This document shows, piece after piece, positions 1 to 64,000 of a stretch of DNA of 64,000 bases. Within the stretch, counting starts at the first letter, position 1, and every line of letters begins with the position of its first letter. Below the pieces are notes generated by a model. That model made no database searches. It worked only from the letters and a program-made list of their open reading frames with translations, and had not been told where the DNA came from. The stretch is from contig NZ_LMMU01000001.1 in the NCBI RefSeq assembly GCF_001422375.1, forward strand, positions 558,223 to 622,222, read 5' to 3'. Source of the DNA: Methylobacterium sp. Leaf99. Lineage in GTDB: Bacteria > Pseudomonadota > Alphaproteobacteria > Rhizobiales > Beijerinckiaceae. Made by a program: the position numbers and the translations under genes.

Positions 1-234
1 GGCGAGGTAGGGATCGGCCGGGGCGATCATGAGGTGGACGTCGAACGGCTTGGTGCTGTGGGGCCTGAGGGCCTTCACCACGGCGGGGCCGAAGGTGAGG
101 TTGGGCACGAAATGCCCGTCCATGACGTCGAGGTGGATCCAGTCGGCGCCGGCCTCCGAGACGGCGCGCACCTCCGCGCCGAGCTGGGCGAAATCCGCCG
201 AGAGGATCGAGGGCGAGATGATCGGGCTGGTCAC
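1..234 (-). CDS. rpe: ribulose-phosphate 3-epimerase, N-terminal part
   Basis: This gene runs off the left edge, so only about 78 N-terminal residues are visible. They show the hallmarks of ribulose-5-phosphate 3-epimerase: an opening [11 protein letters not shown] strand, then [19 protein letters not shown], which carries the metal-binding His and Asp of the TIM barrel, then DVHLMI. The enzyme interconverts ribulose 5-phosphate and xylulose 5-phosphate in the Calvin and pentose phosphate pathways. The likely start is GTG at 234 (V-T-S-P-I-I). It lies 72 bases downstream of prkB on the same strand, so it probably belongs to the fbp-prkB operon. Confidence 0.9.
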
Positions 235-306
235 GGTTCTGTCCTCTCGGGCGCGCGGCGCCCTTCAACGCGTGCGGCGTGCGCCTCACGCCAGGCGGTG
301 CGGTTC

Positions 307-1167
307 CTACGCCATACGGCGCTTGCGCTCGACGAGTTGCATGATGATCGGGGTCAGGATGAGCTGCATGGCGAGATCGAGCTTGCCGCCCGGGATCACG
401 ATGGAGTTCGCCCGGCTCATGAACGAGCCCTGGATCATCGAGATCAGGTAGGAGAAGTCGATGCCCTTGGGGTCCTTGAACCGGATCACCACGAGGGATT
501 CGTCGGCGGTGGGAATCCACCGGGCGATGAACGGGTTCGAGGTGTCCACGGTCGGCACCCGCTGGAAGTTGATGTCCGTCCAGGTGAATTGCGGGCAGAT
601 GGTCTGCACGTAGTCGGGCATCCGCCGCAGGATCACGTCGGTGACGGCCTCCGTCGAGTAGCCCCGGGTCGAGCGGTCCCGGTGCAGCTTCTGGATCCAT
701 TCGAGGTTGATCACCGGCACGACGCCGATCTTGAGGTCGGCGTAGCGGGCGAGATCGACGTTGTCGTCGACGACGCAGCCGTGCAGGCCCTCGTAGAACA
801 ACAGGTCGGAGCCCGACGCGAAGCTCTCCCACGGGGTGAAGGTGCCGGGCCGCGTGCCGTAGAGTTCCGCCGCGGCGGCGTCGTGGACGTAGTGCCGGGT
901 ACGGCCCGTGCCCGATTCGGCGTAGGTGCGAAAAACCTCTTCGAGTTCGGGCAGGAGGTTGGCGCGGGGCGCGAAGTGACTCAGCGTCGGCTCCGCCGCC
1001 ATGGCCTTGCGCATGGCGATGCGGTCGAGGGCGTGGAACGCGTCGCCCTCGATGTAGACGGCGCTCACGTCCTCGCGGCGAAAGATCTGCTCGAAGGTGT
1101 TGCGCACCGAGGTGGTGCCCGACCCCGACGAGCCCGTGACCGAGATGATGGGATGACGCGACGACAT
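307..1167 (-). CDS. prkB: phosphoribulokinase
   Basis: 286 residues, the usual size of bacterial class I phosphoribulokinase. It makes ribulose 1,5-bisphosphate from ribulose 5-phosphate and ATP, the step that commits carbon to RuBisCO. The N-terminus has a P-loop (GSSGSGTTS) followed by the family signature region (IEGDAFHALDR, LLFYEGLHGCVVDD), and the C-terminus is typical (IVIPGGKLDLAMQLI). The ATG at 1167 gives a start matching the family (MSSRHPIISVTG). The fbp stop codon is only 23 bases upstream on the same strand, so the two are co-transcribed, with rpe following. The neighbouring divergent cbbR supports Calvin-cycle use. Confidence 0.95.
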   Translation of the reverse strand: MSSRHPIISVTGSSGSGTTSVRNTFEQIFRREDVSAVYIEGDAFHALDRIAMRKAMAAEPTLSHFAPRANLLPELEEVFRTYAESGTGRTRHYVHDAAAAELYGTRPGTFTPWESFASGSDLLFYEGLHGCVVDDNVDLARYADLKIGVVPVINLEWIQKLHRDRSTRGYSTEAVTDVILRRMPDYVQTICPQFTWTDINFQRVPTVDTSNPFIARWIPTADESLVVIRFKDPKGIDFSYLISMIQGSFMSRANSIVIPGGKLDLAMQLILTPIIMQLVERKRRMA

Positions 1168-1190
1168 GCGTTCTGGCCCGACGACCCCCT

Positions 1191-2249
1191 CTAGCCGCGC
1201 ATCAGGCCGCGCTGCCCGAACAGGGGCGAGCGGCCGGCGGCCGGATTGCGGCCGCCATAGTACTTCGCCACGCACGCGACCTCGTCGGCCGAGCCGAAGA
1301 TCAGCGGCACGCGCTCGTGGATGCCGGTGGCGCAGATGTCGAGGATGCGGCGCTCGCCGTCGATGGCGCCGGCCCCCGCCTGCTCCATGAGGAAGGCGAT
1401 GGGGGCGGCCTCGTAGAGGAGGCGCAGGCGCCCCTGCGCGTAGCCCTTGCGGTTGTCGCCCGGGTACAGGAACACGCCGCCGCGCAGGAGCACGCGCTGG
1501 GCGTCGGACACGAGGGAGCCGAGCCAGCGCATGTTGAAGTCCTTGTCCAGGGGGCCTTCCGCGCCGCGCAGGCAATCCTCGATGTAGGCCTTCACGGGGG
1601 TGTCCCAGTGGCGGGCGTTGGACGCGTTGATGGCGTATTCCTTGGCCGCGGCCACCACCTCCATGCGCGGGTGGGTGAGGCGGAAGACGCCCTCCGCCCG
1701 GTCGAGGGTGTAGGTCTGCGTGCCCTGGCCCAGGGTCAGCACCAGGGAGGTGGCCGGGCCGTAGGTGACGAAGCCGGCAGCGAGCTGCAGCGTGCCCGGA
1801 CCCGTGAACGAGCCGAGGGGATTCTCCGGCGTCGAGGCCGTGGGGCGGATGCCGAAGATCGAGCCCACCGCCATGTTGACGCCGATGTTCGACGAGCCGT
1901 CGAGGGGGTCGATGGCGACGGCGAGGGGCGCGCCGGAGTTGAGGAGCATCACCCCCTCCGCCTCCTCCGAGGCGACCTCCGACACCGGCGCCCCGCGCAG
2001 GGCCTCGGTGAAGCGCTCGTGGGCGAAGACGTCGAGGAATTTCTGGACGTCGCCGTCGCTGTTCTGCTCGCCCTGCGCGGCGAGGTCGCCGGCGAGGGCC
2101 CCGCGCCCGATCACCGTGCTTACCTCGATGGCCGCGCGCGCACAGGCTTCGATCACCTTGGCGACATCGGCCAGACCCTGATCGGCGGCGACGGCGGCGG
2201 CGAGACACGCATCGAGGCGAGACCCGATCTCCAGAGACCCCATCGACAT
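1191..2249 (-). CDS. fbp: class I fructose-1,6-bisphosphatase
   Basis: 352 residues. Hydrolyses fructose 1,6-bisphosphate to fructose 6-phosphate in the Calvin cycle and gluconeogenesis. The metal-binding signature IDPLDGSSNIGVN is present near residue 115, followed by the substrate-site region (YPGDNRKGYAQGRLRLLYE). The start is the ATG at 2249: it has an AAGGTGAG ribosome-binding site a few bases upstream, whereas the longer frame would need a TTG at 2267 that would swallow this site. It is first in the minus-strand cbb operon, followed by prkB and rpe, and diverges from cbbR. Confidence 0.94.
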   Translation of the reverse strand: MSMGSLEIGSRLDACLAAAVAADQGLADVAKVIEACARAAIEVSTVIGRGALAGDLAAQGEQNSDGDVQKFLDVFAHERFTEALRGAPVSEVASEEAEGVMLLNSGAPLAVAIDPLDGSSNIGVNMAVGSIFGIRPTASTPENPLGSFTGPGTLQLAAGFVTYGPATSLVLTLGQGTQTYTLDRAEGVFRLTHPRMEVVAAAKEYAINASNARHWDTPVKAYIEDCLRGAEGPLDKDFNMRWLGSLVSDAQRVLLRGGVFLYPGDNRKGYAQGRLRLLYEAAPIAFLMEQAGAGAIDGERRILDICATGIHERVPLIFGSADEVACVAKYYGGRNPAAGRSPLFGQRGLMRG

Positions 2250-2439
2250 CGGCTCACCTTCCCTCAAAACTCATCATCCGCACGCGGGCCACCGCCCGCT
2301 TCGCGCGCCCGTCTCCTTGCCACGACAGGACCTGACCACGATAGGGCCTGGCGCAACCGGAGCGCCAGACGGCGCGTCCCCATGAAACAAGGAATTTGAA
2401 AAAACTTGCGGGCGGTTCCAAAAAAACTAAAACCAGCCC
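2250..2439. promoter_or_regulatory. divergent fbp-cbbR promoter region
   Basis: 190 bases between the divergent fbp operon and cbbR. The half next to cbbR is markedly AT-rich for this genome (about 2385-2435, with runs of A), as expected for a promoter. LysR-type CbbR proteins usually bind T-N11-A sites in this position and autoregulate. I could not pick out one convincing inverted site by eye, so the operator itself is inferred from gene arrangement. Confidence 0.5.
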
Positions 2440-3396
2440 ATGCGCAACCTGTCCCTGAAACAGCTCCAGGCCGTCGCGGCCGTCGCCCGCCTGGGCACGA
2501 TGACCCGAGCGGCTCAGGAACTCAACGTCACCTCCGCCGCCCTCTATGCCCGCATCCGCCAGCTGGAGGAGGAGGCGGGCCTGCTCTTGTTCGACCGGAC
2601 GCCCACGGGCCTCCGGCCCACGGATGCGGGCCGGGAGATGCTGTGGGCCATCGACAGCATCAACACCGTGCTGGAAACCTGTGCCGACCGCCTGGAAACC
2701 CTGAAGGGCGGCGCCGGCGGGCGGGTCGCCATGGGTGTGGTCTCCACCGCGAAATATTTCGCGCCCGGCATCATTTCCGGGTTCGTCGGCACGCATCCGG
2801 CCGTGGAGATCAACCTCGCGGTGGGCAATCGCGGCACCATGGTCGAGGCCCTGCGCAACTACGAGATCGATTTCGCCATCATGGGCCGGCCGCCGCGGGA
2901 TTTCGCCATCGAGGCCGAGACCTTCGGCGTGCATCCCATCGTCATCGTCGCCGCCCCGAGCCACCCCTTCGCCGGCCGGACCCGGTTGACCCGCGAGGAT
3001 CTGGCCCAGGAATCCTTCCTCGTGCGCGAGGAGGGCTCGGGCACCCGCACGGTGTTCGAGGAATTCATGAACGGCATCATGATCAAGCGGGCGCGCCTCG
3101 GCATCGATGCGGGCTCCAACGAGACCATCAAGCAGGCGGTGATGGCGGGGCTCGGCATCGCCCTCATCTCGGCCCACACGGTGGCGGCGGAGCTCGGGAG
3201 CGGCCGCCTCATCCTCCTCGAGGTCGACGGCCTGCCGATCCGGCGCGACTGGTACGCCGTGCGCCGGGCCGACAAGGTGCTGGGCCCCGCCGCCGCCGCG
3301 TGCTGGGACTACGTGGTCAAGGATGGCGGGCGCTGGCTGCCCCAGCTCGCCCTGGCCCACCGGGTCTCGGCGGTGACCGCGGAGTTCGAGGCGTGA
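2440..3396 (+). CDS. cbbR: LysR-type regulator of Calvin cycle genes
   Basis: 318 residues with a classic LysR layout: an N-terminal winged helix-turn-helix (LKQLQAVAAVARLGTMTRAAQELNVT begins at residue 5) and a C-terminal effector-binding domain of the periplasmic-binding-protein fold, including the GSGTRTVFE loop seen in CbbR. CbbR activates cbb operons in response to metabolites such as ribulose 1,5-bisphosphate or NADPH. It is divergent from fbp-prkB-rpe, the standard arrangement. The stop overlaps the next gene's GTG start (GTGA at 3393-3396), so the oxidoreductase downstream is translationally coupled. Confidence 0.9.
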   Translation: MRNLSLKQLQAVAAVARLGTMTRAAQELNVTSAALYARIRQLEEEAGLLLFDRTPTGLRPTDAGREMLWAIDSINTVLETCADRLETLKGGAGGRVAMGVVSTAKYFAPGIISGFVGTHPAVEINLAVGNRGTMVEALRNYEIDFAIMGRPPRDFAIEAETFGVHPIVIVAAPSHPFAGRTRLTREDLAQESFLVREEGSGTRTVFEEFMNGIMIKRARLGIDAGSNETIKQAVMAGLGIALISAHTVAAELGSGRLILLEVDGLPIRRDWYAVRRADKVLGPAAAACWDYVVKDGGRWLPQLALAHRVSAVTAEFEA

Positions 3397-4613
3397 GCGC
3401 CGGCGTGGTGGTGGTGGGCGCCGGCCAAGCCGGCTTCCAGCTCGCCGCCTCCCTGCGCGAGGCCGGCTACGCCGATCCCGTCACGCTGATCGGCGACGAG
3501 GCGGACCTTCCCTATCAGCGCCCGCCCCTGTCGAAGGCCTACCTCGCGGGCAGGACCGACGCGGCCGGCCTCGAACTGCGTCCGGCCGCGTACTTCTCCG
3601 ACCACCACATCCGCCACCGCCCCTCCCTGCGGGTCGCGTCCATCGACCGGCCCGGACGGCGCCTGCTCTGCGCGGGCGGGGAGGCCGTGGCCTACGAGCA
3701 CCTCGTCCTCGCCACGGGCGCGCGCAACCGGGTGCTGCCGGTGCCGGGGGCGGACCGGCCCGGCGTGTTCCAGCTGCGCGGCCGCGCGGACGCCGACGCG
3801 CTGAAGGCGGCCCTCGGCGAAGCGCGCGCCGTCGCCATCGTCGGGGCCGGCTTCATCGGACTCGAATTCGCCGGCATCTGTGCCGCGCGCGGCCTCGCCG
3901 TCACGGTGATCGAGGCGGCCGACCGGCCGATGGCGCGGGCGGTCTCGACCGACACGGGCGCGTTCTTCGTCCACGCGCACGGGGCCGCCGGCATCCGTTT
4001 CGTCTTCGGGTCGGGCGTCGTCGCCGTCGCGGGGGCGGAGCGGGCCGAGGCCGTCCATCTGAGCGACGGCACCGCCATCGCGGCCGACCTCGTCCTCGTC
4101 GGCATCGGCGTGGTGCCGAACCAGGAGCTGGCCGAGGCGGCCGGCCTCGCGGTCGGAGACGGCATCCTGGTCGATGCGTTCCTCGCCACCGACGACCCCG
4201 CCGTCTCCGCCATCGGCGATTGCGCCCGGGCCCCGAGCCGCTTCGCCGACGGTGCGCCCGTCCGGATCGAATCCGTGCAGAACGCCCTCGACCAGGGCCG
4301 CTGCCTCGCCGCCCGCCTCGCCGGTCGGCCCGCCGCCTACGACGCGGTGCCGTGGTTCTGGAGCGACCAGGGCCCGCACAAGCTTCAGATCGCCGGTCTC
4401 GCCACCCCGTCGGACCTGGCCGTCGTCCGACCGCTTCCGGCGGGGCTCTGCGTGTTCCGGTTCCGCGACGGCCGCCTGTCCGCCGTCGAGACGGTGGACC
4501 GCCCCGGCGACCACATGGCCGCCCGGCGCATCCTCGCGCAGGGCCGCGCCCTGAGCCCGGAGGACGCGGCGGACCCGGGCCACGATCTCAAGGCCCTGGC
4601 GACGGGACGCTGA
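3393..4613 (+). CDS. FAD-dependent oxidoreductase, ferredoxin-reductase type
   Basis: 406 residues. An N-terminal FAD-binding Rossmann motif (VVVVGAGQAGFQLA), a second dinucleotide motif for NAD(P)H near the middle (VAIVGAGFIGLEFAG) and the FAD-contacting ISAIGD-type segment (VSAIGDCARAP) place it in the pyridine nucleotide-disulfide reductase superfamily. The C-terminal reductase domain (PWFWSDQGPHKLQIAGL) matches rubredoxin/ferredoxin reductases of Rieske oxygenases and P450s. There is no CxxxxC redox disulfide. The GTG start overlaps the cbbR stop. Its electron acceptor is not evident, as no ferredoxin lies nearby. Confidence 0.85.
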   Translation: MSAGVVVVGAGQAGFQLAASLREAGYADPVTLIGDEADLPYQRPPLSKAYLAGRTDAAGLELRPAAYFSDHHIRHRPSLRVASIDRPGRRLLCAGGEAVAYEHLVLATGARNRVLPVPGADRPGVFQLRGRADADALKAALGEARAVAIVGAGFIGLEFAGICAARGLAVTVIEAADRPMARAVSTDTGAFFVHAHGAAGIRFVFGSGVVAVAGAERAEAVHLSDGTAIAADLVLVGIGVVPNQELAEAAGLAVGDGILVDAFLATDDPAVSAIGDCARAPSRFADGAPVRIESVQNALDQGRCLAARLAGRPAAYDAVPWFWSDQGPHKLQIAGLATPSDLAVVRPLPAGLCVFRFRDGRLSAVETVDRPGDHMAARRILAQGRALSPEDAADPGHDLKALATGR

Positions 4614-4721
4614 CGCTCGTCCGGGCGAAGACAATCGGCAGGCATGATCGGCAACCTTGTGCCGATGCGACGAACAACGCACGGTGAGACAAGGATTTTC
4701 TGTCTCGTGGAGATCGGCAGG

Positions 4722-5975
4722 ATGACGGGGGTTCTAGAGACACCGTTCCGGATCGAGCCGTGCTTCTACGAGAACGACATCCCGCGGGGCTTGGCCGATC
4801 TCACCACGAGCATCCACGCCGCCGCCGCCGATCTTGGGCGGGGTCTGCATCCCCATGCGGCCTCCGAACTCGCCGAGTTCGTGCGCGTGATGAACTGCTA
4901 CTACTCGAATCTGATCGAGGGACACGACACCCGACCCAAGGACATCGAGCGGGCCTTGGCCGGGGCGGAACTGGACGAGACCCGGCGCCCCCTGGCCCTG
5001 GAGGCCCGCGCACATGTCGAGGTCCACCGTGAGATCGATGCCCTGTACCTTGCCGGCAAGCTTGCTTCGCCCACCTCCACCGCGTTCATTCAATGGGCGC
5101 ACCGTCGCTTCTACGAGGCGATGCCCGACACGTTCAGAACCGTCGGCCTTCCCGGCGGACGGACCGGCGCGGTCGTGCCGGGCGCCTTCCGCAGCCGACC
5201 CGATGAGGACGTGGTTGTCGGACGACACCATCCGCCCTCGTCCGAGGTCGTCGCCCCCTTCATGGATTACTTCGCCGGACGCTTCGGCATGGCTGAGGCG
5301 TGGCCGAGTGTCCGGCTCATCGCGATGGCGGCGGCCCACCATCGGCTGAATTACATCCATCCCTTCATCGACGGGAACGGTCGCGTGAGCCGCCTCGTCT
5401 CGCACGCCATGGCTTTGAAGTCCGGCATCGGCGCGGGCGGTCTCTGGTCGATCTCCCGTGGCTTGGCGCGCGGGCTCAAGGAGAGGAACGAATACAAGCG
5501 GATGATGGACCATGCCGATACGCCGCGCCAAGGCTCACGCGATGGTCGCGGAAACCTCTCGGAGGCCGCGTTGCGCGAGTTCTGCGAATGGTTCCTATCC
5601 GTCGTCCTCGATCAGATCCAGTTCACCGCAGCGGCCTTCAGGCTCGACACGCTGGAGTCCCGCTATCGGAAACTCCTTGCCGACCTCGGATACGACGCAC
5701 GGTCCGGCGACCTCGTTTCGACCGTCATCCGCTACGGCGAGATGGAGCGCGGCAAAGCATCTTTCCTCCTGGGTACTTCGGAGCGCACCGCACGCACCGT
5801 GGTGTCCCGGTTGGTGGCCGGGGGATTTCTGAAATCGGGCACCCCGAAATCACCGGTGCGCGTCGCCTTTCCCCTGGACTACCGGGATCGACTCTTCCCC
5901 AATCTCTTCGCGGATCACTGGATCGACGCGCCCGAGCCCCCGGCCTTCAGGCTCGGAGGCCGAGCCGCGTCCTGA
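4722..5975 (+). CDS. Fic/DOC family AMP-transferase with built-in inhibitory motif
   Basis: 417 residues from the ATG at 4722, which has GGAG nine bases upstream; an in-frame ATG at 4644 lacks a good site. The Fic catalytic loop HPFIDGNGRVSR starts at His213, matching HPFx(D/E)GNGRxxR, so it should transfer AMP (or another nucleotide) to target proteins. Residues 62-67 (SNLIEG) match the (S/T)xxxE(G/N) inhibitory helix; Glu66 would block ATP binding, making this a class II, self-restrained Fic protein. The C-terminus looks like a winged helix (LLGTSERTARTVVSRL), common in this subfamily. It stands alone with no antitoxin gene. Confidence 0.88.
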   Translation: MTGVLETPFRIEPCFYENDIPRGLADLTTSIHAAAADLGRGLHPHAASELAEFVRVMNCYYSNLIEGHDTRPKDIERALAGAELDETRRPLALEARAHVEVHREIDALYLAGKLASPTSTAFIQWAHRRFYEAMPDTFRTVGLPGGRTGAVVPGAFRSRPDEDVVVGRHHPPSSEVVAPFMDYFAGRFGMAEAWPSVRLIAMAAAHHRLNYIHPFIDGNGRVSRLVSHAMALKSGIGAGGLWSISRGLARGLKERNEYKRMMDHADTPRQGSRDGRGNLSEAALREFCEWFLSVVLDQIQFTAAAFRLDTLESRYRKLLADLGYDARSGDLVSTVIRYGEMERGKASFLLGTSERTARTVVSRLVAGGFLKSGTPKSPVRVAFPLDYRDRLFPNLFADHWIDAPEPPAFRLGGRAAS

Positions 5976-5978
5976 CCG

Positions 5979-6329
5979 TCAGCGATCGTTCTCCGTGGTC
6001 AGGGCGCCGAGGCGGGTGCCCTCGTCGCCGCCCCGGCCGCTCAGGCGGACACCGGCCGAGCCGTCCTCGGCGAACACCACGCCCGCATTCATCAGGGCGC
6101 TGCGCAGGGCCTCGATCTGGCCGGAGGCGAGGTCGCCCGTCCCCGCTTCGAAGCCCGTCACCACATCCTCGCCGAGGCCGACCTTGGCGGCGAGGTCGCC
6201 CGACGACCAGTCGAGGAGCGCGCGGGCCGCGCGCGACTGCGCCGGACTCATGGTGTTCGGATTCATGCCACTCGAATTCATGCCGCTCGAATTCATGCCG
6301 CTCGCCCCGCCCTCGTCCGATCCCGTCAC
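5979..6329 (-). CDS. XRE-type helix-turn-helix regulator with repeated N-terminus
   Basis: 116 residues from a GTG at 6329, chosen because GGAGG lies seven bases upstream. The conserved core begins at SPAQSRAARALLDWSSGDLA and reads as a short Cro/C1-type helix-turn-helix (LAAKVGLGEDVVTGFEAG). The N-terminal extension contains three copies of a five-residue GMN(S/P)(S/N)-like unit encoded by 15-base tandem repeats. A shorter start at the ATG at 6251 would remove the extension but has no visible ribosome-binding site. The target genes are unknown. It converges on the Fic gene, three bases away. Confidence 0.7.
   Translation of the reverse strand: MTGSDEGGASGMNSSGMNSSGMNPNTMSPAQSRAARALLDWSSGDLAAKVGLGEDVVTGFEAGTGDLASGQIEALRSALMNAGVVFAEDGSAGVRLSGRGGDEGTRLGALTTENDR
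6261..6305. repeat. three 15-base tandem repeats
   Basis: Three copies of attcatgccRctcgM at 6261-6275, 6276-6290 and 6291-6305, differing at one or two bases. Each unit is 15 bases, so copy-number change keeps the XRE reading frame and adds or removes five residues. Each repeat also carries an in-frame ATG on the minus strand. Confidence 0.85.
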
Positions 6330-6616
6330 CGTGGTGCCTCCATCCGCTGTTCCGGCCCTGATGCCTGACCCGACAACGGAGGATATGCGGCTTCCGTTCA
6401 ACCCGAACCGGTGCGATGGCCGGTGGACGGCCGGAAAACGCCCTTCACGGGGCCTTGACCATATTTGTGCTGGAATCTTATCCGATTGGCCCTGGCGCAG
6501 GCTCGCTCCGCGACAGGTCTCGCGCGCTTTCGCGCCGCGCAGTCCCCACGGGAAGCGGGCGAACTACGTCCACCGACGCGGCGCGTGCGCGCTTGAACTT
6601 GAGAAGGGCCCCGAGG

Positions 6617-7120
6617 ATGAGAGCGATCCTGATCGCCGCAATGGCCGGTGCCATCGCGGCCCTTGCGGTCACCACCGCGACGCGGGTGCAGGCCCAGATG
6701 GGCGGCAACGTCACCGGCTTCGGCAAGGACGCCCGCGAGAAGCCGGAGAAGAAGCAGTACGTCCCCGGCGCCAAGGCGCAGGAGAAGATCTTCCCCCTCG
6801 ACGCGACCTGGACCGCCATCAGCCTCAACGGCAAGGTGTTCAGCGGCAACGACCGGCCGAGCTTCATCGTCGACAAGCAGTACCGCGCCCGCGGCTACGG
6901 CGGCTGCAACACCTTCGCGGCGACGGCCTTCCCGCTGAAGGACCAGCACCTCGCCGTCGGCCCCCTCGCCCTGACCAAGAAGCCCTGCGACAAGGGCCTC
7001 GGCGCCAGCGAGCAGGATTTCTTCATCGCGCTCCGCACGGCCGGCCAGTGGGACCTCGTCGGTTCGCAGCTCGTCATCAAGAGCCAGAAGGGCGAGTTGC
7101 GCTTCGACCGGGCTCTCTGA
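6617..7120 (+). CDS. secreted META-domain (HslJ-like) protein
   Basis: 167 residues. A signal peptide (MRAILIAAMAGAIAALAVTT, cleavage after VQA) precedes a META domain: LDATWTAISLNGK at the start, then the YGGCNTFAA segment and LTKKPCD, with the two cysteines expected in this fold. META-domain proteins are periplasmic or lipoprotein-anchored; the family includes HslJ, linked to novobiocin resistance, but its biochemical role is unclear. The start ATG follows GAGG. It stands as a single gene. Confidence 0.75.
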   Translation: MRAILIAAMAGAIAALAVTTATRVQAQMGGNVTGFGKDAREKPEKKQYVPGAKAQEKIFPLDATWTAISLNGKVFSGNDRPSFIVDKQYRARGYGGCNTFAATAFPLKDQHLAVGPLALTKKPCDKGLGASEQDFFIALRTAGQWDLVGSQLVIKSQKGELRFDRAL

Positions 7121-7262
7121 TCGTCGCCCGTTCTCCGCGCGGGTTTTCGCCGCCTTCGCGTTAAGCCGGTATTGAGGACGATCCGGACTCCCCGGCCCGG
7201 GTTTACCCCTCGTTCAACGCCCCCGGCGCCTGCTGCCCCCCATGGCAGGCACGGGGAACCCC

Positions 7263-7436
7263 ATGGGAACGCGACTGGAATGGACGACCGGCAGCCAGGG
7301 CTTGCGGCACGGCGCACGTGAGGACACCCGCTACACCTTCCTGTCCGGCCCGCATCCGAGTGCCCTCGTCATCGCTTCGGCGAGCGGAGCCTTCGCCACC
7401 CTCGCCGTCCTGTGCGCCGCCCTCCTGCGGGCCTGA
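7263..7436 (+). CDS. small membrane protein, unknown
   Basis: 57 residues, with a polar N-terminal half and one C-terminal hydrophobic segment (ALVIASASGAFATLAVLCAALL), so probably a tail-anchored inner membrane protein. I chose the ATG at 7263, as a GGGGA lies before it; an in-frame ATG at 7242 is possible. No family is recognised. Its stop codon lies inside a palindromic tandem repeat. Confidence 0.45.
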   Translation: MGTRLEWTTGSQGLRHGAREDTRYTFLSGPHPSALVIASASGAFATLAVLCAALLRA

Positions 7437-7460
7437 GGCCCGTGCGGGCCTGAGGCCCGT
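7427..7460. repeat. tandem 17-base palindromic repeat
   Basis: Two perfect copies of gcgggcctgaggcccgt (7427-7443, 7444-7460) and the start of a third. Each unit can fold on itself (gggcc-tga-ggccc). The first covers the stop codon of the small membrane protein, so it may act as a weak terminator or be a simple repeat expansion. Confidence 0.7.
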
Positions 7461-7488
7461 GCGGGCGTGATCCGCCCCGCCTGACGCC

Positions 7489-8613
7489 GTGCGGCCCGCC
7501 CTCCACGTCATCTCCGGCCTGCGCACGGGCGGGGCCGAGACCATGCTGGTCGCCCTGTGCGGCGCCCTGACGGCGGCGAGCATGCCCCAGCACGTGGTGA
7601 GCCTGACCGGCGACGGGCCCAACGCCGCCGCCCTGGAGCGCCTCGGCGTCACCGTCCACCGCCTCGCCCCGCGCGGGGCCGCCGGGTCCGCCCTCGCGCT
7701 CATCCGCCTCGCCCGCCTGATCCGGTCCCTCCGTCCGGCGGTGATCCAGGGCTGGCTCTACCACGGCGACCTGTTCGCCGCCGGCGCGCACCGCCTCGCC
7801 GGCGCACCGCGCGGAACCCTCCTGGCCTGGGGCCTGCGCAACTCCGACATCGATCACGCCCGCTACGGCCGGCTCCTCGCCATCGGCCGGCGCCTGTCCG
7901 GCTGGCCCGGCCTCGTCGTGTCGAACAGCCAGGCGGGGGCGGATTTCCACCGGGCCGAGGGCTACCGCCCGCGCCGCCTCGCCGTCATCCCCAACGGCAT
8001 CGACACGGCCCGATTCCGGCCCGATCCCGCCGCCCGCGCGGCCCTGCGCCGGGAACTCGGCCTGCCCGACGACGCCGTGGTGGCGGTCCACGCCGCCCGC
8101 CTCGATCCGATGAAGGACCACGCCACCCTCCTGGCCGCCGCGGCGCGCCTGCCGGACCTGCGGTTCCTCCTCGCCGGCGAGGGGACGCGGGGCCTCGCCC
8201 TGCCGGGGAACGCCCTGGCGCTCGGCCGGCGCGACGACTTCGCCCGCATCCAGGCCGCCGGGGACATCGCCGTGTCGTCCTCGGCCTTCGGCGAGGGGTT
8301 TTCCAATGCCGTGGCCGAAGGCATGGCCGCCGGGCTGATGCCGGTGGCGACATCCGTGGGCGATGCCGGCGCGATCCTCGGCGGTCTCGGCCGCCTCGTG
8401 CCGCCCCGCGATCCGGCCGCCCTCGCCGACGCCCTCGCCGGCGTCGCGGCCCTGCCGCCGCCGGTCCGCCGGGCGGCGGGCCTCGCGGCCCGGGCGCGAA
8501 TCGAGTCGACCTACGGCGTCGGGGCCATGGCCGAGCGGTTCCTGGCCGCCTGGCGCGGGGCGGGCGCGGGCCTGGAGAATGAAATTCCCCCTTCGGCCCG
8601 CCGGGCGACATGA
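7489..8613 (+). CDS. glycosyltransferase, GT4 family
   Basis: 374 residues with the GT-B fold of family 4 (WecG/RfaG-like) transferases. The N-terminal domain opens with LHVISGLRTGGAETML, the usual GGAE donor loop region. After a linker, VIPNGIDTARFRPD marks the second domain, and SSSAFGEGFSNAVAEGMAAG is the EX7E-type nucleotide-sugar motif. It should transfer a sugar from a nucleotide donor to a lipid or polysaccharide acceptor at the cytoplasmic membrane. The GTG start at 7489 has no strong ribosome-binding site. No polysaccharide cluster surrounds it, so the product is unknown. Confidence 0.85.
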   Translation: MRPALHVISGLRTGGAETMLVALCGALTAASMPQHVVSLTGDGPNAAALERLGVTVHRLAPRGAAGSALALIRLARLIRSLRPAVIQGWLYHGDLFAAGAHRLAGAPRGTLLAWGLRNSDIDHARYGRLLAIGRRLSGWPGLVVSNSQAGADFHRAEGYRPRRLAVIPNGIDTARFRPDPAARAALRRELGLPDDAVVAVHAARLDPMKDHATLLAAAARLPDLRFLLAGEGTRGLALPGNALALGRRDDFARIQAAGDIAVSSSAFGEGFSNAVAEGMAAGLMPVATSVGDAGAILGGLGRLVPPRDPAALADALAGVAALPPPVRRAAGLAARARIESTYGVGAMAERFLAAWRGAGAGLENEIPPSARRAT

Positions 8614-8748
8614 AGTTTCCAGGCCCGGAATGAAACCCTGGCGAGGGAGAAGATTTCCCTTTGCGCGCAGGCTGTTGCCGATTGCCTCGCTCCCGTCGAC
8701 GCGATATCTCCCGGCCCGACACCGAAACGCCCGCGACAGGAGATTCCC

Positions 8749-9723
8749 ATGGCCGAGTCCACCCAGAGCCCCGTCCGCACGCCCGGCCACGGCCATATCT
8801 TCGGCTCCATCACCGAAACCATCGGCAACACGCCCCTGGTGCGCCTGAACCGCATCACCAAGGAGCGCGGGATCGACGCCGAGATCCTGCTGAAGCTCGA
8901 GTTCTTCAACCCCATCGCCAGCGTCAAGGACCGCATCGGCGTCAACATGATCGACGCCCTCGAGGCCTCGGGCAAGCTGAAGCCCGGCGGCACCCTGGTG
9001 GAGCCGACCTCCGGCAACACCGGCATCGCGCTCGCCTTCGTGGCGGCGGCGCGGGGCTACCGCCTCATCCTGGTCATGCCCGAGACCATGTCCCTGGAGC
9101 GCCGCAAGATGCTGGCCTTCCTCGGTGCCGAGCTCGCCCTCACCCCCGGCCCCCAGGGCATGAAGGGCGCCATCGCCAAGGCCGAGGAGCTCATCGCCGA
9201 GATCCCGGGCGCGATCATGCCCCAGCAATTCTCGAACCCGGCCAACCCCGAGATCCACCGCAAGACCACGGCCGAGGAGATCTGGAACGACACGCAGGGC
9301 CAGCTCGACGCCTTCGTGGCGGGGGTCGGCACCGGCGGCACCATCACGGGCGTCGGCTCGGTCCTCAAGCCGCGCCTGCCCGGCCTCAAGGTCGTGGCCG
9401 TGGAGCCGACGGATTCGCCCGTCATCTCCGGCGGCCAGCCCGGCCCCCACAAGATCCAGGGCATCGGCGCCGGCTTCATCCCGGACAACCTCGACCGCTC
9501 CGTCATCGACGAGGTGATCACCGTCTCGAACCAGACCGCCTTCGACACCGCCCGCCTGCTCGCCAAGCTCGAGGGCATTCCCGGCGGCATCTCCACGGGC
9601 GGCAACGTCGCCGCCGCCCTCGAACTCGCCGCCCGCCCGGAGTTCAAGGGCAAGCGCATCGTCACCGTCGCCTGCTCGTTCGCCGAGCGCTACATCTCGT
9701 CGGCCCTGTTCGAGGGGATCTGA
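8749..9723 (+). CDS. cysK: cysteine synthase A
   Basis: 324 residues, full length. It makes cysteine from O-acetylserine and sulfide with pyridoxal phosphate. The PLP lysine lies in [11 protein letters not shown], the substrate loop is [10 protein letters not shown], and the phosphate-binding loop is [11 protein letters not shown]. The start ATG has an AGGAG six bases upstream. It appears monocistronic, with a strong GC-rich inverted repeat after the stop. Confidence 0.95.
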
Positions 9724-9731
9724 TCGCCCGC

Positions 9732-9773
9732 GGGCGGGGCGCGGCCGGCTCGCACCGGCCCCGCGTCCCGCCC
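9732..9773 (+). terminator. hairpin after cysK
   Basis: A long imperfect inverted repeat (about 17 pairs, loop ctcgca at 9749-9754) starts eight bases past the cysK stop. There is no T-run, so its role as a terminator is an inference from position and stability. Confidence 0.5.
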
Positions 9774-9837
9774 GCCGGTTCCGGTCGAGCGACCCGTCCG
9801 GGCCCACCGGCCCCGCGACCGAAAGCAGCGTGATTTC

Positions 9838-11091
9838 TTGGCTTCCACGGTGTTCTATCGTCTGCGGCGCGGCGCCCGCCGCCCATGGGTGCGCGTCGCC
9901 CTGTTCAGCGTGGCGGGTGTCGGCGCGGCCCTGGCTTCGGCCCTGCTCGCTCCCCTGATCCCGCCCGACCTCGGCAAGTCCATCGGCGCCGACGCCGTCG
10001 ATCAGATCCTCTCGCTGCTCGCCACCAGCATGCTGCCAGTGGCGACGTTCTCCCTCGCCACCCTGGTCCAGGCCTATGGCGGCGCCACCAACACCGCGAC
10101 CCCGCGGGCCGTGACCCTGCTGATGGAGGACACCCGCGCCCAGACGGCGGTGGGCAGCTTCATCGGCGCCTTCGTCTACGGCGTCGTCGGCCTCATCGCC
10201 CTCAAGACGCATATCTACGGCGAGCAGGGCCGCGTGATCCTGTTCGGCCTCACCCTCCTCGTCATTGCCCTGGTGGTGGTGACGCTGGTGCGCTGGATCG
10301 ACACCCTGTCACATCTCGGTCGCGTCGGGGAGACCATCGACGCCATCGAGGCCGCCGCGTGCGACGCCATCCGGCGGCGGGCGGACGCGCCCCATCTCGG
10401 CGGCCTGCCCTGGTGCCCAGCCCCCGCCGGGGCCACCCGGATCGTGGCGGCAGACACGGGCTACGTCCAGCATGTCGACGCCGCCGGCCTGCAAGCCGTC
10501 GCCGAGGCGGACGGGCTCACCGTACACGTCGCCGCGCTGCCGGGCCGCTTCGTCCACGCCGGCCGCCTGCTGGCGGAGGTCGACGGCCCCACCGACGCGG
10601 AGACGCGGACGCGCCTCGCCGCCGCCTTCGTCATCGGGGGCCGCCGCACCTTCGACGACGATCCACGCTTCGGTGTCATCGTCCTCACGGAGGTGGCCTC
10701 CCGGGGGCTGTCGAGCGCCATCAACGATCCCGGCACCGTCGTGGACGTGCTCGGAGCCCTGGTGCGCGTCCTCGCCCTGTGGAGCGAGCGACGGGCCATG
10801 GCCCCGGCGGCGCCCCTCCACCCGCGCCTGCGCGTGCCCGGCATCACGACGGACGAGCTGTTCGAGGACGCGTTCGCCCCCATCGCCCGCGACGGGGCCG
10901 GCACGGTGGTGGTCGGCCTGCGCCTGCAGAAGGCCCTTTCGGCCCTGCACGCGATCGGTGACGCGGAGTTCGCCCGCGCGGCGCGGCATCACGCCGACCT
11001 CGCCCTCGTGCGGGCGGAAGCGGTGCTGTCCATCCCGGCCGATCTCGCGGTCCTGCGGGCGGCCCGCGACGATCTCGGCCGTCCGGACTGA
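9838..11091 (+). CDS. DUF2254 membrane protein
   Basis: 417 residues. Membrane segments occur in the N-terminal half (about residues 22-38, 56-75, 100-120, 130-150), followed by a soluble C-terminal half. The sequence between (TFSLATLVQAYGGATNTATPRAV) is characteristic of the DUF2254 family of predicted membrane proteins, whose function is unknown. The start is uncertain: TTG at 9838 or GTG at 9850; neither has a clear ribosome-binding site. It lies downstream of cysK but is separated from it by a hairpin. Confidence 0.7.
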   Translation: MASTVFYRLRRGARRPWVRVALFSVAGVGAALASALLAPLIPPDLGKSIGADAVDQILSLLATSMLPVATFSLATLVQAYGGATNTATPRAVTLLMEDTRAQTAVGSFIGAFVYGVVGLIALKTHIYGEQGRVILFGLTLLVIALVVVTLVRWIDTLSHLGRVGETIDAIEAAACDAIRRRADAPHLGGLPWCPAPAGATRIVAADTGYVQHVDAAGLQAVAEADGLTVHVAALPGRFVHAGRLLAEVDGPTDAETRTRLAAAFVIGGRRTFDDDPRFGVIVLTEVASRGLSSAINDPGTVVDVLGALVRVLALWSERRAMAPAAPLHPRLRVPGITTDELFEDAFAPIARDGAGTVVVGLRLQKALSALHAIGDAEFARAARHHADLALVRAEAVLSIPADLAVLRAARDDLGRPD

Positions 11092-11143
11092 AGCAACCGG
11101 GCGGGCTCAGGCGCCGTTGTCCTCACAACCACGGAGGACACCC

Positions 11144-11482
11144 ATGACCGACGCGCCCCGCGAACGCCCCTCGCTCAAGGATTTCGACGCCTACGCCGAC
11201 CGCAACGGCCAGGATCTCGGCCAGGACAACGCCCGCGACATCGGCCTGCCCGCCCGCACGCAGGGCGACCTCAAGAGCGACCCCTCCGGCGAAGCCGAGA
11301 CCGCCCGCATCGCCTCCGGCACCCCGGGCTCCGACGCCACCGACGCCACCGAGGCCGAGACGCCCCCGGAGAACCTGCGCCGCATCGGCGACGCCGCGCA
11401 GAAGACCGGGGGTCCGAAGGGCGCCGCCGCCGAGGCCATCGACCGGGCGACCGCCCCCGTCGGGACCGATGGGGACGCCTGA
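11144..11482 (+). CDS. disordered hydrophilic protein, unknown
   Basis: 112 residues, rich in Asp, Glu, Ala and Thr, with no hydrophobic segment, and likely disordered. The start ATG has a clear ACGGAGGA site eight bases upstream, which supports it being real. The next gene, four bases downstream, is of the same character, so the two form a pair, perhaps stress-related. No family recognised. Confidence 0.6.
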   Translation: MTDAPRERPSLKDFDAYADRNGQDLGQDNARDIGLPARTQGDLKSDPSGEAETARIASGTPGSDATDATEAETPPENLRRIGDAAQKTGGPKGAAAEAIDRATAPVGTDGDA

Positions 11483-11486
11483 CGCC

Positions 11487-11738
11487 ATGGCCGACAAGAC
11501 CAATCCCACCGACGCCGCCACCCGCAAGCCCGACGACGATGTCGGCACGCCGGGCGAGCCCGCCGTCGCCGGCGGCGGCCACACCGCCGACCAATCCGCC
11601 ATCACCGACATGGGTGCCGGCGGCCAGACCGATCACGACCGCAAGGCGGACTGGGACAAGGACGGGGCACCCCCCGGCCGCAACCCCGCCCCCGTCGGCG
11701 GCTCGTCGGACGGGCAATCCGACCGCAAGCGCTCCTGA
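11487..11738 (+). CDS. disordered hydrophilic protein, unknown
   Basis: 83 residues, composed mostly of Asp, Gly, Pro, Ala, Lys and Thr, with no predicted globular core. It follows the preceding small acidic protein by four bases and is probably co-transcribed with it. The ATG at 11487 is preferred over an in-frame ATG at 11469 because the latter lies inside the upstream gene. No function can be assigned. Confidence 0.55.
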   Translation: MADKTNPTDAATRKPDDDVGTPGEPAVAGGGHTADQSAITDMGAGGQTDHDRKADWDKDGAPPGRNPAPVGGSSDGQSDRKRS

Positions 11739-12134
11739 CCCTTGGGACTGCCCGGCGCCCGCCCGATGGGGCGGGCGCGTCTCGCGGGGCGACGTGAAAC
11801 GGACCGCCTCCTGTTCGACCCTGGTACGGCGCGCGCCGTCCGGAAGCGCGTCCCCTCCTCCATGATCGCTTCGGACCTCGCATCCGGCCGGCCCGGCGGC
11901 CCGTCGAAGCATTGCCGATCGCCCTGGCGTAGAGATCCGCCGATCCGCCAGCGGGACCAGATCAGGCGTGGTCGTTCCGGCCCGATACGTCAGATCATCC
12001 CGGAACGACCGGCCCACGGTCTTGCATCCACGTACTCTCGCACCCGTCCGCTCCAAAAACCGGATTTCGCTTTTCTGACGAATACTCTAGCCTGCATGCG
12101 GAACCGTCCGAAACGTCCCGGCGAGGAGCGATCG
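11739..12134. other. intergenic, no gene seen
   Basis: About 400 bases between the small acidic protein and the YCII gene. Open frames here on both strands show no recognisable protein features. An AT-richer patch around 12050-12090 may hold the promoter of the YCII gene. Confidence 0.5.
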
Positions 12135-12509
12135 ATGCGTGTGATGATCCTGGTCAAGGCCACCGCCGACAGCGAGGCGGGCCTCATGCCGTCCCTGGAG
12201 CTGCTTCAGGCCATGGGTCAGTTCAACACGGACCTGATCCAGGCCGGCATCCTGCTCTCGGGCGATGGGCTGCACCCGTCCGCGCGTGGGCGGCGGGTGG
12301 CCTTCGACGGGCCGGAGCGGTCGGTGACCGAAGGCCCGTTCGGGGACACGGACGGTCTCCTCGCGGGGTTCTGGATCTGGAACGTGGCCGACCTCGACGA
12401 GGCGGTGGCCTGGGTCAAGCGCTGCCCCAATCCCATGCCCGGACCGAGCGAGATCGAGATCCGCCCCCTGTTCGAGGAGGCCGATTTCCTGGCCGCGTCG
12501 ACGGACTGA
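12135..12509 (+). CDS. YCII-related (DGPF-type) protein
   Basis: 124 residues. The pattern MRVMILVKATADSEAG at the start and the VTEGPFGDTDGLLAGFWIW segment are typical of the YCII/DGPF-domain proteins found beside sigma factors in alphaproteobacteria, although no sigma factor gene is adjacent here. The fold is a dimeric ferredoxin-like barrel; a catalytic role is proposed for some members but not known for this one. GAGGAG lies eight bases before the ATG. Confidence 0.8.
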   Translation: MRVMILVKATADSEAGLMPSLELLQAMGQFNTDLIQAGILLSGDGLHPSARGRRVAFDGPERSVTEGPFGDTDGLLAGFWIWNVADLDEAVAWVKRCPNPMPGPSEIEIRPLFEEADFLAASTD

Positions 12510-12528
12510 CGGACGGACGCGGCCGGGT

Positions 12529-12879
12529 TCAGATCAGGTCGGCGAAGGAGCGGCCAGACCAGGCGGGCGACGGTGCTGGCCGCGTGGGCATCCGATCGGG
12601 CACGCCCCGCGCCGGGTTCGCGAGCCGTGGTCCGGCGGCCGTCTTCGTCTGGCGCTTGGGCTTGGCCGGTCCGCCGACGGCGTCGAACTCGAACAGGAGC
12701 CGCCCGCCGTTCTCGTCCCAGATCCAGCCGTCCTTGGCCACGCCGATGAAGCGGCCGGAATAGGCGAACACCTGATCGTCGTCGATGAACGCCGCCGGCG
12801 TGCCGTTCCAGAGATAAACCGAGTGTCCGTCGCGACAGAACGCGGTCTCACGACCCTCTCGATCAAAAAATTCGATCAT
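12529..12879 (-). CDS. 4-fold beta flower protein
   Basis: 116 residues. The first 65 hold four short similar beta units (IEFFDREGRETAF, VYLWNGTPAAFI, VFAYSGRFIGVA, GWIWDENGGRLLF), each with an aromatic and a Gly-rich turn, which fits the small 4-fold beta flower family. The rest is a basic, Pro-rich tail. Function is unknown. The start has GGGAG nine bases upstream. Confidence 0.7.
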   Translation of the reverse strand: MIEFFDREGRETAFCRDGHSVYLWNGTPAAFIDDDQVFAYSGRFIGVAKDGWIWDENGGRLLFEFDAVGGPAKPKRQTKTAAGPRLANPARGVPDRMPTRPAPSPAWSGRSFADLI

Positions 12880-12939
12880 TTCGCGACTCCCTGCCTTGGT
12901 GACGATTGTGGTGAAACCGAACGAACGCCGTGCCGGACC

Positions 12940-13227
12940 CTAGCGACGGGGCTTCTGCATCTTCACGACGGTGTTCTTGGGGCGGCCGAACGGCTTGAGC
13001 GGCGTGTTGGCTTCGAGGGCGATGCGGGCCAGATCCTGGGGCCGCGGCGCGCCGGCGGCGATGCGCTTCAGGGCGTCCACCATCTCCTCGATCATCTGGG
13101 CCGCCTCGCCCTCCAGGGTTTCCTCGGCGCGGATGCCGTTGAGTTCGGGGACGATCTCTTCGGCCGCCTCGCGCAGTTCCTCGACGAGTTCGGCGGCGGT
13201 GTAGCGTTGGGGTGTGGAATGGGCCAT
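12940..13227 (-). CDS. small helical protein, unknown
   Basis: 95 residues, mostly predicted helix, with two acidic amphipathic stretches (AAELVEELREAAEEIVPEL and GEAAQMIEEMVDALKRIA) and a basic C-terminal tail (GRPKNTVVKMQKPRR) that could bind nucleic acid. No family recognised. It is upstream of the beta flower gene on the same strand with a 60-base gap. Confidence 0.55.
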   Translation of the reverse strand: MAHSTPQRYTAAELVEELREAAEEIVPELNGIRAEETLEGEAAQMIEEMVDALKRIAAGAPRPQDLARIALEANTPLKPFGRPKNTVVKMQKPRR

Positions 13228-13351
13228 GGCGCGACCATGGCAGGCCGGGGCGGGACCGACAACCGGAAGCTGGGATCGGGCGCGCCGCGCGCAATGAACT
13301 CCCGGGTCGCTCGGCTGTTGCCTGACGACCCCTCACCCAACGGACCGCCCC

Positions 13352-13657
13352 ATGACGCGTAAAGCCCTGATCCTCGCCACCGCCCTCGGCCTGTCCCTGG
13401 CCGGTCCGGCCTTCGCCCAGACGCTGGCGCCGACGGGGGGCGCCGGCAACACCGGCGTGACGACCCCGTCCATGGCCCCCGACGAGGAGCTCCAGTCCAA
13501 GGAGCCGAGCCTGCGCCCCGCGCCGAACGTGGTCGGCAATCCGAGCCCGTCCTCGGTCCCCGGCAGCACCCCCGGGGTGAACGTCGGCGGCACGCCCACC
13601 AGCGGTCCGCCCGGAACCGGCGGCACCTCCGGCGGCCCGTCCCTGGGCAACCGGTAA
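13352..13657 (+). CDS. secreted Pro/Gly-rich small protein
   Basis: 101 residues. A clear Sec signal peptide (MTRKALILATALGLSLAG, cleavage after AFAQ) is followed by a low-complexity region rich in Pro, Gly, Ser and Thr without cysteines. It is likely a periplasmic or exported disordered protein. No family recognised. Confidence 0.6.
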   Translation: MTRKALILATALGLSLAGPAFAQTLAPTGGAGNTGVTTPSMAPDEELQSKEPSLRPAPNVVGNPSPSSVPGSTPGVNVGGTPTSGPPGTGGTSGGPSLGNR

Positions 13658-13796
13658 GAGTCAGCGTGCCAGGGCCCGTCGGGGGCTCGTCCCCGGCCGG
13701 GCGCGGGCCTGCCGTCGATCGACCCCGTCACGCGAAGGGCGTGGCCGGGCCGAGCGGTTCCGGTCTACCCTCGCCGCTCCACGGAGAAGCCGGACC

Positions 13797-14195
13797 ATGA
13801 CGATCCCTCGGACACGCTACCGCTGCGACCATGTCCACCTGCGCAGCCGCGATGCCGTCGCCGCCGGGGCCTTCTACGTGGAGATCCTCGGCGCACGGGA
13901 GATCGGCCGCGAGGGTGTGCCGGTGAGCCGGGTGATCCTCGACATCGGCGGCCTGACCCTGTTCATCGAGCAGGCGCCGGACGGCCTCGCGCCGTCGGCG
14001 CAGGCGCCGCACCTCGGCATCGAGCACATCGGTCTTGCCGTCGAAGACATCGAGGCGACCCACGCGGATCTGCGCCGCCGCAACGCCACCATCGTCTCCG
14101 GCATCACCGACGTGCGCGCCGGACTGCGGGTCCTCTTCATCGAGGGGCCGGACGCCGTCCGCATCGAGTTCCTGCAGCGCTCCGACGCCCCCTGA
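13797..14195 (+). CDS. VOC-superfamily (glyoxalase-like) protein
   Basis: 132 residues, made of two beta-alpha-beta-beta-beta units typical of the vicinal oxygen chelate fold: CDHVHLRSRDAVAAGAFYVE in the first, and GIEHIGLAVEDIEATHADLR in the second. The His of CDHVHL, His of IEHIGL and Glu of VRIEFLQ are at the positions that usually bind the metal. The substrate is unknown. The stop is ten bases from the stop of the convergent TonB receptor gene. Confidence 0.8.
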   Translation: MTIPRTRYRCDHVHLRSRDAVAAGAFYVEILGAREIGREGVPVSRVILDIGGLTLFIEQAPDGLAPSAQAPHLGIEHIGLAVEDIEATHADLRRRNATIVSGITDVRAGLRVLFIEGPDAVRIEFLQRSDAP

Positions 14196-14205
14196 TCCGC
14201 CCGCC

Positions 14206-16359
14206 TCACCGCGTGGCGAACGCGATGCTGATCGCCGCCTTGGCGACGAGGCCGGGATTGGGCAGGGCGTTGAGGTACTGGGTGTAGCGCTTGTCGAAGG
14301 CGTTCTGCAGGATGAAGTCCGCCTTGATCCGGTCGTTGACGCGGTAGGAGGCGAAGACATCCACCAGGGCGTAGGCCTTGGTCGCCAGGATGGTGGCGCC
14401 GGCGGGCACGTCGGTGCGGGCATCGACGAGGTTCAGGCGGGTGCCCACCGTCAGGCGCCCGTCGAGGAAGCGCAGGCCCAGGGTGGTGCTGATCCGGTCC
14501 GGCGGCACGGTGATCAGGCTCTGGCGCGTGGCCCGGTCGCGACCCTCCGTGTGGGTGGCGGCCAGGGAGACGAAGCCGCGGCCCCAATCGTAAGCGCCTT
14601 CGAGTTCCACGCCCGACAACTCGGCCCGGGCGATGTTGAGGTACTGGAACGACTGGACCGGGATGACGCAGGGGAAGCGCCCCGGAATCCGGGCGCAGGC
14701 CGAGGCCGGAATGCCGGCGATGGCCGGCACGAAGTAGGTCGGCCCCACCGCCTGGATGTTGATGAAGTCGTCGATCGCGTTCTGAAAGACGTTGACCTTC
14801 GCCCGGACCACGTCGCCCGGCGCGAACACCTCGTCGTATTTCAGGTTGACGCCGCCCTCCACCGTGCGGGCGACCTCGGGGCGCAGGGTCGGGTTCGGCA
14901 GGATGCTGAAGGCCGGGAACGGGTGGATGCCCTGGACCAGGGTCTCGGTGGTCGAGGGCGCGCGGTAGCCCTCGGCGTAGGTGCCGTAGACCTCGATGCC
15001 GGGCAACGGCGAGACGCCGACGGTGATCTTCGGCGAGACCCGGTCGCCGCTGGAGCGGAAGGCGCCGCCCGACAGGTCGTAGGTGTCGTAGCGCAGGGCC
15101 CCGATCACCCGGAGCCATCCGGCGTAGCGGATCTCGTCCTGCACGAAGGCGCCGGCGAGGCTGCGCCGGCCGGACGGCGTGAACGCGCCGCCGAACCCGC
15201 CGGCGTTGTCGGTGGTGCGGACGTCGTTGCGGACGAAATCGCCGCCGGCCGTGACGGCGTGGCTGAGCGCCCAGGTGTCGAAGCGCGCGGTGTTGTGGAC
15301 GTCGAAGCCCGTGGTGCCGATGTCGTAGGTGATCCGGTCGCCCGCCCGCGTGCCGAGGCGGCCGTAGAGGCCGCTCGCCGTGTCCTGCAGGAAGGTCAGG
15401 TCGTTGTGCGTGGTGGTGGTGTAGCCCTTGATGCTGAAATCGATCAGCGGGACATCCGGCCGGGCGAAGCGGTAGCCCAGCGTATACGTGTCGGCCTGCA
15501 CCGCGTTGGCGAAGCGGGCGCCGGCATTGCTGGTGCCCGCATTGGCGAAATCGAAGCGCTGCAGCAGCGCCGTGCCGCCGAGTTCGTGGCCGTCGGCGGG
15601 CCGGAGGTTGAACTTGGCCAGCCCCGAGCTGAGTTCGTTGCCGGTGTCGCGCACCGGGATGCCGAGGCCGTCGCGGTACGGCCCGTTGTTGCGGAACACG
15701 AACTGTCCGAACACATCCGCCGCCGTGCCGATGCGGGCGCCGAGCGCCGTCGAGTTGATGAACTTCTGGCCGTTGGTCCCAAAACCCTGCTTCTGTACGG
15801 CGCCGGCTTTCTCGTCGGGGGCGAGGATGTCGTCGATGGAGCGGGTGCGGAAGGCGGCGACGCCGCCGATGGCGCCCGAGCCGTAGATGGTGGCGGTCGG
15901 CCCCCGGGTGATGTCGACGCCGCCGACGAGTTCCGGATCGAGGTAGAACACCCCGTTGGCGCTGTGGCCCGAGGTCTGGAAGTCCTGGCGCGCGCCGTCG
16001 ACGAGGACGTTGACGCGGCCGAAATCCTGCAGGCCGCGGATGTTGATCGCCTGGGCCGGATCGTTCTGGTTCTCCTGCGTGGTCACGCCCGGCACGTCGC
16101 GCAGGACGTCCGACAGGCGGCTCGGCTGGATGCGCTCGATCTGCTCGCGCGTCACCACGCTCGTGCCCGAGAGGGCATCGACGGCGCTGCCCGGGGTCTT
16201 GGTCGAGGTGACCGAGATGGTGTCGAGGCTGACATCGGCCGCGGCCGGGACCGGACGGACCGGCGGCGCGGTTGGGGCCCGCGTTTGGGCCTGGGCCACG
16301 GACACGGCGAGGAACGAGGCGCCGAGCGCCAGCCAGGCGCGGTGGGACGATCGGGACAT
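14206..16359 (-). CDS. TonB-dependent haem/haemoglobin receptor
   Basis: 717 residues, outer membrane. A signal peptide (start MSRSSHRAWLALGASFLAVS) precedes a TonB-box-like ISVTSTKTP, a plug domain (residues about 65-175, with INIRGLQDFGRVNVLVDGARQ) and a 22-strand barrel ending in aromatic-rich strands (FDKRYTQYLNALPNPG). The plug and barrel resemble the TonB-dependent haemoglobin/transferrin/lactoferrin receptor group. Its location beside hemP-hmuTUV, transcribed in the same direction, supports haem as substrate. The ATG at 16359 is favoured over a start seven codons earlier. Confidence 0.88.
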   Translation of the reverse strand: MSRSSHRAWLALGASFLAVSVAQAQTRAPTAPPVRPVPAAADVSLDTISVTSTKTPGSAVDALSGTSVVTREQIERIQPSRLSDVLRDVPGVTTQENQNDPAQAINIRGLQDFGRVNVLVDGARQDFQTSGHSANGVFYLDPELVGGVDITRGPTATIYGSGAIGGVAAFRTRSIDDILAPDEKAGAVQKQGFGTNGQKFINSTALGARIGTAADVFGQFVFRNNGPYRDGLGIPVRDTGNELSSGLAKFNLRPADGHELGGTALLQRFDFANAGTSNAGARFANAVQADTYTLGYRFARPDVPLIDFSIKGYTTTTHNDLTFLQDTASGLYGRLGTRAGDRITYDIGTTGFDVHNTARFDTWALSHAVTAGGDFVRNDVRTTDNAGGFGGAFTPSGRRSLAGAFVQDEIRYAGWLRVIGALRYDTYDLSGGAFRSSGDRVSPKITVGVSPLPGIEVYGTYAEGYRAPSTTETLVQGIHPFPAFSILPNPTLRPEVARTVEGGVNLKYDEVFAPGDVVRAKVNVFQNAIDDFINIQAVGPTYFVPAIAGIPASACARIPGRFPCVIPVQSFQYLNIARAELSGVELEGAYDWGRGFVSLAATHTEGRDRATRQSLITVPPDRISTTLGLRFLDGRLTVGTRLNLVDARTDVPAGATILATKAYALVDVFASYRVNDRIKADFILQNAFDKRYTQYLNALPNPGLVAKAAISIAFATR

Positions 16360-16504
16360 GGACGCATCCGCCAGAAGCACAGTCGAACAGGATTGGCTGG
16401 CTGGCGAAGGGCTGGCTGGCTGATTCCCACCTGTCGCGCCGGATGGCGGAGGGTCAACGGCAGGGGGAACAGCCTAGATTATCGCGACTCCAATCTAACG
16501 TCGC

Positions 16505-16552
16505 ACGTTCCTGAAGACGTTCCAGATTTCCCAAGTCATCGATCAGGAACGT
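16505..16552 (-). terminator. inverted repeat at the end of hmuV
   Basis: Perfect 10-base arms tcaggaacgt (16543-16552) and acgttcctga (16505-16514) with a 28-base loop; the first overlaps the hmuV stop codon. A further ggaacgt copy (complement of 16518-16524) lies in the loop. It could terminate the haem operon or bind a regulator of the TonB receptor gene downstream; the sequence does not decide. Confidence 0.45.
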
Positions 16553-17367
16553 TGCCGGCCCGCAACAGTCCGACGAGGCAGGAGGAAGGGCTGTTCCCCC
16601 TCCGGAACCCGGCCGACGGGCCACGACACGCCGAAGACCCGTGCGATGAGGCCATCGCGCATGACCTCGGCCGGGGGACCATGGGCGACGAGGCGGCCGT
16701 CCGCCAGCACCAGCATGGCGTCGGCGTAGGCGGCGGCGAGGTTCAGGTCGTGCAGGATCGCGATCACGGCCGCACCCCGGCGGGCGAGGTCCCCGGCGGC
16801 GTCGAGGAGCGCGCCCTGGTGGCGGAGATCGAGGCTGGCGGTCGGCTCGTCGAGGAGCAGCACCTGCCCTTCGGCGAGGGTCCGGCCGGCGGCGAGCTGG
16901 CACAGCACCCGGGCGAACTGCACCCGCGCCTGCTCGCCGCCCGAGAGGGTCGGGTAGGCGCGGGCGGCGAGGTGGGTCGCGTCGGCGCGGGCGAGGGCCT
17001 CGGCCAGGATGGTTTCACGGTCGCGCCGGCCGAGGCCGCGGCCGATGCCGTCGAGGCCGATCCGGGCGACTTCCGCGGCGGAGAACGGAAACGCGAGGTG
17101 GGCGGCCTGGGGCAGCACGGCGCGCAGGGCCGCGAGCCGCCAGGGTGGAATCGCCGCCACCGGCTCGCCCGCATACGCGACGGTGCCGTGGGTGGGGTTG
17201 AGCTCTCCGCTGAGCAGCTTCAGGAGCGTGGACTTGCCGGCTCCGTTCGGACCGACGATGATCTGCAGCGTGCCGGGCCGGGCCTCGAACGAGACCCCGT
17301 CCACGAGCCGCCTGCCGCCCGTGGCGTAGGTGAGGTCGCGGGCGACGAGGAGCGCGGGCTCAGACAT
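16543..17367 (-). CDS. hmuV: haem ABC transporter ATP-binding protein
   Basis: 274 residues. ABC ATPase with Walker A (GPNGAGKST, about residue 39), signature LSGGEQARVQFARVL, Walker B (VLLLDEPTASLD) and switch His (ILHDLNLA). Powers haem import with the permease HmuU. Its start overlaps the hmuU stop by eight bases (17360-17367), so the two are translationally coupled. Confidence 0.92.
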   Translation of the reverse strand: MSEPALLVARDLTYATGGRRLVDGVSFEARPGTLQIIVGPNGAGKSTLLKLLSGELNPTHGTVAYAGEPVAAIPPWRLAALRAVLPQAAHLAFPFSAAEVARIGLDGIGRGLGRRDRETILAEALARADATHLAARAYPTLSGGEQARVQFARVLCQLAAGRTLAEGQVLLLDEPTASLDLRHQGALLDAAGDLARRGAAVIAILHDLNLAAAYADAMLVLADGRLVAHGPPAEVMRDGLIARVFGVSWPVGRVPEGEQPFLLPRRTVAGRQRS

Positions 17368-18448
17368 CGCCTCGCCCGCGACCCAGCAGCAGCCACAGGA
17401 AGACCGGCGCGCCGACGAAGGCGGTGACGATGCCGATGGGCAGTTCGGCCGGCGCGACGACGAGGCGCGCGGCGACGTCCGCCAGCACCAGGAAGGCGGC
17501 CCCGAGGAGCGCGCTCGCCGGGAGCAGCCGGCGGTGGTCCGGGCCGATGACGAGGCGCAGGGCGTGCGGCACGACGAGGCCGACGAAGCCGATCACCCCG
17601 CTCGCCGCGACGCCGGCCCCCACCGCCACGGCGACGAGGAGGATGGCGAGGCGCTTCAATCGCTCCACCGCCACCCCGAGGTGAAACGCCTCGGCCTCGC
17701 CGAGCACCAGGGCGTTGAGGCCCCGGCCGAGGAAGGGCACGAGGACGAGGACGGGCAGCAGGGCCGGCGCCGTCGCCCCCACCTTGGTCCAGGTGGCGCC
17801 GCCGAGGCTCCCGAGGGACCAGAAGGTGAGGTCGCGCAGCTGCCGGTCGTCGCTGGCATAGACGAGGAGGCCCGTCAGCGCTCCGCTGAGGGCCCCGAGC
17901 GCGATTCCCGCCAGCAGCAGGGTGGCGACGGAGGTGCGGCCGGCCCGCGTGGCGATCCGGTAGAGCCCGAGGGTCACCGTGAGCCCGCCGAGGAAGGCCG
18001 CGACGGGGAGTGCGGCGTAGGGCACCGGTCCCGGCAGGCCCGCCCCGGCCAGAAGCCGGTCGCCGAGGACGATCACCGTCGTGGCGGCGAGGCCCGACCC
18101 CGCCGAGACGCCGACGAGGGCCGGGTCGGCGAGGGGATTGCGGAAAAGGCCCTGCATGAGGGCGCCCGACACGGCGAGGCCGGCGCCGACCATGAGTCCG
18201 AGCAGGGTGCGTGGCAGGCGGATGTTGAGCACCACGAGGGCATCGCGGGCCAAGCCCGGCTCAACCGTACCAGGGGTGAGGATGTCGAGGATGCGGCCCG
18301 GTGCGATCCGCACCGCCCCGAGACCGAGGGAGAGCAGGACGGCGAGGACGAGCAGGCCGCCGAGTCCCGCGAAGACGATGGCGCCGGGCCGGCCCGGCGA
18401 AGGGGTGATGGTAGCGCCGGGCCGGCCCGGCGCGGGACCGTCAGTCAC
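17360..18448 (-). CDS. hmuU: haem ABC transporter permease
   Basis: 362 residues, FecCD family inner membrane permease with about ten hydrophobic segments. Family landmarks include RLPRTLLGLMVGAGLAVSGA, NPLADPALVGVSAG and GLVVPHALRLVIGPDHR. Imports haem or haem-like iron complexes delivered by HmuT. The GTG start at 18448 overlaps the end of hmuT by eight bases. The N-terminal 25 residues are a Pro/Gly-rich extension (GPAPGRPGATITPSPGRPGA) encoded by a short duplicated stretch. Confidence 0.92.
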   Translation of the reverse strand: MTDGPAPGRPGATITPSPGRPGAIVFAGLGGLLVLAVLLSLGLGAVRIAPGRILDILTPGTVEPGLARDALVVLNIRLPRTLLGLMVGAGLAVSGALMQGLFRNPLADPALVGVSAGSGLAATTVIVLGDRLLAGAGLPGPVPYAALPVAAFLGGLTVTLGLYRIATRAGRTSVATLLLAGIALGALSGALTGLLVYASDDRQLRDLTFWSLGSLGGATWTKVGATAPALLPVLVLVPFLGRGLNALVLGEAEAFHLGVAVERLKRLAILLVAVAVGAGVAASGVIGFVGLVVPHALRLVIGPDHRRLLPASALLGAAFLVLADVAARLVVAPAELPIGIVTAFVGAPVFLWLLLGRGRGDV

Positions 18449-19322
18449 GCGGCAGGTCCGGGTAGACCGCCCGCATGAGCTCGCCCGCCGCCTCCGGGGT
18501 CCGGGGCCCGAAGCCCAGGAGGGTGAGGCCGTCCATGGCGACGAGGGCACGCCGGGCGGCGGCCGGCGTCTGGCCGAGCGCCGTCCCGCTCGCGAACACC
18601 GCCTCGGGGGTGGGACTCTTTCCATCCGTGGTCATCATGATCACGGCGTCCGGGGCGGCGCCGACGATGGCCTCGTCGGTGATGGGCTTGAAGCCCTCGA
18701 TCCCGTCCGCCGCGTTGACGAGACCGGCCAGGGCCAGGATGCCGTCCGCCGTGCTGCCCCGGCCGCCGACCATGACGCGGCCGCCGGTCTGCGACAGCAC
18801 CACGAGGGCGCGGACCGGCCGCACCACGCGGGCGCGCTGCCGGCCGAGGGCGGCGAACCGGTCGGCGACCGTGCGGCCGAGGTCGGCGGCCGGCGCCTCC
18901 AGTCCCGCGAGGCGGCCCACGGTGGCGATCTTGTCCAGCACCCCCTCGGCGGTGGGCGGCTCGCGGACCAGCTCCACGGGGACGCCGGCCTCCCGCAGCA
19001 GGGCCAGCACGGCGGGCGGACCGGCGCCCTCGGCGGCGATGACGAGATCTGGCCCGACGGAGAGCAGACCCTCGGCCGAGAGGGCCCGGAGATAGCCGGC
19101 ATTGGGCCGCTCGCGCAGCACCTCGGCCGGATAGACGCTGGTGGTGTCGACGATGGCGATGCGGGGGCCGGCGCCGAGGCGCCACAGGATCTCCGTGACG
19201 GCCCCGCCGAGGGAGGCGATGCGGGTGGCGGCGGCCGCGCGGGCGGGCGGGGCCAGGGCGCAGCCCAGGGCGCCCGCCAGCACGGCGCGCCGTGAGGGGG
19301 ACAGATGGCGGAGCGCGGTCAT
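18441..19322 (-). CDS. hmuT: haem ABC transporter substrate-binding protein
   Basis: 293 residues, periplasmic. A signal sequence (SRRAVLAGALGCALAPPARA, with a twin-arginine-like start) is followed by the two-lobed class III binding fold: RIASLGGAVTEILWRLGA, then a long backbone helix, then GFGPRTPEAAGELMRAVYP near the end. It captures haem in the periplasm for HmuUV. The ATG overlaps the hemP stop (ATGA, 19319-19322). Confidence 0.9.
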   Translation of the reverse strand: MTALRHLSPSRRAVLAGALGCALAPPARAAAATRIASLGGAVTEILWRLGAGPRIAIVDTTSVYPAEVLRERPNAGYLRALSAEGLLSVGPDLVIAAEGAGPPAVLALLREAGVPVELVREPPTAEGVLDKIATVGRLAGLEAPAADLGRTVADRFAALGRQRARVVRPVRALVVLSQTGGRVMVGGRGSTADGILALAGLVNAADGIEGFKPITDEAIVGAAPDAVIMMTTDGKSPTPEAVFASGTALGQTPAAARRALVAMDGLTLLGFGPRTPEAAGELMRAVYPDLPRD

Positions 19323-19495
19323 TTGGTGAGGATCAGCTTGTCGTTGGCGGTCACCCGGAGGCGGTAGAGCGCGCCCGCATGCAGGATGACGATCTCGCGG
19401 CGGCCCTGCAGGAGGACCGCCGAGGGGATGCCGCCCTCCGGCGCCGCGGAAGCATCGCGTGTCACGCTCAGGGGGCCCGACGCCGGTTCCCGCAT
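19319..19495 (-). CDS. hemP: haemin uptake protein HemP
   Basis: 58 residues from the ATG at 19495; a start at 19531 would add 12 residues. The C-terminal half matches HemP (LLQGRREIVILHAGALYRLR then TANDKLILTK). HemP is a small protein made first in haem-uptake operons of alphaproteobacteria; in Bradyrhizobium and Burkholderia relatives (HmuP) it acts as a DNA-binding activator of haem receptor genes. Here it leads the hmuTUV operon with an ATGA overlap. Confidence 0.85.
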   Translation of the reverse strand: MREPASGPLSVTRDASAAPEGGIPSAVLLQGRREIVILHAGALYRLRVTANDKLILTK

Positions 19496-19789
19496 GGGAT
19501 CGCCCCGGCCACGCTCGCTCACGTCGGACATATTGTAATAATTCCAAGTCGTCATCGGCATCTCTACGATCGATCCAAAGTACCGATGCGGTCCCATCAC
19601 CATAAAGACCTTCCCAATTGGATGCCAGACGAGACAAAGGCGTTTTCGTCGACCGGGCCGGCGATGCGGCTCGACCGGTCGGGAGGATGGGCGCAGAACG
19701 GCCGTGCGCCCCTGGACGTTGGAGGGGTGACACGCAACGATCGGACCGGGGAAAACCCGATCTGACACCAAGCGCGGGAGACAAACGCC
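19496..19789. promoter_or_regulatory. divergent hemP / BKACE promoter region
   Basis: Nearly 300 bases between divergent genes. An AT-rich patch sits at about 19528-19570 next to hemP and is likely the iron-responsive promoter. I do not see a clean Irr/ICE palindrome or a 19-base Fur box by eye, so the regulator is not assigned. Confidence 0.4.
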
Positions 19790-20620
19790 ATGAGCCCACC
19801 CGTCGTCGTCGCCGTCGCGATCACCGGCTCCGTGCCGCGCAAGGCCGACAACCCGGCTTTGCCCGTCACGGTGGCCGAGCAGATCGAATCGACCCACGCC
19901 GCCTACGAGGCCGGCGCGACGTTGGCCCATATCCACGTCCGCAACGACGACGAGAGTCCGTCCTCCGATCCCGACCGGTTCGCCGCCGTGCAGGCGGGCC
20001 TGCGCACGCACTGCCCGGGCATGATCGTGCAGTTCTCCACCGGCGGGCGCGGGCGCGATCCGGCGAGCCGCGGCCTGTCGCTCCGGCACGCGCCGGACAT
20101 GGCTTCCCTGTCGACGGGGTCGGTCAACTTCCCCACCATCGTGTACGAGAACCACGCCACCCTGGTGCAGGATCTCGCCGCACAGATGCAGCGCGTCGGC
20201 ACGCGGCCCGAGATCGAGATCTTCGACCTCTCGCACCTGCACGGCGCCCGGCGCCTCGTAGAGGCCGGGCTGATGGACGACCGGCCCCACGTCCAGTTCG
20301 TCCTCGGCGTGCACAACGCCATGCCGGCCGAGGAACACCTCCTCGACCTCCTGCTCGCCGAATTGCGGCGCGTGCTGCCGAGGGCGACGTGGACGGCGGC
20401 CGGCATCGGCCGCCATCAGGCGCCGGTGATGGACTGGGCCCTGGCCCGCGGCGCCGACGCCGTCCGCACCGGGCTCGAGGACAACATCCGCATCACGAGA
20501 ACCCGGCTCGCCGCGAGCAACGCCGAACTGGTGGGCCTCGCCGTGGCGGCGGTCGCGGGGCACGGCCGGCGGGTCGCCACGCCCGCCGAGGCCCGCGCCG
20601 TACTGGGGCTGGCCGGCTGA
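19790..20620 (+). CDS. BKACE-family beta-keto acid cleavage enzyme
   Basis: 276 residues. The family (prototype Kce, 3-keto-5-aminohexanoate cleavage enzyme) is a zinc-dependent TIM barrel that condenses a beta-keto acid with acetyl-CoA to give acetoacetate and a new CoA ester. Visible signatures are VAITGSVPRKADNPALPVT at the N-terminus, AHIHVRNDDES with the two zinc His residues, the IEIFDLSHL strand with the conserved Glu, and VRTGLEDNI near the end. The exact keto acid cannot be told from sequence. It is a single gene and converges on the zinc-ribbon protein gene 12 bases away. Confidence 0.88.
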   Translation: MSPPVVVAVAITGSVPRKADNPALPVTVAEQIESTHAAYEAGATLAHIHVRNDDESPSSDPDRFAAVQAGLRTHCPGMIVQFSTGGRGRDPASRGLSLRHAPDMASLSTGSVNFPTIVYENHATLVQDLAAQMQRVGTRPEIEIFDLSHLHGARRLVEAGLMDDRPHVQFVLGVHNAMPAEEHLLDLLLAELRRVLPRATWTAAGIGRHQAPVMDWALARGADAVRTGLEDNIRITRTRLAASNAELVGLAVAAVAGHGRRVATPAEARAVLGLAG

Positions 20621-20632
20621 TCCGGCCCCCGG

Positions 20633-21676
20633 TCAGGCGGGATTGGGCCCCGGCGTGCCGCAGGCGTAGCAGAACCGCTCGAAGGTGCTCTTGCGATGCT
20701 CGCAGGAAGGGCAGCGCTCGAAGACGCCGATGCCGCAATGGGGGCAGTAATTCGCCGCCGGGTTGGCGAGGTCGATGGGCCGCTCGCAGCCGGGACAGAC
20801 CTTCTTCGCCAGGCGCTGCAGGGCCTGGTCCGTGGCGATCTCCGTCCGGCGTTCCGCGTCGGGCCGCGCCTCGGCCGCCTTCTGCCGTTCGTTGTAGGCG
20901 TGGAGCGCATTGATCGCCCCGCGCCCGACGAAGAACGTCGCGAGGACGCCGACGCCGTAATGCACGTAGCCGCCGTAGCTCGGCAGGTAGGGCACCAGCT
21001 CGACGAAGAACGCGAAGGCCGCGGCGAAGGCGAAGCCCCAGACGAAGGGCCAGTTGCGGGTGTGCCGGCGCTTCGCCAGCAGCCATCCGGCGAGCGCCAG
21101 GAGCGGCAGGGTGAGGGCGAGGCGGTAGCCGAAGACCCGCAATTCCTGGCCGGCCTCGGCCGCGTCGAGCTTCTGCTGGCCCGCCGCCCGCAGCTCCGCC
21201 TCGATGCCGTCCTGCGCGCTCTCGCGTTCGGAGAGGTCCAGGCCGGACCGGCTCAGCCCTTCGAGGCGCTCCTCCACCGCGCGCTCCGCCGCCTTCAGGG
21301 CGTCGAGCCCCTCCGTGCGGGCGACGAGGGCCGGGTCCTGATCGACGCGCTGGGTGGCGTCCCGAGTCTTGAGCCAGTTCGCGAAGGTCTCCCGCGCCGC
21401 TTCGGAGGCGGAGCGCGCCGCGTCGAGGGCGAGCTGCGCCTGCTCGGCCTGGCGCCGGACGTCGTCCTGCTCCCGGCGGATCCGCTTCAGGGCGTCGGTG
21501 GATGCCTGCGCCGCGTCCTTGTCGAGGAACTGCGCGAGGGTGAAGCGATGCTCGACCTGCGGCAGGTCCCCGACGACGAGGGCGCCGAGGCCGATGAGGA
21601 ACACCGCGAAGGCGAGGGCCACGAGCCAGAGGACGAAATTGAACCACCGCTCGGACAGTCTCGAACTGGATCGCAA
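20633..21676 (-). CDS. membrane coiled-coil protein with zinc ribbons
   Basis: 347 residues from a TTG at 21676 with GGGGGA seven bases upstream; a GTG at 21778 (381 residues) is the alternative. Order: N-terminal membrane segment (FVLWLVALAFAVFLIGLGAL), a charged coiled coil of about 120 residues, two more membrane segments (LALTLPLLALAGWLLA and WGFAFAAAFAFFVELV), then a C-terminal double zinc ribbon with four CxxC pairs (CPGC, CPHC, CPSC, CYAC). Function unknown; the ribbons probably face the cytoplasm. Confidence 0.7.
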   Translation of the reverse strand: MRSSSRLSERWFNFVLWLVALAFAVFLIGLGALVVGDLPQVEHRFTLAQFLDKDAAQASTDALKRIRREQDDVRRQAEQAQLALDAARSASEAARETFANWLKTRDATQRVDQDPALVARTEGLDALKAAERAVEERLEGLSRSGLDLSERESAQDGIEAELRAAGQQKLDAAEAGQELRVFGYRLALTLPLLALAGWLLAKRRHTRNWPFVWGFAFAAAFAFFVELVPYLPSYGGYVHYGVGVLATFFVGRGAINALHAYNERQKAAEARPDAERRTEIATDQALQRLAKKVCPGCERPIDLANPAANYCPHCGIGVFERCPSCEHRKSTFERFCYACGTPGPNPA

Positions 21677-21891
21677 CGGCTTATCCCCCAGACGTGAACC
21701 GGGGCGATTCCGACCCGATCGGCGCCTCGACCGGAAACCCGTATCAGGTTCCGGCGCCGAGCCGTCCGAAGATTGCACGATCCGGTCCCCGACCGGTCGG
21801 ATTGTTAACGCGCCTTTCAATCCTCGGGCCTCCCATGGAACCGGGCGACTCGGATACGCTTCGAGCCCGGACAAGGTGGAACCGGACACGC

Positions 21892-24345
21892 ATGTTCGAG
21901 AGATTGCGGATTCCGCTGACGGTCGTGAACGGCGTGCAGCTCGGTCTCGTGGCCGGTCTGGCCTGCGCCGGCGCATGGCTGGCCCTGCCCGAGGGCCGGC
22001 CGGCCCTGGAGGCGGCCGAGACGGCGCGAACCGCGGCCCGCAACCTCGCCGGAGCCATCGACCAGGGCCTCAAGGCCATCGAGACCGACGCCCGTTCGGC
22101 GGCCCTTCTGCTGCAGGCCCACGAGGCGGCGCCGGACGAGGCGCGCCGTACCGATCTCCTGCGCCGCTGGCTCGGCCTGCATCCGGCCTACGCCGACGCC
22201 ATGCTGGTGGGGTCCGACGGGACCGTGCGGGTGGCCGGCGGCGGCACCCCGCTCGGACAAGCCTGGTTCCGCCGGGCGCGCGGGGCCGAGACCGCCATCG
22301 CGACGGAGGGCGGCACCGTCCATCTCAGCGTCGCCCTGGGCGGCGAGCACCTCGTCCTGCGGGTCGGCCCTGCCTGGTTCGAAGAGCTCGAAGCCCGCGT
22401 GCGCGGCGGCCTGGCGGCCCCGGCACCTGCCCTCGCCCTCGGCGTCACCGGCGCCGACGGCGTCCTGCTCGCCGGTGTCACGCCGCCGCGTCCGCTGCCG
22501 GAGACCGCCGTCGAGGCCACGGTGCAGACCGGCGGCTCGCGCGATCTGGCGAGCGCGGGCTGGGCGGTGACCTCGGTGATGGCGGTTCCCGCAGGGGGGT
22601 TCCGCCGGCCCGACCGCAATTTCGCCCTCCTCGTCCTCGCCATGATGGTCGGCGGCGCCGGACTGGGATACGCCGCCGCCGCCCGGCCGGCCCGCCGCCT
22701 GCGCCGCCTCGCGCGGCCCCTCGAGACCGACCACGGGGCGACGGGCGCCGCGCCCATCGCCGAGATCGACGCCCTCGAACGGGCCCGGGGCTCCGCCGGA
22801 CCGGGCGAGGATCGCGGCCTCCGGGAGGCCCGCACGGGGCTCGGCCGGGTCCGGGCACGCCTGCGCACCTTCGAGGCCATGTCGGGCTGGACCCTGTGGG
22901 AGGTCGACCCCGCGACCCGGCAGGTCATCTGGACCGACCCCGGCCGCGAAGCCGCCTTCAGCGGCGACCGCTCCATCGAATTGAACGAGCTCATCGACGG
23001 CATCCTGCCGGCCGACCGATCCCTGATGCGGCTGACCATGGAGGCCGCCATGGCCGAGGACGGCCCGCACGACGTGATCCTGCGCACCGTCCGCGCTGCG
23101 CCCGAGGGCGGCGAGCGCCGCCTGCTCGTGCGGTTCCGGCGCGGCGAGGCCCGCGACGAAGGCGGCGTGCGCCTGCTCGCCCTCAGCCGCGAGATGGGCG
23201 AGGGCGACGAGCCCACCGTCGCCGTCAACGAGCGCCGCCGCGACGGCACCCTGCGGCGGGTCACCGACGGCATCGTGCACGACGTCAACAACGCCCTCAC
23301 CGTGGTGACCGCCAACCTCGGCATCCTGAAGCGGCGCCATGCCCTCGGCCCGGCCGAGGCGCGGCTGGTGGATGCCGCCCTGGCCGGGGCCGCACGCGGC
23401 GCCGGCCTGACCCGCCGCATGGCCGGCCTCGTCCGCACCGACACCCACAGCCTCGCGGAAGCCGACCTCGCAGCCACCGTGGCCGCGTTCCTCCCGTTCC
23501 TGCAGTCGCAGGTGCTGGGGGACATGCCGGTGATGAACCGGCTGCCGGCCGATCTGCCCGCCGTGCGCTGCGGCGAGGCGACGATCGAGGTCCTCCTCCT
23601 CAACCTCGGCTTCCACTTCCGCGATGGCGGCTTCGACGGCTTCGCCGTGGCGGGCAGCGCCCACGAGGCCGGCCCGGAGATCCCTCCGGGCCTCGCCGCC
23701 GGCCCCCATGTGCGGCTCGTCCTGGCGAGCGGCCGGCCGGCACGGGCACGGGCTATGCCGCATGCTTTCCCCGGCACGACGCCCGCCGGGGTCCCCCCCC
23801 TCGACGCCGTCGCCGAACTCGTGGAAGCCGTCGGCGGCCGCCTCGCGATCGAGTCGGACGGAACCGGTACGCAGCCCTTCCTCGCCGAGATCTGGCTTCC
23901 GGCCGAACCGCCCCGCGCCGCGTCCGCCGAAGCGACGCCGGCGCAGGGAAGGCCCGCTTGCGTGCCCATTACGGTGCGTCCCCTGCGCATCCTCCTCGTC
24001 GAGAGCGACAGCCTCGTGCGCGCCTGCCTGTCCGAGATCCTGGCCGATCTCGGCCACACCGTGGTCCAGGCCGCCTCAGGGAGCCACGCCCTCGAGGCAC
24101 TCGCGGGCGAGGGCGCCTTCGACGCGATGATCACCGACTACGCCATGCCGGTGATGTCCGGCCTTCAGCTCGCCGCCGCGGTGGTGGAGCACCATCCGGC
24201 GGTGCGGGTGATCATCGCCGGTCCGCACGGCCACCTGCCCCGGACCGCCGGCCGGTTCACGCAGCTGGACAAGCCGTTCCATCCCGAAGACCTCGCCGCG
24301 ATGCTGGCGACCATCGCCGCCGCCCCCATGGCCCGCGCCGCCTGA
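21892..24345 (+). CDS. hybrid sensor histidine kinase-like protein with degenerate ATPase domain and receiver
   Basis: 817 residues. Order: short N-terminal membrane helix (VNGVQLGLVAGLACAGAWLA), a periplasmic sensor region to about residue 230, a second membrane helix (FALLVLAMMVGGAGLGYAAA), a PAS-like region, a dimerisation helix with the phospho-acceptor in GIVHDVNNALTVV (His463), an ATPase-like domain, and a C-terminal receiver (Asp749 in ITDYAMPVMSGLQ, Lys in LDKPF). The ATPase domain lacks the N-box Asn (LLLNLGFHFRDG in place of the usual LNLxxNARDA) and has no recognisable DxGxG or GxGLGL box, so it probably cannot bind ATP. It may take phosphate from, or regulate, another kinase. It is divergent from the zinc-ribbon gene. 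Confidence 0.8.
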   Translation: MFERLRIPLTVVNGVQLGLVAGLACAGAWLALPEGRPALEAAETARTAARNLAGAIDQGLKAIETDARSAALLLQAHEAAPDEARRTDLLRRWLGLHPAYADAMLVGSDGTVRVAGGGTPLGQAWFRRARGAETAIATEGGTVHLSVALGGEHLVLRVGPAWFEELEARVRGGLAAPAPALALGVTGADGVLLAGVTPPRPLPETAVEATVQTGGSRDLASAGWAVTSVMAVPAGGFRRPDRNFALLVLAMMVGGAGLGYAAAARPARRLRRLARPLETDHGATGAAPIAEIDALERARGSAGPGEDRGLREARTGLGRVRARLRTFEAMSGWTLWEVDPATRQVIWTDPGREAAFSGDRSIELNELIDGILPADRSLMRLTMEAAMAEDGPHDVILRTVRAAPEGGERRLLVRFRRGEARDEGGVRLLALSREMGEGDEPTVAVNERRRDGTLRRVTDGIVHDVNNALTVVTANLGILKRRHALGPAEARLVDAALAGAARGAGLTRRMAGLVRTDTHSLAEADLAATVAAFLPFLQSQVLGDMPVMNRLPADLPAVRCGEATIEVLLLNLGFHFRDGGFDGFAVAGSAHEAGPEIPPGLAAGPHVRLVLASGRPARARAMPHAFPGTTPAGVPPLDAVAELVEAVGGRLAIESDGTGTQPFLAEIWLPAEPPRAASAEATPAQGRPACVPITVRPLRILLVESDSLVRACLSEILADLGHTVVQAASGSHALEALAGEGAFDAMITDYAMPVMSGLQLAAAVVEHHPAVRVIIAGPHGHLPRTAGRFTQLDKPFHPEDLAAMLATIAAAPMARAA

Positions 24346-24387
24346 ACCGGGGCGGGGTCGGGTCACGCCGGATCGCATGCGGACGGC

Positions 24388-24430
24388 CAAGGATCAGGCG
24401 GCAAGGATCAGGCGGCAAGAATCGGGGCGG
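24388..24430. repeat. tandem 14-base repeat
   Basis: Two perfect copies of caaggatcaggcgg (24388-24401, 24402-24415) and a third, diverged copy to 24430, in the gap between the sensor gene and bcsS. No function apparent. Confidence 0.75.
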
Positions 24431-24585
24431 CGGGAACCGGACCGGTGTCTCACGGCGGCACAGACAACGCCCCGGAATACTGTTCGTTACGGACGAATAT
24501 TAACCTTCATCGATCATGAATCTGTGCGTGCGGCTCTCAAGGATCTGAGCCCAAGTTTTTGCAAGCACAGAGCGAGCCTCGATCC

Positions 24586-25362
24586 ATGCATCGCCTGAAG
24601 GCCACGACCGTCCTCGGCATCCTCGTCGCGTTTCCGACGAGCGCCGCCTCCGCCGATCTGCCCAATCCCCGCACCACCAGCACCGAATGGTACACGGGGG
24701 CCGAGGCGCAGGGCATCGACGACAGCTGGCGCGTCGCCGTGGACGGCTCCACCAGCGTCACCTCCAACAGCTCTGCCTTCGGCTCGGTGACCGGGACCAT
24801 CGCGGCCGCCGGCACCCTGACCCAGAGCGGTCCGCGCGTGCGCATCGACGGCACGGCGGGCACCTACTCCTATCCCGGCCAGGGCGTCGCCCAGCGGGTC
24901 ACCGGCTACCAGCAGGAGGGCGCGGGCCTCATCGGCTACGAGTGGATCTGGGCCGATGCGGCCCTGGCCGGCTATCTCGGCTTCAACGTCCGCAGCAACC
25001 AGCTCTCCATCGCCGATCCGGGCAACCCCGTCGTCGGCACCGGCGTCGGCCTCAAGGTCGCGGCCAACTTCTACGCGACGCCCACGGACCGGACCATGGT
25101 CTCGGCCTACGGCTCGTACTCGACCAAGTTCAACGCCTACTACTCGCGCGTGCGGGCCGGATACATGGTCGCCGACGGCGTCTATCTCGGCCCCGAGGCG
25201 CTGTTCCTCGGCGACGACTTCTTCCGCCAGTACCGCATCGGCGCGCACCTCACCGGCCTCCGCTTCGGTCCCGTGGCCATGTCGGTGGCGGCGGGCTTCG
25301 TCCAGGACCGCATCCAGGGCAGCGGGTACTATTCGAGCCTCGAGGCCCGCATGCAGTTCTAG
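24586..25362 (+). CDS. bcsS: cellulose biosynthesis protein BcsS
   Basis: 258 residues, with a signal peptide (cleaved after AASA) and then a series of amphipathic strands rich in Gly, Tyr and Ser (SWRVAVDGSTSVTSN, GYQQEGAGLIGYEWIW, RVRAGYMVADGVYLGPEAL), ending in an aromatic C-terminus (SLEARMQF). This pattern and its position match the alphaproteobacterial BcsS family, predicted outer membrane beta-barrel proteins associated with cellulose export. It precedes bcsA in the same direction, though 620 bases away, so it may have its own transcript. Confidence 0.72.
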   Translation: MHRLKATTVLGILVAFPTSAASADLPNPRTTSTEWYTGAEAQGIDDSWRVAVDGSTSVTSNSSAFGSVTGTIAAAGTLTQSGPRVRIDGTAGTYSYPGQGVAQRVTGYQQEGAGLIGYEWIWADAALAGYLGFNVRSNQLSIADPGNPVVGTGVGLKVAANFYATPTDRTMVSAYGSYSTKFNAYYSRVRAGYMVADGVYLGPEALFLGDDFFRQYRIGAHLTGLRFGPVAMSVAAGFVQDRIQGSGYYSSLEARMQF

Positions 25363-25982
25363 GGTGGTCTCCGACGAAGCGGATACCGGTTCGTCGCGAC
25401 AGAGCACCACTAAAAGGATTGGCGGCGTGATCCGATCCAACCGGATCGGGCGCGGCTCCGGGAGCGGCGCGCGGAGGATGCCGGCGCTCTCGACTGGGCG
25501 CGACATTCGACCACAGGCTCGACCGCCGCCGCATCGGGAGGACGAAGCCCGCCAGCCGAGTGCGTCATCCCCCACGGCACCGCCGGTCCCGCGAGGACGA
25601 TAATCCTTCTTATGAAGTCATGTGCAGTTGCACTTCGGTTCTCATTCCTTGGGAAGCCCCGAAGCGCAATCGTCGACAGCAATACATCTGGCTCGCGCAA
25701 ACAGATCACGCAAATCACGTCCCTACCATCGTGGCGATTTCGCCCCTGCCGGGCGTCTCCGGCGAACCGCACCGCCTACAGATCTTCTTTTGTGCGCTGC
25801 GATCACATCTCGGCGCGTCGTCGCCCGAGTCTGACGCTTGCGCCGCGCATAGCTTCCCCCCGCCTCCGGGGACGTAAACAAGCCTCGATTAACGGCTTCT
25901 CTTGCTTCTTTGGAAAGAACCCGGGGCCATAACGGAACCCGGAGCCGACCCCGTGTGCGGTGGGCAACGAAGGAGCACGGCA
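25363..25982. other. long bcsA leader without a gene
   Basis: 620 bases between bcsS and bcsA. A short hairpin lies near the start (25432-25449). The remainder has lower GC than its surroundings from about 25590 to 25760. Open frames in it have no recognisable protein features. It may hold the bcsA promoter and a long 5' untranslated region; no known riboswitch is recognised by eye. Confidence 0.5.
25432..25449 (+). terminator. hairpin downstream of bcsS
   Basis: Perfect 7-pair stem ccgatcc / ggatcgg with a 4-base loop, 70 bases after the bcsS stop. No T-run, so a terminator role is only possible. Confidence 0.35.
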
Positions 25983-28430
25983 TTGAGGATCGGGGTCCGG
26001 TGGCTGACATGGATCGTCGCGACCGTGTCCGGTCTCGTCCTGCTCGGCCAACCCGTGGCCGCCCAGAACCAGCTCGCCATGAGTCTCGCCGCGATGCTGG
26101 CGATGATCGTGCTGTGGGTGTTCTTCGACGGCCCGCGGGCGCGCTTCGTCTTCCTGGCGCTCGGCTCCCTGGTGGTCCTGCGCTACGTCCTGTGGCGGGT
26201 GACGAACACGCTGCCATCCCCGGGTGATCCCGTCGGCTTCGGCTTCGGCCTCGTGCTGCTGCTCGGCGAACTCTACTGCGTCTTCATCCTCTTCGTCAGC
26301 CTCATCATCAACGCCGACCCCCTCAAGCGGCCCGCGCCCGCCCTGCCGCCGGCGGCGGAGCTGCCCGAGGTCGACGTGTTCGTGCCGACCTACAACGAGG
26401 ACGAGGGCATCCTCGCCATGACCCTCGCGGCCGCGCGGCAGATGGACTATCCGGCGGACAAGCTCATCGTCTGGCTCCTCGACGACGGCGGCACCGACCA
26501 GAAATGCGCCGATGCCGACCCCGCCAAGGCCGCGGCGGCGCGCCAGCGCCGCATCGACCTGCAGCGGCTCTGCGGCGACCTCGGCTGCCACTACCTCACC
26601 CGCGAGCGCAACGAGCACGCCAAGGCGGGCAACCTCAACAACGGCCTCGCCCATGCGCGCGGCGACGTCGTCGTCGTGTTCGACGCCGACCACGTCCCGT
26701 TCCGCTCGTTCCTCACGGAGACGATCGGGCACTTCGCGCAGGACCCGAGGCTGTTCCTGGTCCAGACGCCGCACGCCTTCCTGAATCCCGACCCCATCGA
26801 GCGGAACCTGCGCACCTTCGACCGGATGCCGTCGGAGAACGAGATGTTCTACTCGGTGACCCAGCGCGGCCTCGACAAGTGGAACGGCTCGTTCTTCTGC
26901 GGGTCGGCGGCCCTCCTGCGGCGCACGGCCCTCGACGAGGCTGGCGGCTTCTCCGGCATCACCATCACGGAGGATTGCGAGACGGCGTTCGAGCTGCATT
27001 CGCGCGGCTGGACCAGCGTCTACGTCGACACGCCCCTCATCGCCGGCCTCCAGCCCGACACGCTCACCGACTTCATCGGTCAGCGCTCGCGGTGGTGCCA
27101 GGGCATGTTCCAGATCATGATCCTGAAGAACCCGCTGTTCCAGAAGGGTCTCAAGCCGATCCAGAAGGTCGCCTACCTGTCGAGCATGACGTTCTGGTTC
27201 TTCCCGGTGCCGCGGCTGATCTTCATGTTCGCGCCCCTGCTGCACATCTTCTTCGACCTGAAGATCTTCGTCGCCAGCGTCGACGAGTCCATCGCCTACA
27301 CGGCGACCTACATCGTCATCAACCTGATGCTGCAGAACTACGTCTACGGAAAATTCCGCTGGCCCTTCGTCTCGGAACTGTATGAGTACATCCAGGGGCT
27401 GTTCCTGGCCAAAGCCATTGTCTCCGTCGCGATCTCGCCCCGCAAACCGACCTTCAACGTCACCAACAAGGGCGCGACCCTCGACCACGACCACCTCTCG
27501 GCCCTGGCCGGCCCGTTCGTCGCGGTCTACCTGCTGCTCCTCGCCGGCTGCGGGGTCGCCGCCTATCGCTACCTGTTCGAGCCCGGCGTCACCAACCTGA
27601 TGCTGGTGGTGGGCCTGTGGACCTTCTTCAACCTGATCACGGCGGGCGCGGCCTTGGGCGTCTGCGCCGAGCGCAAGGTGACGGAGCGGACGCCGTCCCT
27701 GCCCATCGACCGCCAGGGCGCCCTGACCCTCGGCGGCCGCGTCACCGACGTGACGGTGGAGCGCGTCTCGGCCGAGGCCTGCACCGTGCGGCTGAACGCG
27801 GCCTTCCTCGCCCCCGGCATGGGGCTGACGCCCCTGCCCGGCAACCTGTCCGTGGTGCCGGTGGCGGGGGCACGGGCGGCGGGTCCCCTCCCCGTCACCC
27901 TCCTGGGCGTCGAGCGCACCCGCGACGAGGCGGTCTGCCACCTCGGCTTTCCCAACCTGACCACCCAGGACTACGTCGCCCTGTCGAGCCTGATGTACGG
28001 CGAGGCCGAGGCCATGCGCCGGTTCCAGCTGCGCCGGCGCCGGCACAAGGACCTGTTCACCGGCACGCTGCAATTCGTCTGGTGGGGCCTGGTCGAGCCG
28101 GTGCGGGCCCTGCGCTACGCCTTCCTGCCGAAACCCGTCCCCGCGCCGGCGACGGCGGAACGGCCGGCCGCTCCGTCTCGACCCGGCGAGACCCCGCGGC
28201 TCGCCTTCGCGCCGTCCCGGCCCGATCCCACGAGGCCCGACCCGACGCGGCCAGACCCGGACCCGTTCGGCCCGGCCCCGAATCCGGCGGGACCGGCACC
28301 GATCCGGCCCGCGCCCGCCGCCGCGCAGGATGAGGGAGCCGGCGAGTGGGTGCGTCTCATGCTCGAATTCGAGAACGAGCGTCGGCTCTCGGGCGGGCGT
28401 GCCGATCGTCGCCGGCCGGCGGTCTCCTGA
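25983..28430 (+). CDS. bcsA: cellulose synthase catalytic subunit
   Basis: 815 residues. The start is a TTG at 25983, chosen because AAGGAG lies eight bases upstream; no in-frame ATG is nearby. Family 2 glycosyltransferase in the inner membrane that polymerises UDP-glucose to beta-1,4-glucan and pushes it through its own channel. Catalytic marks: DDG at 167, DAD at 234, TED at 329, QRSRW at 367-371, and the gating-loop FNVTNK at 491. Eight or so membrane segments frame the catalytic domain. A PilZ-like region follows (563-690), but its c-di-GMP motifs are altered: RKVTE where RxxxR is expected and DVTVER where DxSxxG is expected. The C-terminal tail has repeated RPDPT units. The stop overlaps the bcsB ATG by one base. 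Confidence 0.93.
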   Translation: MRIGVRWLTWIVATVSGLVLLGQPVAAQNQLAMSLAAMLAMIVLWVFFDGPRARFVFLALGSLVVLRYVLWRVTNTLPSPGDPVGFGFGLVLLLGELYCVFILFVSLIINADPLKRPAPALPPAAELPEVDVFVPTYNEDEGILAMTLAAARQMDYPADKLIVWLLDDGGTDQKCADADPAKAAAARQRRIDLQRLCGDLGCHYLTRERNEHAKAGNLNNGLAHARGDVVVVFDADHVPFRSFLTETIGHFAQDPRLFLVQTPHAFLNPDPIERNLRTFDRMPSENEMFYSVTQRGLDKWNGSFFCGSAALLRRTALDEAGGFSGITITEDCETAFELHSRGWTSVYVDTPLIAGLQPDTLTDFIGQRSRWCQGMFQIMILKNPLFQKGLKPIQKVAYLSSMTFWFFPVPRLIFMFAPLLHIFFDLKIFVASVDESIAYTATYIVINLMLQNYVYGKFRWPFVSELYEYIQGLFLAKAIVSVAISPRKPTFNVTNKGATLDHDHLSALAGPFVAVYLLLLAGCGVAAYRYLFEPGVTNLMLVVGLWTFFNLITAGAALGVCAERKVTERTPSLPIDRQGALTLGGRVTDVTVERVSAEACTVRLNAAFLAPGMGLTPLPGNLSVVPVAGARAAGPLPVTLLGVERTRDEAVCHLGFPNLTTQDYVALSSLMYGEAEAMRRFQLRRRRHKDLFTGTLQFVWWGLVEPVRALRYAFLPKPVPAPATAERPAAPSRPGETPRLAFAPSRPDPTRPDPTRPDPDPFGPAPNPAGPAPIRPAPAAAQDEGAGEWVRLMLEFENERRLSGGRADRRRPAVS

Positions 28431-31048
28431 TGCGCACGACCTCGCCGAGCCCGAACTCGCCGACCCCCGCCGTAACGGGCGCGACCGGCCGCCCCGGCGT
28501 CCGGAGGCTCGCGGCCGCCGGCCTCTGCGCCGTCGGGCTCGCCGGCGCGGCGCAGGCGCAGACGTTCCTCGGCGGGCGGCCGTCCGACCGGTTCGGGGGT
28601 CCGCCGAGCGTCGAGACGCAGCGCCCGGTCACCGCCCCATCGCCCGTGGCGCCGGGCGAGCCGACCCAGGGCCGGGTCAACGAGGGCGGGTCGAGCCTCG
28701 CATCGGCGCGGCGGCTGCCCTCGGGCACGCGCGGCATGCGCCTCTCCGGCGAGTTCGACAGCCTGCAATACCCGGTGTTCCTCACCGCCGGGCAGGCCCG
28801 CGGCCCGGCCCGGATGCGGGTCTCCTACCTGTCGGCGATCTCGGTGGCGCCGGAATCCTCCGACCTGTCCGTCACGATCAACGGCGAGAAGGTCGGCTGG
28901 ACCCGTATCCAGGCGCCGGGTGCCGTGAAGGTGGTGGAGTTCGCCATTCCCGATGGCCGCCTGACGCCGGGCTACAACGCCGTCCGGCTGAGCGTGAGCC
29001 AGCGCCACCGCGTCGACTGCTCGGTGGGCGCGACCTACGAATTGTGGACCCAGATCGATCCGTCGCGCACGGGGCTCGTCGTCCCGCCCGCCGGTCAGGA
29101 CCTCGACCTGCGCAATCTCGCGGCCCTCGAACCGGACGAGAGCGGGGCCCTGCCCGTGCGCGTCCTCCTCACGGAGAAGCCGGGCCTGAGGCGCCTGCAG
29201 CGCATGATCGGGGCGGTGCAGGCCATCGCCCTGGTCGGACGCCTCGCGCGGCCGTCCGTCGAGTTCGGCGCGCCCCTGGCGGGACGCGCCGGCGTGACCC
29301 TCGTGGTCGGCACCGTCGAGGAACTTCGCGGCGTCGAGGGCATCGCCGAGCTCGGCGCGGTCACGGGCCCCAAGCTCGCCCTGCTGCCGGACCGGGGCGA
29401 GCGCGCGCCCACCCTCGTGGTCACCGGCGCCAGCGACGGCGACGTGGCCGAGGCGATCCAGACCCTGTCGCGCGTGCGGCCCGCCGAGGACCCGGGTACG
29501 GAGGATCTGGCGAAGCTCAACCGGGGGTACGAGGTCCAGGGCGGCGAGACCCTGAGCCTCGACGCCGTCGGCGTCGCGTCGCAGGAATTCAACGGACGCC
29601 TCCTGCGCACGCGCTTCGAGCTCCGCATGCCGGCGGATTTCATCCCGGCCGATTACGGCAAGGTGATGCTCCACCTCGCGGGGGCCTCCGCCGCCGGCCT
29701 GTCGCCGGAGGCGCGGGTCATCGTCGACGTGAACGGCCGCAACGCCGCCAGCGTGCCCCTCGCCTACGGCAAGGGTGAGCTGTTCGAGGACAGCGCGATC
29801 CCCCTGCCCCTCAACCTGTGGCGGCCCGGCCTCAACCAGATCGACATCTCGGCCCAGGTGCCGACGGAGGCCGACCGCACCTGCGACACCCTGAGCCCGG
29901 GCTCGACCCAGGCCCGCTTCCTCATGCTCCAGAAGACCCGCATCGTCGTCCCGCGCCTCGCCCGCGGCGTGCGCAATCCGGATCTCGCCGCCGTGAAGGG
30001 CGGGGCGATCCCGTTCGTCTCCGCCACCGGCCGGCCCCGGCTCGTCCTGCCGACCCCGGACCGGGATTCGGCCGCCGCCGCGGCGGTGATCGCCGCCCGC
30101 CTCGCCATCGCGGCCAAGCGGGTCATCGATTTCGAGGTGACCAGCGACCAGCAGACCGGGCACGGCCCGACCCTGGTGGTCGCGCCCGCCCGCGCCCTCG
30201 ATCCGGCCACCATCGCCACCGTCGGTCTCGATGCCGACCGCATCCGGCAGGGCTGGGAAGGCCGGGCGGAGTCCGTCGCCGCCCCGGGGCCGGCGGGGGC
30301 CGAGGGCATCCTGACCCTCGACCGGCTTCGCCGCAACGTTCCGATCCGCTGCGCCCTGCCCTCCGCCGTGATGCCCCTGCGCCTGGCCGAGGGCGCGGAG
30401 GCGCGGGCCCGCGAACGCCGCCCCGTGCCGGCATCGATGCCGATCCCCCAAACGGCGTCCGCCGCCGGCATGCCGCCGGCCGCCGACGAGGACACCACCG
30501 GGGCCACCTCCGGGGACCTCGTGGCCAAGTGGGACCAGCGCCTGCGCGGCGGTCCGTCCTCCCTCGACAGCCTCGCCAACGCGGGCGGCGCCGTGTCGGA
30601 CCGCGCCCGCCAGATCTGGCACGCGGCCCTGGACGGAATCGGCATGGCCCGGGACAAGCCCGTCGAGACCTTCGATTCCCGCGCCTCGCTCATCGTGGCC
30701 CAGGGCGCCGGGGCGGCCCTCGATTCGAGCGTCGTCCTGGTGACGGCCCCGAACGCCTGGATCCTGAAGGCGTCGGCGTCCTGCCTCGTCGACCCCCGGG
30801 TGTGGACGAACCTCCTCGGCCGCGCCGCCTTCCTCGACGCGGCGGACGGCACCTTCACCATCGATCAGCCCGACACCGTCAGCGTCATCGAGACCCAGTC
30901 CCGCAGCCTGTCGAACCTGTGGCTGCTGGCCGCCGCATGGCTGTCCCTCAACCCCGCCGTCTACGTGGCCCTCATGCTCCTGGCGGCCCTGTGCCTCGGC
31001 CTGGCGACGGCGGCCCTGGTGCGCGACGTCGGCCGGAGCAACCGATGA
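28430..31048 (+). CDS. bcsB: cellulose synthase periplasmic subunit BcsB
   Basis: 872 residues. Signal peptide (VRRLAAAGLCAVGLAGAAQA), then the long periplasmic portion with alternating carbohydrate-binding and flavodoxin-like domains (for example SYLSAISVAPESSDLSVTING and VDCSVGATYELWTQIDPS), and a C-terminal membrane anchor (WLLAAAWLSLNPAVYVALML) that docks on BcsA and is needed for its activity. It starts one base inside the bcsA stop (TGATG) and ends overlapping bcsZ (ATGA at 31045-31048), which signals tight operon translation. Confidence 0.92.
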   Translation: MRTTSPSPNSPTPAVTGATGRPGVRRLAAAGLCAVGLAGAAQAQTFLGGRPSDRFGGPPSVETQRPVTAPSPVAPGEPTQGRVNEGGSSLASARRLPSGTRGMRLSGEFDSLQYPVFLTAGQARGPARMRVSYLSAISVAPESSDLSVTINGEKVGWTRIQAPGAVKVVEFAIPDGRLTPGYNAVRLSVSQRHRVDCSVGATYELWTQIDPSRTGLVVPPAGQDLDLRNLAALEPDESGALPVRVLLTEKPGLRRLQRMIGAVQAIALVGRLARPSVEFGAPLAGRAGVTLVVGTVEELRGVEGIAELGAVTGPKLALLPDRGERAPTLVVTGASDGDVAEAIQTLSRVRPAEDPGTEDLAKLNRGYEVQGGETLSLDAVGVASQEFNGRLLRTRFELRMPADFIPADYGKVMLHLAGASAAGLSPEARVIVDVNGRNAASVPLAYGKGELFEDSAIPLPLNLWRPGLNQIDISAQVPTEADRTCDTLSPGSTQARFLMLQKTRIVVPRLARGVRNPDLAAVKGGAIPFVSATGRPRLVLPTPDRDSAAAAAVIAARLAIAAKRVIDFEVTSDQQTGHGPTLVVAPARALDPATIATVGLDADRIRQGWEGRAESVAAPGPAGAEGILTLDRLRRNVPIRCALPSAVMPLRLAEGAEARARERRPVPASMPIPQTASAAGMPPAADEDTTGATSGDLVAKWDQRLRGGPSSLDSLANAGGAVSDRARQIWHAALDGIGMARDKPVETFDSRASLIVAQGAGAALDSSVVLVTAPNAWILKASASCLVDPRVWTNLLGRAAFLDAADGTFTIDQPDTVSVIETQSRSLSNLWLLAAAWLSLNPAVYVALMLLAALCLGLATAALVRDVGRSNR

Positions 31049-32298
31049 ATTCGACCGTTCCGCACCGCCTCGCACTCCTCGTCCTCGCGGCGGCCCTCGG
31101 CCTGTTGCCCGCGATGGCGCTCGGGCAGACCACGCCGAAGCCGGCGCAGGGCCAGAGGCAGGACCCGGTGGAGGAACCCATGCGTGAGACGGAGACCCGG
31201 CGCGAGACGACCCGTCCCGGTCCGTCCGCCAACCCGGCGGTACCGCCCGCCGTCGCGTTGCCCTCCGGCCCGGGAAGCGGGCGCGCAGAGGCGGCGCCGT
31301 CCCTGGCGGGCATCCTGGCGGAATCGCCCGGCTGGCCGACCTACCGCGCCCGCTTCGTCACGGCGCAGGGGCGCGTCGTCGATACGGCGAACGGGTCCAT
31401 CAGCCACAGCGAGGGTCAGGGCTACGGCATGCTGCTGGCGGTGGCCGCCGACGACCGGGCCACATTCGAGCGGATCTGGGGCTGGACCCGCGCCAACCTG
31501 ATGGTGCGCTCCGACGCCCTGCTGGCCTGGCGCTGGGCGCCCGACCAGCGCCCCGCCGTGGGCGACCTCAACGACGCCACGGACGGCGATCTCCTCGTCG
31601 CCTGGGCCCTGACCGAGGCGGCCGAAGCCTGGGGCGAAGGCGCCTACCGGACGGCGGCGCGCCGCATCGCCGTCGAGGTCGGCCGCAAGGCGATGCTGTT
31701 CAAGGACCCGCACGGGGCCCTGCTGCTGCCGGCGGTGGCGGGGTTCTCGGCGGCCGACCGCCCGGACGGCCCCCTGGTGAACCTGTCCTACTGGGTGTTC
31801 CCGGCCTTCCAGCGCCTCGGTCTCGTCGCGCCGGAATACGACTGGCAGGGCCTGATCCGCAGCGGCCTCGACCTCCTGCGCCAGGCCCGGTTCGGGCCGT
31901 CGCGCCTGCCCACGGAATGGATCTCCCTCAAGGCGGAGCCCCGCCCCGCCGACGGCTTTCCGGCGCTGTTCTCCTACAACGCCATCCGGGTGCCGCTCTA
32001 CCTCGCCTGGGCGGGGATCGGGCGCGAGGCCGACTACGCCCCCTTCGTCACCCTGTGGAGCGGCGCCGCCCAGGATCGCCTGCCCATCGTCGACACGCGC
32101 GACGGCCGGGCCGTGGAATGGCTGAGCGAAAAGGGCTACGCTTCCCTGTCCAGCCTCGTGGACTGCGCCGCCGCCGGCAAGGCCGTGCCGGCGGATTTCG
32201 AGACCGTGCGCGACAGCGAGAATTACTATCCGACGACCCTGCAGCTCCTCAGCATGGTCGCGGTCCGGATGAGGTACGCATCATGCCTGAAGCGCTAG
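31045..32298 (+). CDS. bcsZ: periplasmic cellulase, glycoside hydrolase family 8
   Basis: 417 residues. After a signal peptide (cleaved after MALG or nearby) and a Pro-rich linker of about 60 residues comes a family 8 endoglucanase. The general acid Glu lies in ISHSEGQGYGMLLA, and the base-region Asp in DLNDATDGDLLVAWAL. BcsZ trims or edits nascent cellulose in the periplasm and is a standard operon member. The ATGA overlap with bcsB and a 16-base overlap with the next gene show translational coupling. The linker is longer than in the E. coli enzyme. Confidence 0.9.
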   Translation: MNSTVPHRLALLVLAAALGLLPAMALGQTTPKPAQGQRQDPVEEPMRETETRRETTRPGPSANPAVPPAVALPSGPGSGRAEAAPSLAGILAESPGWPTYRARFVTAQGRVVDTANGSISHSEGQGYGMLLAVAADDRATFERIWGWTRANLMVRSDALLAWRWAPDQRPAVGDLNDATDGDLLVAWALTEAAEAWGEGAYRTAARRIAVEVGRKAMLFKDPHGALLLPAVAGFSAADRPDGPLVNLSYWVFPAFQRLGLVAPEYDWQGLIRSGLDLLRQARFGPSRLPTEWISLKAEPRPADGFPALFSYNAIRVPLYLAWAGIGREADYAPFVTLWSGAAQDRLPIVDTRDGRAVEWLSEKGYASLSSLVDCAAAGKAVPADFETVRDSENYYPTTLQLLSMVAVRMRYASCLKR

Positions 32299-34280
32299 TG
32301 CGTGATGCCGCCAGGGTCGCGAAGGCCTGCTCGGGCCTGCTCCTGGCCGTCGGCTTCGCCGGGGCCGCCGCCGCCCAGACCCCCGCGTCGCGGGGGCAGG
32401 TGGTCTACGGCGACGGCGCGCGCGCGCCCGCGATCCTGGCGGCGCCGACCACCGCCGCGACCCCCGGCATGGTCGACGAGAGCGCCCTGCGCTACTACGC
32501 GTCCCAGAAGCAGACGGCCCGGATGAAGGCCGAGATCGGGCGCCTCAAGCGCCTCTATCCCGGCTGGACCGAGCCGCAGGACCTCGACACCCTGAAGCCG
32601 AGCCCCCCGGAGGAAGCGCCCCTCTGGGACCTGTTCACCGCGGGCCGGTTCGACGACCTGCGCGACGCCATCGCCAACCGGCGCGCCTCGAACCCGGCCT
32701 GGCAGCCCTCCGAGGAACTCAACCGCAAGCTGCGTCGGGCCGAGTTCCGCAACCGCGTCACGGCGCTGGGACGGAAGGGCGCGGAGGACGTGGTCGGCCT
32801 CTACCGGGACGATCCCGGCGCCCTCGACCCGTCCGATGTCGAGAGCATCTGGACCATCGCCGACGGCCTCGCGGTGATGGGCAGCGGCGAGGAAGCGCAA
32901 GGGCTCTACCGCTCGGTGCTGGAGGGCAACGCCGACGCGGGCGCCCGGCGCGCCACGATCCTGAAGGCCATGGCCCACCTCAAGATGGCGCTGGCCGAGG
33001 ACCTCATCGCCCTCGGCCGCGGCGAGGCCGAGCGCAAGTCGGACGGGAAGCCGGACGGGAAGGCGGAGTTCGACCCCATCCGCCTCGACATCACCCGCGC
33101 GCGGATCGCGGCGTTCCTGCACGACGATCCGGCCGAGGAGCCGAAGACCGCGGATCTCGTGGCGTTCCAGGCCTACGCCAAGGCGTCGAACGAGGCCGGC
33201 CAGACCGGCCTGCTCGGCTGGTACGGCTACAAGCGGCGCCAGTACCGCGACGCCCTCGACTGGTTCAAGCTCGCCATCAGCCAGGGCGGCGACGCCATGG
33301 TGGCGCACGGCCTCGCCCACACCCTGCGGGCGCTCAACCGGATGCGCGATGCCGAGGAGGTCGCCTATGCGTGGCGCGACCGCTTCATCGGCAACGAGAT
33401 CCTCTACGTCGACCTGCTGGAGCGCCGGCTGACCCAGGCCAACCCGCCCTTCATCGAGCCGGGCCGGATCGAGCGCTACGCCAAGGTCGTCGCCGCCTCA
33501 GGCTCGGGCGAGGGCGCCCAGGCCCTCGGCTGGTACGCCTACAATTCCTGCCAGTTCGAGGCCGCCCTCGAGTGGTTCCAGCGCGGCGTCGCCTGGCTTC
33601 CGGGCGAGACCACGGTCCTCGGCTACGCCCTGACCCTGCAGCGGCTCAAGCGCCAGCGCGAGTACGTCGAGACCATCAACCGCTACGACGGCCTGTTCCC
33701 GAAGGTGGTGGACCTGCTCTTCCGCGAGGATGCCGGCGGCCCGCCCCTGCCGTGCCAAGCCGCGGCCTCCCCCCAGGCCGCCCCGCGACAGGCGGCCCCC
33801 GCCGCGACGCCGGCGCCCGAATCCAGTTATGGCCGCGTGCCGAAGCCCGGCGGCCCGGCCGCCGCCGGCACCGCCCTGCCGGCCGCGATCCAGCGCAAGG
33901 AGTTTCCGATTCCCGTCGCCCTCGACAATCCCCTGCGCTTTCCCGCCCCTTCGGCGCAGCGCCTCGTGGCCGAGGCCCAGCCCGGCACCTACGTGCCGGA
34001 CCCGTCGCTCCCCCCGGCGCCCCTCGTCGCCCGGCGCGTGCCCGGCGCCGGGCCGATGCCCTACGAGCGCTACGGCTTCACCCTGCTGCCGAGCTACGGC
34101 GGCAGCGACAAGCCCAGCACCCTGCCGCTTCCGCCCGCCGGGACCCTGTGGCGCCAGCAGGAGGCGGAGCGGTCGTCGGTGCCGGGCCGGTCGGTGTCCG
34201 AGGACGATCGCTTCGCGGCGCCGGGCCGCGCCTCGGCCCTGGAGGCCGCCGGAGCGAACGCCCAGCGGGGCCTGCCGTGA
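32283..34280 (+). CDS. cellulose synthase-associated TPR protein
   Basis: 665 residues, with a signal peptide (cleaved around AAAAQ). The central region (about 60-480) is built of helical tetratricopeptide-like units (for example GWYGYKRRQYRDALDWFKLA and GWYAYNSCQFEAALEWFQRG). The last 180 residues are Pro/Ala-rich and disordered. Position in the operon suggests the role of the BcsC TPR region, a periplasmic scaffold that guides cellulose, but there is no C-terminal beta-barrel here; BcsS may supply the pore. This split of functions is inference. It overlaps bcsN by four bases. Confidence 0.75.
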   Translation: MPEALVRDAARVAKACSGLLLAVGFAGAAAAQTPASRGQVVYGDGARAPAILAAPTTAATPGMVDESALRYYASQKQTARMKAEIGRLKRLYPGWTEPQDLDTLKPSPPEEAPLWDLFTAGRFDDLRDAIANRRASNPAWQPSEELNRKLRRAEFRNRVTALGRKGAEDVVGLYRDDPGALDPSDVESIWTIADGLAVMGSGEEAQGLYRSVLEGNADAGARRATILKAMAHLKMALAEDLIALGRGEAERKSDGKPDGKAEFDPIRLDITRARIAAFLHDDPAEEPKTADLVAFQAYAKASNEAGQTGLLGWYGYKRRQYRDALDWFKLAISQGGDAMVAHGLAHTLRALNRMRDAEEVAYAWRDRFIGNEILYVDLLERRLTQANPPFIEPGRIERYAKVVAASGSGEGAQALGWYAYNSCQFEAALEWFQRGVAWLPGETTVLGYALTLQRLKRQREYVETINRYDGLFPKVVDLLFREDAGGPPLPCQAAASPQAAPRQAAPAATPAPESSYGRVPKPGGPAAAGTALPAAIQRKEFPIPVALDNPLRFPAPSAQRLVAEAQPGTYVPDPSLPPAPLVARRVPGAGPMPYERYGFTLLPSYGGSDKPSTLPLPPAGTLWRQQEAERSSVPGRSVSEDDRFAAPGRASALEAAGANAQRGLP

Positions 34281-35272
34281 TCCGCCGTTCGCCAGTTCCC
34301 CCGGCCGTCGCGGCTTGCCTCGGCGTCCTCGCGGCCCTTCTTGCCGGGGCCGTGGCCCAGGCGGCGCCGGTGCTGCGCCTGCCCGGGGCCGGACGGGTGG
34401 TCGCCACCAGCGACACCCCCGTGCGCGACGGCTTCGACCAGCGCATCCAGTTCGGCGGCGGCGCCGGAACCAATGCGGCCAACCTCGGCCTGCGCACCCA
34501 GACCGCCGACCTCGTCCTGGCCTTCCCGGCGAACCTGGCGCGGCCGAACCGCGCCGGCATCGACGCCGAGATCGCCGCCCTGTTCCCCGGCCAGGTCCTG
34601 CGGGTGCTGGCCGTCCCGCGCCGCAACGCCTACGGCCCCGTCGGCATGGCGGTGGGGGCCGACTGCCTCTACGCCTGGCAATGGATCGACCTGACGCCCG
34701 CCATGATGGGGGGGTCCGGCGGCCGGCCGCGGCTGTTCGGGAGCCTGAGCCGGCCCGATCCCGTGGGGGCGGTCTCCCTGCGCATCCGCCTGTGCCGTAC
34801 CGAGCGGGCGAGCCTGCCCGATCTCATCGCGGCCGTGGAGGGCCTGAGCCTCGATCTCGCCGCGCGGCCCCGGCTGGACGTCCCGGCGCCGATCGTCCGA
34901 ACCCGCCGGCCGGCCCCGCGCCCCGCGGCCGTGGCCGCACCCCGGCGAAAGGCTCCGGCGACGGCAACGGAGCGGGTCGCGGCACAGCCCGACAGCGCCG
35001 CCCCGCCCGAATCGGCGGGCCGGCGCTTCCTCGCGCCGCCGACTTCCAACACCGTCGCGCCGCCCTCCCCCGCTCCGCCGGTGGCGCGTCCGGCCGTGGC
35101 TCCGCCCGCGGGCGCACGCTACATCACCGACGTCATCCGCCCCCCCGAGACCCCGGACCGGGCGGTCAGCACCCCCTCGCCCAGTCCCGCCGGCCGGCCG
35201 TCGAGCCCCGAGGGCGTCTCGCCGGACCTGCCGATCCAGGCCATCGAACCCGCGCCGCGCAACCGGCGCTGA
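34277..35272 (+). CDS. bcsN: BcsN-like cellulose biosynthesis protein
   Basis: 331 residues. The GTG start overlaps the previous stop (GTGA, 34277-34280). A signal peptide (VAACLGVLAALLAGAVAQAA) precedes a globular part (about 30-200) with RIQFGGGAGTNAANLGLRT and two well-spaced Cys residues, then a disordered Pro/Ala/Arg tail. The globular part and position at the end of an alphaproteobacterial bcs operon suggest BcsN, a family of unknown mechanism. The assignment rests as much on context as on sequence. Confidence 0.6.
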   Translation: MIRRSPVPPAVAACLGVLAALLAGAVAQAAPVLRLPGAGRVVATSDTPVRDGFDQRIQFGGGAGTNAANLGLRTQTADLVLAFPANLARPNRAGIDAEIAALFPGQVLRVLAVPRRNAYGPVGMAVGADCLYAWQWIDLTPAMMGGSGGRPRLFGSLSRPDPVGAVSLRIRLCRTERASLPDLIAAVEGLSLDLAARPRLDVPAPIVRTRRPAPRPAAVAAPRRKAPATATERVAAQPDSAAPPESAGRRFLAPPTSNTVAPPSPAPPVARPAVAPPAGARYITDVIRPPETPDRAVSTPSPSPAGRPSSPEGVSPDLPIQAIEPAPRNRR

Positions 35273-35281
35273 ACGACCCCT

Positions 35282-35312
35282 GCCACCGGGGCGATCGGCC
35301 CGTCGCGGTGGC
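35282..35312 (+). terminator. hairpin after the bcs operon
   Basis: Inverted repeat gccaccg / cggtggc with a 17-base GC-rich loop, ten bases past the bcsN stop. No T-run; terminator by position. Confidence 0.45.
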
Positions 35313-35354
35313 CCGGCGGGGGGACTTTCGGCGAATGCCCCCTATGTCGGGATC

Positions 35355-36545
35355 ATGAAACGACTCCTGATCGGCACCCTTCGGGCCATCGCCCTCCTGG
35401 TCGCCCCCTTGGTGGCCCCCTCGGTCGCCTCCGCCGCGCCGGCGGCCGAGGCGCCGGCCTTCATCCTCGTCGGGCTCGACGGCAAGACCTTCTTCGCCCC
35501 CGAGGGCGGCCGGAACGGTCCGAACGGCCACGATGCCATCGGCGTCCTCGACGTGAGCGACGAGGCGCGGCCCCGGCTCGCCCACACCCTGCCCCTCGAC
35601 AACTCCGTCTACGGACCGCCGACCAACCTGAAGGTCACGCCGGACGGCCGCCTCGGGCTCGTGGCGAGTTCGGTCGTCATGCGCCGGGAGGGCACGGCCT
35701 GGTACGCGCAGGCCGACGACCGGCTCCACGTCATCGACCTCGCCGCCGTCCCGCCCCGCCTCGTCGAGACGGTCCGGGTCGGACGCCAGCCCTCCGGCCT
35801 CGCCATCGACGGGAGCGGCGGCCGCGCCCTCATCGCCAACCGCGAGGGCCGCAGCGTCACCCTGCTGACCATCGCGGGAACCGTCGTGCGCCCCGTCGCC
35901 ACCGTCGATGTCGGCGACGAGGCGGCGGCGGTGGCGTTCGCCCCCGACGGGCGGCGGGCCTTCGTCGCCAAGAACAAGGCCGGCCGGATCGGGGTTCTGT
36001 CCCTCGACGGCACGGAGATGCGCTACGATCCCGGCCTCGACCTCCCCGTCGGCCCGGGCGTCTACGGCCTCGCCGTCACGCCCGACGGGTCCCTCGCGCT
36101 CACGGGCAACACCGGCGCCGAGCCGAGCGACGGCCATGCCGACAGCGTGAGCGTCATCCGCGCCGACGCGGCGCGACCGGTGGTCATCGACCATCTCGGC
36201 ATCGGCGACACCCCGGAGGCCCTGGCCATCGCCCCCGACGGCCGCCACGCCGCCGTGTCGGTGGTGCGCGGGGCGAGCGCGCCGCACGGCGCCCCGGGCT
36301 ACACGCCGACGGGCGCCGTGGCGCTGCTCTCCCTCGAATCCGACGGCACGGTCCGGCGCGTGGCGGAGGCGGAGGCCGGGGCGGTGACCCAGGGCATCGT
36401 GTTCAGCCCGTCGGGCGCCTACGTCTATATCGGCAACTACGTCGATCGCATCCTCGGGGTCTATCGGGTCACCGGGGATGCCCTCGCCGACACGGGCTAC
36501 CGGCTCGACCTGCCCGGCCAGCCGGCCTCCCTCGGCGGACGCTAG
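35355..36545 (+). CDS. periplasmic beta-propeller (YncE/lactonase-like) protein
   Basis: 396 residues. A signal peptide (cleaved after ASA) precedes about seven repeats with the pattern of YVTN-type propeller blades, such as LKVTPDGRLGLVASS, LAIDGSGGRALIANREG, VAFAPDGRRAFVAKNKAG, LAVTPDGSLALTGNTGA and IVFSPSGAYVYIGNY. Propellers of this type bind ligands or, in some families, open lactones; no catalytic set can be named here. It follows the bcs operon but is set apart by a hairpin. Confidence 0.75.
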   Translation: MKRLLIGTLRAIALLVAPLVAPSVASAAPAAEAPAFILVGLDGKTFFAPEGGRNGPNGHDAIGVLDVSDEARPRLAHTLPLDNSVYGPPTNLKVTPDGRLGLVASSVVMRREGTAWYAQADDRLHVIDLAAVPPRLVETVRVGRQPSGLAIDGSGGRALIANREGRSVTLLTIAGTVVRPVATVDVGDEAAAVAFAPDGRRAFVAKNKAGRIGVLSLDGTEMRYDPGLDLPVGPGVYGLAVTPDGSLALTGNTGAEPSDGHADSVSVIRADAARPVVIDHLGIGDTPEALAIAPDGRHAAVSVVRGASAPHGAPGYTPTGAVALLSLESDGTVRRVAEAEAGAVTQGIVFSPSGAYVYIGNYVDRILGVYRVTGDALADTGYRLDLPGQPASLGGR

Positions 36546-36559
36546 GCGGCGCGAACGAC

Positions 36560-37582
36560 ATGACGCAACCGTCCGACGAAACGCCCCTCACCATCGAGCT
36601 CGGCCTCGGCGGCACGATCGTGGTCGGCCCTCACCGGATCTCGGTGTCGGAAGCGGCCGCCGTCCTCGGGGCGATCGCGGAAACGAGTTCGGTCCAGGGC
36701 ATCGCAACGGGGCTCGGCCTGTCCTACCGGGCGGCCTGGGAGCGGCTGCGGGTGCTCGAGGCCGCGTTCGGGCATCGGCTCGTGCAGAAGACGCGGGGGC
36801 ATGGCAGCACCCTGACGCCGACCGGCCTGCTCCTGCGCGAGTCCCTGGCCGCCGCGGCGTCCAGCCTCGCCGCACCGCTGGCCCGCGAGGGACGGACCCT
36901 CCGGGCGCGCCTCGGTCCCGTCCTGGGCGGCGACGCGCCCCCCCTCGCGATGGTGGCGAGCCACGACCTGCTGCTCATGGAGGTCGGGGCGAACCGGCCC
37001 GGTCTCGCCCTCACCGTCGCCGGCAGCGAGGACGCCCTCGCGCGCCTCTCGGACGGGCGCGCCGACGCGGCGGGGTTCCATTGCGGCCCCCTCGATCTCG
37101 TCGCCGGGGGACCCGCCTTCGCGGAAATCGCCGGCGATCCGGGCTTCCGGGTCCGCCCCCTGTTCGAGCGCGAACAGGGCTTGATGCTCGGCCCCGGCAA
37201 CCCCCTCGGCATCCGCGCGGTGGCGGACCTCGCCGGGCGCGGAATCCGCTACGTCAACCGCCAGGGGGGATCGGGAACCCGGGTCTGGTTCGACCGCCTT
37301 CTGGAGCAGCACGGCATCCCGGCGGCGAGCATCCGGGGCTACGCCACGGAAGAGTTCACCCACCAGGCCGTCGCCGCCGTCATCGCCTACGGCGCGGCCG
37401 ATGCCGGACTGGGCGCCCGCGCGGCGGCCGCCCGCTTCGGCCTCGATTTCCTGTCCATCGGCTGGGAGCGCTACTACCTCGCCACCGCCGTCTCCGTGCC
37501 GGACGCGGCCTTCGACGACCTCGCGCATGCCCTGGCCGAACGGGCCGGGCGGATGCCGGGTTACCGGCGTGCGACGTCCTGA
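36560..37582 (+). CDS. ModE-like regulator with periplasmic-binding-type sensor domain
   Basis: 340 residues in two parts. The N-terminal 90 residues are a winged helix-turn-helix like that of ModE (ISVSEAAAVLGAIAETSSVQGIA then LGLSYRAAWERLRVLEAAFG). The rest is a substrate-binding-protein-like domain of the type also found fused to molybdate-responsive regulators (MVASHDLLLMEV, YVNRQGGSGTRVWFDRLL, IAYGAADAGLGARAAA). It probably senses molybdate, molybdenum cofactor or a related anion. It lies 121 bases upstream of a molybdenum hydroxylase operon in the same direction, which it is likely to regulate. Confidence 0.75.
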   Translation: MTQPSDETPLTIELGLGGTIVVGPHRISVSEAAAVLGAIAETSSVQGIATGLGLSYRAAWERLRVLEAAFGHRLVQKTRGHGSTLTPTGLLLRESLAAAASSLAAPLAREGRTLRARLGPVLGGDAPPLAMVASHDLLLMEVGANRPGLALTVAGSEDALARLSDGRADAAGFHCGPLDLVAGGPAFAEIAGDPGFRVRPLFEREQGLMLGPGNPLGIRAVADLAGRGIRYVNRQGGSGTRVWFDRLLEQHGIPAASIRGYATEEFTHQAVAAVIAYGAADAGLGARAAAARFGLDFLSIGWERYYLATAVSVPDAAFDDLAHALAERAGRMPGYRRATS

Positions 37583-37703
37583 TCCTCCTGCATTTGCGCG
37601 CTACCTTGGAGCCAATCCAGGCTGGCGGTGTTGCCCAGGGTACGCGCCGTCGATGGCCGGCCCGTGGCCGATCATCGCCGGTCGGCCCCCCTCGGAGACC
37701 CAG

Positions 37704-38345
37704 ATGGGACGTCCCGAAGACCTCGAACTGAATCGGAGAGACCTGATGGTCGGAGCATCCGCCGCCGCGGCCCTCGCCGCCGCGCCGAACGGCGCCCGCG
37801 CCGATGCCAGCCCCGCCGGCACCGGCAGACCGGTGATGGCGAAGGTGTCGCTGACCGTGAACGGTCAGCGCCGCGACCTCGACCTCGACACCCGCACCAG
37901 CCTGCTCGACGCGGCGCGCGAGCACCTTCACCTGACCGGTTCGAAGAAGGGCTGCGACCACGGCCAGTGCGGCGCCTGCACCATGATCGTCGACGGGCGG
38001 CGCATCAACGCGTGCCTGACCCTTGCGGTCATGCACCAGGGCTCGGAGATCATCACCATCGAGGGGCTGGGCCAGCCCGAAAACCTGCACCCGATGCAGG
38101 CGGCCTTCATCAAGCACGACGGCTACCAGTGCGGCTACTGCACCCCGGGCCAGATCTGCTCGGGCGTGGCGGTGCTGGCCGAGATCAAGGCCGGCATCCC
38201 GAGCCACGTCACCGCCGATCTCAACGCCACCCTTGCGGTGACCGAGGCCGAGATCCGCGAGCGCATGAGCGGCAACATCTGCCGCTGCGGCGCCTACTCC
38301 AACATCGTCGAGGCGATGACCGAAGTCGCGGGGAAGCCGGCATGA
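37704..38345 (+). CDS. paoA: periplasmic aldehyde oxidoreductase, 2Fe-2S subunit
   Basis: 213 residues. A twin-arginine signal ([17 protein letters not shown]) targets the folded complex to the periplasm, as in E. coli PaoABC. Two [2Fe-2S] sets follow: the plant-ferredoxin type ([13 protein letters not shown] with a later Cys) and the helical type ([10 protein letters not shown] then ICRCG). It passes electrons from the molybdenum centre to FAD. GGAGA lies before the ATG. The stop overlaps the next ATG (38342-38345). Confidence 0.88.
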
Positions 38346-39292
38346 AGTCCTTCACCTACGAGCGCCCGAGCTCGCCCGCCGAGGCGGCCGCCGCCGTCGC
38401 CGCCACGCCGAACGCCAAGTTCATCGCCGGGGGTACCAACCTCCTCGACCTGATGAAGCTGCAGATCGAGACGCCGGCCCACCTCGTCGACGTGAACGGC
38501 CTCGGCCTCGACCGGATCGAGCCGACGGACGAGGGCGGCCTGCGCGTCGGCGCCCTCGTGCGCAACACCGATCTGGCCGCCGATGCGCGGGTCCGCAAGG
38601 ACTACGCCGTGCTCTCGCGCGCCCTGCTCGCGGGCGCCTCGGGCCAGCTCCGCAACAAGGCGACCACCGCCGGCAACCTGCTGCAGCGGACCCGGTGCCC
38701 GTATTTCTACGACACCGCCCAGGCCTGCAACAAACGCCAGCCCGGCTCCGGCTGCTCGGCCCTCGACGGTGTTTCCCGGCAGCTTGCCGTCATCGGCGGC
38801 AGCGACGCCTGCATCGCCACCCATCCAGGCGACATGGCCGTGGCCATGCGGGTCCTCGACGCCACCGTCGAAACCGTCGACGGCAAGGGCGCCACGCGAA
38901 ACATCCCGGTGGCCGAGTTCCATCGCCTGCCGGGCGACAGGCCGGAGGTGGACACCACCCTCCGGGCCGGCGAACTCATCACCGCGGTGACGCTGCCGAA
39001 GCCCGTGGCGGGCACGCACATCTACCGCAAGGTCCGCGACCGCGCCTCCTACGCCTACGCGCTGGTCTCGGTCGCCGCCATCCTCGGCAGGGACGGCACC
39101 GGGCACGTCGCTTTCGGCGGCGTGGCGCCGCGTCCCTGGCGCGTCGAGGCGGCCGAAGCCGCCCTGCCCAAGGGCGCCAAGGCGGTGACCGACCAGGTCT
39201 TCGCCGGGGCCAAGCCCACCCACGAGAACGCCTACAAGCTGAAGCTCGCCGAGCGCACGCTCACGGCGGCGCTCAACCAAGCGAGGGCCTGA
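38342..39292 (+). CDS. paoB: periplasmic aldehyde oxidoreductase, FAD subunit
   Basis: 316 residues. FAD-binding motifs [14 protein letters not shown] and [16 protein letters not shown] are those of xanthine-oxidase-family medium subunits. The insertion [20 protein letters not shown] carries the extra cysteines that hold the [4Fe-4S] cluster special to PaoB. Its start overlaps paoA and it ends three bases before the large subunit gene. Confidence 0.88.
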
Positions 39293-39295
39293 GCC

Positions 39296-41515
39296 ATGAA
39301 GTTCGACACCCCCGCCGGCCAGAACCCCATCGACCAGCTCAAGGTCGTCGGCAAGGCCACCGACCGGATCGACGGCAAGTACAAGACCACCGGGACCGCG
39401 CCCTACGCCTACGAGCGCCACGACGTCGTGGCGAACCAGGCCTACGGCTACGTGCTCGGGTCCGGCATCGCCAAGGGCCGCGTGCGCCGCATCGACACCA
39501 CCGCGGCCAGGAAAGCCCCCGGGGTCCTGACGATCGTCACGACCCTCGAGACGCCCCGGATGGAGCGCGGCATGATGAATGCCGCCTACCTCTTCGGCGG
39601 CGACGAGATCCAGCACTACCATCAGGCCATCGCCGTGGTGGTGGCGGAGACCTTCGAGCAGGCCCGGGCCGCCGCCTTCCTGGTGAAGGTCGACTATGCC
39701 GCGGCGCCGGGCAAGTTCGACCTCGCCGCCGAGGCGAAGGGCGCCAAGCCGGTCCCCGGCGACAGCGGCGAGGGCAGCGGCGGCAACGGCGAGGAGCGGG
39801 TCGGCGATTTCGAGGGCGCCTTCGCGCAGGCGCCGCTGACGTTCGACGAGACCTACACCACCGCCGACGAGAGCCACGCGATGATGGAGCCGCACGCGAC
39901 CATCGCGGCCTGGGACGGCGACAAGGTCACGCTCTGGACCTCGAACCAGATGATCGCCTGGGGCCACGGCAGCCTCGCCAAGATCCTCGGTATCCCCAAG
40001 GAGAACGTCCGGCTCGATTCGCCCTACGTCGGCGGCGGATTCGGCGGCAAGCTGTTCGTGCGGGCCGATGCGGTGCTGGCGGCACTGGCCGCGAAGGCGG
40101 CGGGACGCCCGGTCAAGGTGGCGCTGACCCGCCCGCTCATCGCCAACAACACCACCCACCGGCCCGCCACCATCCAGCGCGTGCGCATCGGCGCGACGCA
40201 GGACGGCACCATCACGGCCATCGCCCACGAGAGCACGTCGGGCAACCTGCCCGACGGCGATCCCGAGACGGCGGTGAGCCAGACCAAGCTGCTCTATGCC
40301 GGCGCCAACCGCCTCACCGCCATGAAGCTCGCCCACCTCGACCTGCCCGAGGGCAACGCCATGCGGGCCCCCGGCGAGGCGCCCGGCCTGATGGTGCTGG
40401 AGGTGGCCATGGACGAGATGGCGGAGAAGCTCGGAATCGATCCCGTCGCGTTCCGCATCCGGAACGACACCCAGGTCGATCCGCACGCGCCGGAGCGTCC
40501 GTTCTCCCACCGCGACCTCGTCGGCTGCCTCACCCTCGGTGCGGAGACATTCGGCTGGTCCAAGCGCAGCGCGAAGCCCGGCCGGGTCCGCGACGGGCAA
40601 TGGCTCGTCGGAATGGGCATGGCCGCGGCCTTCCGCAACAACATGGTGATGAAGTCCGGCGCGCGGGTTCGCCTGGACGGCGCCGGCACGGTCACGGTTG
40701 AGACCGACATGACCGACATCGGCACCGGCAGCTACACCATCATCGCCCAGACGGCCGCCGAGATGATGGGCGTGCCCCTCGACAGGGTGGTGGTGCGCCT
40801 CGGCGACTCGGCCTTCCCGGTCTCCTCGGGCTCGGGCGGGCAGTTCGGCGGCAACTCGTCGACGGCGGGCGTCTACGCGGCCTGCGTGAAGCTGCGCGAG
40901 GCGGTGGCCCAGCGCCTCGGCATCAACTCGGCGGACGCCGTGTTCGCGGACGGGCAGGTGCGGGCCGGCAACCGCGCCGTGCCCCTCGGCGAGGCCGCGG
41001 CGGCGGGGGCGCTCACCGCCGAGGACAGCATCGAGTTCGGCGACATCTCGAAGAAGCAGCAGCAATCGACCTTCGGCGCCCACTTCGTCGAGGTCGGCGT
41101 CGATGCCGACACGGCCGAAATCCGGGTCCGGCGGATGCTGGCGGTGTGCGCGGCCGGGCGCATCCTCAACCCGAAATCCGCCCGCAGCCAGGTCATCGGC
41201 GGGATGACCATGGGCACCGGCGCCGCCCTGATGGAGGAACTCGCCGTCGACACGAAGCGCGGCTTCTTCGCCAACCACGATCTGGCCGGCTACGAGGTCC
41301 CCGTCCACGCCGACATCCCGCACCAGGAGGTGATCTTCCTCGACGAGGTCGACCCGATGTCCTCGCCGATGAAGGCCAAGGGGGTCGGCGAGCTCGGCAT
41401 CTGCGGCGTCGGCGCCGCGGTGGCGAACGCGATCTACAACGCCACCGGCATCCGGGTGCGGAATTATCCCATCACCCTCGACAAGCTCCTCGACGCCATG
41501 CCGGACGCCGCCTAG
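39296..41515 (+). CDS. paoC: periplasmic aldehyde oxidoreductase, molybdenum-binding subunit
   Basis: 739 residues. Large subunit of the xanthine oxidase family that oxidises aldehydes (aromatic ones in PaoC) at a molybdopterin cytosine dinucleotide centre. Visible: GGGFGGKLFVRADAVLAALA around residue 243, RAPGEAPGLMVLE, GSGGQFGGNSS, and the catalytic Glu in KGVGELGICG near residue 697. Third gene of a tight three-gene operon. I see no paoD/XdhC-type maturation gene nearby, so that partner must be elsewhere. Substrate specificity is inferred from the family. Confidence 0.88.
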   Translation: MKFDTPAGQNPIDQLKVVGKATDRIDGKYKTTGTAPYAYERHDVVANQAYGYVLGSGIAKGRVRRIDTTAARKAPGVLTIVTTLETPRMERGMMNAAYLFGGDEIQHYHQAIAVVVAETFEQARAAAFLVKVDYAAAPGKFDLAAEAKGAKPVPGDSGEGSGGNGEERVGDFEGAFAQAPLTFDETYTTADESHAMMEPHATIAAWDGDKVTLWTSNQMIAWGHGSLAKILGIPKENVRLDSPYVGGGFGGKLFVRADAVLAALAAKAAGRPVKVALTRPLIANNTTHRPATIQRVRIGATQDGTITAIAHESTSGNLPDGDPETAVSQTKLLYAGANRLTAMKLAHLDLPEGNAMRAPGEAPGLMVLEVAMDEMAEKLGIDPVAFRIRNDTQVDPHAPERPFSHRDLVGCLTLGAETFGWSKRSAKPGRVRDGQWLVGMGMAAAFRNNMVMKSGARVRLDGAGTVTVETDMTDIGTGSYTIIAQTAAEMMGVPLDRVVVRLGDSAFPVSSGSGGQFGGNSSTAGVYAACVKLREAVAQRLGINSADAVFADGQVRAGNRAVPLGEAAAAGALTAEDSIEFGDISKKQQQSTFGAHFVEVGVDADTAEIRVRRMLAVCAAGRILNPKSARSQVIGGMTMGTGAALMEELAVDTKRGFFANHDLAGYEVPVHADIPHQEVIFLDEVDPMSSPMKAKGVGELGICGVGAAVANAIYNATGIRVRNYPITLDKLLDAMPDAA

Positions 41516-41838
41516 GCCCCGCCTCCGTTCCATCGCCGCCGCGGCGGATACCGGGCCGTCGCGGCGCTCGAGCGGAACCGCATACCATCGATCCGAAGGA
41601 AGTGGCAGGAAGGCGTGAGACCGGAATCGCCGGTGATCGCACGCCCCCGCGCCGTGAAGACCGCCGCCGTGCCACCGTCGCCATCCGCACCGCCATCGTC
41701 GCCGCGGACGGGCCTGATCGTTCACGTTCACGTCAGTGGTATGGTTATACCAGCCGCGATCCGGTTCTCCCCGGAACCGCCGTCGCACGTCCCCGTTACG
41801 GCTTGGCTCGATACGAGCGGCGGGCGGGGTGATCGAAG
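41516..41838. other. intergenic region between paoC and the PAS-LuxR gene
   Basis: 323 bases with no supportable gene. It contains a perfect palindrome (41736-41751), listed separately, about 90 bases before the PAS-LuxR start. Confidence 0.5.
41736..41751. promoter_or_regulatory. palindrome upstream of the PAS-LuxR gene
   Basis: TGGTATGGTTATACCA: a 6-base inverted repeat around a 4-base centre in an AT-richer patch. The size and symmetry suit a dimeric regulator, possibly the LuxR-type protein encoded just downstream. No binding evidence beyond symmetry. Confidence 0.35.
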
Positions 41839-43296
41839 GTGGTGGAGGGCGTCGACAGGCACGAGCTCCGGCAGATCATCGCCGGTCTCACCGAGGGGGT
41901 GATCCTGATCGAGCCCGATCAGTCCATCGCCTATGCCAACACGGCGGCCCTGGCGATGCATGGGGCCGAGACCCTCGACGAGCTGGGCGGCACCGTCGAC
42001 GCCTACCGGGAGCGCTACGCCCTGCGCTACCGCAACAATCAGGCGCCGAACCGCTACCCCATGGAGCGAGTCGTCTCCGGCGAGAAGTTCCACGACGTCA
42101 TCGTCGAGGTCCGGCGCTCGGACAAGCCGGAGGTCGACTTCGTCCACTCGCTCCGGAGCCTCGTCGCCACCGACCGCGACGGCAATCCGAGCTGCCTCGC
42201 CCTCATCCTGAAGGATGTCTCCGGGCAGTTCGAGGCCGAGGAACGTTTCGAGACGACGTTCAACGCCAATCCGGCACCGGCCGTGATCTGCCGGCTGTCG
42301 GACCTGCGCCACGTCAAGGTCAACCTCGGCTTCCTGGAGATGACCGGCTACACCCGCGACGCCGTCATCGGCCGCAGCGTCTACGAGGTCGACGTGCTCG
42401 CCGGTGCCCGCAGCCGCGACCTCGCCATCGCGCGGCTCCATGCGGGCGGGACCATCCCTCAGATGGAGGCCTGCCTCGACTTGCCGGACGGAAGCACCCG
42501 CTTCGTCATCGTCGCCGGCCAGCCGATGGACCTCGGCGACGAGCCCTGCATGCTCTTCACCTTCGCCGACCTCGAGCTGCGGCGGAAGGCCGAGACCGCC
42601 CTCAAGCAGAGCGAGGAGCGGTTCGCCAAGGCGTTCCGGCTCACCCCCGTGCCGACGGTTCTCGCGCGGGCCGACGGCTTCTCCATCACGGCGGTGAACG
42701 AGGCGTTCTCGCGGGTCTTCGGCTACGGCGCCGACAAGGTCGCGGGGCGCTCGCCGTCCGACCTTCGCCTCTGGGTGCACGAGGGCGCCCGGGACAAGTT
42801 CGAGACCGCCGTGGCGCGCACCGGCTACGTCCTCGGCCTCGAGGTCTGCCTGCGCCACGAGGACGGGACGAACCTCGATTGCCTGATCTCGGCCGAACGG
42901 GTCGAGATCGGCGACGAAGCCTTCGCCCTGCTGGTCCTGCAGGACATCACCGAACGCAAACGGACCGAGCGGGACCTGTTCGACGCCATCGAGGCGGTGA
43001 TGGCCGACACGTCCTGGTTCAGCCGCGGGCTCATCGAGAAGCTCGCCAACCTGCGCCGGCCGGGCAGCGAGCACAAGGACGGCCTCGTCCCGAACGTCAC
43101 CGTGCGGGAACGCCAGATCCTGGACCACATCTGCCAGGGCCTGGACGACGACGCCATCGCGCGGCGCCTGAACCTGTCCCGCAACACGGTCCGCAACCAC
43201 TCCGCTTCGCTCTACCGGAAGCTCGGCGTCCACAAGCGCTCCGAGGCCATCGTCTGGGGACGCGACAACGGCTTCCCCCTCGCCTCCCCCGGGTAA
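41839..43296 (+). CDS. PAS-domain LuxR-type transcriptional regulator
   Basis: 485 residues. Three consecutive PAS-like regions (about 5-125, 135-250, 260-380; for instance GVILIEPDQSIAYANTAALAM and VLARADGFSITAVNEAFSRVFGY) are followed by a short linker and a LuxR-type helix-turn-helix (VTVRERQILDHICQGLDDDAIARRL with RNTVRNHSASLYRKLGVH). It is a one-component regulator: a small molecule or redox state sensed in the PAS part would control DNA binding directly. The GTG start at 41839 is adjacent to another GTG. It precedes the CsbD stress cluster, which it may control. Confidence 0.82.
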   Translation: MVEGVDRHELRQIIAGLTEGVILIEPDQSIAYANTAALAMHGAETLDELGGTVDAYRERYALRYRNNQAPNRYPMERVVSGEKFHDVIVEVRRSDKPEVDFVHSLRSLVATDRDGNPSCLALILKDVSGQFEAEERFETTFNANPAPAVICRLSDLRHVKVNLGFLEMTGYTRDAVIGRSVYEVDVLAGARSRDLAIARLHAGGTIPQMEACLDLPDGSTRFVIVAGQPMDLGDEPCMLFTFADLELRRKAETALKQSEERFAKAFRLTPVPTVLARADGFSITAVNEAFSRVFGYGADKVAGRSPSDLRLWVHEGARDKFETAVARTGYVLGLEVCLRHEDGTNLDCLISAERVEIGDEAFALLVLQDITERKRTERDLFDAIEAVMADTSWFSRGLIEKLANLRRPGSEHKDGLVPNVTVRERQILDHICQGLDDDAIARRLNLSRNTVRNHSASLYRKLGVHKRSEAIVWGRDNGFPLASPG

Positions 43297-43415
43297 AAGA
43301 AATCCCCCTACCGGTACATCTGCACCATTGCCGGGCGCCGATCACGGGCCACTTGAGAGCCGGCACTCTTTCCCACCTTTTGCCCACCTCTTGCCCCGGC
43401 ATCCTGGAGATCTTC

Positions 43416-43577
43416 GTGAGCCCGCAGCAGACGTCTTCGGCGGCCGACAAGCTCAAGGGATCGGTCAAGGAAGCCATCGGCAAGTTGATTGGCGACGAAA
43501 AACTCACTGCTGAGGGAAAAACTCAGCAGAAACTACCGAAGTCAGACGTTCGACCAAAGGCTACTTCCAAAACGTAG
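43416..43577 (+). CDS. short CsbD-like protein with altered C-terminus
   Basis: 53 residues from a GTG with GGAG eight bases upstream. The first 40 residues match CsbD (ADKLKGSVKEAIGKLIGD then KLTAEGKTQQK), a small helical stress protein family. The expected later part (a second GxAQxxxG helix) is replaced by SDVRPKATSKT, which is encoded inside a long inverted repeat that spans the stop codon. It may be a truncated gene rescued by the repeat. Confidence 0.65.
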   Translation: MSPQQTSSAADKLKGSVKEAIGKLIGDEKLTAEGKTQQKLPKSDVRPKATSKT

Positions 43578-43592
43578 CTTTGGTCGAACGTC
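43545..43592 (+). terminator. long inverted repeat at the end of the csbD-like gene
   Basis: Arms 43545-43564 and 43574-43592 pair over 19 bases with one bulged base and a nine-base loop (ttccaaaac). It overlaps the last ten codons and the stop of the short CsbD gene. No T-run follows, so it is a terminator-like or mobile hairpin element. Confidence 0.6.
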
Positions 43593-43636
43593 ACCCCCGA
43601 CGAACACGAACGTCACGAAAAAGAAGGAGAGACATC

Positions 43637-44140
43637 ATGGTCGATACGGACCGCATCACCGGCGCCGCCAAGGAACTCGGCGGCAAGGTTCAGGGCGCCG
43701 TGGGCGACCTCACCGGCTCGAAGCGCGACTCCGTCGAGGGCCGGGCCCGCGAGGCGCAGGGGACCGCCGAGAACCTGTACGGCCAGGCCAAGGACACCGT
43801 GCGCGATGCGGCCGACCACGTCGCCGACACCGCCCGCGACCTCGGTAGCAAGGTCCGCGACACGGTCGGCAACCTCGTCGGTTCGGGCGACGTCGAGGAC
43901 CGCGCGCGCCGCGCCCAGGGCGCCGCGGCGGACACCTACGAGCGCGCCGAGCGCTCGGTTCGCAGCGCCGGCCGCGAAGCCTACGACTATGCCGAGGACG
44001 CCTACGAAAATTCGGGCCGTTCCGTGCGCCAGGGCGGCCGCGAGCTGACCCATCAGATCGCGGAGCACCCCGTCGCCGCCCTGCTGGTGGCCGGCCTCCT
44101 CGGCTACGGCCTCGGCCTCCTCATCCACGGCCGCGACTGA
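43637..44140 (+). CDS. CsbD-family protein with membrane anchor
   Basis: 167 residues. Opens with a CsbD unit (TDRITGAAKELGGKVQGAVG), continues through about 90 residues of charged amphipathic helix (repeats of AxDxARDxxxKVRDxV type), and ends in a single hydrophobic segment with a glycine pattern (VAALLVAGLLGYGLGLLI) as in DUF883/ElaB-like ribosome or membrane-tethered proteins. A strong AAGGAGA precedes the ATG. Likely a stress-induced, membrane-anchored helical protein. Confidence 0.7.
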   Translation: MVDTDRITGAAKELGGKVQGAVGDLTGSKRDSVEGRAREAQGTAENLYGQAKDTVRDAADHVADTARDLGSKVRDTVGNLVGSGDVEDRARRAQGAAADTYERAERSVRSAGREAYDYAEDAYENSGRSVRQGGRELTHQIAEHPVAALLVAGLLGYGLGLLIHGRD

Positions 44141-44286
44141 ACCCGCAGGCCCACCATCGATGGGTCCGACCGCGCCGGGACCGCGCGGTCGGACCCTCGC
44201 GTTCCACCCCCCACTTTCCCTCGAACGACCGAACTTCTCGGACGAGCGAATTTCTTCGACGACCGACCACCCGGAGTACCTGTCAC

Positions 44287-45201
44287 GTGTCCACTTCCCC
44301 CATCCTCGCGACCCCCGCGGCCTCGGCCGACACCCGCACCGTCATGCTCAACTCGGTGTCGTGGGGCGCGATCTTCGCCGGCGCCGTCACCGCCCTGGTG
44401 ACCCAGGTCATCCTCAACATGATCGGCGTCGGCGTCGGCCTGTCGAGCGTCGGCACCACCGCCGCCGACAACCCGGCCGCCTCGACCCTGTCCATGGGCG
44501 CCGGGATCTGGTTCATCGGCTCCGGCATCGTCGCGGCGCTGGCCGGCGGCGTCCTCGCCGGCCGCCTCTCGGGCAAGCCCGTTGCCGGCACCGCCGGCCT
44601 GCACGGCCTCGTCTCCTGGGCGGTGACCACCCTCGTGGTCCTGTACCTGCTGACCTCGGCGGCCGGCGGCCTCATCGGCGGCGCCTTCTCGGGCGTGACC
44701 AGCACACTGGGCGGCGCCGGCTCCCTCGTGGGCGGCACCGTGCAGACGGCGGCCCAGGCGGCGGCTCCGTCCCTGTCGAAGATCTCGAATCCCCTCGACG
44801 GCATCGAGCAGTCGGTCCGCAACCAGGCCGCCGGCCAGGACCCGCAGGCCGCCAAGGACGCCGCCGTCGCGGCGATCCGCGCCCTTTTCACCGGTGACCC
44901 GGCCCAGAAGGCCCAGGCCGAGACCCGCGCCGCCGACGCCCTGGCCAAGGCCCAGGGCATCCCGGCCGATCAGGCCAAGGCGCAGATCCAGGACTACAAG
45001 AAGCAGTACGACGAGACCGTCGCCACCGCCAAGGTGAAGGCCGAGCAGGCCGCCGTCGCCGCCAAGTCCGCCGCCACCCAGGGCGCCTTCTACGGCGCGC
45101 TGGCCCTGATCCTCGGCGCCCTCGCGGGCTTCCTCGGCGGTCGCCTGGGCGCCCCGCAGCCCGCCACCCTGGTCGCCGGCTACGACGCCCGCCGCGTCTG
45201 A
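44287..45201 (+). CDS. PhnA-like multi-pass membrane protein
   Basis: 304 residues from a GTG. Four to five membrane segments: AIFAGAVTALVTQVILNMIG, WFIGSGIVAALAGGVLAG, SWAVTTLVVLYLLTSAAGGL and, at the end, FYGALALILGALAGFLGGRL. Between them lies an Ala/Gln-rich amphipathic stretch. The layout matches proteins commonly annotated as PhnA-like in alphaproteobacteria (no relation to phosphonate metabolism shown). Its placement among CsbD genes suggests an envelope stress role. Confidence 0.6.
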   Translation: MSTSPILATPAASADTRTVMLNSVSWGAIFAGAVTALVTQVILNMIGVGVGLSSVGTTAADNPAASTLSMGAGIWFIGSGIVAALAGGVLAGRLSGKPVAGTAGLHGLVSWAVTTLVVLYLLTSAAGGLIGGAFSGVTSTLGGAGSLVGGTVQTAAQAAAPSLSKISNPLDGIEQSVRNQAAGQDPQAAKDAAVAAIRALFTGDPAQKAQAETRAADALAKAQGIPADQAKAQIQDYKKQYDETVATAKVKAEQAAVAAKSAATQGAFYGALALILGALAGFLGGRLGAPQPATLVAGYDARRV

Positions 45202-45295
45202 ACGGTTCGCCGATCCTGCCGGTCCCGGTTCGCCGGGGCCGGTCACCGGTCGAACTCGGCCGGTTGTCATTCACCCACAGCACAGGGGCACCCCG

Positions 45296-45499
45296 ATGAG
45301 CAGCACCACCGACAAGATCAAGGGTCTGGCCAACGAAGCCGTCGGCAACGTCAAGCAGGGCGTCGGCAACGTCACCGGCAACGACAAGCTCGTCGCCGAG
45401 GGCAAGGCCCAGGAACTCAAGGGCGAGGCCCAGAAGACGGTGGGCGAAGCCAAGGACGGCGTCGCCTCCGTCGTCGACAAGGTCACCGGCAAGCGCTGA
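45296..45499 (+). CDS. CsbD-family stress protein
   Basis: 67 residues, a complete canonical CsbD protein: TDKIKGLANEAVGNVKQGVG, then NDKLVAEGKAQELKGEAQK and a C-terminal GVASVVDKVTGKR. CsbD proteins are induced by general stress in many bacteria; their activity is not established. It lies between the PhnA-like gene and another CsbD-like gene, all on the plus strand. Confidence 0.85.
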   Translation: MSSTTDKIKGLANEAVGNVKQGVGNVTGNDKLVAEGKAQELKGEAQKTVGEAKDGVASVVDKVTGKR

Positions 45500-45515
45500 G
45501 CCGGACGCCCTTCCC

Positions 45516-45546
45516 GTGGCGGGCGACCGGATTCCGGACCCGCCAC
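45516..45546 (+). terminator. hairpin after the csbD gene
   Basis: Two-part stem gtggcggg / cccgccac with an inner ccgg / ccgg pair around att, 17 bases past the stop. No T-run. It may attenuate read-through to the next gene. Confidence 0.45.
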
Positions 45547-45575
45547 CCCGTGCCTTTCGAACCCAGGAGAATGCC

Positions 45576-46013
45576 ATGAATCGCGATCAGTTCAGTGGCG
45601 CGTCCCGTCACCTCAAGGGTCGCGCCCAGACCGCCCTGGGCGGCGTTACCGGCGATCCGGCCCGCCAGGTCCGCGGCGCCGTCAACCAGGTGGCCGGCGG
45701 GGCGCAGTACGCCTACGGTCGCGCCCGCGACCGCGCCGAGGATTTCGCCGAGGACGGCCGGCATCTCGCCCACGAAGTACGGGACCGTGCCGGCAACCTG
45801 ATCGATGACGGCCGTCACCTCGTCGGCGAGGCGCGCGACCGCGCGGGAAACCTCATCGAGGACGGCCGCGACTTCGCCCGTCACGCGGCCAAGCGCGGCA
45901 CCACCTATGGCCGACAGGCCGTCCGCTACGCCGACGACAACCGCACCTCCGCCCTGCTCGGCCTCGCCGCCGTGGCCTTCGCCGTCGGCTGGCTGTCCCG
46001 TTCCAGGCGCTGA
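45576..46013 (+). CDS. CsbD-like protein with repeated helix and membrane anchor
   Basis: 145 residues. An N-terminal CsbD-type unit (SRHLKGRAQTALGGVTGDPA) leads into an internal repeat of about 17 residues, RDRAGNLIDDGRHLVGEA / RDRAGNLIEDGRDFARHA with an earlier weaker copy, and ends in a membrane segment (ALLGLAAVAFAVGWL). An AGGAGA lies before the ATG. It resembles the 43637 gene in plan and may be its paralogue. Confidence 0.65.
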   Translation: MNRDQFSGASRHLKGRAQTALGGVTGDPARQVRGAVNQVAGGAQYAYGRARDRAEDFAEDGRHLAHEVRDRAGNLIDDGRHLVGEARDRAGNLIEDGRDFARHAAKRGTTYGRQAVRYADDNRTSALLGLAAVAFAVGWLSRSRR

Positions 46014-46037
46014 CCCGCACGCATCCGGAGAGATCCC

Positions 46038-46145
46038 ATGATCCGCAAGCTCCTGACCGCCTTCCTCCTCCCGAAGGTCATCGCCTATGTCAGCCGCCGC
46101 TTCGGCGGCCGGGCCGCGACCCCGCCGAACCGCCGCGGCCACTGA
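46038..46145 (+). CDS. very small basic protein
   Basis: 35 residues (MIRKLLTAFLLPKVIAYV start, then SRRFGGRAATPPNRRGH). It begins 22 bases after the CsbD-like gene, with CCGGAGAG five bases upstream of its ATG, and has an amphipathic or membrane-lying N-terminus and a basic, Arg-rich tail. It is likely translated, and is too short for most gene finders. Function unknown. Confidence 0.5.
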   Translation: MIRKLLTAFLLPKVIAYVSRRFGGRAATPPNRRGH

Positions 46146-46316
46146 CCGCCATCGGCGGGCCGATCTCCCGGGAACCGGCCCCGGGGCGCGTCCGTGCGCG
46201 GCCCCGGCGGCTGGGCGGGCGCGATCGTCGCCGGTGCCTGCCCCCTGTCCCCTAGACCGGACGCAGACCGGGACCGCCGCCCCGGCCGAGCCCGGAACCC
46301 CACGAAAGGTTCACCC

Positions 46317-46808
46317 ATGAGCAAGGGCTACCCCTCGATGACCGCGCTGCTGGGCCTGCTGGCCGTGGCCGGCTACCAGAACCGCGACAAGCTCGCCGAG
46401 CTTCTCAAGGGTCCTGATACGGGTCACGACACGACCCCGGCGCAGGGCGCCGTCCCGCACGGGTCCGGCGCCCCGTCGGCGTCCACCGGGGGCGGCCTCG
46501 GGAATCTCGCCGGCCTCATCGGCGGCGTCGGCACGGCCGGCATCGGCGGCGTCATCGCCAGCGGTCTCAGCGAGCTGGTGGAGCACTTCACCAAGGGCGG
46601 TCACGGCGAGACGGCGAGCTCCTGGGTCAATCACGGGCCGAACCGCGAGATCCCCGAGATCGATCTGGAGCGGGCCATCGGGTCCGACACCCTGGATCAT
46701 CTCACCCGGCAGACCGGCCTGAGCCGCCCTGCCCTTCTGTCGCGCCTGTCCCGCGAACTGCCCTCGGCCATCGACCGCTACGCCGCGGACGGACGCAAAC
46801 CCGCCTGA
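46317..46808 (+). CDS. YidB-family (DUF937) protein
   Basis: 163 residues. Matches YidB: an N-terminal helix ([22 protein letters not shown]), a Gly-rich middle ([20 protein letters not shown]) and the diagnostic C-terminus with [20 protein letters not shown] and a final helix-turn ([21 protein letters not shown]). Function unknown; conserved in proteobacteria. It closes the stress cluster and is followed by a good intrinsic terminator. Confidence 0.85.
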
Positions 46809-46820
46809 GGAACGTCGGAA

Positions 46821-46850
46821 CCCGCCTGCGCCGCGCCAGGCGGGTTTTTT
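46821..46850 (+). terminator. intrinsic terminator of the stress cluster
   Basis: Perfect stem cccgcctg / caggcggg with an 8-base loop followed by six T, 12 bases after the YidB stop. The clearest Rho-independent terminator in the window. Confidence 0.9.
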
Positions 46851-46931
46851 CAGCTGGGTCGGGATGCGCCGGCATGTGCCCCGATGAACTGCCGACGGGC
46901 TCCCCGGAGGGGACGCTGAGCCGGTCGCGGA

Positions 46932-47819
46932 TCAGATCGCCTGGGCAAGCCAGGGATCGCGCAGAATCCCCACGTGTTCCGGCTTGGCACTGACCTGACT
47001 GGCGACCGCAGGCGAAGTGCAGAGACGATTTCGCCCGGTTTGCTTGGCAACGTAGAGGGCTTCGTCGGCGCGGGTGATAAAATCGTCCCCATCGGTGTCT
47101 TTTCTCAAGCAGGCGGCGCCGATGCTGGCGGTGACCTTCAACTGCGTGTTGTCCGGCAGGAGGATCGAGCCGCCGGCGATCTGGTGGAGCAGGCGCTCGC
47201 CGAGCGTCGACACGTCGTCGAGATCACTGTCGAGGGCGACCACCAGAAATTCCTCGCCCCCGTACCGCACGACCCGGTCGGAGGTTCGACAGGAGTGGAG
47301 GATCAGTCCGGCGACGTGCTTGAGGACGAGGTCGCCGACGGGATGACCATAGGTGTCGTTGACGTGCTTGAAGTGATCGAGGTCGATGAGCAGGGCGGAC
47401 AGGGACCGCTCCGTCCGCCTTGCGATCGCCACCTCCGCGTCGATCATCTGGTCGAGATACCGGCGATTGAAAGCGCCGGTCAGGGGATCGCGGATGACAT
47501 CGCTCTCGAGTTTCGCGATGCGGACGATGTCGCGGGTCGTGGACGCGGACAGTTGGGCGACGATGAGGACGAAGGCCCCACCCGCGAGCAGGATGGCCGA
47601 GACGATGATATCGGCGATTCGAACGGTATGACTGGCGGAACTGAGGATACCGAAAGCGGCATAGCCCACCATGAAGAGCATGATGAGCGAGCTGAGGACA
47701 CGCCACAGTCGATGCAGCCGCCCTTCGCGCACCATCGCAAGGATCTCTGAGATCGGCTTCAGCGATGCAGCCAGCAACGCAATGCCGATCAGGATCATGA
47801 GGGAACTGAGCCACGCCAT
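46932..47819 (-). CDS. diguanylate cyclase with membrane sensor region
   Basis: 295 residues. Membrane segments at about 3-20, 45-65 and 75-95, then a GGDEF domain: DPLTGAFNRRYLDQMI at its start, the active-site YGGEEF, and an inhibitory I-site RTSD exactly five residues before GGEEF. It should make c-di-GMP and be feedback-inhibited by it. A possible link to cellulose synthesis is weakened by the PilZ changes in this BcsA. Monocistronic, converging on the stress cluster terminator. Confidence 0.9.
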   Translation of the reverse strand: MAWLSSLMILIGIALLAASLKPISEILAMVREGRLHRLWRVLSSLIMLFMVGYAAFGILSSASHTVRIADIIVSAILLAGGAFVLIVAQLSASTTRDIVRIAKLESDVIRDPLTGAFNRRYLDQMIDAEVAIARRTERSLSALLIDLDHFKHVNDTYGHPVGDLVLKHVAGLILHSCRTSDRVVRYGGEEFLVVALDSDLDDVSTLGERLLHQIAGGSILLPDNTQLKVTASIGAACLRKDTDGDDFITRADEALYVAKQTGRNRLCTSPAVASQVSAKPEHVGILRDPWLAQAI

Positions 47820-48123
47820 AGGCTGAATGTGGCACGCAACCGTGAAGAGAGCGTTTCGCCGTCGGGTGAGTATTTATATTTGTAGAGCCATTCGAGAGAT
47901 TTCCACAGTCGATCGAGCAACCTTTGGCTATTGATATCTGAATTACAAATAAGACATCGTGACACTTCGTCAGGCCGCGCGGTGGTTTGCGATGGGGGGC
48001 GCAAGATCTTCGCAGCCCCATTCGAGCGATGGACAAGCTTGTCGTCGGGCCGAACCGACGGCGGCCATCCCGACGGCGACCCGAGTTCTTGACGAACCGG
48101 CACCCGCAGCGTCGAAGAGCGCC
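47820..48123. other. intergenic, no gene seen
   Basis: 304 bases between the diguanylate cyclase start and the stop of the HAD gene. AT-rich from about 47860 to 47960, likely the promoter of the cyclase gene. No protein features seen. Confidence 0.5.
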
Positions 48124-48795
48124 CTAGATCCGCGCCAGGGCCCGGGCGACATCGCGCAGGGTCTCGCCGGACACGTCCGGCGCGCGCAGGACGGCGGAGT
48201 ACGGAAGACCACGGGCGACGTAGCCCGTCAGCAGGCCGGCGACCTTGGCGCCGTGCAGGTCCCACGGATGGGTCGCGACCAGGGCCATCTCGTGCGGAGC
48301 GACCCCGGCGGCCTGCACGGCATGGCCGTACACCTCGGAGCGTGGCTTCGACAGCCCGACATCCTCGACGGATAGAACCTGCTCGACGAGACCGTCCAGG
48401 CCTGCGGCCGCCAGCAATCCCTCCGTGGTCTGGGTCGCCCCGTTGCTCAGGGCGAAGACCCTGATGCCGGCCTCGGCGAGAACCGCGAAGGCGGCCTTCG
48501 CATCGCCGTGCGGGGGCAAGGCCTTCATCATGCCGAGCACGGCCGCCCTGTCCTGCGGGGCGACGTCCAGGGCGTGCATGGCGAGCAGTTCGTCGAGGCA
48601 TCCCGACAGGACGGACTGGAAGGGCGCGAAGGTGCCCGTCGCCGCCAGGGCGAAGGTGTCCCGCAGGCCGGCCGTGTAGAGGAAATCCAGGGCCATGGGC
48701 GGCAAGCCCAGGGCCACCAGGGCCGGCCGCATGGGCTCCAGGGTGAAGACGGTGCCGATGATGTCGAAGGCGACGACCTTGGGTCTCGTGGGCAT
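48124..48795 (-). CDS. haloacid dehalogenase-like hydrolase (type II)
   Basis: 223 residues. HAD fold with nucleophile Asp in VVAFDIIGTVFTLEP, Ser/Asn motif FALSNGATQTTEGLL, Lys in GLSKPRSEVYGHAV and the fourth motif ATHPWDLHGAKVAGL. The overall pattern is that of L-2-haloacid dehalogenases, though the first motif has II where YG is usual, so the substrate may differ. A GGAGCG precedes the ATG at 48795. Confidence 0.8.
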   Translation of the reverse strand: MPTRPKVVAFDIIGTVFTLEPMRPALVALGLPPMALDFLYTAGLRDTFALAATGTFAPFQSVLSGCLDELLAMHALDVAPQDRAAVLGMMKALPPHGDAKAAFAVLAEAGIRVFALSNGATQTTEGLLAAAGLDGLVEQVLSVEDVGLSKPRSEVYGHAVQAAGVAPHEMALVATHPWDLHGAKVAGLLTGYVARGLPYSAVLRAPDVSGETLRDVARALARI

Positions 48796-48863
48796 GGGGT
48801 GACGCTCCGTCGTCGTGTTCGCCGGGGCAACGCCGGGGGCCGGCCATGGCTGCATCACGACCC

Positions 48864-48943
48864 GTGACGGCGATTCCGCGTGACGGCGATTCCGCGTGAC
48901 CGCGATCCCGCGTGACCGCGATCCGGCATGACCGCGATCCCGA
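48864..48943. repeat. five 16-base tandem repeats
   Basis: Five units of gtgacSgcgatYcSgc at 48864, 48880, 48896, 48912 and 48928; the first two are identical and later ones differ at up to four positions. Located about 70 bases upstream of the HAD gene start. Could be a regulator array or slippage product. Confidence 0.85.
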
Positions 48944-49093
48944 ACTGGAAACGCAAAGCCCCGCCGCCAGCCGCCCCATCACGCACGGGCACCGGAGGGG
49001 ACGGACGCTGGGCCGACATCGGCGGAAGGGCGGTTGCCAGGAGGGGCCGGTTCGCTCCCGGGTCCCTCAGGGACATTCGATCGAGGACCGAAG

Positions 49094-49129
49094 AGAGCGG
49101 GGCGCCCTCACGGGAGGCCGCCCCGCTCT
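49094..49129 (-). terminator. hairpin downstream of the esterase gene
   Basis: Perfect 11-base arms agagcggggcg / cgccccgctct with a 14-base loop, about 37 bases after the esterase stop. No T-run, but symmetric, so it could serve both strands. Confidence 0.55.
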
Positions 49130-49165
49130 TCCGGGCAGGTCGCAGTCCCGCGACGCGCGACCCTG

Positions 49166-50302
49166 CTACTTGCTGCCCGCCGTGCCGGTGACGGCCGCGG
49201 CAAAGGCCCCCTTGAGGTCTTCGATCACGGCGGTCTCGGCCTCCTTGGCCTTGGCGACCACGCTGGCCATTCCAAAGAACTCGTGGGTCACGCCGGGATA
49301 GTCGCGGTACGTCACCTGACCGCCGGCGGCCTTGATCTTGTCGGCCAGCATCTTGCCGTCGTCGTGCAGCGGATCGATCTGCGCGGTCACCACCGTGAAC
49401 GGCGGCAGGCCCTTCAGGTCGGCCTTGCCGACGATGTCGAGGCGCGGGTCGGACCGGTCGGCGTCGGTGCGCACGGTCTGGTCGTAGAACCAGGCCATCA
49501 TCGGCTTGTCGAGGGGCTTGGCCGCGGCGTTGTCCTTGTAGGACTGCGTGTCGAGGTTGGTGCCGGCCATCGGGTAGACCGCTACGACCCGGACCGGCTT
49601 CTCGACGTTGCCGTCGCGGGCCGTGACGGCCACGTTGGTCGCGAGATTGCCGCCGGCCGATTCCCCCAGCAGGGCGACCCTAGACGGGTCCCCGCCGAAG
49701 CTTTTCGCGTTGGCCAGCGCCCACGTGTAGGCGGCGAAGGCGTCCTCCTGCTGGGCCGGGAACTTGGCCTCCGGCGCGTGGCGGTACTCGACGGAGACCA
49801 CGATGGCCTTGGCGCCCTTGGCGATGGCGCGCGGGGTGGCATCGTAGGTGTCGAGGTCCGCGATCACGAAGCCGCCGCCGTGGTAGTAGACCACGACCGG
49901 CAGCGGACCGGTGGCGCCGTCCGGCGCGTAGATCCGGACCTTCTGGGAGCCGCCCGCCGTGTCGTAGGCCAGATCCCTGGTGCTGACGCCGGGCTCGGGC
50001 GCGGTGTTCCGGCCCTGCTCCGTCAGGAGCGCCTTCACGCCGTCGGCGGCGCTCGGCTGCGTGCGGGCTTCGGCGGGCGACAGCTTCGGGAGCGGCTTCG
50101 GGTCGAGCTTCTTCATGGCGTCGAGGACGTGCTTCATATCGACGTCGAGGTTCGCCATCGGCGAGCCGGTCACCGCCGACACCGCCCCGTCCAGACGATC
50201 CTTCAGGGTCGGCGCACCCTGGGCCCGGGCGGACGCGCCCGACAGGAGGGCGGTGCCCGCGAGCAAGGCGGCCAGGGCGTGCGACTTCGGTCCGACGATC
50301 AT
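49166..50302 (-). CDS. secreted alpha/beta hydrolase, hormone-sensitive lipase family
   Basis: 378 residues. A signal peptide (LAALLAGTALLSGASARAQ) precedes an esterase of the HSL/acetyl-esterase group: oxyanion motif YYHGGGFVIAD, nucleophile GESAGGN, acid Asp in AQIDPLHDDG and His in GVTHEFFG. It should cleave short-chain esters in the periplasm. An AAGGAC site lies before the ATG at 50302. Single gene. Confidence 0.88.
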   Translation of the reverse strand: MIVGPKSHALAALLAGTALLSGASARAQGAPTLKDRLDGAVSAVTGSPMANLDVDMKHVLDAMKKLDPKPLPKLSPAEARTQPSAADGVKALLTEQGRNTAPEPGVSTRDLAYDTAGGSQKVRIYAPDGATGPLPVVVYYHGGGFVIADLDTYDATPRAIAKGAKAIVVSVEYRHAPEAKFPAQQEDAFAAYTWALANAKSFGGDPSRVALLGESAGGNLATNVAVTARDGNVEKPVRVVAVYPMAGTNLDTQSYKDNAAAKPLDKPMMAWFYDQTVRTDADRSDPRLDIVGKADLKGLPPFTVVTAQIDPLHDDGKMLADKIKAAGGQVTYRDYPGVTHEFFGMASVVAKAKEAETAVIEDLKGAFAAAVTGTAGSK

Positions 50303-50754
50303 GGAATGTCCTTGGGTTCGTGAAACGGACCGCCCGTCCGGCGGGCAGGTCCTCGACCAAGGGAACGACCCCTGTCCCGTCTCGTTCCCAGCCCCGCCCG
50401 TCCCCGAACGGAGGCGCCCGAACGGAAGCCATGGTGAACCCGCGTCCCGATCAACCCCGCGGCCAGCCTCGTTCGCACCCGCCTCCGCGCAGGCTGAACC
50501 GGGACAAGCCGGCGACCGATACGAGGGCTCGTGCGGGACACGCCAACCGAAGGGATCGTGACGTGCGATGGATCTGGTGAATTGGATCAGGCATTTTGGC
50601 GGAGAGGGGGTCCGCCATACCCTAGTCCGGGCATGTTTCCGAAAGTCCACGCATCCCAACAATTTCAGACTCTTAGGCCTCGATGCGTCTACCATAGTCC
50701 ACCAGCATCCGCTACGATCCACGTTCTGCGTTGGGGTAAACGTTGGGGTAGCGT
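50303..50754. other. core-island boundary region
   Basis: 452 bases between the esterase and the integrase with no gene. Composition drops from genome-typical GC to mixed at about 50560, so the left edge of the accessory region probably lies there. It contains a hairpin (tggcgga / tccgcca, 50597-50617) and a direct repeat next to the integrase start. Confidence 0.55.
50729..50750. promoter_or_regulatory. two direct cgttggggta repeats before the integrase
   Basis: Two perfect 10-base copies at 50729-50738 and 50741-50750, spaced 12 bases apart, ending four bases before the integrase ATG. They could be arm-type recombinase sites or an operator for int autoregulation. Inference from position and repetition. 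Confidence 0.5.
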
Positions 50755-51924
50755 ATGGCACGCGCGGTGAAGAAGCTGAGTGCGAGAGCTGCCGCGACGC
50801 TGGCTGCTCCTGGCCGTCACTCCGATGGGGATGGCCTCTACCTCGTCGTGGATACTAGTGGCGCCAGACGCTGGCTTTTCCTCTTCCGTTGGCAGGGAAA
50901 GCTCAAGGAGATGGGTCTGGGTGGCCTGTCTGCCGTTTCGCTGGCTGAAGCCCGCGAGAAAGCAGCGGCGGCACGTCAGATCCTCAAAGCCGGCAAGAAT
51001 CCCATTGAGCAGCGCAGGACGGCCAAGGAAGAGCGGCTGACGGCAGTCACTTTCGGCTCGTTCGCTGAGGAGGTCGTAAAATCCCTTTCTCAGGGCTTTC
51101 GCAACGACAAGCACAAGGCGCAATGGTCCTCGACGCTGACGACGTACGCCAGCTCGCTCTGGCACAAACCGATCGATGAGATCGGCACCGATGATGTCCT
51201 GGGTGTTCTGACGCCGATTTGGCACACCAAGAGCGAGACCGCCTCCCGCGTACGTGGACGCATCGAGCGGGTGCTTGATGCCGCTAAAGCCAAGGGCCTG
51301 CGGGCGGGCGAGAATCCGGCGCTTTGGCGGGGCCACCTCGACAAACTACTGCCGGCTCGTCGGAAGCTGACACGCGGTCATCACGCGGCTATGCCATTCG
51401 ACGACGTGCCGGGCTTCATGGCCGACCTCCGATCCCGCGATGCGATGGCGGGCCTAGCTTTGCAGTTCTGCGTTCTGAACGCGTCCCGCTCCGGCGAGGT
51501 GCTGGGCGCGCGTTGGATTGAGATCGACCGCAAGGCCAGGGTCTGGACAATCCCGGCGATGCGTATGAAGGCCGGCGTTGAGCACCGTGTGCCCCTCACC
51601 GATGCTGCACTCGCGATTCTCAACCAAGCCGAAACGGTTAGGCGCGGCGAGTACGTGTTTCCCGGACAAAAACCGGATCGCCCCCTTTCAATCATGGCCA
51701 TGGAGATGATGCTCAGACGGATGAAGGTGGAGGTGACGGTCCACGGCTTTCGCTCCTCCTTCCGCGACTGGGTTGGCGAGCGGACGGCATTCCCACGTGA
51801 GATTGCTGAAACGGCACTGGCGCACGTCGTCGGCGATGCAACTGAAAGGGCTTACCGCCGGGGTGATGCGCTCGAGAAGCGACGAGCGCTGATGGACGCG
51901 TGGAGTTGTTACTTAGCTTCCTAG
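50755..51924 (+). CDS. int: P4-type tyrosine recombinase (integrase)
   Basis: 389 residues. An N-terminal DUF4102-type arm-binding domain (DGLYLVVDTSGARRWLFLFR, LGGLSAVSLAEAREKA), a core-binding helical region and a C-terminal catalytic domain. Catalytic residues are visible: Arg in LNASRSGEVLG, HxxR in VHGFRSSFRDW, His in LAHVVGD and the Tyr in ATERAYRRGD. It would integrate and excise the element. It marks the left end of the accessory region; no tRNA gene is seen next to it. Confidence 0.93.
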   Translation: MARAVKKLSARAAATLAAPGRHSDGDGLYLVVDTSGARRWLFLFRWQGKLKEMGLGGLSAVSLAEAREKAAAARQILKAGKNPIEQRRTAKEERLTAVTFGSFAEEVVKSLSQGFRNDKHKAQWSSTLTTYASSLWHKPIDEIGTDDVLGVLTPIWHTKSETASRVRGRIERVLDAAKAKGLRAGENPALWRGHLDKLLPARRKLTRGHHAAMPFDDVPGFMADLRSRDAMAGLALQFCVLNASRSGEVLGARWIEIDRKARVWTIPAMRMKAGVEHRVPLTDAALAILNQAETVRRGEYVFPGQKPDRPLSIMAMEMMLRRMKVEVTVHGFRSSFRDWVGERTAFPREIAETALAHVVGDATERAYRRGDALEKRRALMDAWSCYLAS

Positions 51925-51977
51925 CTGACAAAGGCCGCCACGACCTCATAACGAATACATCAAAAAAGATAGATAAT

Positions 51978-52694
51978 ATGATCGATGAAAATGGAAATAC
52001 GGCTACAAAGCGGACGATCTTTTCAACACAAGAACACATAGTGGAAGCTCAAGCCGCAGGAGTTTCCCTCGATGGACTGTTTGTTATTCAAGCTTTATCG
52101 TCACTCGGAGAAAAGCTTGCGTTAGCTAATCTTCACCACAAAAGTGGATCGCAACGCGACGCGATAATGATGAGTGTTTCAGCGGTTATCGAGATGCTAA
52201 GCGCACTTCGAGCTCCTCATAACGAGCTCGAACCGCTAGTACATCTCTTTCACGCATTAGGAGATCTGGAAAATGGCAAGATTGACCCAGTTTTGCAAGC
52301 TGAAAAGATAAATAACCGGACGGGTGAAACTGTCTCTGAGTGGTGCGCTCGGGCATATTTATCCGCCGCATTGGAAGCTCGCATAAAACTTGGCGAGTCT
52401 ATTCTAAATTCGTCAACACATATCTCTAAAGAATTTGATATAGTCGATGATCGAAGCGTAAGCAATAAGAATGCAGCAAAACGACTCGTAGATTGGCGAG
52501 CTAATTTTAAAAGCGGTAAGATTTCATTCGACGATATTCATGCAGATTATTTCCGAATTATGAACGATCAAATTTCTATAGCAAACAATCTAAGCGGAGA
52601 CACAAGAATTGATATGCTGAATAGATTATACGTTATTAGCATGAATGAAGCAAAGCGATATCGAAATCGTACGGGTAAAAAGCCAGGGGGATAA
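51978..52694 (+). CDS. AT-rich island gene, unknown
   Basis: 238 residues from the ATG at 51978; an in-frame GTG at 51900 overlaps the integrase. GC is far below the chromosome average, pointing to recent acquisition. The protein looks mostly helical (VIQALSSLGEKLALANLHH, AAIMMSVSAVIEM-type stretches) with a basic C-terminus, and no membrane segment. No family recognised. It sits between int and the AlpA-like gene, a place where satellites often carry cargo such as defence genes, but nothing in the sequence shows that. Confidence 0.6.
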   Translation: MIDENGNTATKRTIFSTQEHIVEAQAAGVSLDGLFVIQALSSLGEKLALANLHHKSGSQRDAIMMSVSAVIEMLSALRAPHNELEPLVHLFHALGDLENGKIDPVLQAEKINNRTGETVSEWCARAYLSAALEARIKLGESILNSSTHISKEFDIVDDRSVSNKNAAKRLVDWRANFKSGKISFDDIHADYFRIMNDQISIANNLSGDTRIDMLNRLYVISMNEAKRYRNRTGKKPGG

Positions 52695-52790
52695 ACCCAT
52701 CTGAGATCGGTTTTAGGGGGAGTGTACATCGAACGCACTGAAGGAGGACATTGCATTCAAGCGATCACGCTCGGATTTGCGGAGACTCCT

Positions 52791-53003
52791 ATGGCCGACG
52801 AGCTTTCCATAAGCGCCACAACTCTAGCTTTTGGTATCGTTGAGGCAGCACAGGCTGCTGGAATTGGTCGATCAACGGTTTTCGAAGAGATCAACGCTGG
52901 CCGTTTAAAGGCTCGAAAGGCTGGGCGACGCACACTAATTCTCAGAGACGATCTCGCCGCTTGGCTAGCAAACCTACCTCACCGCAGCGCCGTTGCCCCG
53001 TAG
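52791..53003 (+). CDS. AlpA/excisionase-like DNA-binding protein
   Basis: 70 residues. Winged helix of the MerR/excisionase type: FGIVEAAQAAGIGRSTVFEEI then AGRLKARKAGRRTLI and DDLAAWLANLP, the standard ending. GGAG lies six bases before the ATG. By family and position it is the recombination directionality factor or an activator of int. It ends five bases before the helicase gene. Confidence 0.82.
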   Translation: MADELSISATTLAFGIVEAAQAAGIGRSTVFEEINAGRLKARKAGRRTLILRDDLAAWLANLPHRSAVAP

Positions 53004-53007
53004 CGTC

Positions 53008-54366
53008 ATGGCAGAGATCAAGCCAATTCACGCTTTTCGGGGCCTATACACCGACGATCTAATTACAGAAGACTATGCCGCTCGAATTTTTAGAGAGCGC
53101 CATGCCGGCAAGCTCCTTTATTGCCATAGCTCCAGCACTTGGTATGTATGGACAGGCGCTGCGTGGGTACAAAACCACGTTGGATTAGCATTTCAATGGG
53201 CTCGTATTATATGTCGAGAACTTGGTGAGAGTCAAAAACCGGGAGCACGTGTAACAGCAGGCAAGACATCGTTTGCCGCCGGAGTCGAACGGTTTAGCCA
53301 GTCAGACTCTGACTTTGCTGTCACTTCAGATACTTGGGATCCCGATCCTTGGATGCTGGGGACGCCGAGAGGTACAGTCGATCTGCGCACTGGCGTGCTG
53401 CAACCTGCTAATCCGAGAAATCGGATCACCAAGTTGACAGCTGTTGCTCCAGCACCAACCATGAGTTGCCCATGCTGGCTTGCGTTCCTTGATCAAGCCA
53501 CAAAATCAGATGCTGGCCTAATCCGTTTCCTGCAACAGTGGTGTGGGTACTCGCTAACTGGATCGACGCGTCAACATGCTCTAGTTTTTGTTTATGGACC
53601 AGGAGGCAACGGTAAGAGTGTTTTTATCAACGTGCTGATGGGTATTTTGGCTGATTACGCCAAGGTCGCAGCAATGGACACTTTTACCGCTTCCAGGGGA
53701 GATAAGCATCCCACGGATATGGCGATGCTTCGTGGCGCCCGCCTTGTTACGGCGTCCGAGACCTCGGAGGATCGGGCTTGGGACGAGGCACGGATTAAGC
53801 AACTCACCGGCGGCGATCCGGTCGCAGCTCGCTTCATGCGGCAAGATTTCTTCACTTTTGTCCCGAACTTTAAACTTACGATCGTCGGCAATCACCAACC
53901 GATGCTGCGCAATGTCGACGACGCAGCCCGGCGACGGTTCAGCATGGTGCCATTCGTTCATAAGCCCAAAGCACCAGATATGAGTCTGGAAGAAAAACTT
54001 AGGAACGAGTGGCCCTCAATTCTCCGGTGGATGATCAATGGCTGCCTCGATTGGCAGATGAATGGGCTATCGCGCCCTGAGAGTGTTGCCGAGGCAACCG
54101 AGGCATACTTCGCCGAACAGGATCTCTTGGGCCAGTGGCTAAGTGAAAAGTGCGGTCTAAGACTGGGTGATTCAAACGTTTGGGATAGGACAACAGATCT
54201 TTTTGCAGACTGGTCCGCTTACGCCCGCGCAGCCGGAGACGCGCCTGGCACGATGAAATCGTTCGGCCCAGCCATGCTCAGACACGGACTGCTGCCTCAT
54301 CGCACGAACTCAGCACGCGGCTTTAAAGGGGTAAGGCTCAAATCCCCGCCGCCGCCCGAAAGGTGA
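53008..54366 (+). CDS. D5-type phage/plasmid helicase (P4 alpha-like)
   Basis: 452 residues. N-terminal D5_N-type region (LYCHSSSTWYVWTGAAWVQN, DPWMLGTPRGTVDLRTG), then an SF3 helicase with Walker A GPGGNGKSVFIN, Walker B/sensor region (RLVTASETSEDRAWDEARIKQ, LTIVGNHQPML) and arginine finger area (DDAARRRFSMVPF). The C-terminal part looks like a winged helix that would bind the origin. There is no zinc finger or EGYATA primase motif of P4 alpha, so a separate primase or host primase must be used. The gene runs into the symmetric repeat array, which is a good origin candidate. Confidence 0.88.
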   Translation: MAEIKPIHAFRGLYTDDLITEDYAARIFRERHAGKLLYCHSSSTWYVWTGAAWVQNHVGLAFQWARIICRELGESQKPGARVTAGKTSFAAGVERFSQSDSDFAVTSDTWDPDPWMLGTPRGTVDLRTGVLQPANPRNRITKLTAVAPAPTMSCPCWLAFLDQATKSDAGLIRFLQQWCGYSLTGSTRQHALVFVYGPGGNGKSVFINVLMGILADYAKVAAMDTFTASRGDKHPTDMAMLRGARLVTASETSEDRAWDEARIKQLTGGDPVAARFMRQDFFTFVPNFKLTIVGNHQPMLRNVDDAARRRFSMVPFVHKPKAPDMSLEEKLRNEWPSILRWMINGCLDWQMNGLSRPESVAEATEAYFAEQDLLGQWLSEKCGLRLGDSNVWDRTTDLFADWSAYARAAGDAPGTMKSFGPAMLRHGLLPHRTNSARGFKGVRLKSPPPPER

Positions 54367-54474
54367 CGTGTGACGGTAGGTGACGGCAAATGTCTATTTC
54401 ACTTCATACGCACGTACACGCGCGCGCATACACAGTGAAAAGGGTTTGTGGCGTCACGATCCGTCACCCGTCAC
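54363..54474. repeat. mirror-symmetric GTGACG iterons around an alternating purine-pyrimidine tract
   Basis: Three GTGACG copies at 54363, 54370 and 54380, and three inverted copies (CGTCAC) at 54452, 54462 and 54469. The 7 and 10 base spacings are the same but mirrored, so the 24-base blocks match at 19 positions. Inside lie TTTCACT (54397-54403) and its inverse AGTGAAA (54434-54440), and between these is a strict pyrimidine-purine alternation of about 30 bases (54404/5-54434). It begins at the helicase stop. The layout suggests a replication origin with iterons for the helicase protein; a regulatory or terminator role is possible. Confidence 0.7.
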
Positions 54475-54590
54475 GTTCAAACACCAGCTCGCTTGAGCCC
54501 CGCACGCTGAAGGCCGCCGGCAGAAATAGAATGACGGCCTTCCCTGCCGGCCCTTCCTAACGCGTCACTCCACCCTCGAAGGATAGCTCC

Positions 54591-55061
54591 ATGTTCATCA
54601 CCACGCCGAATGGAATTCTTAACACCGATCAAGTTCGATTTATTCGAGAGAATCCTGAACGTACCGCGGGAAAGCCATCGTGTTACGTGACGATGTCGGA
54701 CGGATCGGAAAAAGTCATTGAGGCAAGCATTGCATCGCTTGGTAAGCTGTGCGGCACTATCACCCCTGCGCCTGAAGGTTTCTTTCTAACAAGGCCAAAC
54801 CTATCGCTTGATTTACAACAACTAGACGGGCGTCGTATCACGACGGAAACGATCATTGCATTCCGACACCGGGGAGGAAGCGCAGTTCCTGTTCCGATCA
54901 CGGCTGCTGGAGAACTTCAGCCAAAACTAGGCGAGCTGTATACTATCCAAGACCCAACCGGTCGGTGCACCGGACCAACGGGTACCTTCGACCACTGGCA
55001 AGATTTCCTTGAAGACTGTCTGAAGCGTGCGCAGCCGACTGACCGCGATGAGGTCATTTAG
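54591..55061 (+). CDS. island hypothetical protein
   Basis: 156 residues, mixed alpha/beta, soluble, with no known motif. The N-terminal half (NTDQVRFIRENPERT, CYVTMSDGSEKVIEAS) resembles short strand-turn units of a small beta domain. It follows the repeat array and precedes the next gene by two bases, so it belongs to the same island operon. Function unknown. Confidence 0.6.
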   Translation: MFITTPNGILNTDQVRFIRENPERTAGKPSCYVTMSDGSEKVIEASIASLGKLCGTITPAPEGFFLTRPNLSLDLQQLDGRRITTETIIAFRHRGGSAVPVPITAAGELQPKLGELYTIQDPTGRCTGPTGTFDHWQDFLEDCLKRAQPTDRDEVI

Positions 55062-55063
55062 CG

Positions 55064-55873
55064 ATGGCTGCCAACGTCGAGAGCACTGGGCAGGAAGCAC
55101 CAGAGATGCCGGAAGCAATCCCCCCCAAGCCTCGACGTCCGGCTCGGTCTCAGGACGAGCTACAGCGGATCAACGAGGCTCGCGCGCGACGGCAGGGGCG
55201 GCGGGAGCCGGTCTCAGTTTCAGCTGCCCGTACTCCGGAAGGCAAGCTCGACTTCGAGCCTCCGCACAACGACGGACAAGGCTGGCTCGCTCGCCTGACG
55301 GACGCGCTGGGAACCGGGTCGGACCATTTTGCCCTGGCTCAGTTGCGGCTTCTGGTGGGGATGCTGCCTCCAACGGACAATGCCCCTCAAACGATCCTGA
55401 ACAGCCTCCTGGCGGCCGTGGAGGGCATCAGGCCACTGAATGAGGCGGAAGGCATGCTGGCCGTCCAGATGGCCTCTACGCATCATGTGGCGATGGAGTG
55501 CCTGGCCCGAACGAGTAGGGCCAGCAATTTCCTTGAGCTCGAAGCCAATGGGGTACTCGCAACCAAGCTTCTGCGCACCTACGCGTTGCAGCTTGAAACG
55601 CTCACCAAACTCCGCAGAGGGGGCAGCCAAAAAGTGACCGTTGAGCACGTCCACGTCTACCAAGGTGCCCAGGCGATCGTCGGGAACGCGAGCGCCCCGG
55701 GAGGGGGGCAGTACGGAAATGGAGGACAAGCCCATGAACTCACTGGACCGACAGCCAACGCCCTTCCGGATTGCCGCTCGCTGCTGCGCCAAGACCCGGC
55801 AGGGAACGGAGTGCCAGTCGCCAGCAGTGCGGGGGAAGAAGCGGTGCCGAATGCACGGCGGCGCACAGGGTAG
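55064..55873 (+). CDS. conserved island protein with HVHVYQGAQAIVG motif
   Basis: 269 residues. A basic, disordered N-terminus (PPKPRRPARSQDELQRINEA) precedes a helical region (HFALAQLRLLVGMLP, NEAEGMLAVQMASTHHVAME, LLRTYALQLETLTKLRRGG) and the motif KVTVEHVHVYQGAQAIVG. This family occurs in alphaproteobacterial islands and prophages, usually next to an HGGA protein, and has no assigned function as far as I know. Its last 140 bases overlap the next gene in another frame, and the tail encoded there looks family-typical. Confidence 0.65.
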   Translation: MAANVESTGQEAPEMPEAIPPKPRRPARSQDELQRINEARARRQGRREPVSVSAARTPEGKLDFEPPHNDGQGWLARLTDALGTGSDHFALAQLRLLVGMLPPTDNAPQTILNSLLAAVEGIRPLNEAEGMLAVQMASTHHVAMECLARTSRASNFLELEANGVLATKLLRTYALQLETLTKLRRGGSQKVTVEHVHVYQGAQAIVGNASAPGGGQYGNGGQAHELTGPTANALPDCRSLLRQDPAGNGVPVASSAGEEAVPNARRRTG

Positions 55874-55994
55874 TGGAGCGCCTAGAGGAAAGCGAAATGG
55901 TGCATTTACGCACGGCCATTGTACAACCGAAGCATTAGCGCTCCGGAAGTGGTGCTGCGACCAGCTACGCAGCGCAAGGCAACTGATAAAATGA
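55734..55994 (+). CDS. HGGA-motif small Cys-rich island protein
   Basis: 86 residues. Core pattern RCCAKTRQGTECQSPAVRGKK then RCRMHGGAQGSGAPRG and NGAFTHGH, with Cys and His spaced as in a small metal-binding module. A GGAGG eight bases before the ATG supports the start, although it lies 140 bases inside the previous gene (different frame). The HGGA family is widespread in phage-like islands and of unknown function. Confidence 0.72.
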   Translation: MNSLDRQPTPFRIAARCCAKTRQGTECQSPAVRGKKRCRMHGGAQGSGAPRGKRNGAFTHGHCTTEALALRKWCCDQLRSARQLIK

Positions 55995-56064
55995 GTCTTC
56001 TGTTAAGCCATGTCATTGTTCCTGAACACAAAATATTGCAATACTTTCTGCCATCCCAGAAAAT

Positions 56065-56406
56065 CTATCGACAGGGAAATTCATTTCTTAATGACATGAC
56101 AAGCACAAGACCTACTGAAGATTTGGATAGTTCCGGCCTTTTTAAAATGAATGATTTCATAATGGAGACATATTGATCGGTCGTTATTGCTATGCTTGCT
56201 GGAGGGCAGTATATTCTATCTTTGTTCTCCGCTGCTAACGCAGCATTGTACCAACTCATGCTTTCGCCCATTCCAGATATGAAAACGCCAAATGTTCTTC
56301 GATCCAAATCGTATCCATTCAAATAATCTGCAGCATCCATGGAGTATGAGGGGGAAGATCGTATTAATGTAATTGATAGTATCATCGTGAGCTTTAGGTA
56401 TTTCAT
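56065..56406 (-). CDS. Rap1a/Tai-like secreted immunity-type protein
   Basis: 113 residues, AT-rich gene. Signal peptide (MKYLKLTMILSITLIRSS, cleavage near SYS), then the Rap1a/Tai pattern: FGVFISGMGESMSWYN, a Cys in IYCPPASIAITTDQYV, a final helix and FPC close to the end. Rap1a proteins neutralise the type VI effector Ssp1 in Serratia; many orphans exist. No partner toxin is seen beside it. It opposes the flanking island genes. Confidence 0.65.
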   Translation of the reverse strand: MKYLKLTMILSITLIRSSPSYSMDAADYLNGYDLDRRTFGVFISGMGESMSWYNAALAAENKDRIYCPPASIAITTDQYVSIMKSFILKRPELSKSSVGLVLVMSLRNEFPCR

Positions 56407-56501
56407 TCAGTACATTTCCTTAATTATTAGAGGATTGTGACTACTATGATGATGACGATGAACATTACCTTCACCGCCTGTCTTTGTAAGTTTTAATATT
56501 G

Positions 56502-56675
56502 TTATGCCCCAAAACTTCGTTTAACGCGGCGGTCATACCGTCCGTCGGTGAACGCTTTAGCCAGCACCGTCCGGCCTTTCTCGTTGTAGACCTCGACCTG
56601 CCAGGCAGACCAATCGAGCCGCGCGGCCCGGGCCATGAGGTCCAGAACGACCCGTTCGACGTGGAGGCGAATCAC
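56502..56675 (-). pseudogene. gene remnant resembling a DUF6894-type C-terminus
   Basis: 57 codons from a GTG at 56675: an open stretch with DWSAWQVEVYNEKGRTVLAK, which reads like the conserved end of small Methylobacterium proteins of the DUF6894 type. GC is chromosome-like while the surrounding DNA is AT-rich, so this is probably a fragment of an older gene. No good ribosome-binding site. Confidence 0.35.
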
Positions 56676-56703
56676 GGCAAACGTCGGTGTCCTTGCTCGC
56701 TAA

Positions 56704-56850
56704 GCTCTCGCGTTTCTGCACCAGCGCGCCGTTGGCCTGATACCGGCCGCTACCCGCGAGACAGTGTACGCGTGGGGCGAGTTGGACCGCAGCAGGTACA
56801 AGCGCCTTGATAAGATTGGCCCATTTTACCGAATCGCCAGCATTGCTTAG
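56704..56850 (+). pseudogene. short GC-rich coding remnant
   Basis: An open frame of 48 codons between stops, without a good start, encoding RETVYAWGELDRSRYKRLDK and ending RIASIA. The codon use is like the chromosome, unlike the flanks. It may be the end of a truncated gene; family not recognised. Confidence 0.25.
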
Positions 56851-56968
56851 CCGAATTTATTCGTGGTTTATCGTATATGCAACACAGGTATGAGATTGTC
56901 TATTTTCTGATTTAGTGCTTGATTGTGGGTTCCATTAGTACGACCTCGCGTGAGCGGGGGCGCATAAA

Positions 56969-57448
56969 GTGAAAATCCGAATGCCTGAAAACGCTGAAAC
57001 CCAAACGACTGATTTCGTCGATATGACGGGCGACATCGTCGCTGCGTATGTGTCGAACAACCCCGTTCGACCTTCCGATCTGTCCGACCTTATCCGCAAC
57101 GTCCACGCTGCGCTCAACGGTCTCGCTGACGGGGCTGCAGCAGCCGCACCGAAAGCCGAGATCGAGAAGCCGACGGCCGCGCAGATCCGCAAGTCCGTGA
57201 CACCCGGCGGCATCGTCAGCTTCGTCGACGGCAAGACCTACAAGACCCTGAAGCGGCACCTCACCACGAAGGGCTTCGACCCGCGGAGCTACCGCGAGCG
57301 CTTCGGTCTGCCGGCCGACTACCCGATGGTCGCTTCGAGCTACGCGGCACAGCGCTCGGCGTTGGCGAAGTCGATCGGTCTTGGCCGGGTCGCCGCTCGC
57401 ACCGACAGCGAGCAGCCCAAGTCCCAGGGCCGCAAGAAAGCGGCCTGA
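56969..57448 (+). CDS. MucR/Ros-family transcriptional regulator
   Basis: 159 residues from a GTG at 56969 with GGGGG nearby; ATG 56981 is the alternative. The MucR region is clear: GDIVAAYVSNNPVRPSDLSDLI, SVTPGGIVSFVDGKTYKTLKR, then FGLPADYPMVASSYAAQRS and LAKSIGLGR. In classical Ros/MucR a Cys precedes the DGK segment and forms a C2H2 zinc finger; here it is Ser, so no zinc may be bound. MucR proteins regulate surface polysaccharide and mobile DNA by binding AT-rich sites. Confidence 0.85.
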   Translation: MKIRMPENAETQTTDFVDMTGDIVAAYVSNNPVRPSDLSDLIRNVHAALNGLADGAAAAAPKAEIEKPTAAQIRKSVTPGGIVSFVDGKTYKTLKRHLTTKGFDPRSYRERFGLPADYPMVASSYAAQRSALAKSIGLGRVAARTDSEQPKSQGRKKAA

Positions 57449-57470
57449 TCGCTCAACTGCCCCTAGCGTT

Positions 57471-57504
57471 CGAAGCCCCGCAGCCTCACCGGCGCGGGGC
57501 TTCG
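57471..57504 (+). terminator. hairpin after the mucR-like gene
   Basis: Perfect 11-pair stem cgaagccccgc / gcggggcttcg with a 12-base loop, 22 bases past the stop, followed by a T-rich stretch (tcgtttc). Confidence 0.75.
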
Positions 57505-57960
57505 TCGTTTCTGGTGAAGTTCTTATGCGGCGCCACCGACAAGGGCGGCGCGGGGCCGTCGGCCGATGTCATCCGCTACGATACCTCCCGCCGCGAGCGC
57601 TTGAGGGCAGTCAGCGTTGGCTGAGGTATATCGTAGGATGAGCGTTCGACTGGGAAGGCGGTGGATCGCCCATGCCCATTCGATCTCCGGCCCATCTGTC
57701 GCCTCAGCTCTGAGGAAGAGGGCACGGGTCTTGACTTAAGCCATGGCTGGATCATGGCGGGCCCCACCGCAAAATAGATAGGTCGGGCGTTCGTTCTTTG
57801 GCCCCGGCCGGATACGCCCTGAACATAGCTCTGCCGCCTCCACCTATCGTGACGATACGCGCTCAGGCCGTAGCCGTTTCAGGGTCTACCCCGCGCGCGG
57901 TGACCGGCCATTTCACGGAAGCGTCATACAAGCACTTTAATGACTTGCCGGCCGTAAGAC
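57505..57960. other. intergenic region before the surface protein gene
   Basis: About 455 bases with no convincing gene. An imperfect inverted repeat pairs 57568-57587 with 57623-57640 (core ctacgatacctc / gaggtatatcgta), which might be a regulatory or mobile element footprint. Confidence 0.45.
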
Positions 57961-60900
57961 ATGCCAAACGCTGTTTTACGAGCGTTTTGTCTTTTAGGTG
58001 AAAGCACGCTCGTGGCCCAACCAATTCCCGCCGGATCTTTTTCTACGTCGTACTCAATTACATCTGCAGATATATATACCCTTGCCATGGGTGAAACGCG
58101 GACACAGACATCGGGCGTTGGGATAACTGCAGCAGTACCATTCGGATCCACTACAATTGACATCGAGGGAACGCTGGTCGGTGCAGCTACGCTGCGCGCG
58201 GTTAACGCAACGCTCGGATTAGGCCAAATCATTGTTGGGGCGAACGGCGTTATTCAATCGTTCAACAACGATGCGATCCGCTCCCAGTCGGTTAATGGCA
58301 CAACCAATTTGACCAACTTAGGTCAAATTATTTCTAGCACGACTCCCTTTACCCCACAGGTGGGTGGTACAAATCCAGGCACTGGCTTTGCCATCACCTA
58401 CAATGCTGCGCTCGGCGCATCTGGAGCACCTGCTACCGATTACACAAGTGGCGGTACGCTCATCAACGGATCGATAGCGAATAATACGGCTTTGATCCAA
58501 AGCAATACCGGTGATGCAATACGGTTAGGCTCTCACCAAACGCTTGTGAACTACGGCATCATCACCGGCAATGGGCAAGTTAATGACGCAAGCAGCAACA
58601 ACGTGCTCAATGGGCCCAACGGCAATCCAAATACGTCAGCGTCCGAGACCTACGACACTTCACGTGGCGTACGACTCAATCAAAACAACGAAACCAGCGT
58701 CAAAATTGAGAACTACGGCACCATCCAGGGAGCGCAGCATGGCGTCGATGTCGGCCAGGCCACTGTCTCCGGACTGATCGTTACGAACTATGCAGGCGCG
58801 ACGATCCTCGGTCGTAACGGATCAGGAGTCGGATCTGACTCGTTGGGCGCCGCTGCGAATACGATTATCGTCAACAACTTCGGTACCATCAGAGGCCAAT
58901 ACGCTCCCACCTATGATCGTGCTGGATACGTCGCAGTCGACGGAGATGGCGACGGCGTAGATGTCGACGGGGCAGCGACCGTGAACAACTTCGCGGGCGG
59001 CTTGATTGCCGGCGCACCAGCTGGGTCACTTGCAGGGCAAGGTGCTGGAGGCTTCGACAGTGGCGGTCGTGCCAACCGGAGCGAGGGCTTGTCGCTTGGC
59101 GGCGGTGCCGTCGTAAACAACGGGATCATCAGCGGCGCAGATGCGGCGATCGTTGTAAATAATGACTCTAACACGTCAGGAAATCGTAGTGGCGTACTTG
59201 CAACTACGATCATAAACGGCGTGACGGGTTCAATTATTGGACAGAACGGCTACGCGATCCGCCTAGAAAACAAGACCGGCACCGCCTCCATTGATAACGA
59301 CATAGTCATCAATGCCGGTGTGATTACAGGAAACGGCACAATTCCCGATGCCGCTTCAGTCGTTCGGCTGCAGAATGGTGATGCAGATCCCCGAACGGTG
59401 GGAACAGTGAATGGGACGGTCTATACGGCAGTGAGCAATGCTGGCAACGCACGCTTCATCCAAGGGGACGGCGCTGCGATCCAAACCGGCGAAGGCGCTG
59501 ATACACTCACGAATTATGGATCTATCCTTGGAAACACCGGCCGTGCCATCAGCCTCGAAGGAGGCGATGACAGTCTTATCCTCTACACGGGCTCGCAGGT
59601 GACTGGACGCATCGACGGTGGTGCAGGGACTGATACGCTTACGCTCCGCCTTGACGATCGTAATGGTGCGATCGCGAATTTAGGGAGTAACAGCAACGCG
59701 ACCGTCGGCAATCTCGTGAACGTCGTTGGTTTCGAGACTCTATCAGTCCAAGGCGGTATTTGGACGACTCAGAACTCTCAATCCTATTCCTCCGTTACGG
59801 TCACGGCCGGCACGCTGCTGGTCAACGGATCGCTGGCTGCGAGTTCAGCCGTCACGGTTGCCGTAGGCGCGACCCTCGGTGGCACTGGTACGATCGCCGG
59901 CGCGGTGACCGTGAGCGGCACGATCTCGGCTGGACCAGCGTTTACGGTGGGCACGCTAGCCATCGGCAGCCTCACATTGAGCACCGCCGGCGGTGCCACG
60001 CCGATCTTCCGCCAGGACATCGCCACCCCAACCATCTGCGACCACGTTAACGTCACCGGCACAGTCGCGCTCGCCGGTACCCTGGAACTCTTGCTCCCAG
60101 CCAACTTGGGCACAAACTCCGGCGACAGCCTTGTCTTCATCGACAATGATGGAACGGCTGACGCCGTTACCGGTGCCTTCACCAGCTTGCGGGTCAACGG
60201 CGGGACCGTCGCGTTGGCGGTCAACGACACCTTCCAGCTCCAGGGGCATACCTACCGGATCGATTATGCCGCTGGCGACGGCAACGATGTGGCGATCCGG
60301 GACGTGACTTTCGTCGCGCCACCGAACGACCCTTCGGTCGGCGGCCCTGTAAGCCCCGGCCCTGGGCAGACCCAGACGCTCTCGAACGTGTCGAGCGGTT
60401 CGGTCACGTTGGATGGTCCCGGCACGCTCGTGCTGACCGGCGTTAACACCTTCACCGGGCCGACGACCGTGAACGCCGGTACGCTACTTGTGAACGGCTC
60501 TATCGTGTCGCCAGTGAGCGTTGGGAGCGGCGCCACGCTCGGCGGCTCGGGCTCGACCGGTACGGTTACGGTCGCTGCCGGCGGCACGCTCTCGCCCGGC
60601 AACTCGCCTGGCGTGCTCTCCACCAAGGATCTCAGCCTCGCGGCAGGTGCCGTACTCAGGGAGGAGATCGGCGGCACGGCAACCGGCCAATTCGACCAAC
60701 TGAAGGTCGTCGGCACTGTCAGCCTCAACGGCGCCAAGCTGGACGCCTCGGCCGTTAGCTTTTTCAGCCCAATTCGTGGCAACAGCTTCGCCATCATCGA
60801 CAACGACGGCACGGACGCGGTCGCGGGCACATTCGCGGGCCTGACCGAGGGCGGCACCCTCAGCTTCGGTGCACGCTCCCTGCGCATCAGCTACCATGGT

Positions 60901-61731
60901 GGCGACGGCAACGATGTCGTGCTCACCGACGTCACCGGCAACGCTGCTGTGTTCGGGCGGGTGGAGACGAGTGCTGCTAGCACCACGGGCGCTGTCTACG
61001 GCCTCTACGAGGCGCTGTTGGACCGCGCCCCCGACCCGCTGGGCCTGCAGAGCTTCACCACCGCGATCCGTTCGGGGGCAAGCCTGACGGATGTGGCCGG
61101 GGCGATCCTGGGCTCGCCCGAGCACGCAGGTCGGCCCGTGACTGGCGCTGCCTACGTGGAGAGTCTCTACACCAGCGTCCTCAACCGGTCGGCCGATGCC
61201 GGTGGTCTGGCCGCCTACACGAATGCGCTCGCCACCGGCACCAGCCAGGCGGCCGTCGCCGTGCAGATCGCGACCTCGACCGAGGCGCAAGGAGTGCTGA
61301 AGCCGACCTTCGACGTGGGCGTCTACCTGCCGGACGCAGTCACGGCCGGCGTAGCTCGGCTTTACCATGGTCTCCTGAACCGGGCGCCGGACACGGATGG
61401 TCTTCTGGCCTTCTCGAACCTAGTGAACCAGGGCGCGGCCTCGGGCGGTGTCGATGGCGCCCTCAGAGGGCTGGTGAGCACGGCGAGCGCGATGCTGACC
61501 TCGACCGAGTACGCCGGCACGCGCGGCAGCCTCAAGGACGCAGCTTTTGTAGATAGCGTCTATCTGGGCGCGCTGGGGCGGAAGGCCGAGGCGGCGGGGT
61601 CCGTCTACTGGACGGACCAGCTCAGTCACGGCGCCTCACGTGCAGTTGTGGCGACGCAGATCGCCGAGAGCCCAGAGGCGCAGGTGCACCTCGTTGGTCA
61701 AATCGAGCTAGGACAGTACCTCATCGCCTGA
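57961..61731 (+). CDS. large beta-repeat surface protein with DUF4214 repeats
   Basis: Up to 1256 residues. No Sec signal is visible; a GTG at 58012 (MAQPIPAGSFS start) is a plausible alternative. Residues about 50-580 are a beta-helix-like passenger rich in Gly, Asn and Thr with recurring VNNxGxIxGxxxAI turns. A type of autotransporter-associated strand (TLVLTGVNTFTGPTTVNAGTLLV) occurs near 830 and similar earlier, and there is no C-terminal barrel. The last 250 residues hold four DUF4214 units (LYEALLDRAPDPLGLQSF, LYTSVLNRSADAGGLAAY, LYHGLLNRAPDTDGLLAF, VYLGALGRKAEAAGSVYW). Such proteins are usually secreted by type I systems and act as adhesins or S-layer proteins. The first 1.4 kb has lower GC than the last 1.2 kb. 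Confidence 0.8.
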   Translation: MPNAVLRAFCLLGESTLVAQPIPAGSFSTSYSITSADIYTLAMGETRTQTSGVGITAAVPFGSTTIDIEGTLVGAATLRAVNATLGLGQIIVGANGVIQSFNNDAIRSQSVNGTTNLTNLGQIISSTTPFTPQVGGTNPGTGFAITYNAALGASGAPATDYTSGGTLINGSIANNTALIQSNTGDAIRLGSHQTLVNYGIITGNGQVNDASSNNVLNGPNGNPNTSASETYDTSRGVRLNQNNETSVKIENYGTIQGAQHGVDVGQATVSGLIVTNYAGATILGRNGSGVGSDSLGAAANTIIVNNFGTIRGQYAPTYDRAGYVAVDGDGDGVDVDGAATVNNFAGGLIAGAPAGSLAGQGAGGFDSGGRANRSEGLSLGGGAVVNNGIISGADAAIVVNNDSNTSGNRSGVLATTIINGVTGSIIGQNGYAIRLENKTGTASIDNDIVINAGVITGNGTIPDAASVVRLQNGDADPRTVGTVNGTVYTAVSNAGNARFIQGDGAAIQTGEGADTLTNYGSILGNTGRAISLEGGDDSLILYTGSQVTGRIDGGAGTDTLTLRLDDRNGAIANLGSNSNATVGNLVNVVGFETLSVQGGIWTTQNSQSYSSVTVTAGTLLVNGSLAASSAVTVAVGATLGGTGTIAGAVTVSGTISAGPAFTVGTLAIGSLTLSTAGGATPIFRQDIATPTICDHVNVTGTVALAGTLELLLPANLGTNSGDSLVFIDNDGTADAVTGAFTSLRVNGGTVALAVNDTFQLQGHTYRIDYAAGDGNDVAIRDVTFVAPPNDPSVGGPVSPGPGQTQTLSNVSSGSVTLDGPGTLVLTGVNTFTGPTTVNAGTLLVNGSIVSPVSVGSGATLGGSGSTGTVTVAAGGTLSPGNSPGVLSTKDLSLAAGAVLREEIGGTATGQFDQLKVVGTVSLNGAKLDASAVSFFSPIRGNSFAIIDNDGTDAVAGTFAGLTEGGTLSFGARSLRISYHGGDGNDVVLTDVTGNAAVFGRVETSAASTTGAVYGLYEALLDRAPDPLGLQSFTTAIRSGASLTDVAGAILGSPEHAGRPVTGAAYVESLYTSVLNRSADAGGLAAYTNALATGTSQAAVAVQIATSTEAQGVLKPTFDVGVYLPDAVTAGVARLYHGLLNRAPDTDGLLAFSNLVNQGAASGGVDGALRGLVSTASAMLTSTEYAGTRGSLKDAAFVDSVYLGALGRKAEAAGSVYWTDQLSHGASRAVVATQIAESPEAQVHLVGQIELGQYLIA

Positions 61732-61738
61732 CGCTGCC

Positions 61739-62086
61739 GTGAGCAAATCTTCACCCGCCCGGCTCACACCGTGGCGGGTTTCCTGTCCGCAAGCTGCTAG
61801 CGGCGCCGGCACGTTCAAGGATTACGCCCGGACGCGCGACCCGCTCGCCAGCGAGCGCAAGGCCGCCCAGATCGATGACCGATTCCGCTTCCTGCTGGAG
61901 GCGCTCGACGAGACCTTTGCCGCCACGGGCATCGCGGTGAAGGACGCCGAGGGTAACCCGATGATCTACGCCGAGACCGGCGAGGCCACGGGCGAGGAGT
62001 TCGACGAGCGCGGGCGCCTGGTGAGGGCCGGGCGTGGGTATCGCTGGGGGCGCGTTCTGGAAGATGCGGTCAACGAGGCGGGCTGA
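61739..62086 (+). pseudogene. probable 3' fragment of a lost gene
   Basis: Open frame of 115 codons. The first 20 codons lie on the terminator hairpin of the upstream gene and are unlikely to be real. From about residue 22 the text looks protein-like (GTFKDYARTRDPLASERKAA then DRFRFLLEALDETFAATGI, ending GYRWGRVLEDAVNEAG) but has no good start codon. I read it as the C-terminal end of a truncated gene; a short real gene cannot be ruled out. Confidence 0.4.
61753..61779 (+). terminator. terminator of the surface protein gene
   Basis: Stem acccgcc / ggcgggt with a 13-base loop followed by a short T-run (61779-61781), 21 bases past the stop. Confidence 0.6.
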
Positions 62087-62176
62087 TAGATCCGCGACAA
62101 AAGACCTATGGCCATCATGGGACGTGCTATCGTTCCTGTGCAAGGATGAGCGCCAGATATAAAAGGCGCTCGCACC

Positions 62177-62920
62177 ATGGAAAATACAGCTACAGAGTTC
62201 TTCCGATCAGTCTGGGTAGTGTACGGAGTGCCCGGAGTTGCAATACTCGTTGGACTGATCGGTGGTTTCTACCTATTCCGATATATGAGTACAAAATGGC
62301 TGGAAGAAAAATTCCAAGAGAGAATGGAATTATTCAAGCATGCGCAGGCCAAGGAAATTGAGAGAGTTAAGTTCGATCTCAATTTTATGACAGACCGGAA
62401 CCTAAAGCTTAACCAGTTCGAGTTTGAGGTTGTGCCGGAAATGTGGCGCAAGCTTACTGATGCTTATGCCGACACCGTCACTGCGGTTGCCAACTTCAAC
62501 TGGGCGATAGATTTTTCTGGATACACCGAAGACGAATTAAAAGCATTTTTGATTAGCGAGGGCATATCCGAACGTAATATTTCTCTTGTACTTCGAAGCC
62601 AAGATAAAATGCCTGTATTCTTTGAAGCAATAGAAAGAAAGAGGACGAAAGCCGCCTTTGATGCAAATAGAGAATTTCAATTGTATCAAAGAAAATATGC
62701 AATATTCATACCAAAGGATTTAAATAAAGAATTGACGGCCTCATCCAAAATAATATTGGACATATTAATGAGGCACGACTTTAATATTAGGATGCCAGGA
62801 ACGCTCAACCCCCCTGAAGACATGGAGACTTTGGTCAATTTGTATGGGTCTCACCTCTCGAAAATTGAGAATATGATTATGGATCGCCTGTGGAGTTCCG
62901 CCAGTCGCGGCGCAACTTGA
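62177..62920 (+). CDS. AT-rich membrane-anchored coiled-coil protein
   Basis: 247 residues. One N-terminal membrane segment (VPGVAILVGLIGGFYLFRYM), then a charged coiled coil (EKFQERMELFKHAQAKEIERVKF, split over about 45-70), then a helical soluble domain. GC is far below the chromosome, so it is acquired DNA. No family recognised. A hairpin terminator follows, so it is transcribed alone. Confidence 0.65.
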   Translation: MENTATEFFRSVWVVYGVPGVAILVGLIGGFYLFRYMSTKWLEEKFQERMELFKHAQAKEIERVKFDLNFMTDRNLKLNQFEFEVVPEMWRKLTDAYADTVTAVANFNWAIDFSGYTEDELKAFLISEGISERNISLVLRSQDKMPVFFEAIERKRTKAAFDANREFQLYQRKYAIFIPKDLNKELTASSKIILDILMRHDFNIRMPGTLNPPEDMETLVNLYGSHLSKIENMIMDRLWSSASRGAT

Positions 62921-62963
62921 CCCGACGCCTGATGCCCGGCACAACACCACCGTCCGAGAGAGG

Positions 62964-62994
62964 CGCCCACAGCCGAAAGGCCGGCGGGCGTTTT
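62964..62994 (+). terminator. terminator after the membrane protein gene
   Basis: Two-part stem: cgccc / gggcg outside, gcc / ggc around a GAAA loop, followed by tttt (62991-62994). About 45 bases past the stop. Confidence 0.65.
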
Positions 62995-63179
62995 CGTTTC
63001 CAGCCCTCGCCCCATTCCGCTGTTCGCGCTACCTTCGCAGGAGCAGCAACAGTGCAGGGCGACCCCCAGCATGAACGGCAGTCGATGAGCGCGCACCAGA
63101 TCGCAACCGCGATCGAGGACGAGGCCGCCGCGTTCTGCCGGCTTCGCCACGCGCGTTGATCGGCCGGATCGACCGCTAA

Positions 63180-63353
63180 CGCAGTGGCCCGCTCATGGCG
63201 GCTATGGACGCGTGCAATGGACGCTTTGGGCGGGGCACTGTGGTGCCGGCCCGCGCAGGGCTCACGGAGAAGCGGACGTGGTCGACGAAATTCGAGATGC
63301 GCTCGCCCCGCTATACGACCCAGGTGGCCGAGCTGCCGACGGCGCACGCTTGA
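63180..63353 (+). pseudogene. umuC: 3' remnant of umuC (DNA polymerase V, DUF4113 end)
   Basis: About 57 codons in frame after a stop at 63177. The text reads LMAAMDACNGRFGRGTVVPA then TWSTKFEMRSPRYTTQVAEL and a stop at 63351-63353, which is the DUF4113 C-terminal tail of UmuC (consensus N-x-R-(F/Y)-GRGT ... SPRYTT ... LP). The catalytic polymerase part is absent, so this is a leftover fragment, probably from insertion or deletion during island formation. Confidence 0.75.
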
Positions 63354-63533
63354 GGGTCGGTCGGTAGGGACCGGCGCCATACTATCGTTCTCGACCGCTT
63401 ACATGCCCTGCCAGGCTCGTTTGTAGACGCCTCGGACAACGGGCCTCGGCTCGGAGCCTGTATCAATCGTCATCATCATTTCCAGTCGGTCACCCTCTCA
63501 ATGGAATCGGACTGAGAACGGCTTTCTTGAAAC

Positions 63534-63767
63534 TCAGGCAGCGCCACGATCTTCCCAGCGACCTAAGCCGAAGGTTTCGCGCCCGGTGGAATTGCCCAAG
63601 CTCGCGGCCCATCCGTTGTTGGCCGTTACAGAGAAGCCCGAGCCTGCAGCCCGGAAGTCTATGGTGCACGTCTCGCAGGCGCCTGCGTTCGTGGCGACCT
63701 GTGCCCACAGGCCTAGGAGTTCAGTCGCCTCAGAAGCCTGAACTGGGGCCGCCTGTATCGCTACCAT
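63534..63767 (-). CDS. small secreted protein, possibly truncated at the 5' end
   Basis: 77 residues from an ATG at 63767. The start of the product (IQAAPVQA then SEATELLGLWAQVATNAG) is the end of a signal peptide followed by a short domain with a CETC pair. Upstream in the same frame there is ATGAAGATATCG at 63800, then a TAG, then SLAALI that would complete a signal peptide, so the real gene may have lost its start to an amber codon. Similar small secreted Cys proteins are common in this group; function unknown. Confidence 0.5.
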   Translation of the reverse strand: MVAIQAAPVQASEATELLGLWAQVATNAGACETCTIDFRAAGSGFSVTANNGWAASLGNSTGRETFGLGRWEDRGAA

Positions 63768-63862
63768 GATGAGGGCGGCCAGCGACTACGATATCTTCAT
63801 TGGTACCGATGCGCTGAGATGAACTGGTTTTCCATATTCGCGACCCGATAATGATTAGCTTG

Positions 63863-63898
63863 ACCCCGCCGCCCGATCTGATCACGGGTCGGCGGGGT
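63863..63898. terminator. GC-rich hairpin
   Basis: Arms 63863-63875 and 63885-63898 pair over 13 bases with one bulge (accccgccg-cccg). It lies between the small secreted protein gene and the window edge; direction not clear. Confidence 0.5.
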
Positions 63899-64000
63899 GG
63901 GACGCGCATCTCACGCTCGAGCCGGTACGCAACTTGGCTCAACGCTAGGATGCGGCCGACGGGTTACGGCAGGCACAAGGGACCAGCGGCGACCCGCTCC

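Follow-up and report, generated by a model that had tools for sequence, protein, structure and literature searches.

A mirrored iteron array with an alternating centre at the 3′ end of a D5 helicase gene: a proposed replication origin in a mobile element of Methylobacterium sp. Leaf99

In the window, that is, the whole stretch of 64,000 nucleotides that was analysed, the GC content of about 0.7 drops to 0.38–0.66 from 50.5 kb, and a probable integrated mobile element is taken to begin near this position. Composition marks no right end of this element, because the GC content stays below 0.7 until the profile ends at 60 kb. The element carries an integrase, an AlpA-like gene, a helicase, and the array described below (Table 1), and a phage satellite of the PICI/P4-like kind is a plausible identity for it. 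A 13-base direct repeat, CATCCGCTACGAT, flanks the element genes at 50706 and 57570; it is a weak candidate for a pair of att sites, being not significant (near the chance expectation, estimated at about 0.08, with 13-mer matches also present in one of five control window pieces) and having no convincing partner in the related locus L006. The long matches of relatives to the left flank stop by query position 693 of 1001, before the junction, no tRNA target is present in the window, and PADLOC returned no match for four element proteins. A MucR/Ros regulator gene lies at 56969–57448, 3′ of the array, and the plasmid pMNOD03 likewise has a MucR gene downstream of its helicase. Elsewhere in the window, neighbouring open reading frames at 43580–46013 resemble tandem CsbD-type stress proteins, as judged from their translations.

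Table 1. Genes of the element and components of the mirrored array (window positions).
Feature	Position	Strand	Remark
Tyrosine integrase of the element	50755..51924	+	
Hypothetical protein	51900..52694	+	between int and the AlpA-like gene
AlpA/excisionase-like HTH_17 protein	52722..53003	+	
D5_N/DUF5906 SF3 helicase, proposed initiator	53008..54366	+	452 aa; predicted winged helix at residues ~384-447
Whole mirrored array, proposed replication origin	54363..54474	.	112 bp
Left iteron 1, GTGACG	54363..54368	+	includes helicase stop TGA 54364-54366
Left iteron 2, GTGACG	54370..54375	+	
Left iteron 3, GTGACG	54380..54385	+	
Inner arm TTTCACT	54397..54403	+	corresponds to the AT-richer spacers of relatives (often TTTTCC-like)
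Strictly alternating purine-pyrimidine tract	54405..54434	.	30 bp; longest in the window
Inner arm AGTGAAA	54434..54440	-	
Right iteron 1 (inner), CGTCAC	54452..54457	-	
Right iteron 2, CGTCAC	54462..54467	-	
Right iteron 3 (outer), CGTCAC	54469..54474	-	
Hypothetical protein 3′ of the array	54591..55061	+	similar ORF behind the array in L006
HGGxSTG-domain protein	55641..55994	+	

The array begins at the stop codon of the helicase gene, which sits within the first GTGACG, and all six hexamers and the inner TTTCACT/AGTGAAA pair lie exactly where the first-pass annotation had placed them. The mirrored spacing is equally exact (7 and 10 bases on the left, 10 and 7 on the right), and the pyrimidine-purine alternation, put by that annotation at about 30 bases, is a run of exactly 30 bp with a GC count of 18/30, the second-longest alternating run in the 64-kb window being 13. 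When all hexamers were searched across 64 kb, 2 of 30 Markov shuffles also held one that occurs six times within 130 bp; the six-copy count alone is unexceptional for a search of this size, and it is the mirrored arrangement that is exceptional. In 1.04 Mb of shuffled locus sequence, arrays of at least five copies were absent and four-copy arrays numbered 14. Rfam at gathering scores gave no match in 50–58 kb, and a terminator and promoter scan of the array found none.

The adjoining helicase matches PF08706 (4.9e-24) and PF19263 (1e-12), with D5_N beginning at residue 25, and is assigned by NCBIfam to PRK14709 and to the P4-family primase C-terminal domain (TIGR01613, 'P4 family'). A primase catalytic domain is missing from its Pfam and NCBIfam matches, and the scan of element proteins identified no separate primase either. 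Modelled in full (mean pLDDT 80.5), the protein matches the SaPI5 primase-helicase 7om0 over residues 7–449 (Z 25.1, rmsd 5.4, 379 aligned) and likewise D5 relatives from ASFV and poxviruses. The C-terminal domain modelled alone (pLDDT 84.8) is a predicted winged helix, the best match of which is the RFX winged helix–DNA complex 1dp7, weak in E-value (6.5e-3) with a probability of 1.00 and a TM of 0.62; the best 50 Foldseek matches of this model contain no P4 origin-binding domain, an absence that carries no weight, and none of them reaches E 0.001. With D5_N, an SF3 core, and a C-terminal winged helix, the modelled protein has the predicted build of a D5/SF3 initiator helicase.

Helicase relatives were gathered from GTDB genomes, IMG/VR, whole genomes, phages, and plasmids, and the removal of loci with identical helicase ends left 117 loci, the window included. 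The region from −150 to +1000 of each stop codon was scanned for six 7-mers in mirrored spacing, with a score of at least 37 of 42 counted as a confident call. A confident mirrored 3+3 array stands at the helicase 3′ end in 45 of the 117 loci, among them the window with a score of 40, and all 45 arrays sit within −60 to +260 of the stop codon. Among the controls, this threshold was never reached in 117 shuffled regions, once in 108 upstream regions, and twice in 117 coding regions; the two coding-control scores, 38 and 40, are identical to the scores of L067 and L068, where short helicase matches probably let the control enter the array. A laxer rule, which makes use of the tract (score 34–36 plus an alternating run of at least 12), adds 19 probable loci. 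Confident and probable arrays together were found in 15 of 18 loci at a helicase identity of at least 60%, 29 of 41 at 50–60%, 17 of 36 at 40–50%, and 3 of 22 below 40%, and 38 of the 53 undetected loci (out of 117) fall below 50% identity. Among the 15 misses at 50% identity or more, ten keep degenerate or partial iterons plus the tract by eye (L005, L023, L046, L064, L076, and L081–L085), L047 ends at a contig edge, and L038 and L087 show no array by eye. Another of these misses, L035, has an array about 2 kb beyond its helicase (L035:8301-8394). In L026/L133 (G387:C111:6923-8229), the helicase is split across two overlapping frames and no array is seen behind it, as if helicase and array had decayed together.

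The geometry is conserved and the motif is not. Across 41 arrays that are less than 80% alike, 30 different consensus 7-mers occur; some differ by register alone (GTGACGG versus GGTGACG, or GACGGAT), truly different words include TGAGGCG, TGAGACG, GGAGGGT, AGGGACA, GGTTACG, and TTGCGAC, and TGAC is present in 20 of the 41. The main spacing classes are 7,10 (15 of 41) and 9,9 (13 of 41). With mirroring not imposed, all 15 listed arrays that have three exact copies per side were mirrored, three of them being second copies of the same DNA. One of the left iterons overlaps the helicase stop codon in 18 of the 45 confident loci. The first-pass annotation had suggested a search for the same six-motif pattern beside the D5 helicases of related islands, and had named a helicase conserved without the pattern as counter-evidence; the architecture is in fact kept beside homologous helicases (45 of 117 loci), geometry and tract alike, but the exact GTGACG word is not.

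The same association emerges from a reverse search by DNA pattern alone. A TGACG array pattern matches 6 of 111 Methylobacterium genomes, each time directly 3′ of a D5 helicase, and a backward control pattern matches 0; across 385 genomes of the class, the array pattern matches only the genome that the window comes from. In IMG/VR, two TGACG-type patterns match 9 and 19 contigs, and 23 of these 28 arrays stand 21–268 bp behind a D5 helicase, with many of the 23 looking like near copies of each other (equal distances, nearly identical tracts). Among the other five contigs, the L165 array follows a DUF5906 protein, the L167 array follows a protein matching a primase PHROG, and the L152 and L166 arrays lie at the edge of the available sequence, L152 having a terminase small subunit gene on the other side. 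At L156:323-431, a mirrored GTGACG array with a 25-bp alternating tract lies at the 3′ end of a VapE-like (PF05272) SF3 helicase; the layout thus crosses helicase families. The array observation is real and not the product of chance.

More distant relatives, namely 17 phage and plasmid loci of 29–47% helicase identity (L110–L116 and L138–L147), were scanned for 2+2 exact hexamers, for which shuffled sequence yields 30 matches per 1.25 Mb. Six of the 17 (L110, L114, L116, L139, L140, and L142) have such hexamers no more than 400 bp 3′ of the helicase. In L111 (3+3, ahead of the helicase operon), L112 (some 4.5 kb off), and L138 they lie elsewhere, and L113 and L147 have single weak matches. The scan found none in the remainder, of which L115, L145, and L146 still display degenerate mirrored repeats by eye and L141, L143, and L144 display none. 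The L111 array (2798-2903), on an 8.5-kb Thermaerobacter plasmid, consists of perfect 3+3 mirrored GTGAAC in 9,9 spacing around an AT-alternating centre, upstream of the replication operon. On pMNOD03 (L076), the array was missed by the main scan at a score of 33 and was seen by eye; its 22-bp tract is the longest alternating run in the plasmid, for which a possibly incomplete gene table lists no other replication gene. Plasmid pCB376_1 also encodes RepA, a second initiator, and a GC-skew minimum at the array was not seen in two plasmids, pMNOD03 included.

The central tract is conserved in a manner of its own. An alternating run of at least 14 lies near the stop codon in 64 of 114 loci, compared with 15 of 570 shuffles, 1 of 111 regions at +550 to +950, 0 of 112 upstream regions, and 2 of 117 coding regions. 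The 41 confident arrays were chosen regardless of the tract; 33 of them hold a run of at least 12, and when each inner sequence is compared with its own shuffles, the run is longer at p<0.01 in 32 arrays and at p<0.05 in 36, the misses being L041, L030, L029, L059, and L129. The first-pass annotation had called the window tract Z-DNA-prone, a description that agrees with its 30-bp run and with the alternation beyond composition in 32 of 41 arrays. Palindromy beyond alternation has a mean z of −0.04 and reaches p<0.05 in 1 of 52 arrays (a set that includes probable ones); because it is at a random level given alternation, alternation itself is what is kept, and by this comparison of sequences, selection acts on the alternation and not on palindromy. 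Tract GC content averages 69% over 33 arrays, against 45% and 52% in the spacers, and stacking amounts to −1.74 against −1.35 and −1.42 kcal/mol per step (nearest-neighbour, standard parameters); being GC-rich and more strongly stacked than the spacers, the tract is therefore not an ordinary melting element. Two Firmicute relatives, the Bacillus phage L142 and the Thermaerobacter plasmid L111, have by eye an AT-alternating centre instead.

If the helicase reads the iterons, their sequence is expected to follow the DNA-binding part of the protein. Partial Mantel tests were run on 56 of 60 non-redundant arrays, with L025, L068, L067, and L019 left out because their helicase alignments were incomplete. 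With the core held, iteron distance correlates with C-terminal distance (0.287, p=0.001); with the C-terminal domain held, its correlation with core distance is lower (0.12, p=0.07). When D5_N is held, the correlation with the C-terminal domain is 0.305 (p=0.001, n=56) and 0.427 in confident arrays (p=0.001, n=37); the correlation with D5_N, which is nearly as variable as the C-terminal domain (mean distance 0.60 versus 0.69), is not significant when the C-terminal domain is held (0.103, p=0.09, n=56; 0.097, p=0.18, n=37). A narrower core, residues 160–370, retains a weak link to the iterons with the C-terminal domain held (0.155, p=0.026; 0.21, p=0.033). In sliding windows, the highest correlation falls at residues 410–447, with a second, smaller peak at 200–244. 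For instance, L048 and L080, both probable arrays and L048 of uncertain register, differ by 5% in their cores, 40% in their C-terminal domains, and 39% in their iterons. The iteron word thus compared tracks the C-terminal winged helix of the helicase, the two drifting together.

The 112-bp array is very probably the replication origin of the element, read by its own D5 helicase. Among the readings weighed here, this one, which the first-pass annotation had put forward for the array and the neighbouring D5/SF3 helicase, is the best supported, and the array is conserved 3′ of homologous helicases. Points that weigh against it are the 53 loci in which no array was detected, the stable GC-rich centre, the GC skew of the two plasmids, the RepA of pCB376_1, the weak residual link between core and iterons, the absence of a primase among the scanned proteins, and the terminase gene beside the L152 array. 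By analogy with known systems, the helicase encoded just upstream would read the GTGACG iterons via its C-terminal winged helix, and the mirrored three iterons on each side would set two helicase assemblies face to face across the centre. The AT-richer spacers (TTTCACT/AGTGAAA, in relatives often TTTTCC/GGAAAA), together with the alternating tract, would be the place where the duplex gives way, and the two loaded hexamers would then unwind the DNA bidirectionally. Speculatively, the tract might flip to Z-DNA, with its B–Z junctions starting the melting. A wider generalisation, offered tentatively and rather doubtful as a whole, is that SF3-helicase origins of this type are widespread; in GC-rich hosts, strict alternation of no fixed sequence between the half-sites might turn into Z-DNA under supercoiling, and B–Z junctions beside the spacers might seed melting, which is the job of an AT-rich element, with the iteron code rewritten along with the winged helix to give mutually compatible replicons on one scaffold.

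A different mechanism, improbable on balance, is a stem-loop origin as in pRN1, in which the helicase would recognise paired arms or an extruded hairpin or cruciform instead of separate iterons. Like the pRN1 stem-loop, going by the available text of PMC4234260, the array lies behind an SF3 replication protein, and none of 200 shuffles folds as well as the window strand (DNA z −4.15, RNA z −5.35). Spacers are 63% complementary (104/165) as opposed to 32% outside the array (142/450), and mirrored mates in the wider set of 60 share deviating letters more often than non-mates do (19 versus 3.5 of 115, permutation p<0.001), an excess that may come in part from mis-registered copies falling in the TTTTCC/GGAAAA arms. 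In the 41 confident arrays, however, mates and non-mates have 0.75 and 0.81 mismatches of 7 (p=0.06), with shared deviations at 6 versus 2 of 57 (p=0.075). Direct repeats are present, for which a hairpin has no need; in the 7,10 class, 22 of 45 linker positions match, a level that is not random yet falls short of full pairing; and the tract lacks palindromy beyond alternation (1/52 at p<0.05). A cruciform as sole explanation was set aside on these grounds.

Mirrored repeats also fit dimeric regulators, and the array lies about 117 bp ahead of the next gene (54591), which would suit an operator bound by the AlpA-like protein or by some other regulator of the genes that follow, an alternative already raised in the first-pass annotation. 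Such an operator is very unlikely: the sites are tied to the helicase across islands, phages, and plasmids, the iteron sequence varies with the C-terminal domain of the helicase itself, and a scan covering one promoter type shows no sigma-70-like promoter in 54300–54620. The linkage of the array to SF3 helicases, a VapE-like one included, and to their DNA-binding domain makes a packaging (cos/pac) or recombination site of the element exceedingly improbable, even with terminase small subunit genes near the array in some relatives (L109 and L152).

An origin read by its own helicase would have uses beyond this element. The signature is independent of sequence and could serve to locate the origins of many uncharacterised phages, plasmids, and islands with D5 helicases, while each helicase winged helix paired with its DNA word would form a ready set for a recognition code, and the helicase/iteron pairs could be used for building compatible plasmids. 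A PICI-like layout is now seen in alphaproteobacterial islands, a plasmid, and phages of unproved PICI status. If the tract acts as Z-DNA, a direct role of left-handed DNA in the initiation of bacterial replication becomes testable on a small, defined origin.

Several known initiators work in a comparable manner. The P4 helicase, the alpha protein described in PMC4234260 and PMC6092414, has a winged helix and binds repeats of the P4 origin through it, as is proposed here; unlike the window helicase, it carries a primase domain, and the alpha/ori system has a separate second site (crr). The SV40 T antigen core origin uses inverted pairs of short repeats to load two facing SF3 hexamers, like the proposed array, but its origin-binding domain is unrelated, and the repeats, spacing, and centre differ. 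Among PICI/SaPI elements, the iterons differ between islands.

The first-pass annotation had invoked a P4-type precedent and an undescribed array. The helicase-adjacent iteron origin layout stands, but the PICI origin (PMC6092414) and the SCCmec Cch2 site (PMC7581432), as far as the available portions of these papers describe them, are closer than P4 and mean that the general layout has been described; a GC-rich alternating centre in such origins was not found in the literature covered, nor was any link between Z-DNA, a replication origin, iterons, and a helicase, subscription papers being mostly outside that coverage. A further paper, in its available part, treats another satellite origin (PMC7145576). 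For pRN1, the available text reports a 100-nt stem-loop behind the replication protein (orf904) that is required for replication; like the array, it is a dyad-symmetric stretch of roughly 100 nt immediately behind an SF3 replication protein, with a sequence that drifts and a structure that is kept, yet it is described without iterons, and conserved pairing is the criterion there (PMC4234260), whereas tract palindromy is unselected here.

According to the available text of PMC7581432, the SCCmec helicase Cch2, which belongs to the D5_N type, uses its C-terminal domain to bind three iterons that directly follow its own gene, and SaPI origins occupy the corresponding position. The Cch2 site consists of one set of three direct iterons, as opposed to the mirrored 3+3 here; inverted repeats are present there and unneeded for binding, that description makes no mention of an alternating tract, unlike the present arrays, and Cch2 works with a polymerase pair (PMC7581432). 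In the PICI origin, as described in the available text of PMC6092414, two iteron sets flank an AT-rich region immediately 3′ of rep, and the rep-ori unit replicates a plasmid in E. coli. The array resembles it in lying immediately 3′ of the initiator gene and in having two sets of short iterons, here 3+3, around a centre, and the window helicase shares its fold with the SaPI5 primase-helicase 7om0; the mirrored 3+3 spacing is measured for the present arrays, and the PICI sets are compared through their text description alone (PMC6092414). The PICI centre is AT-rich, whereas that of the array is GC-rich on average and strictly alternating (PMC6092414). The general layout is thus already described for PICI and SCCmec elements, and the present arrays are distinguished by their mirrored 3+3 iterons, their drifting code, and their GC-rich alternating centre.
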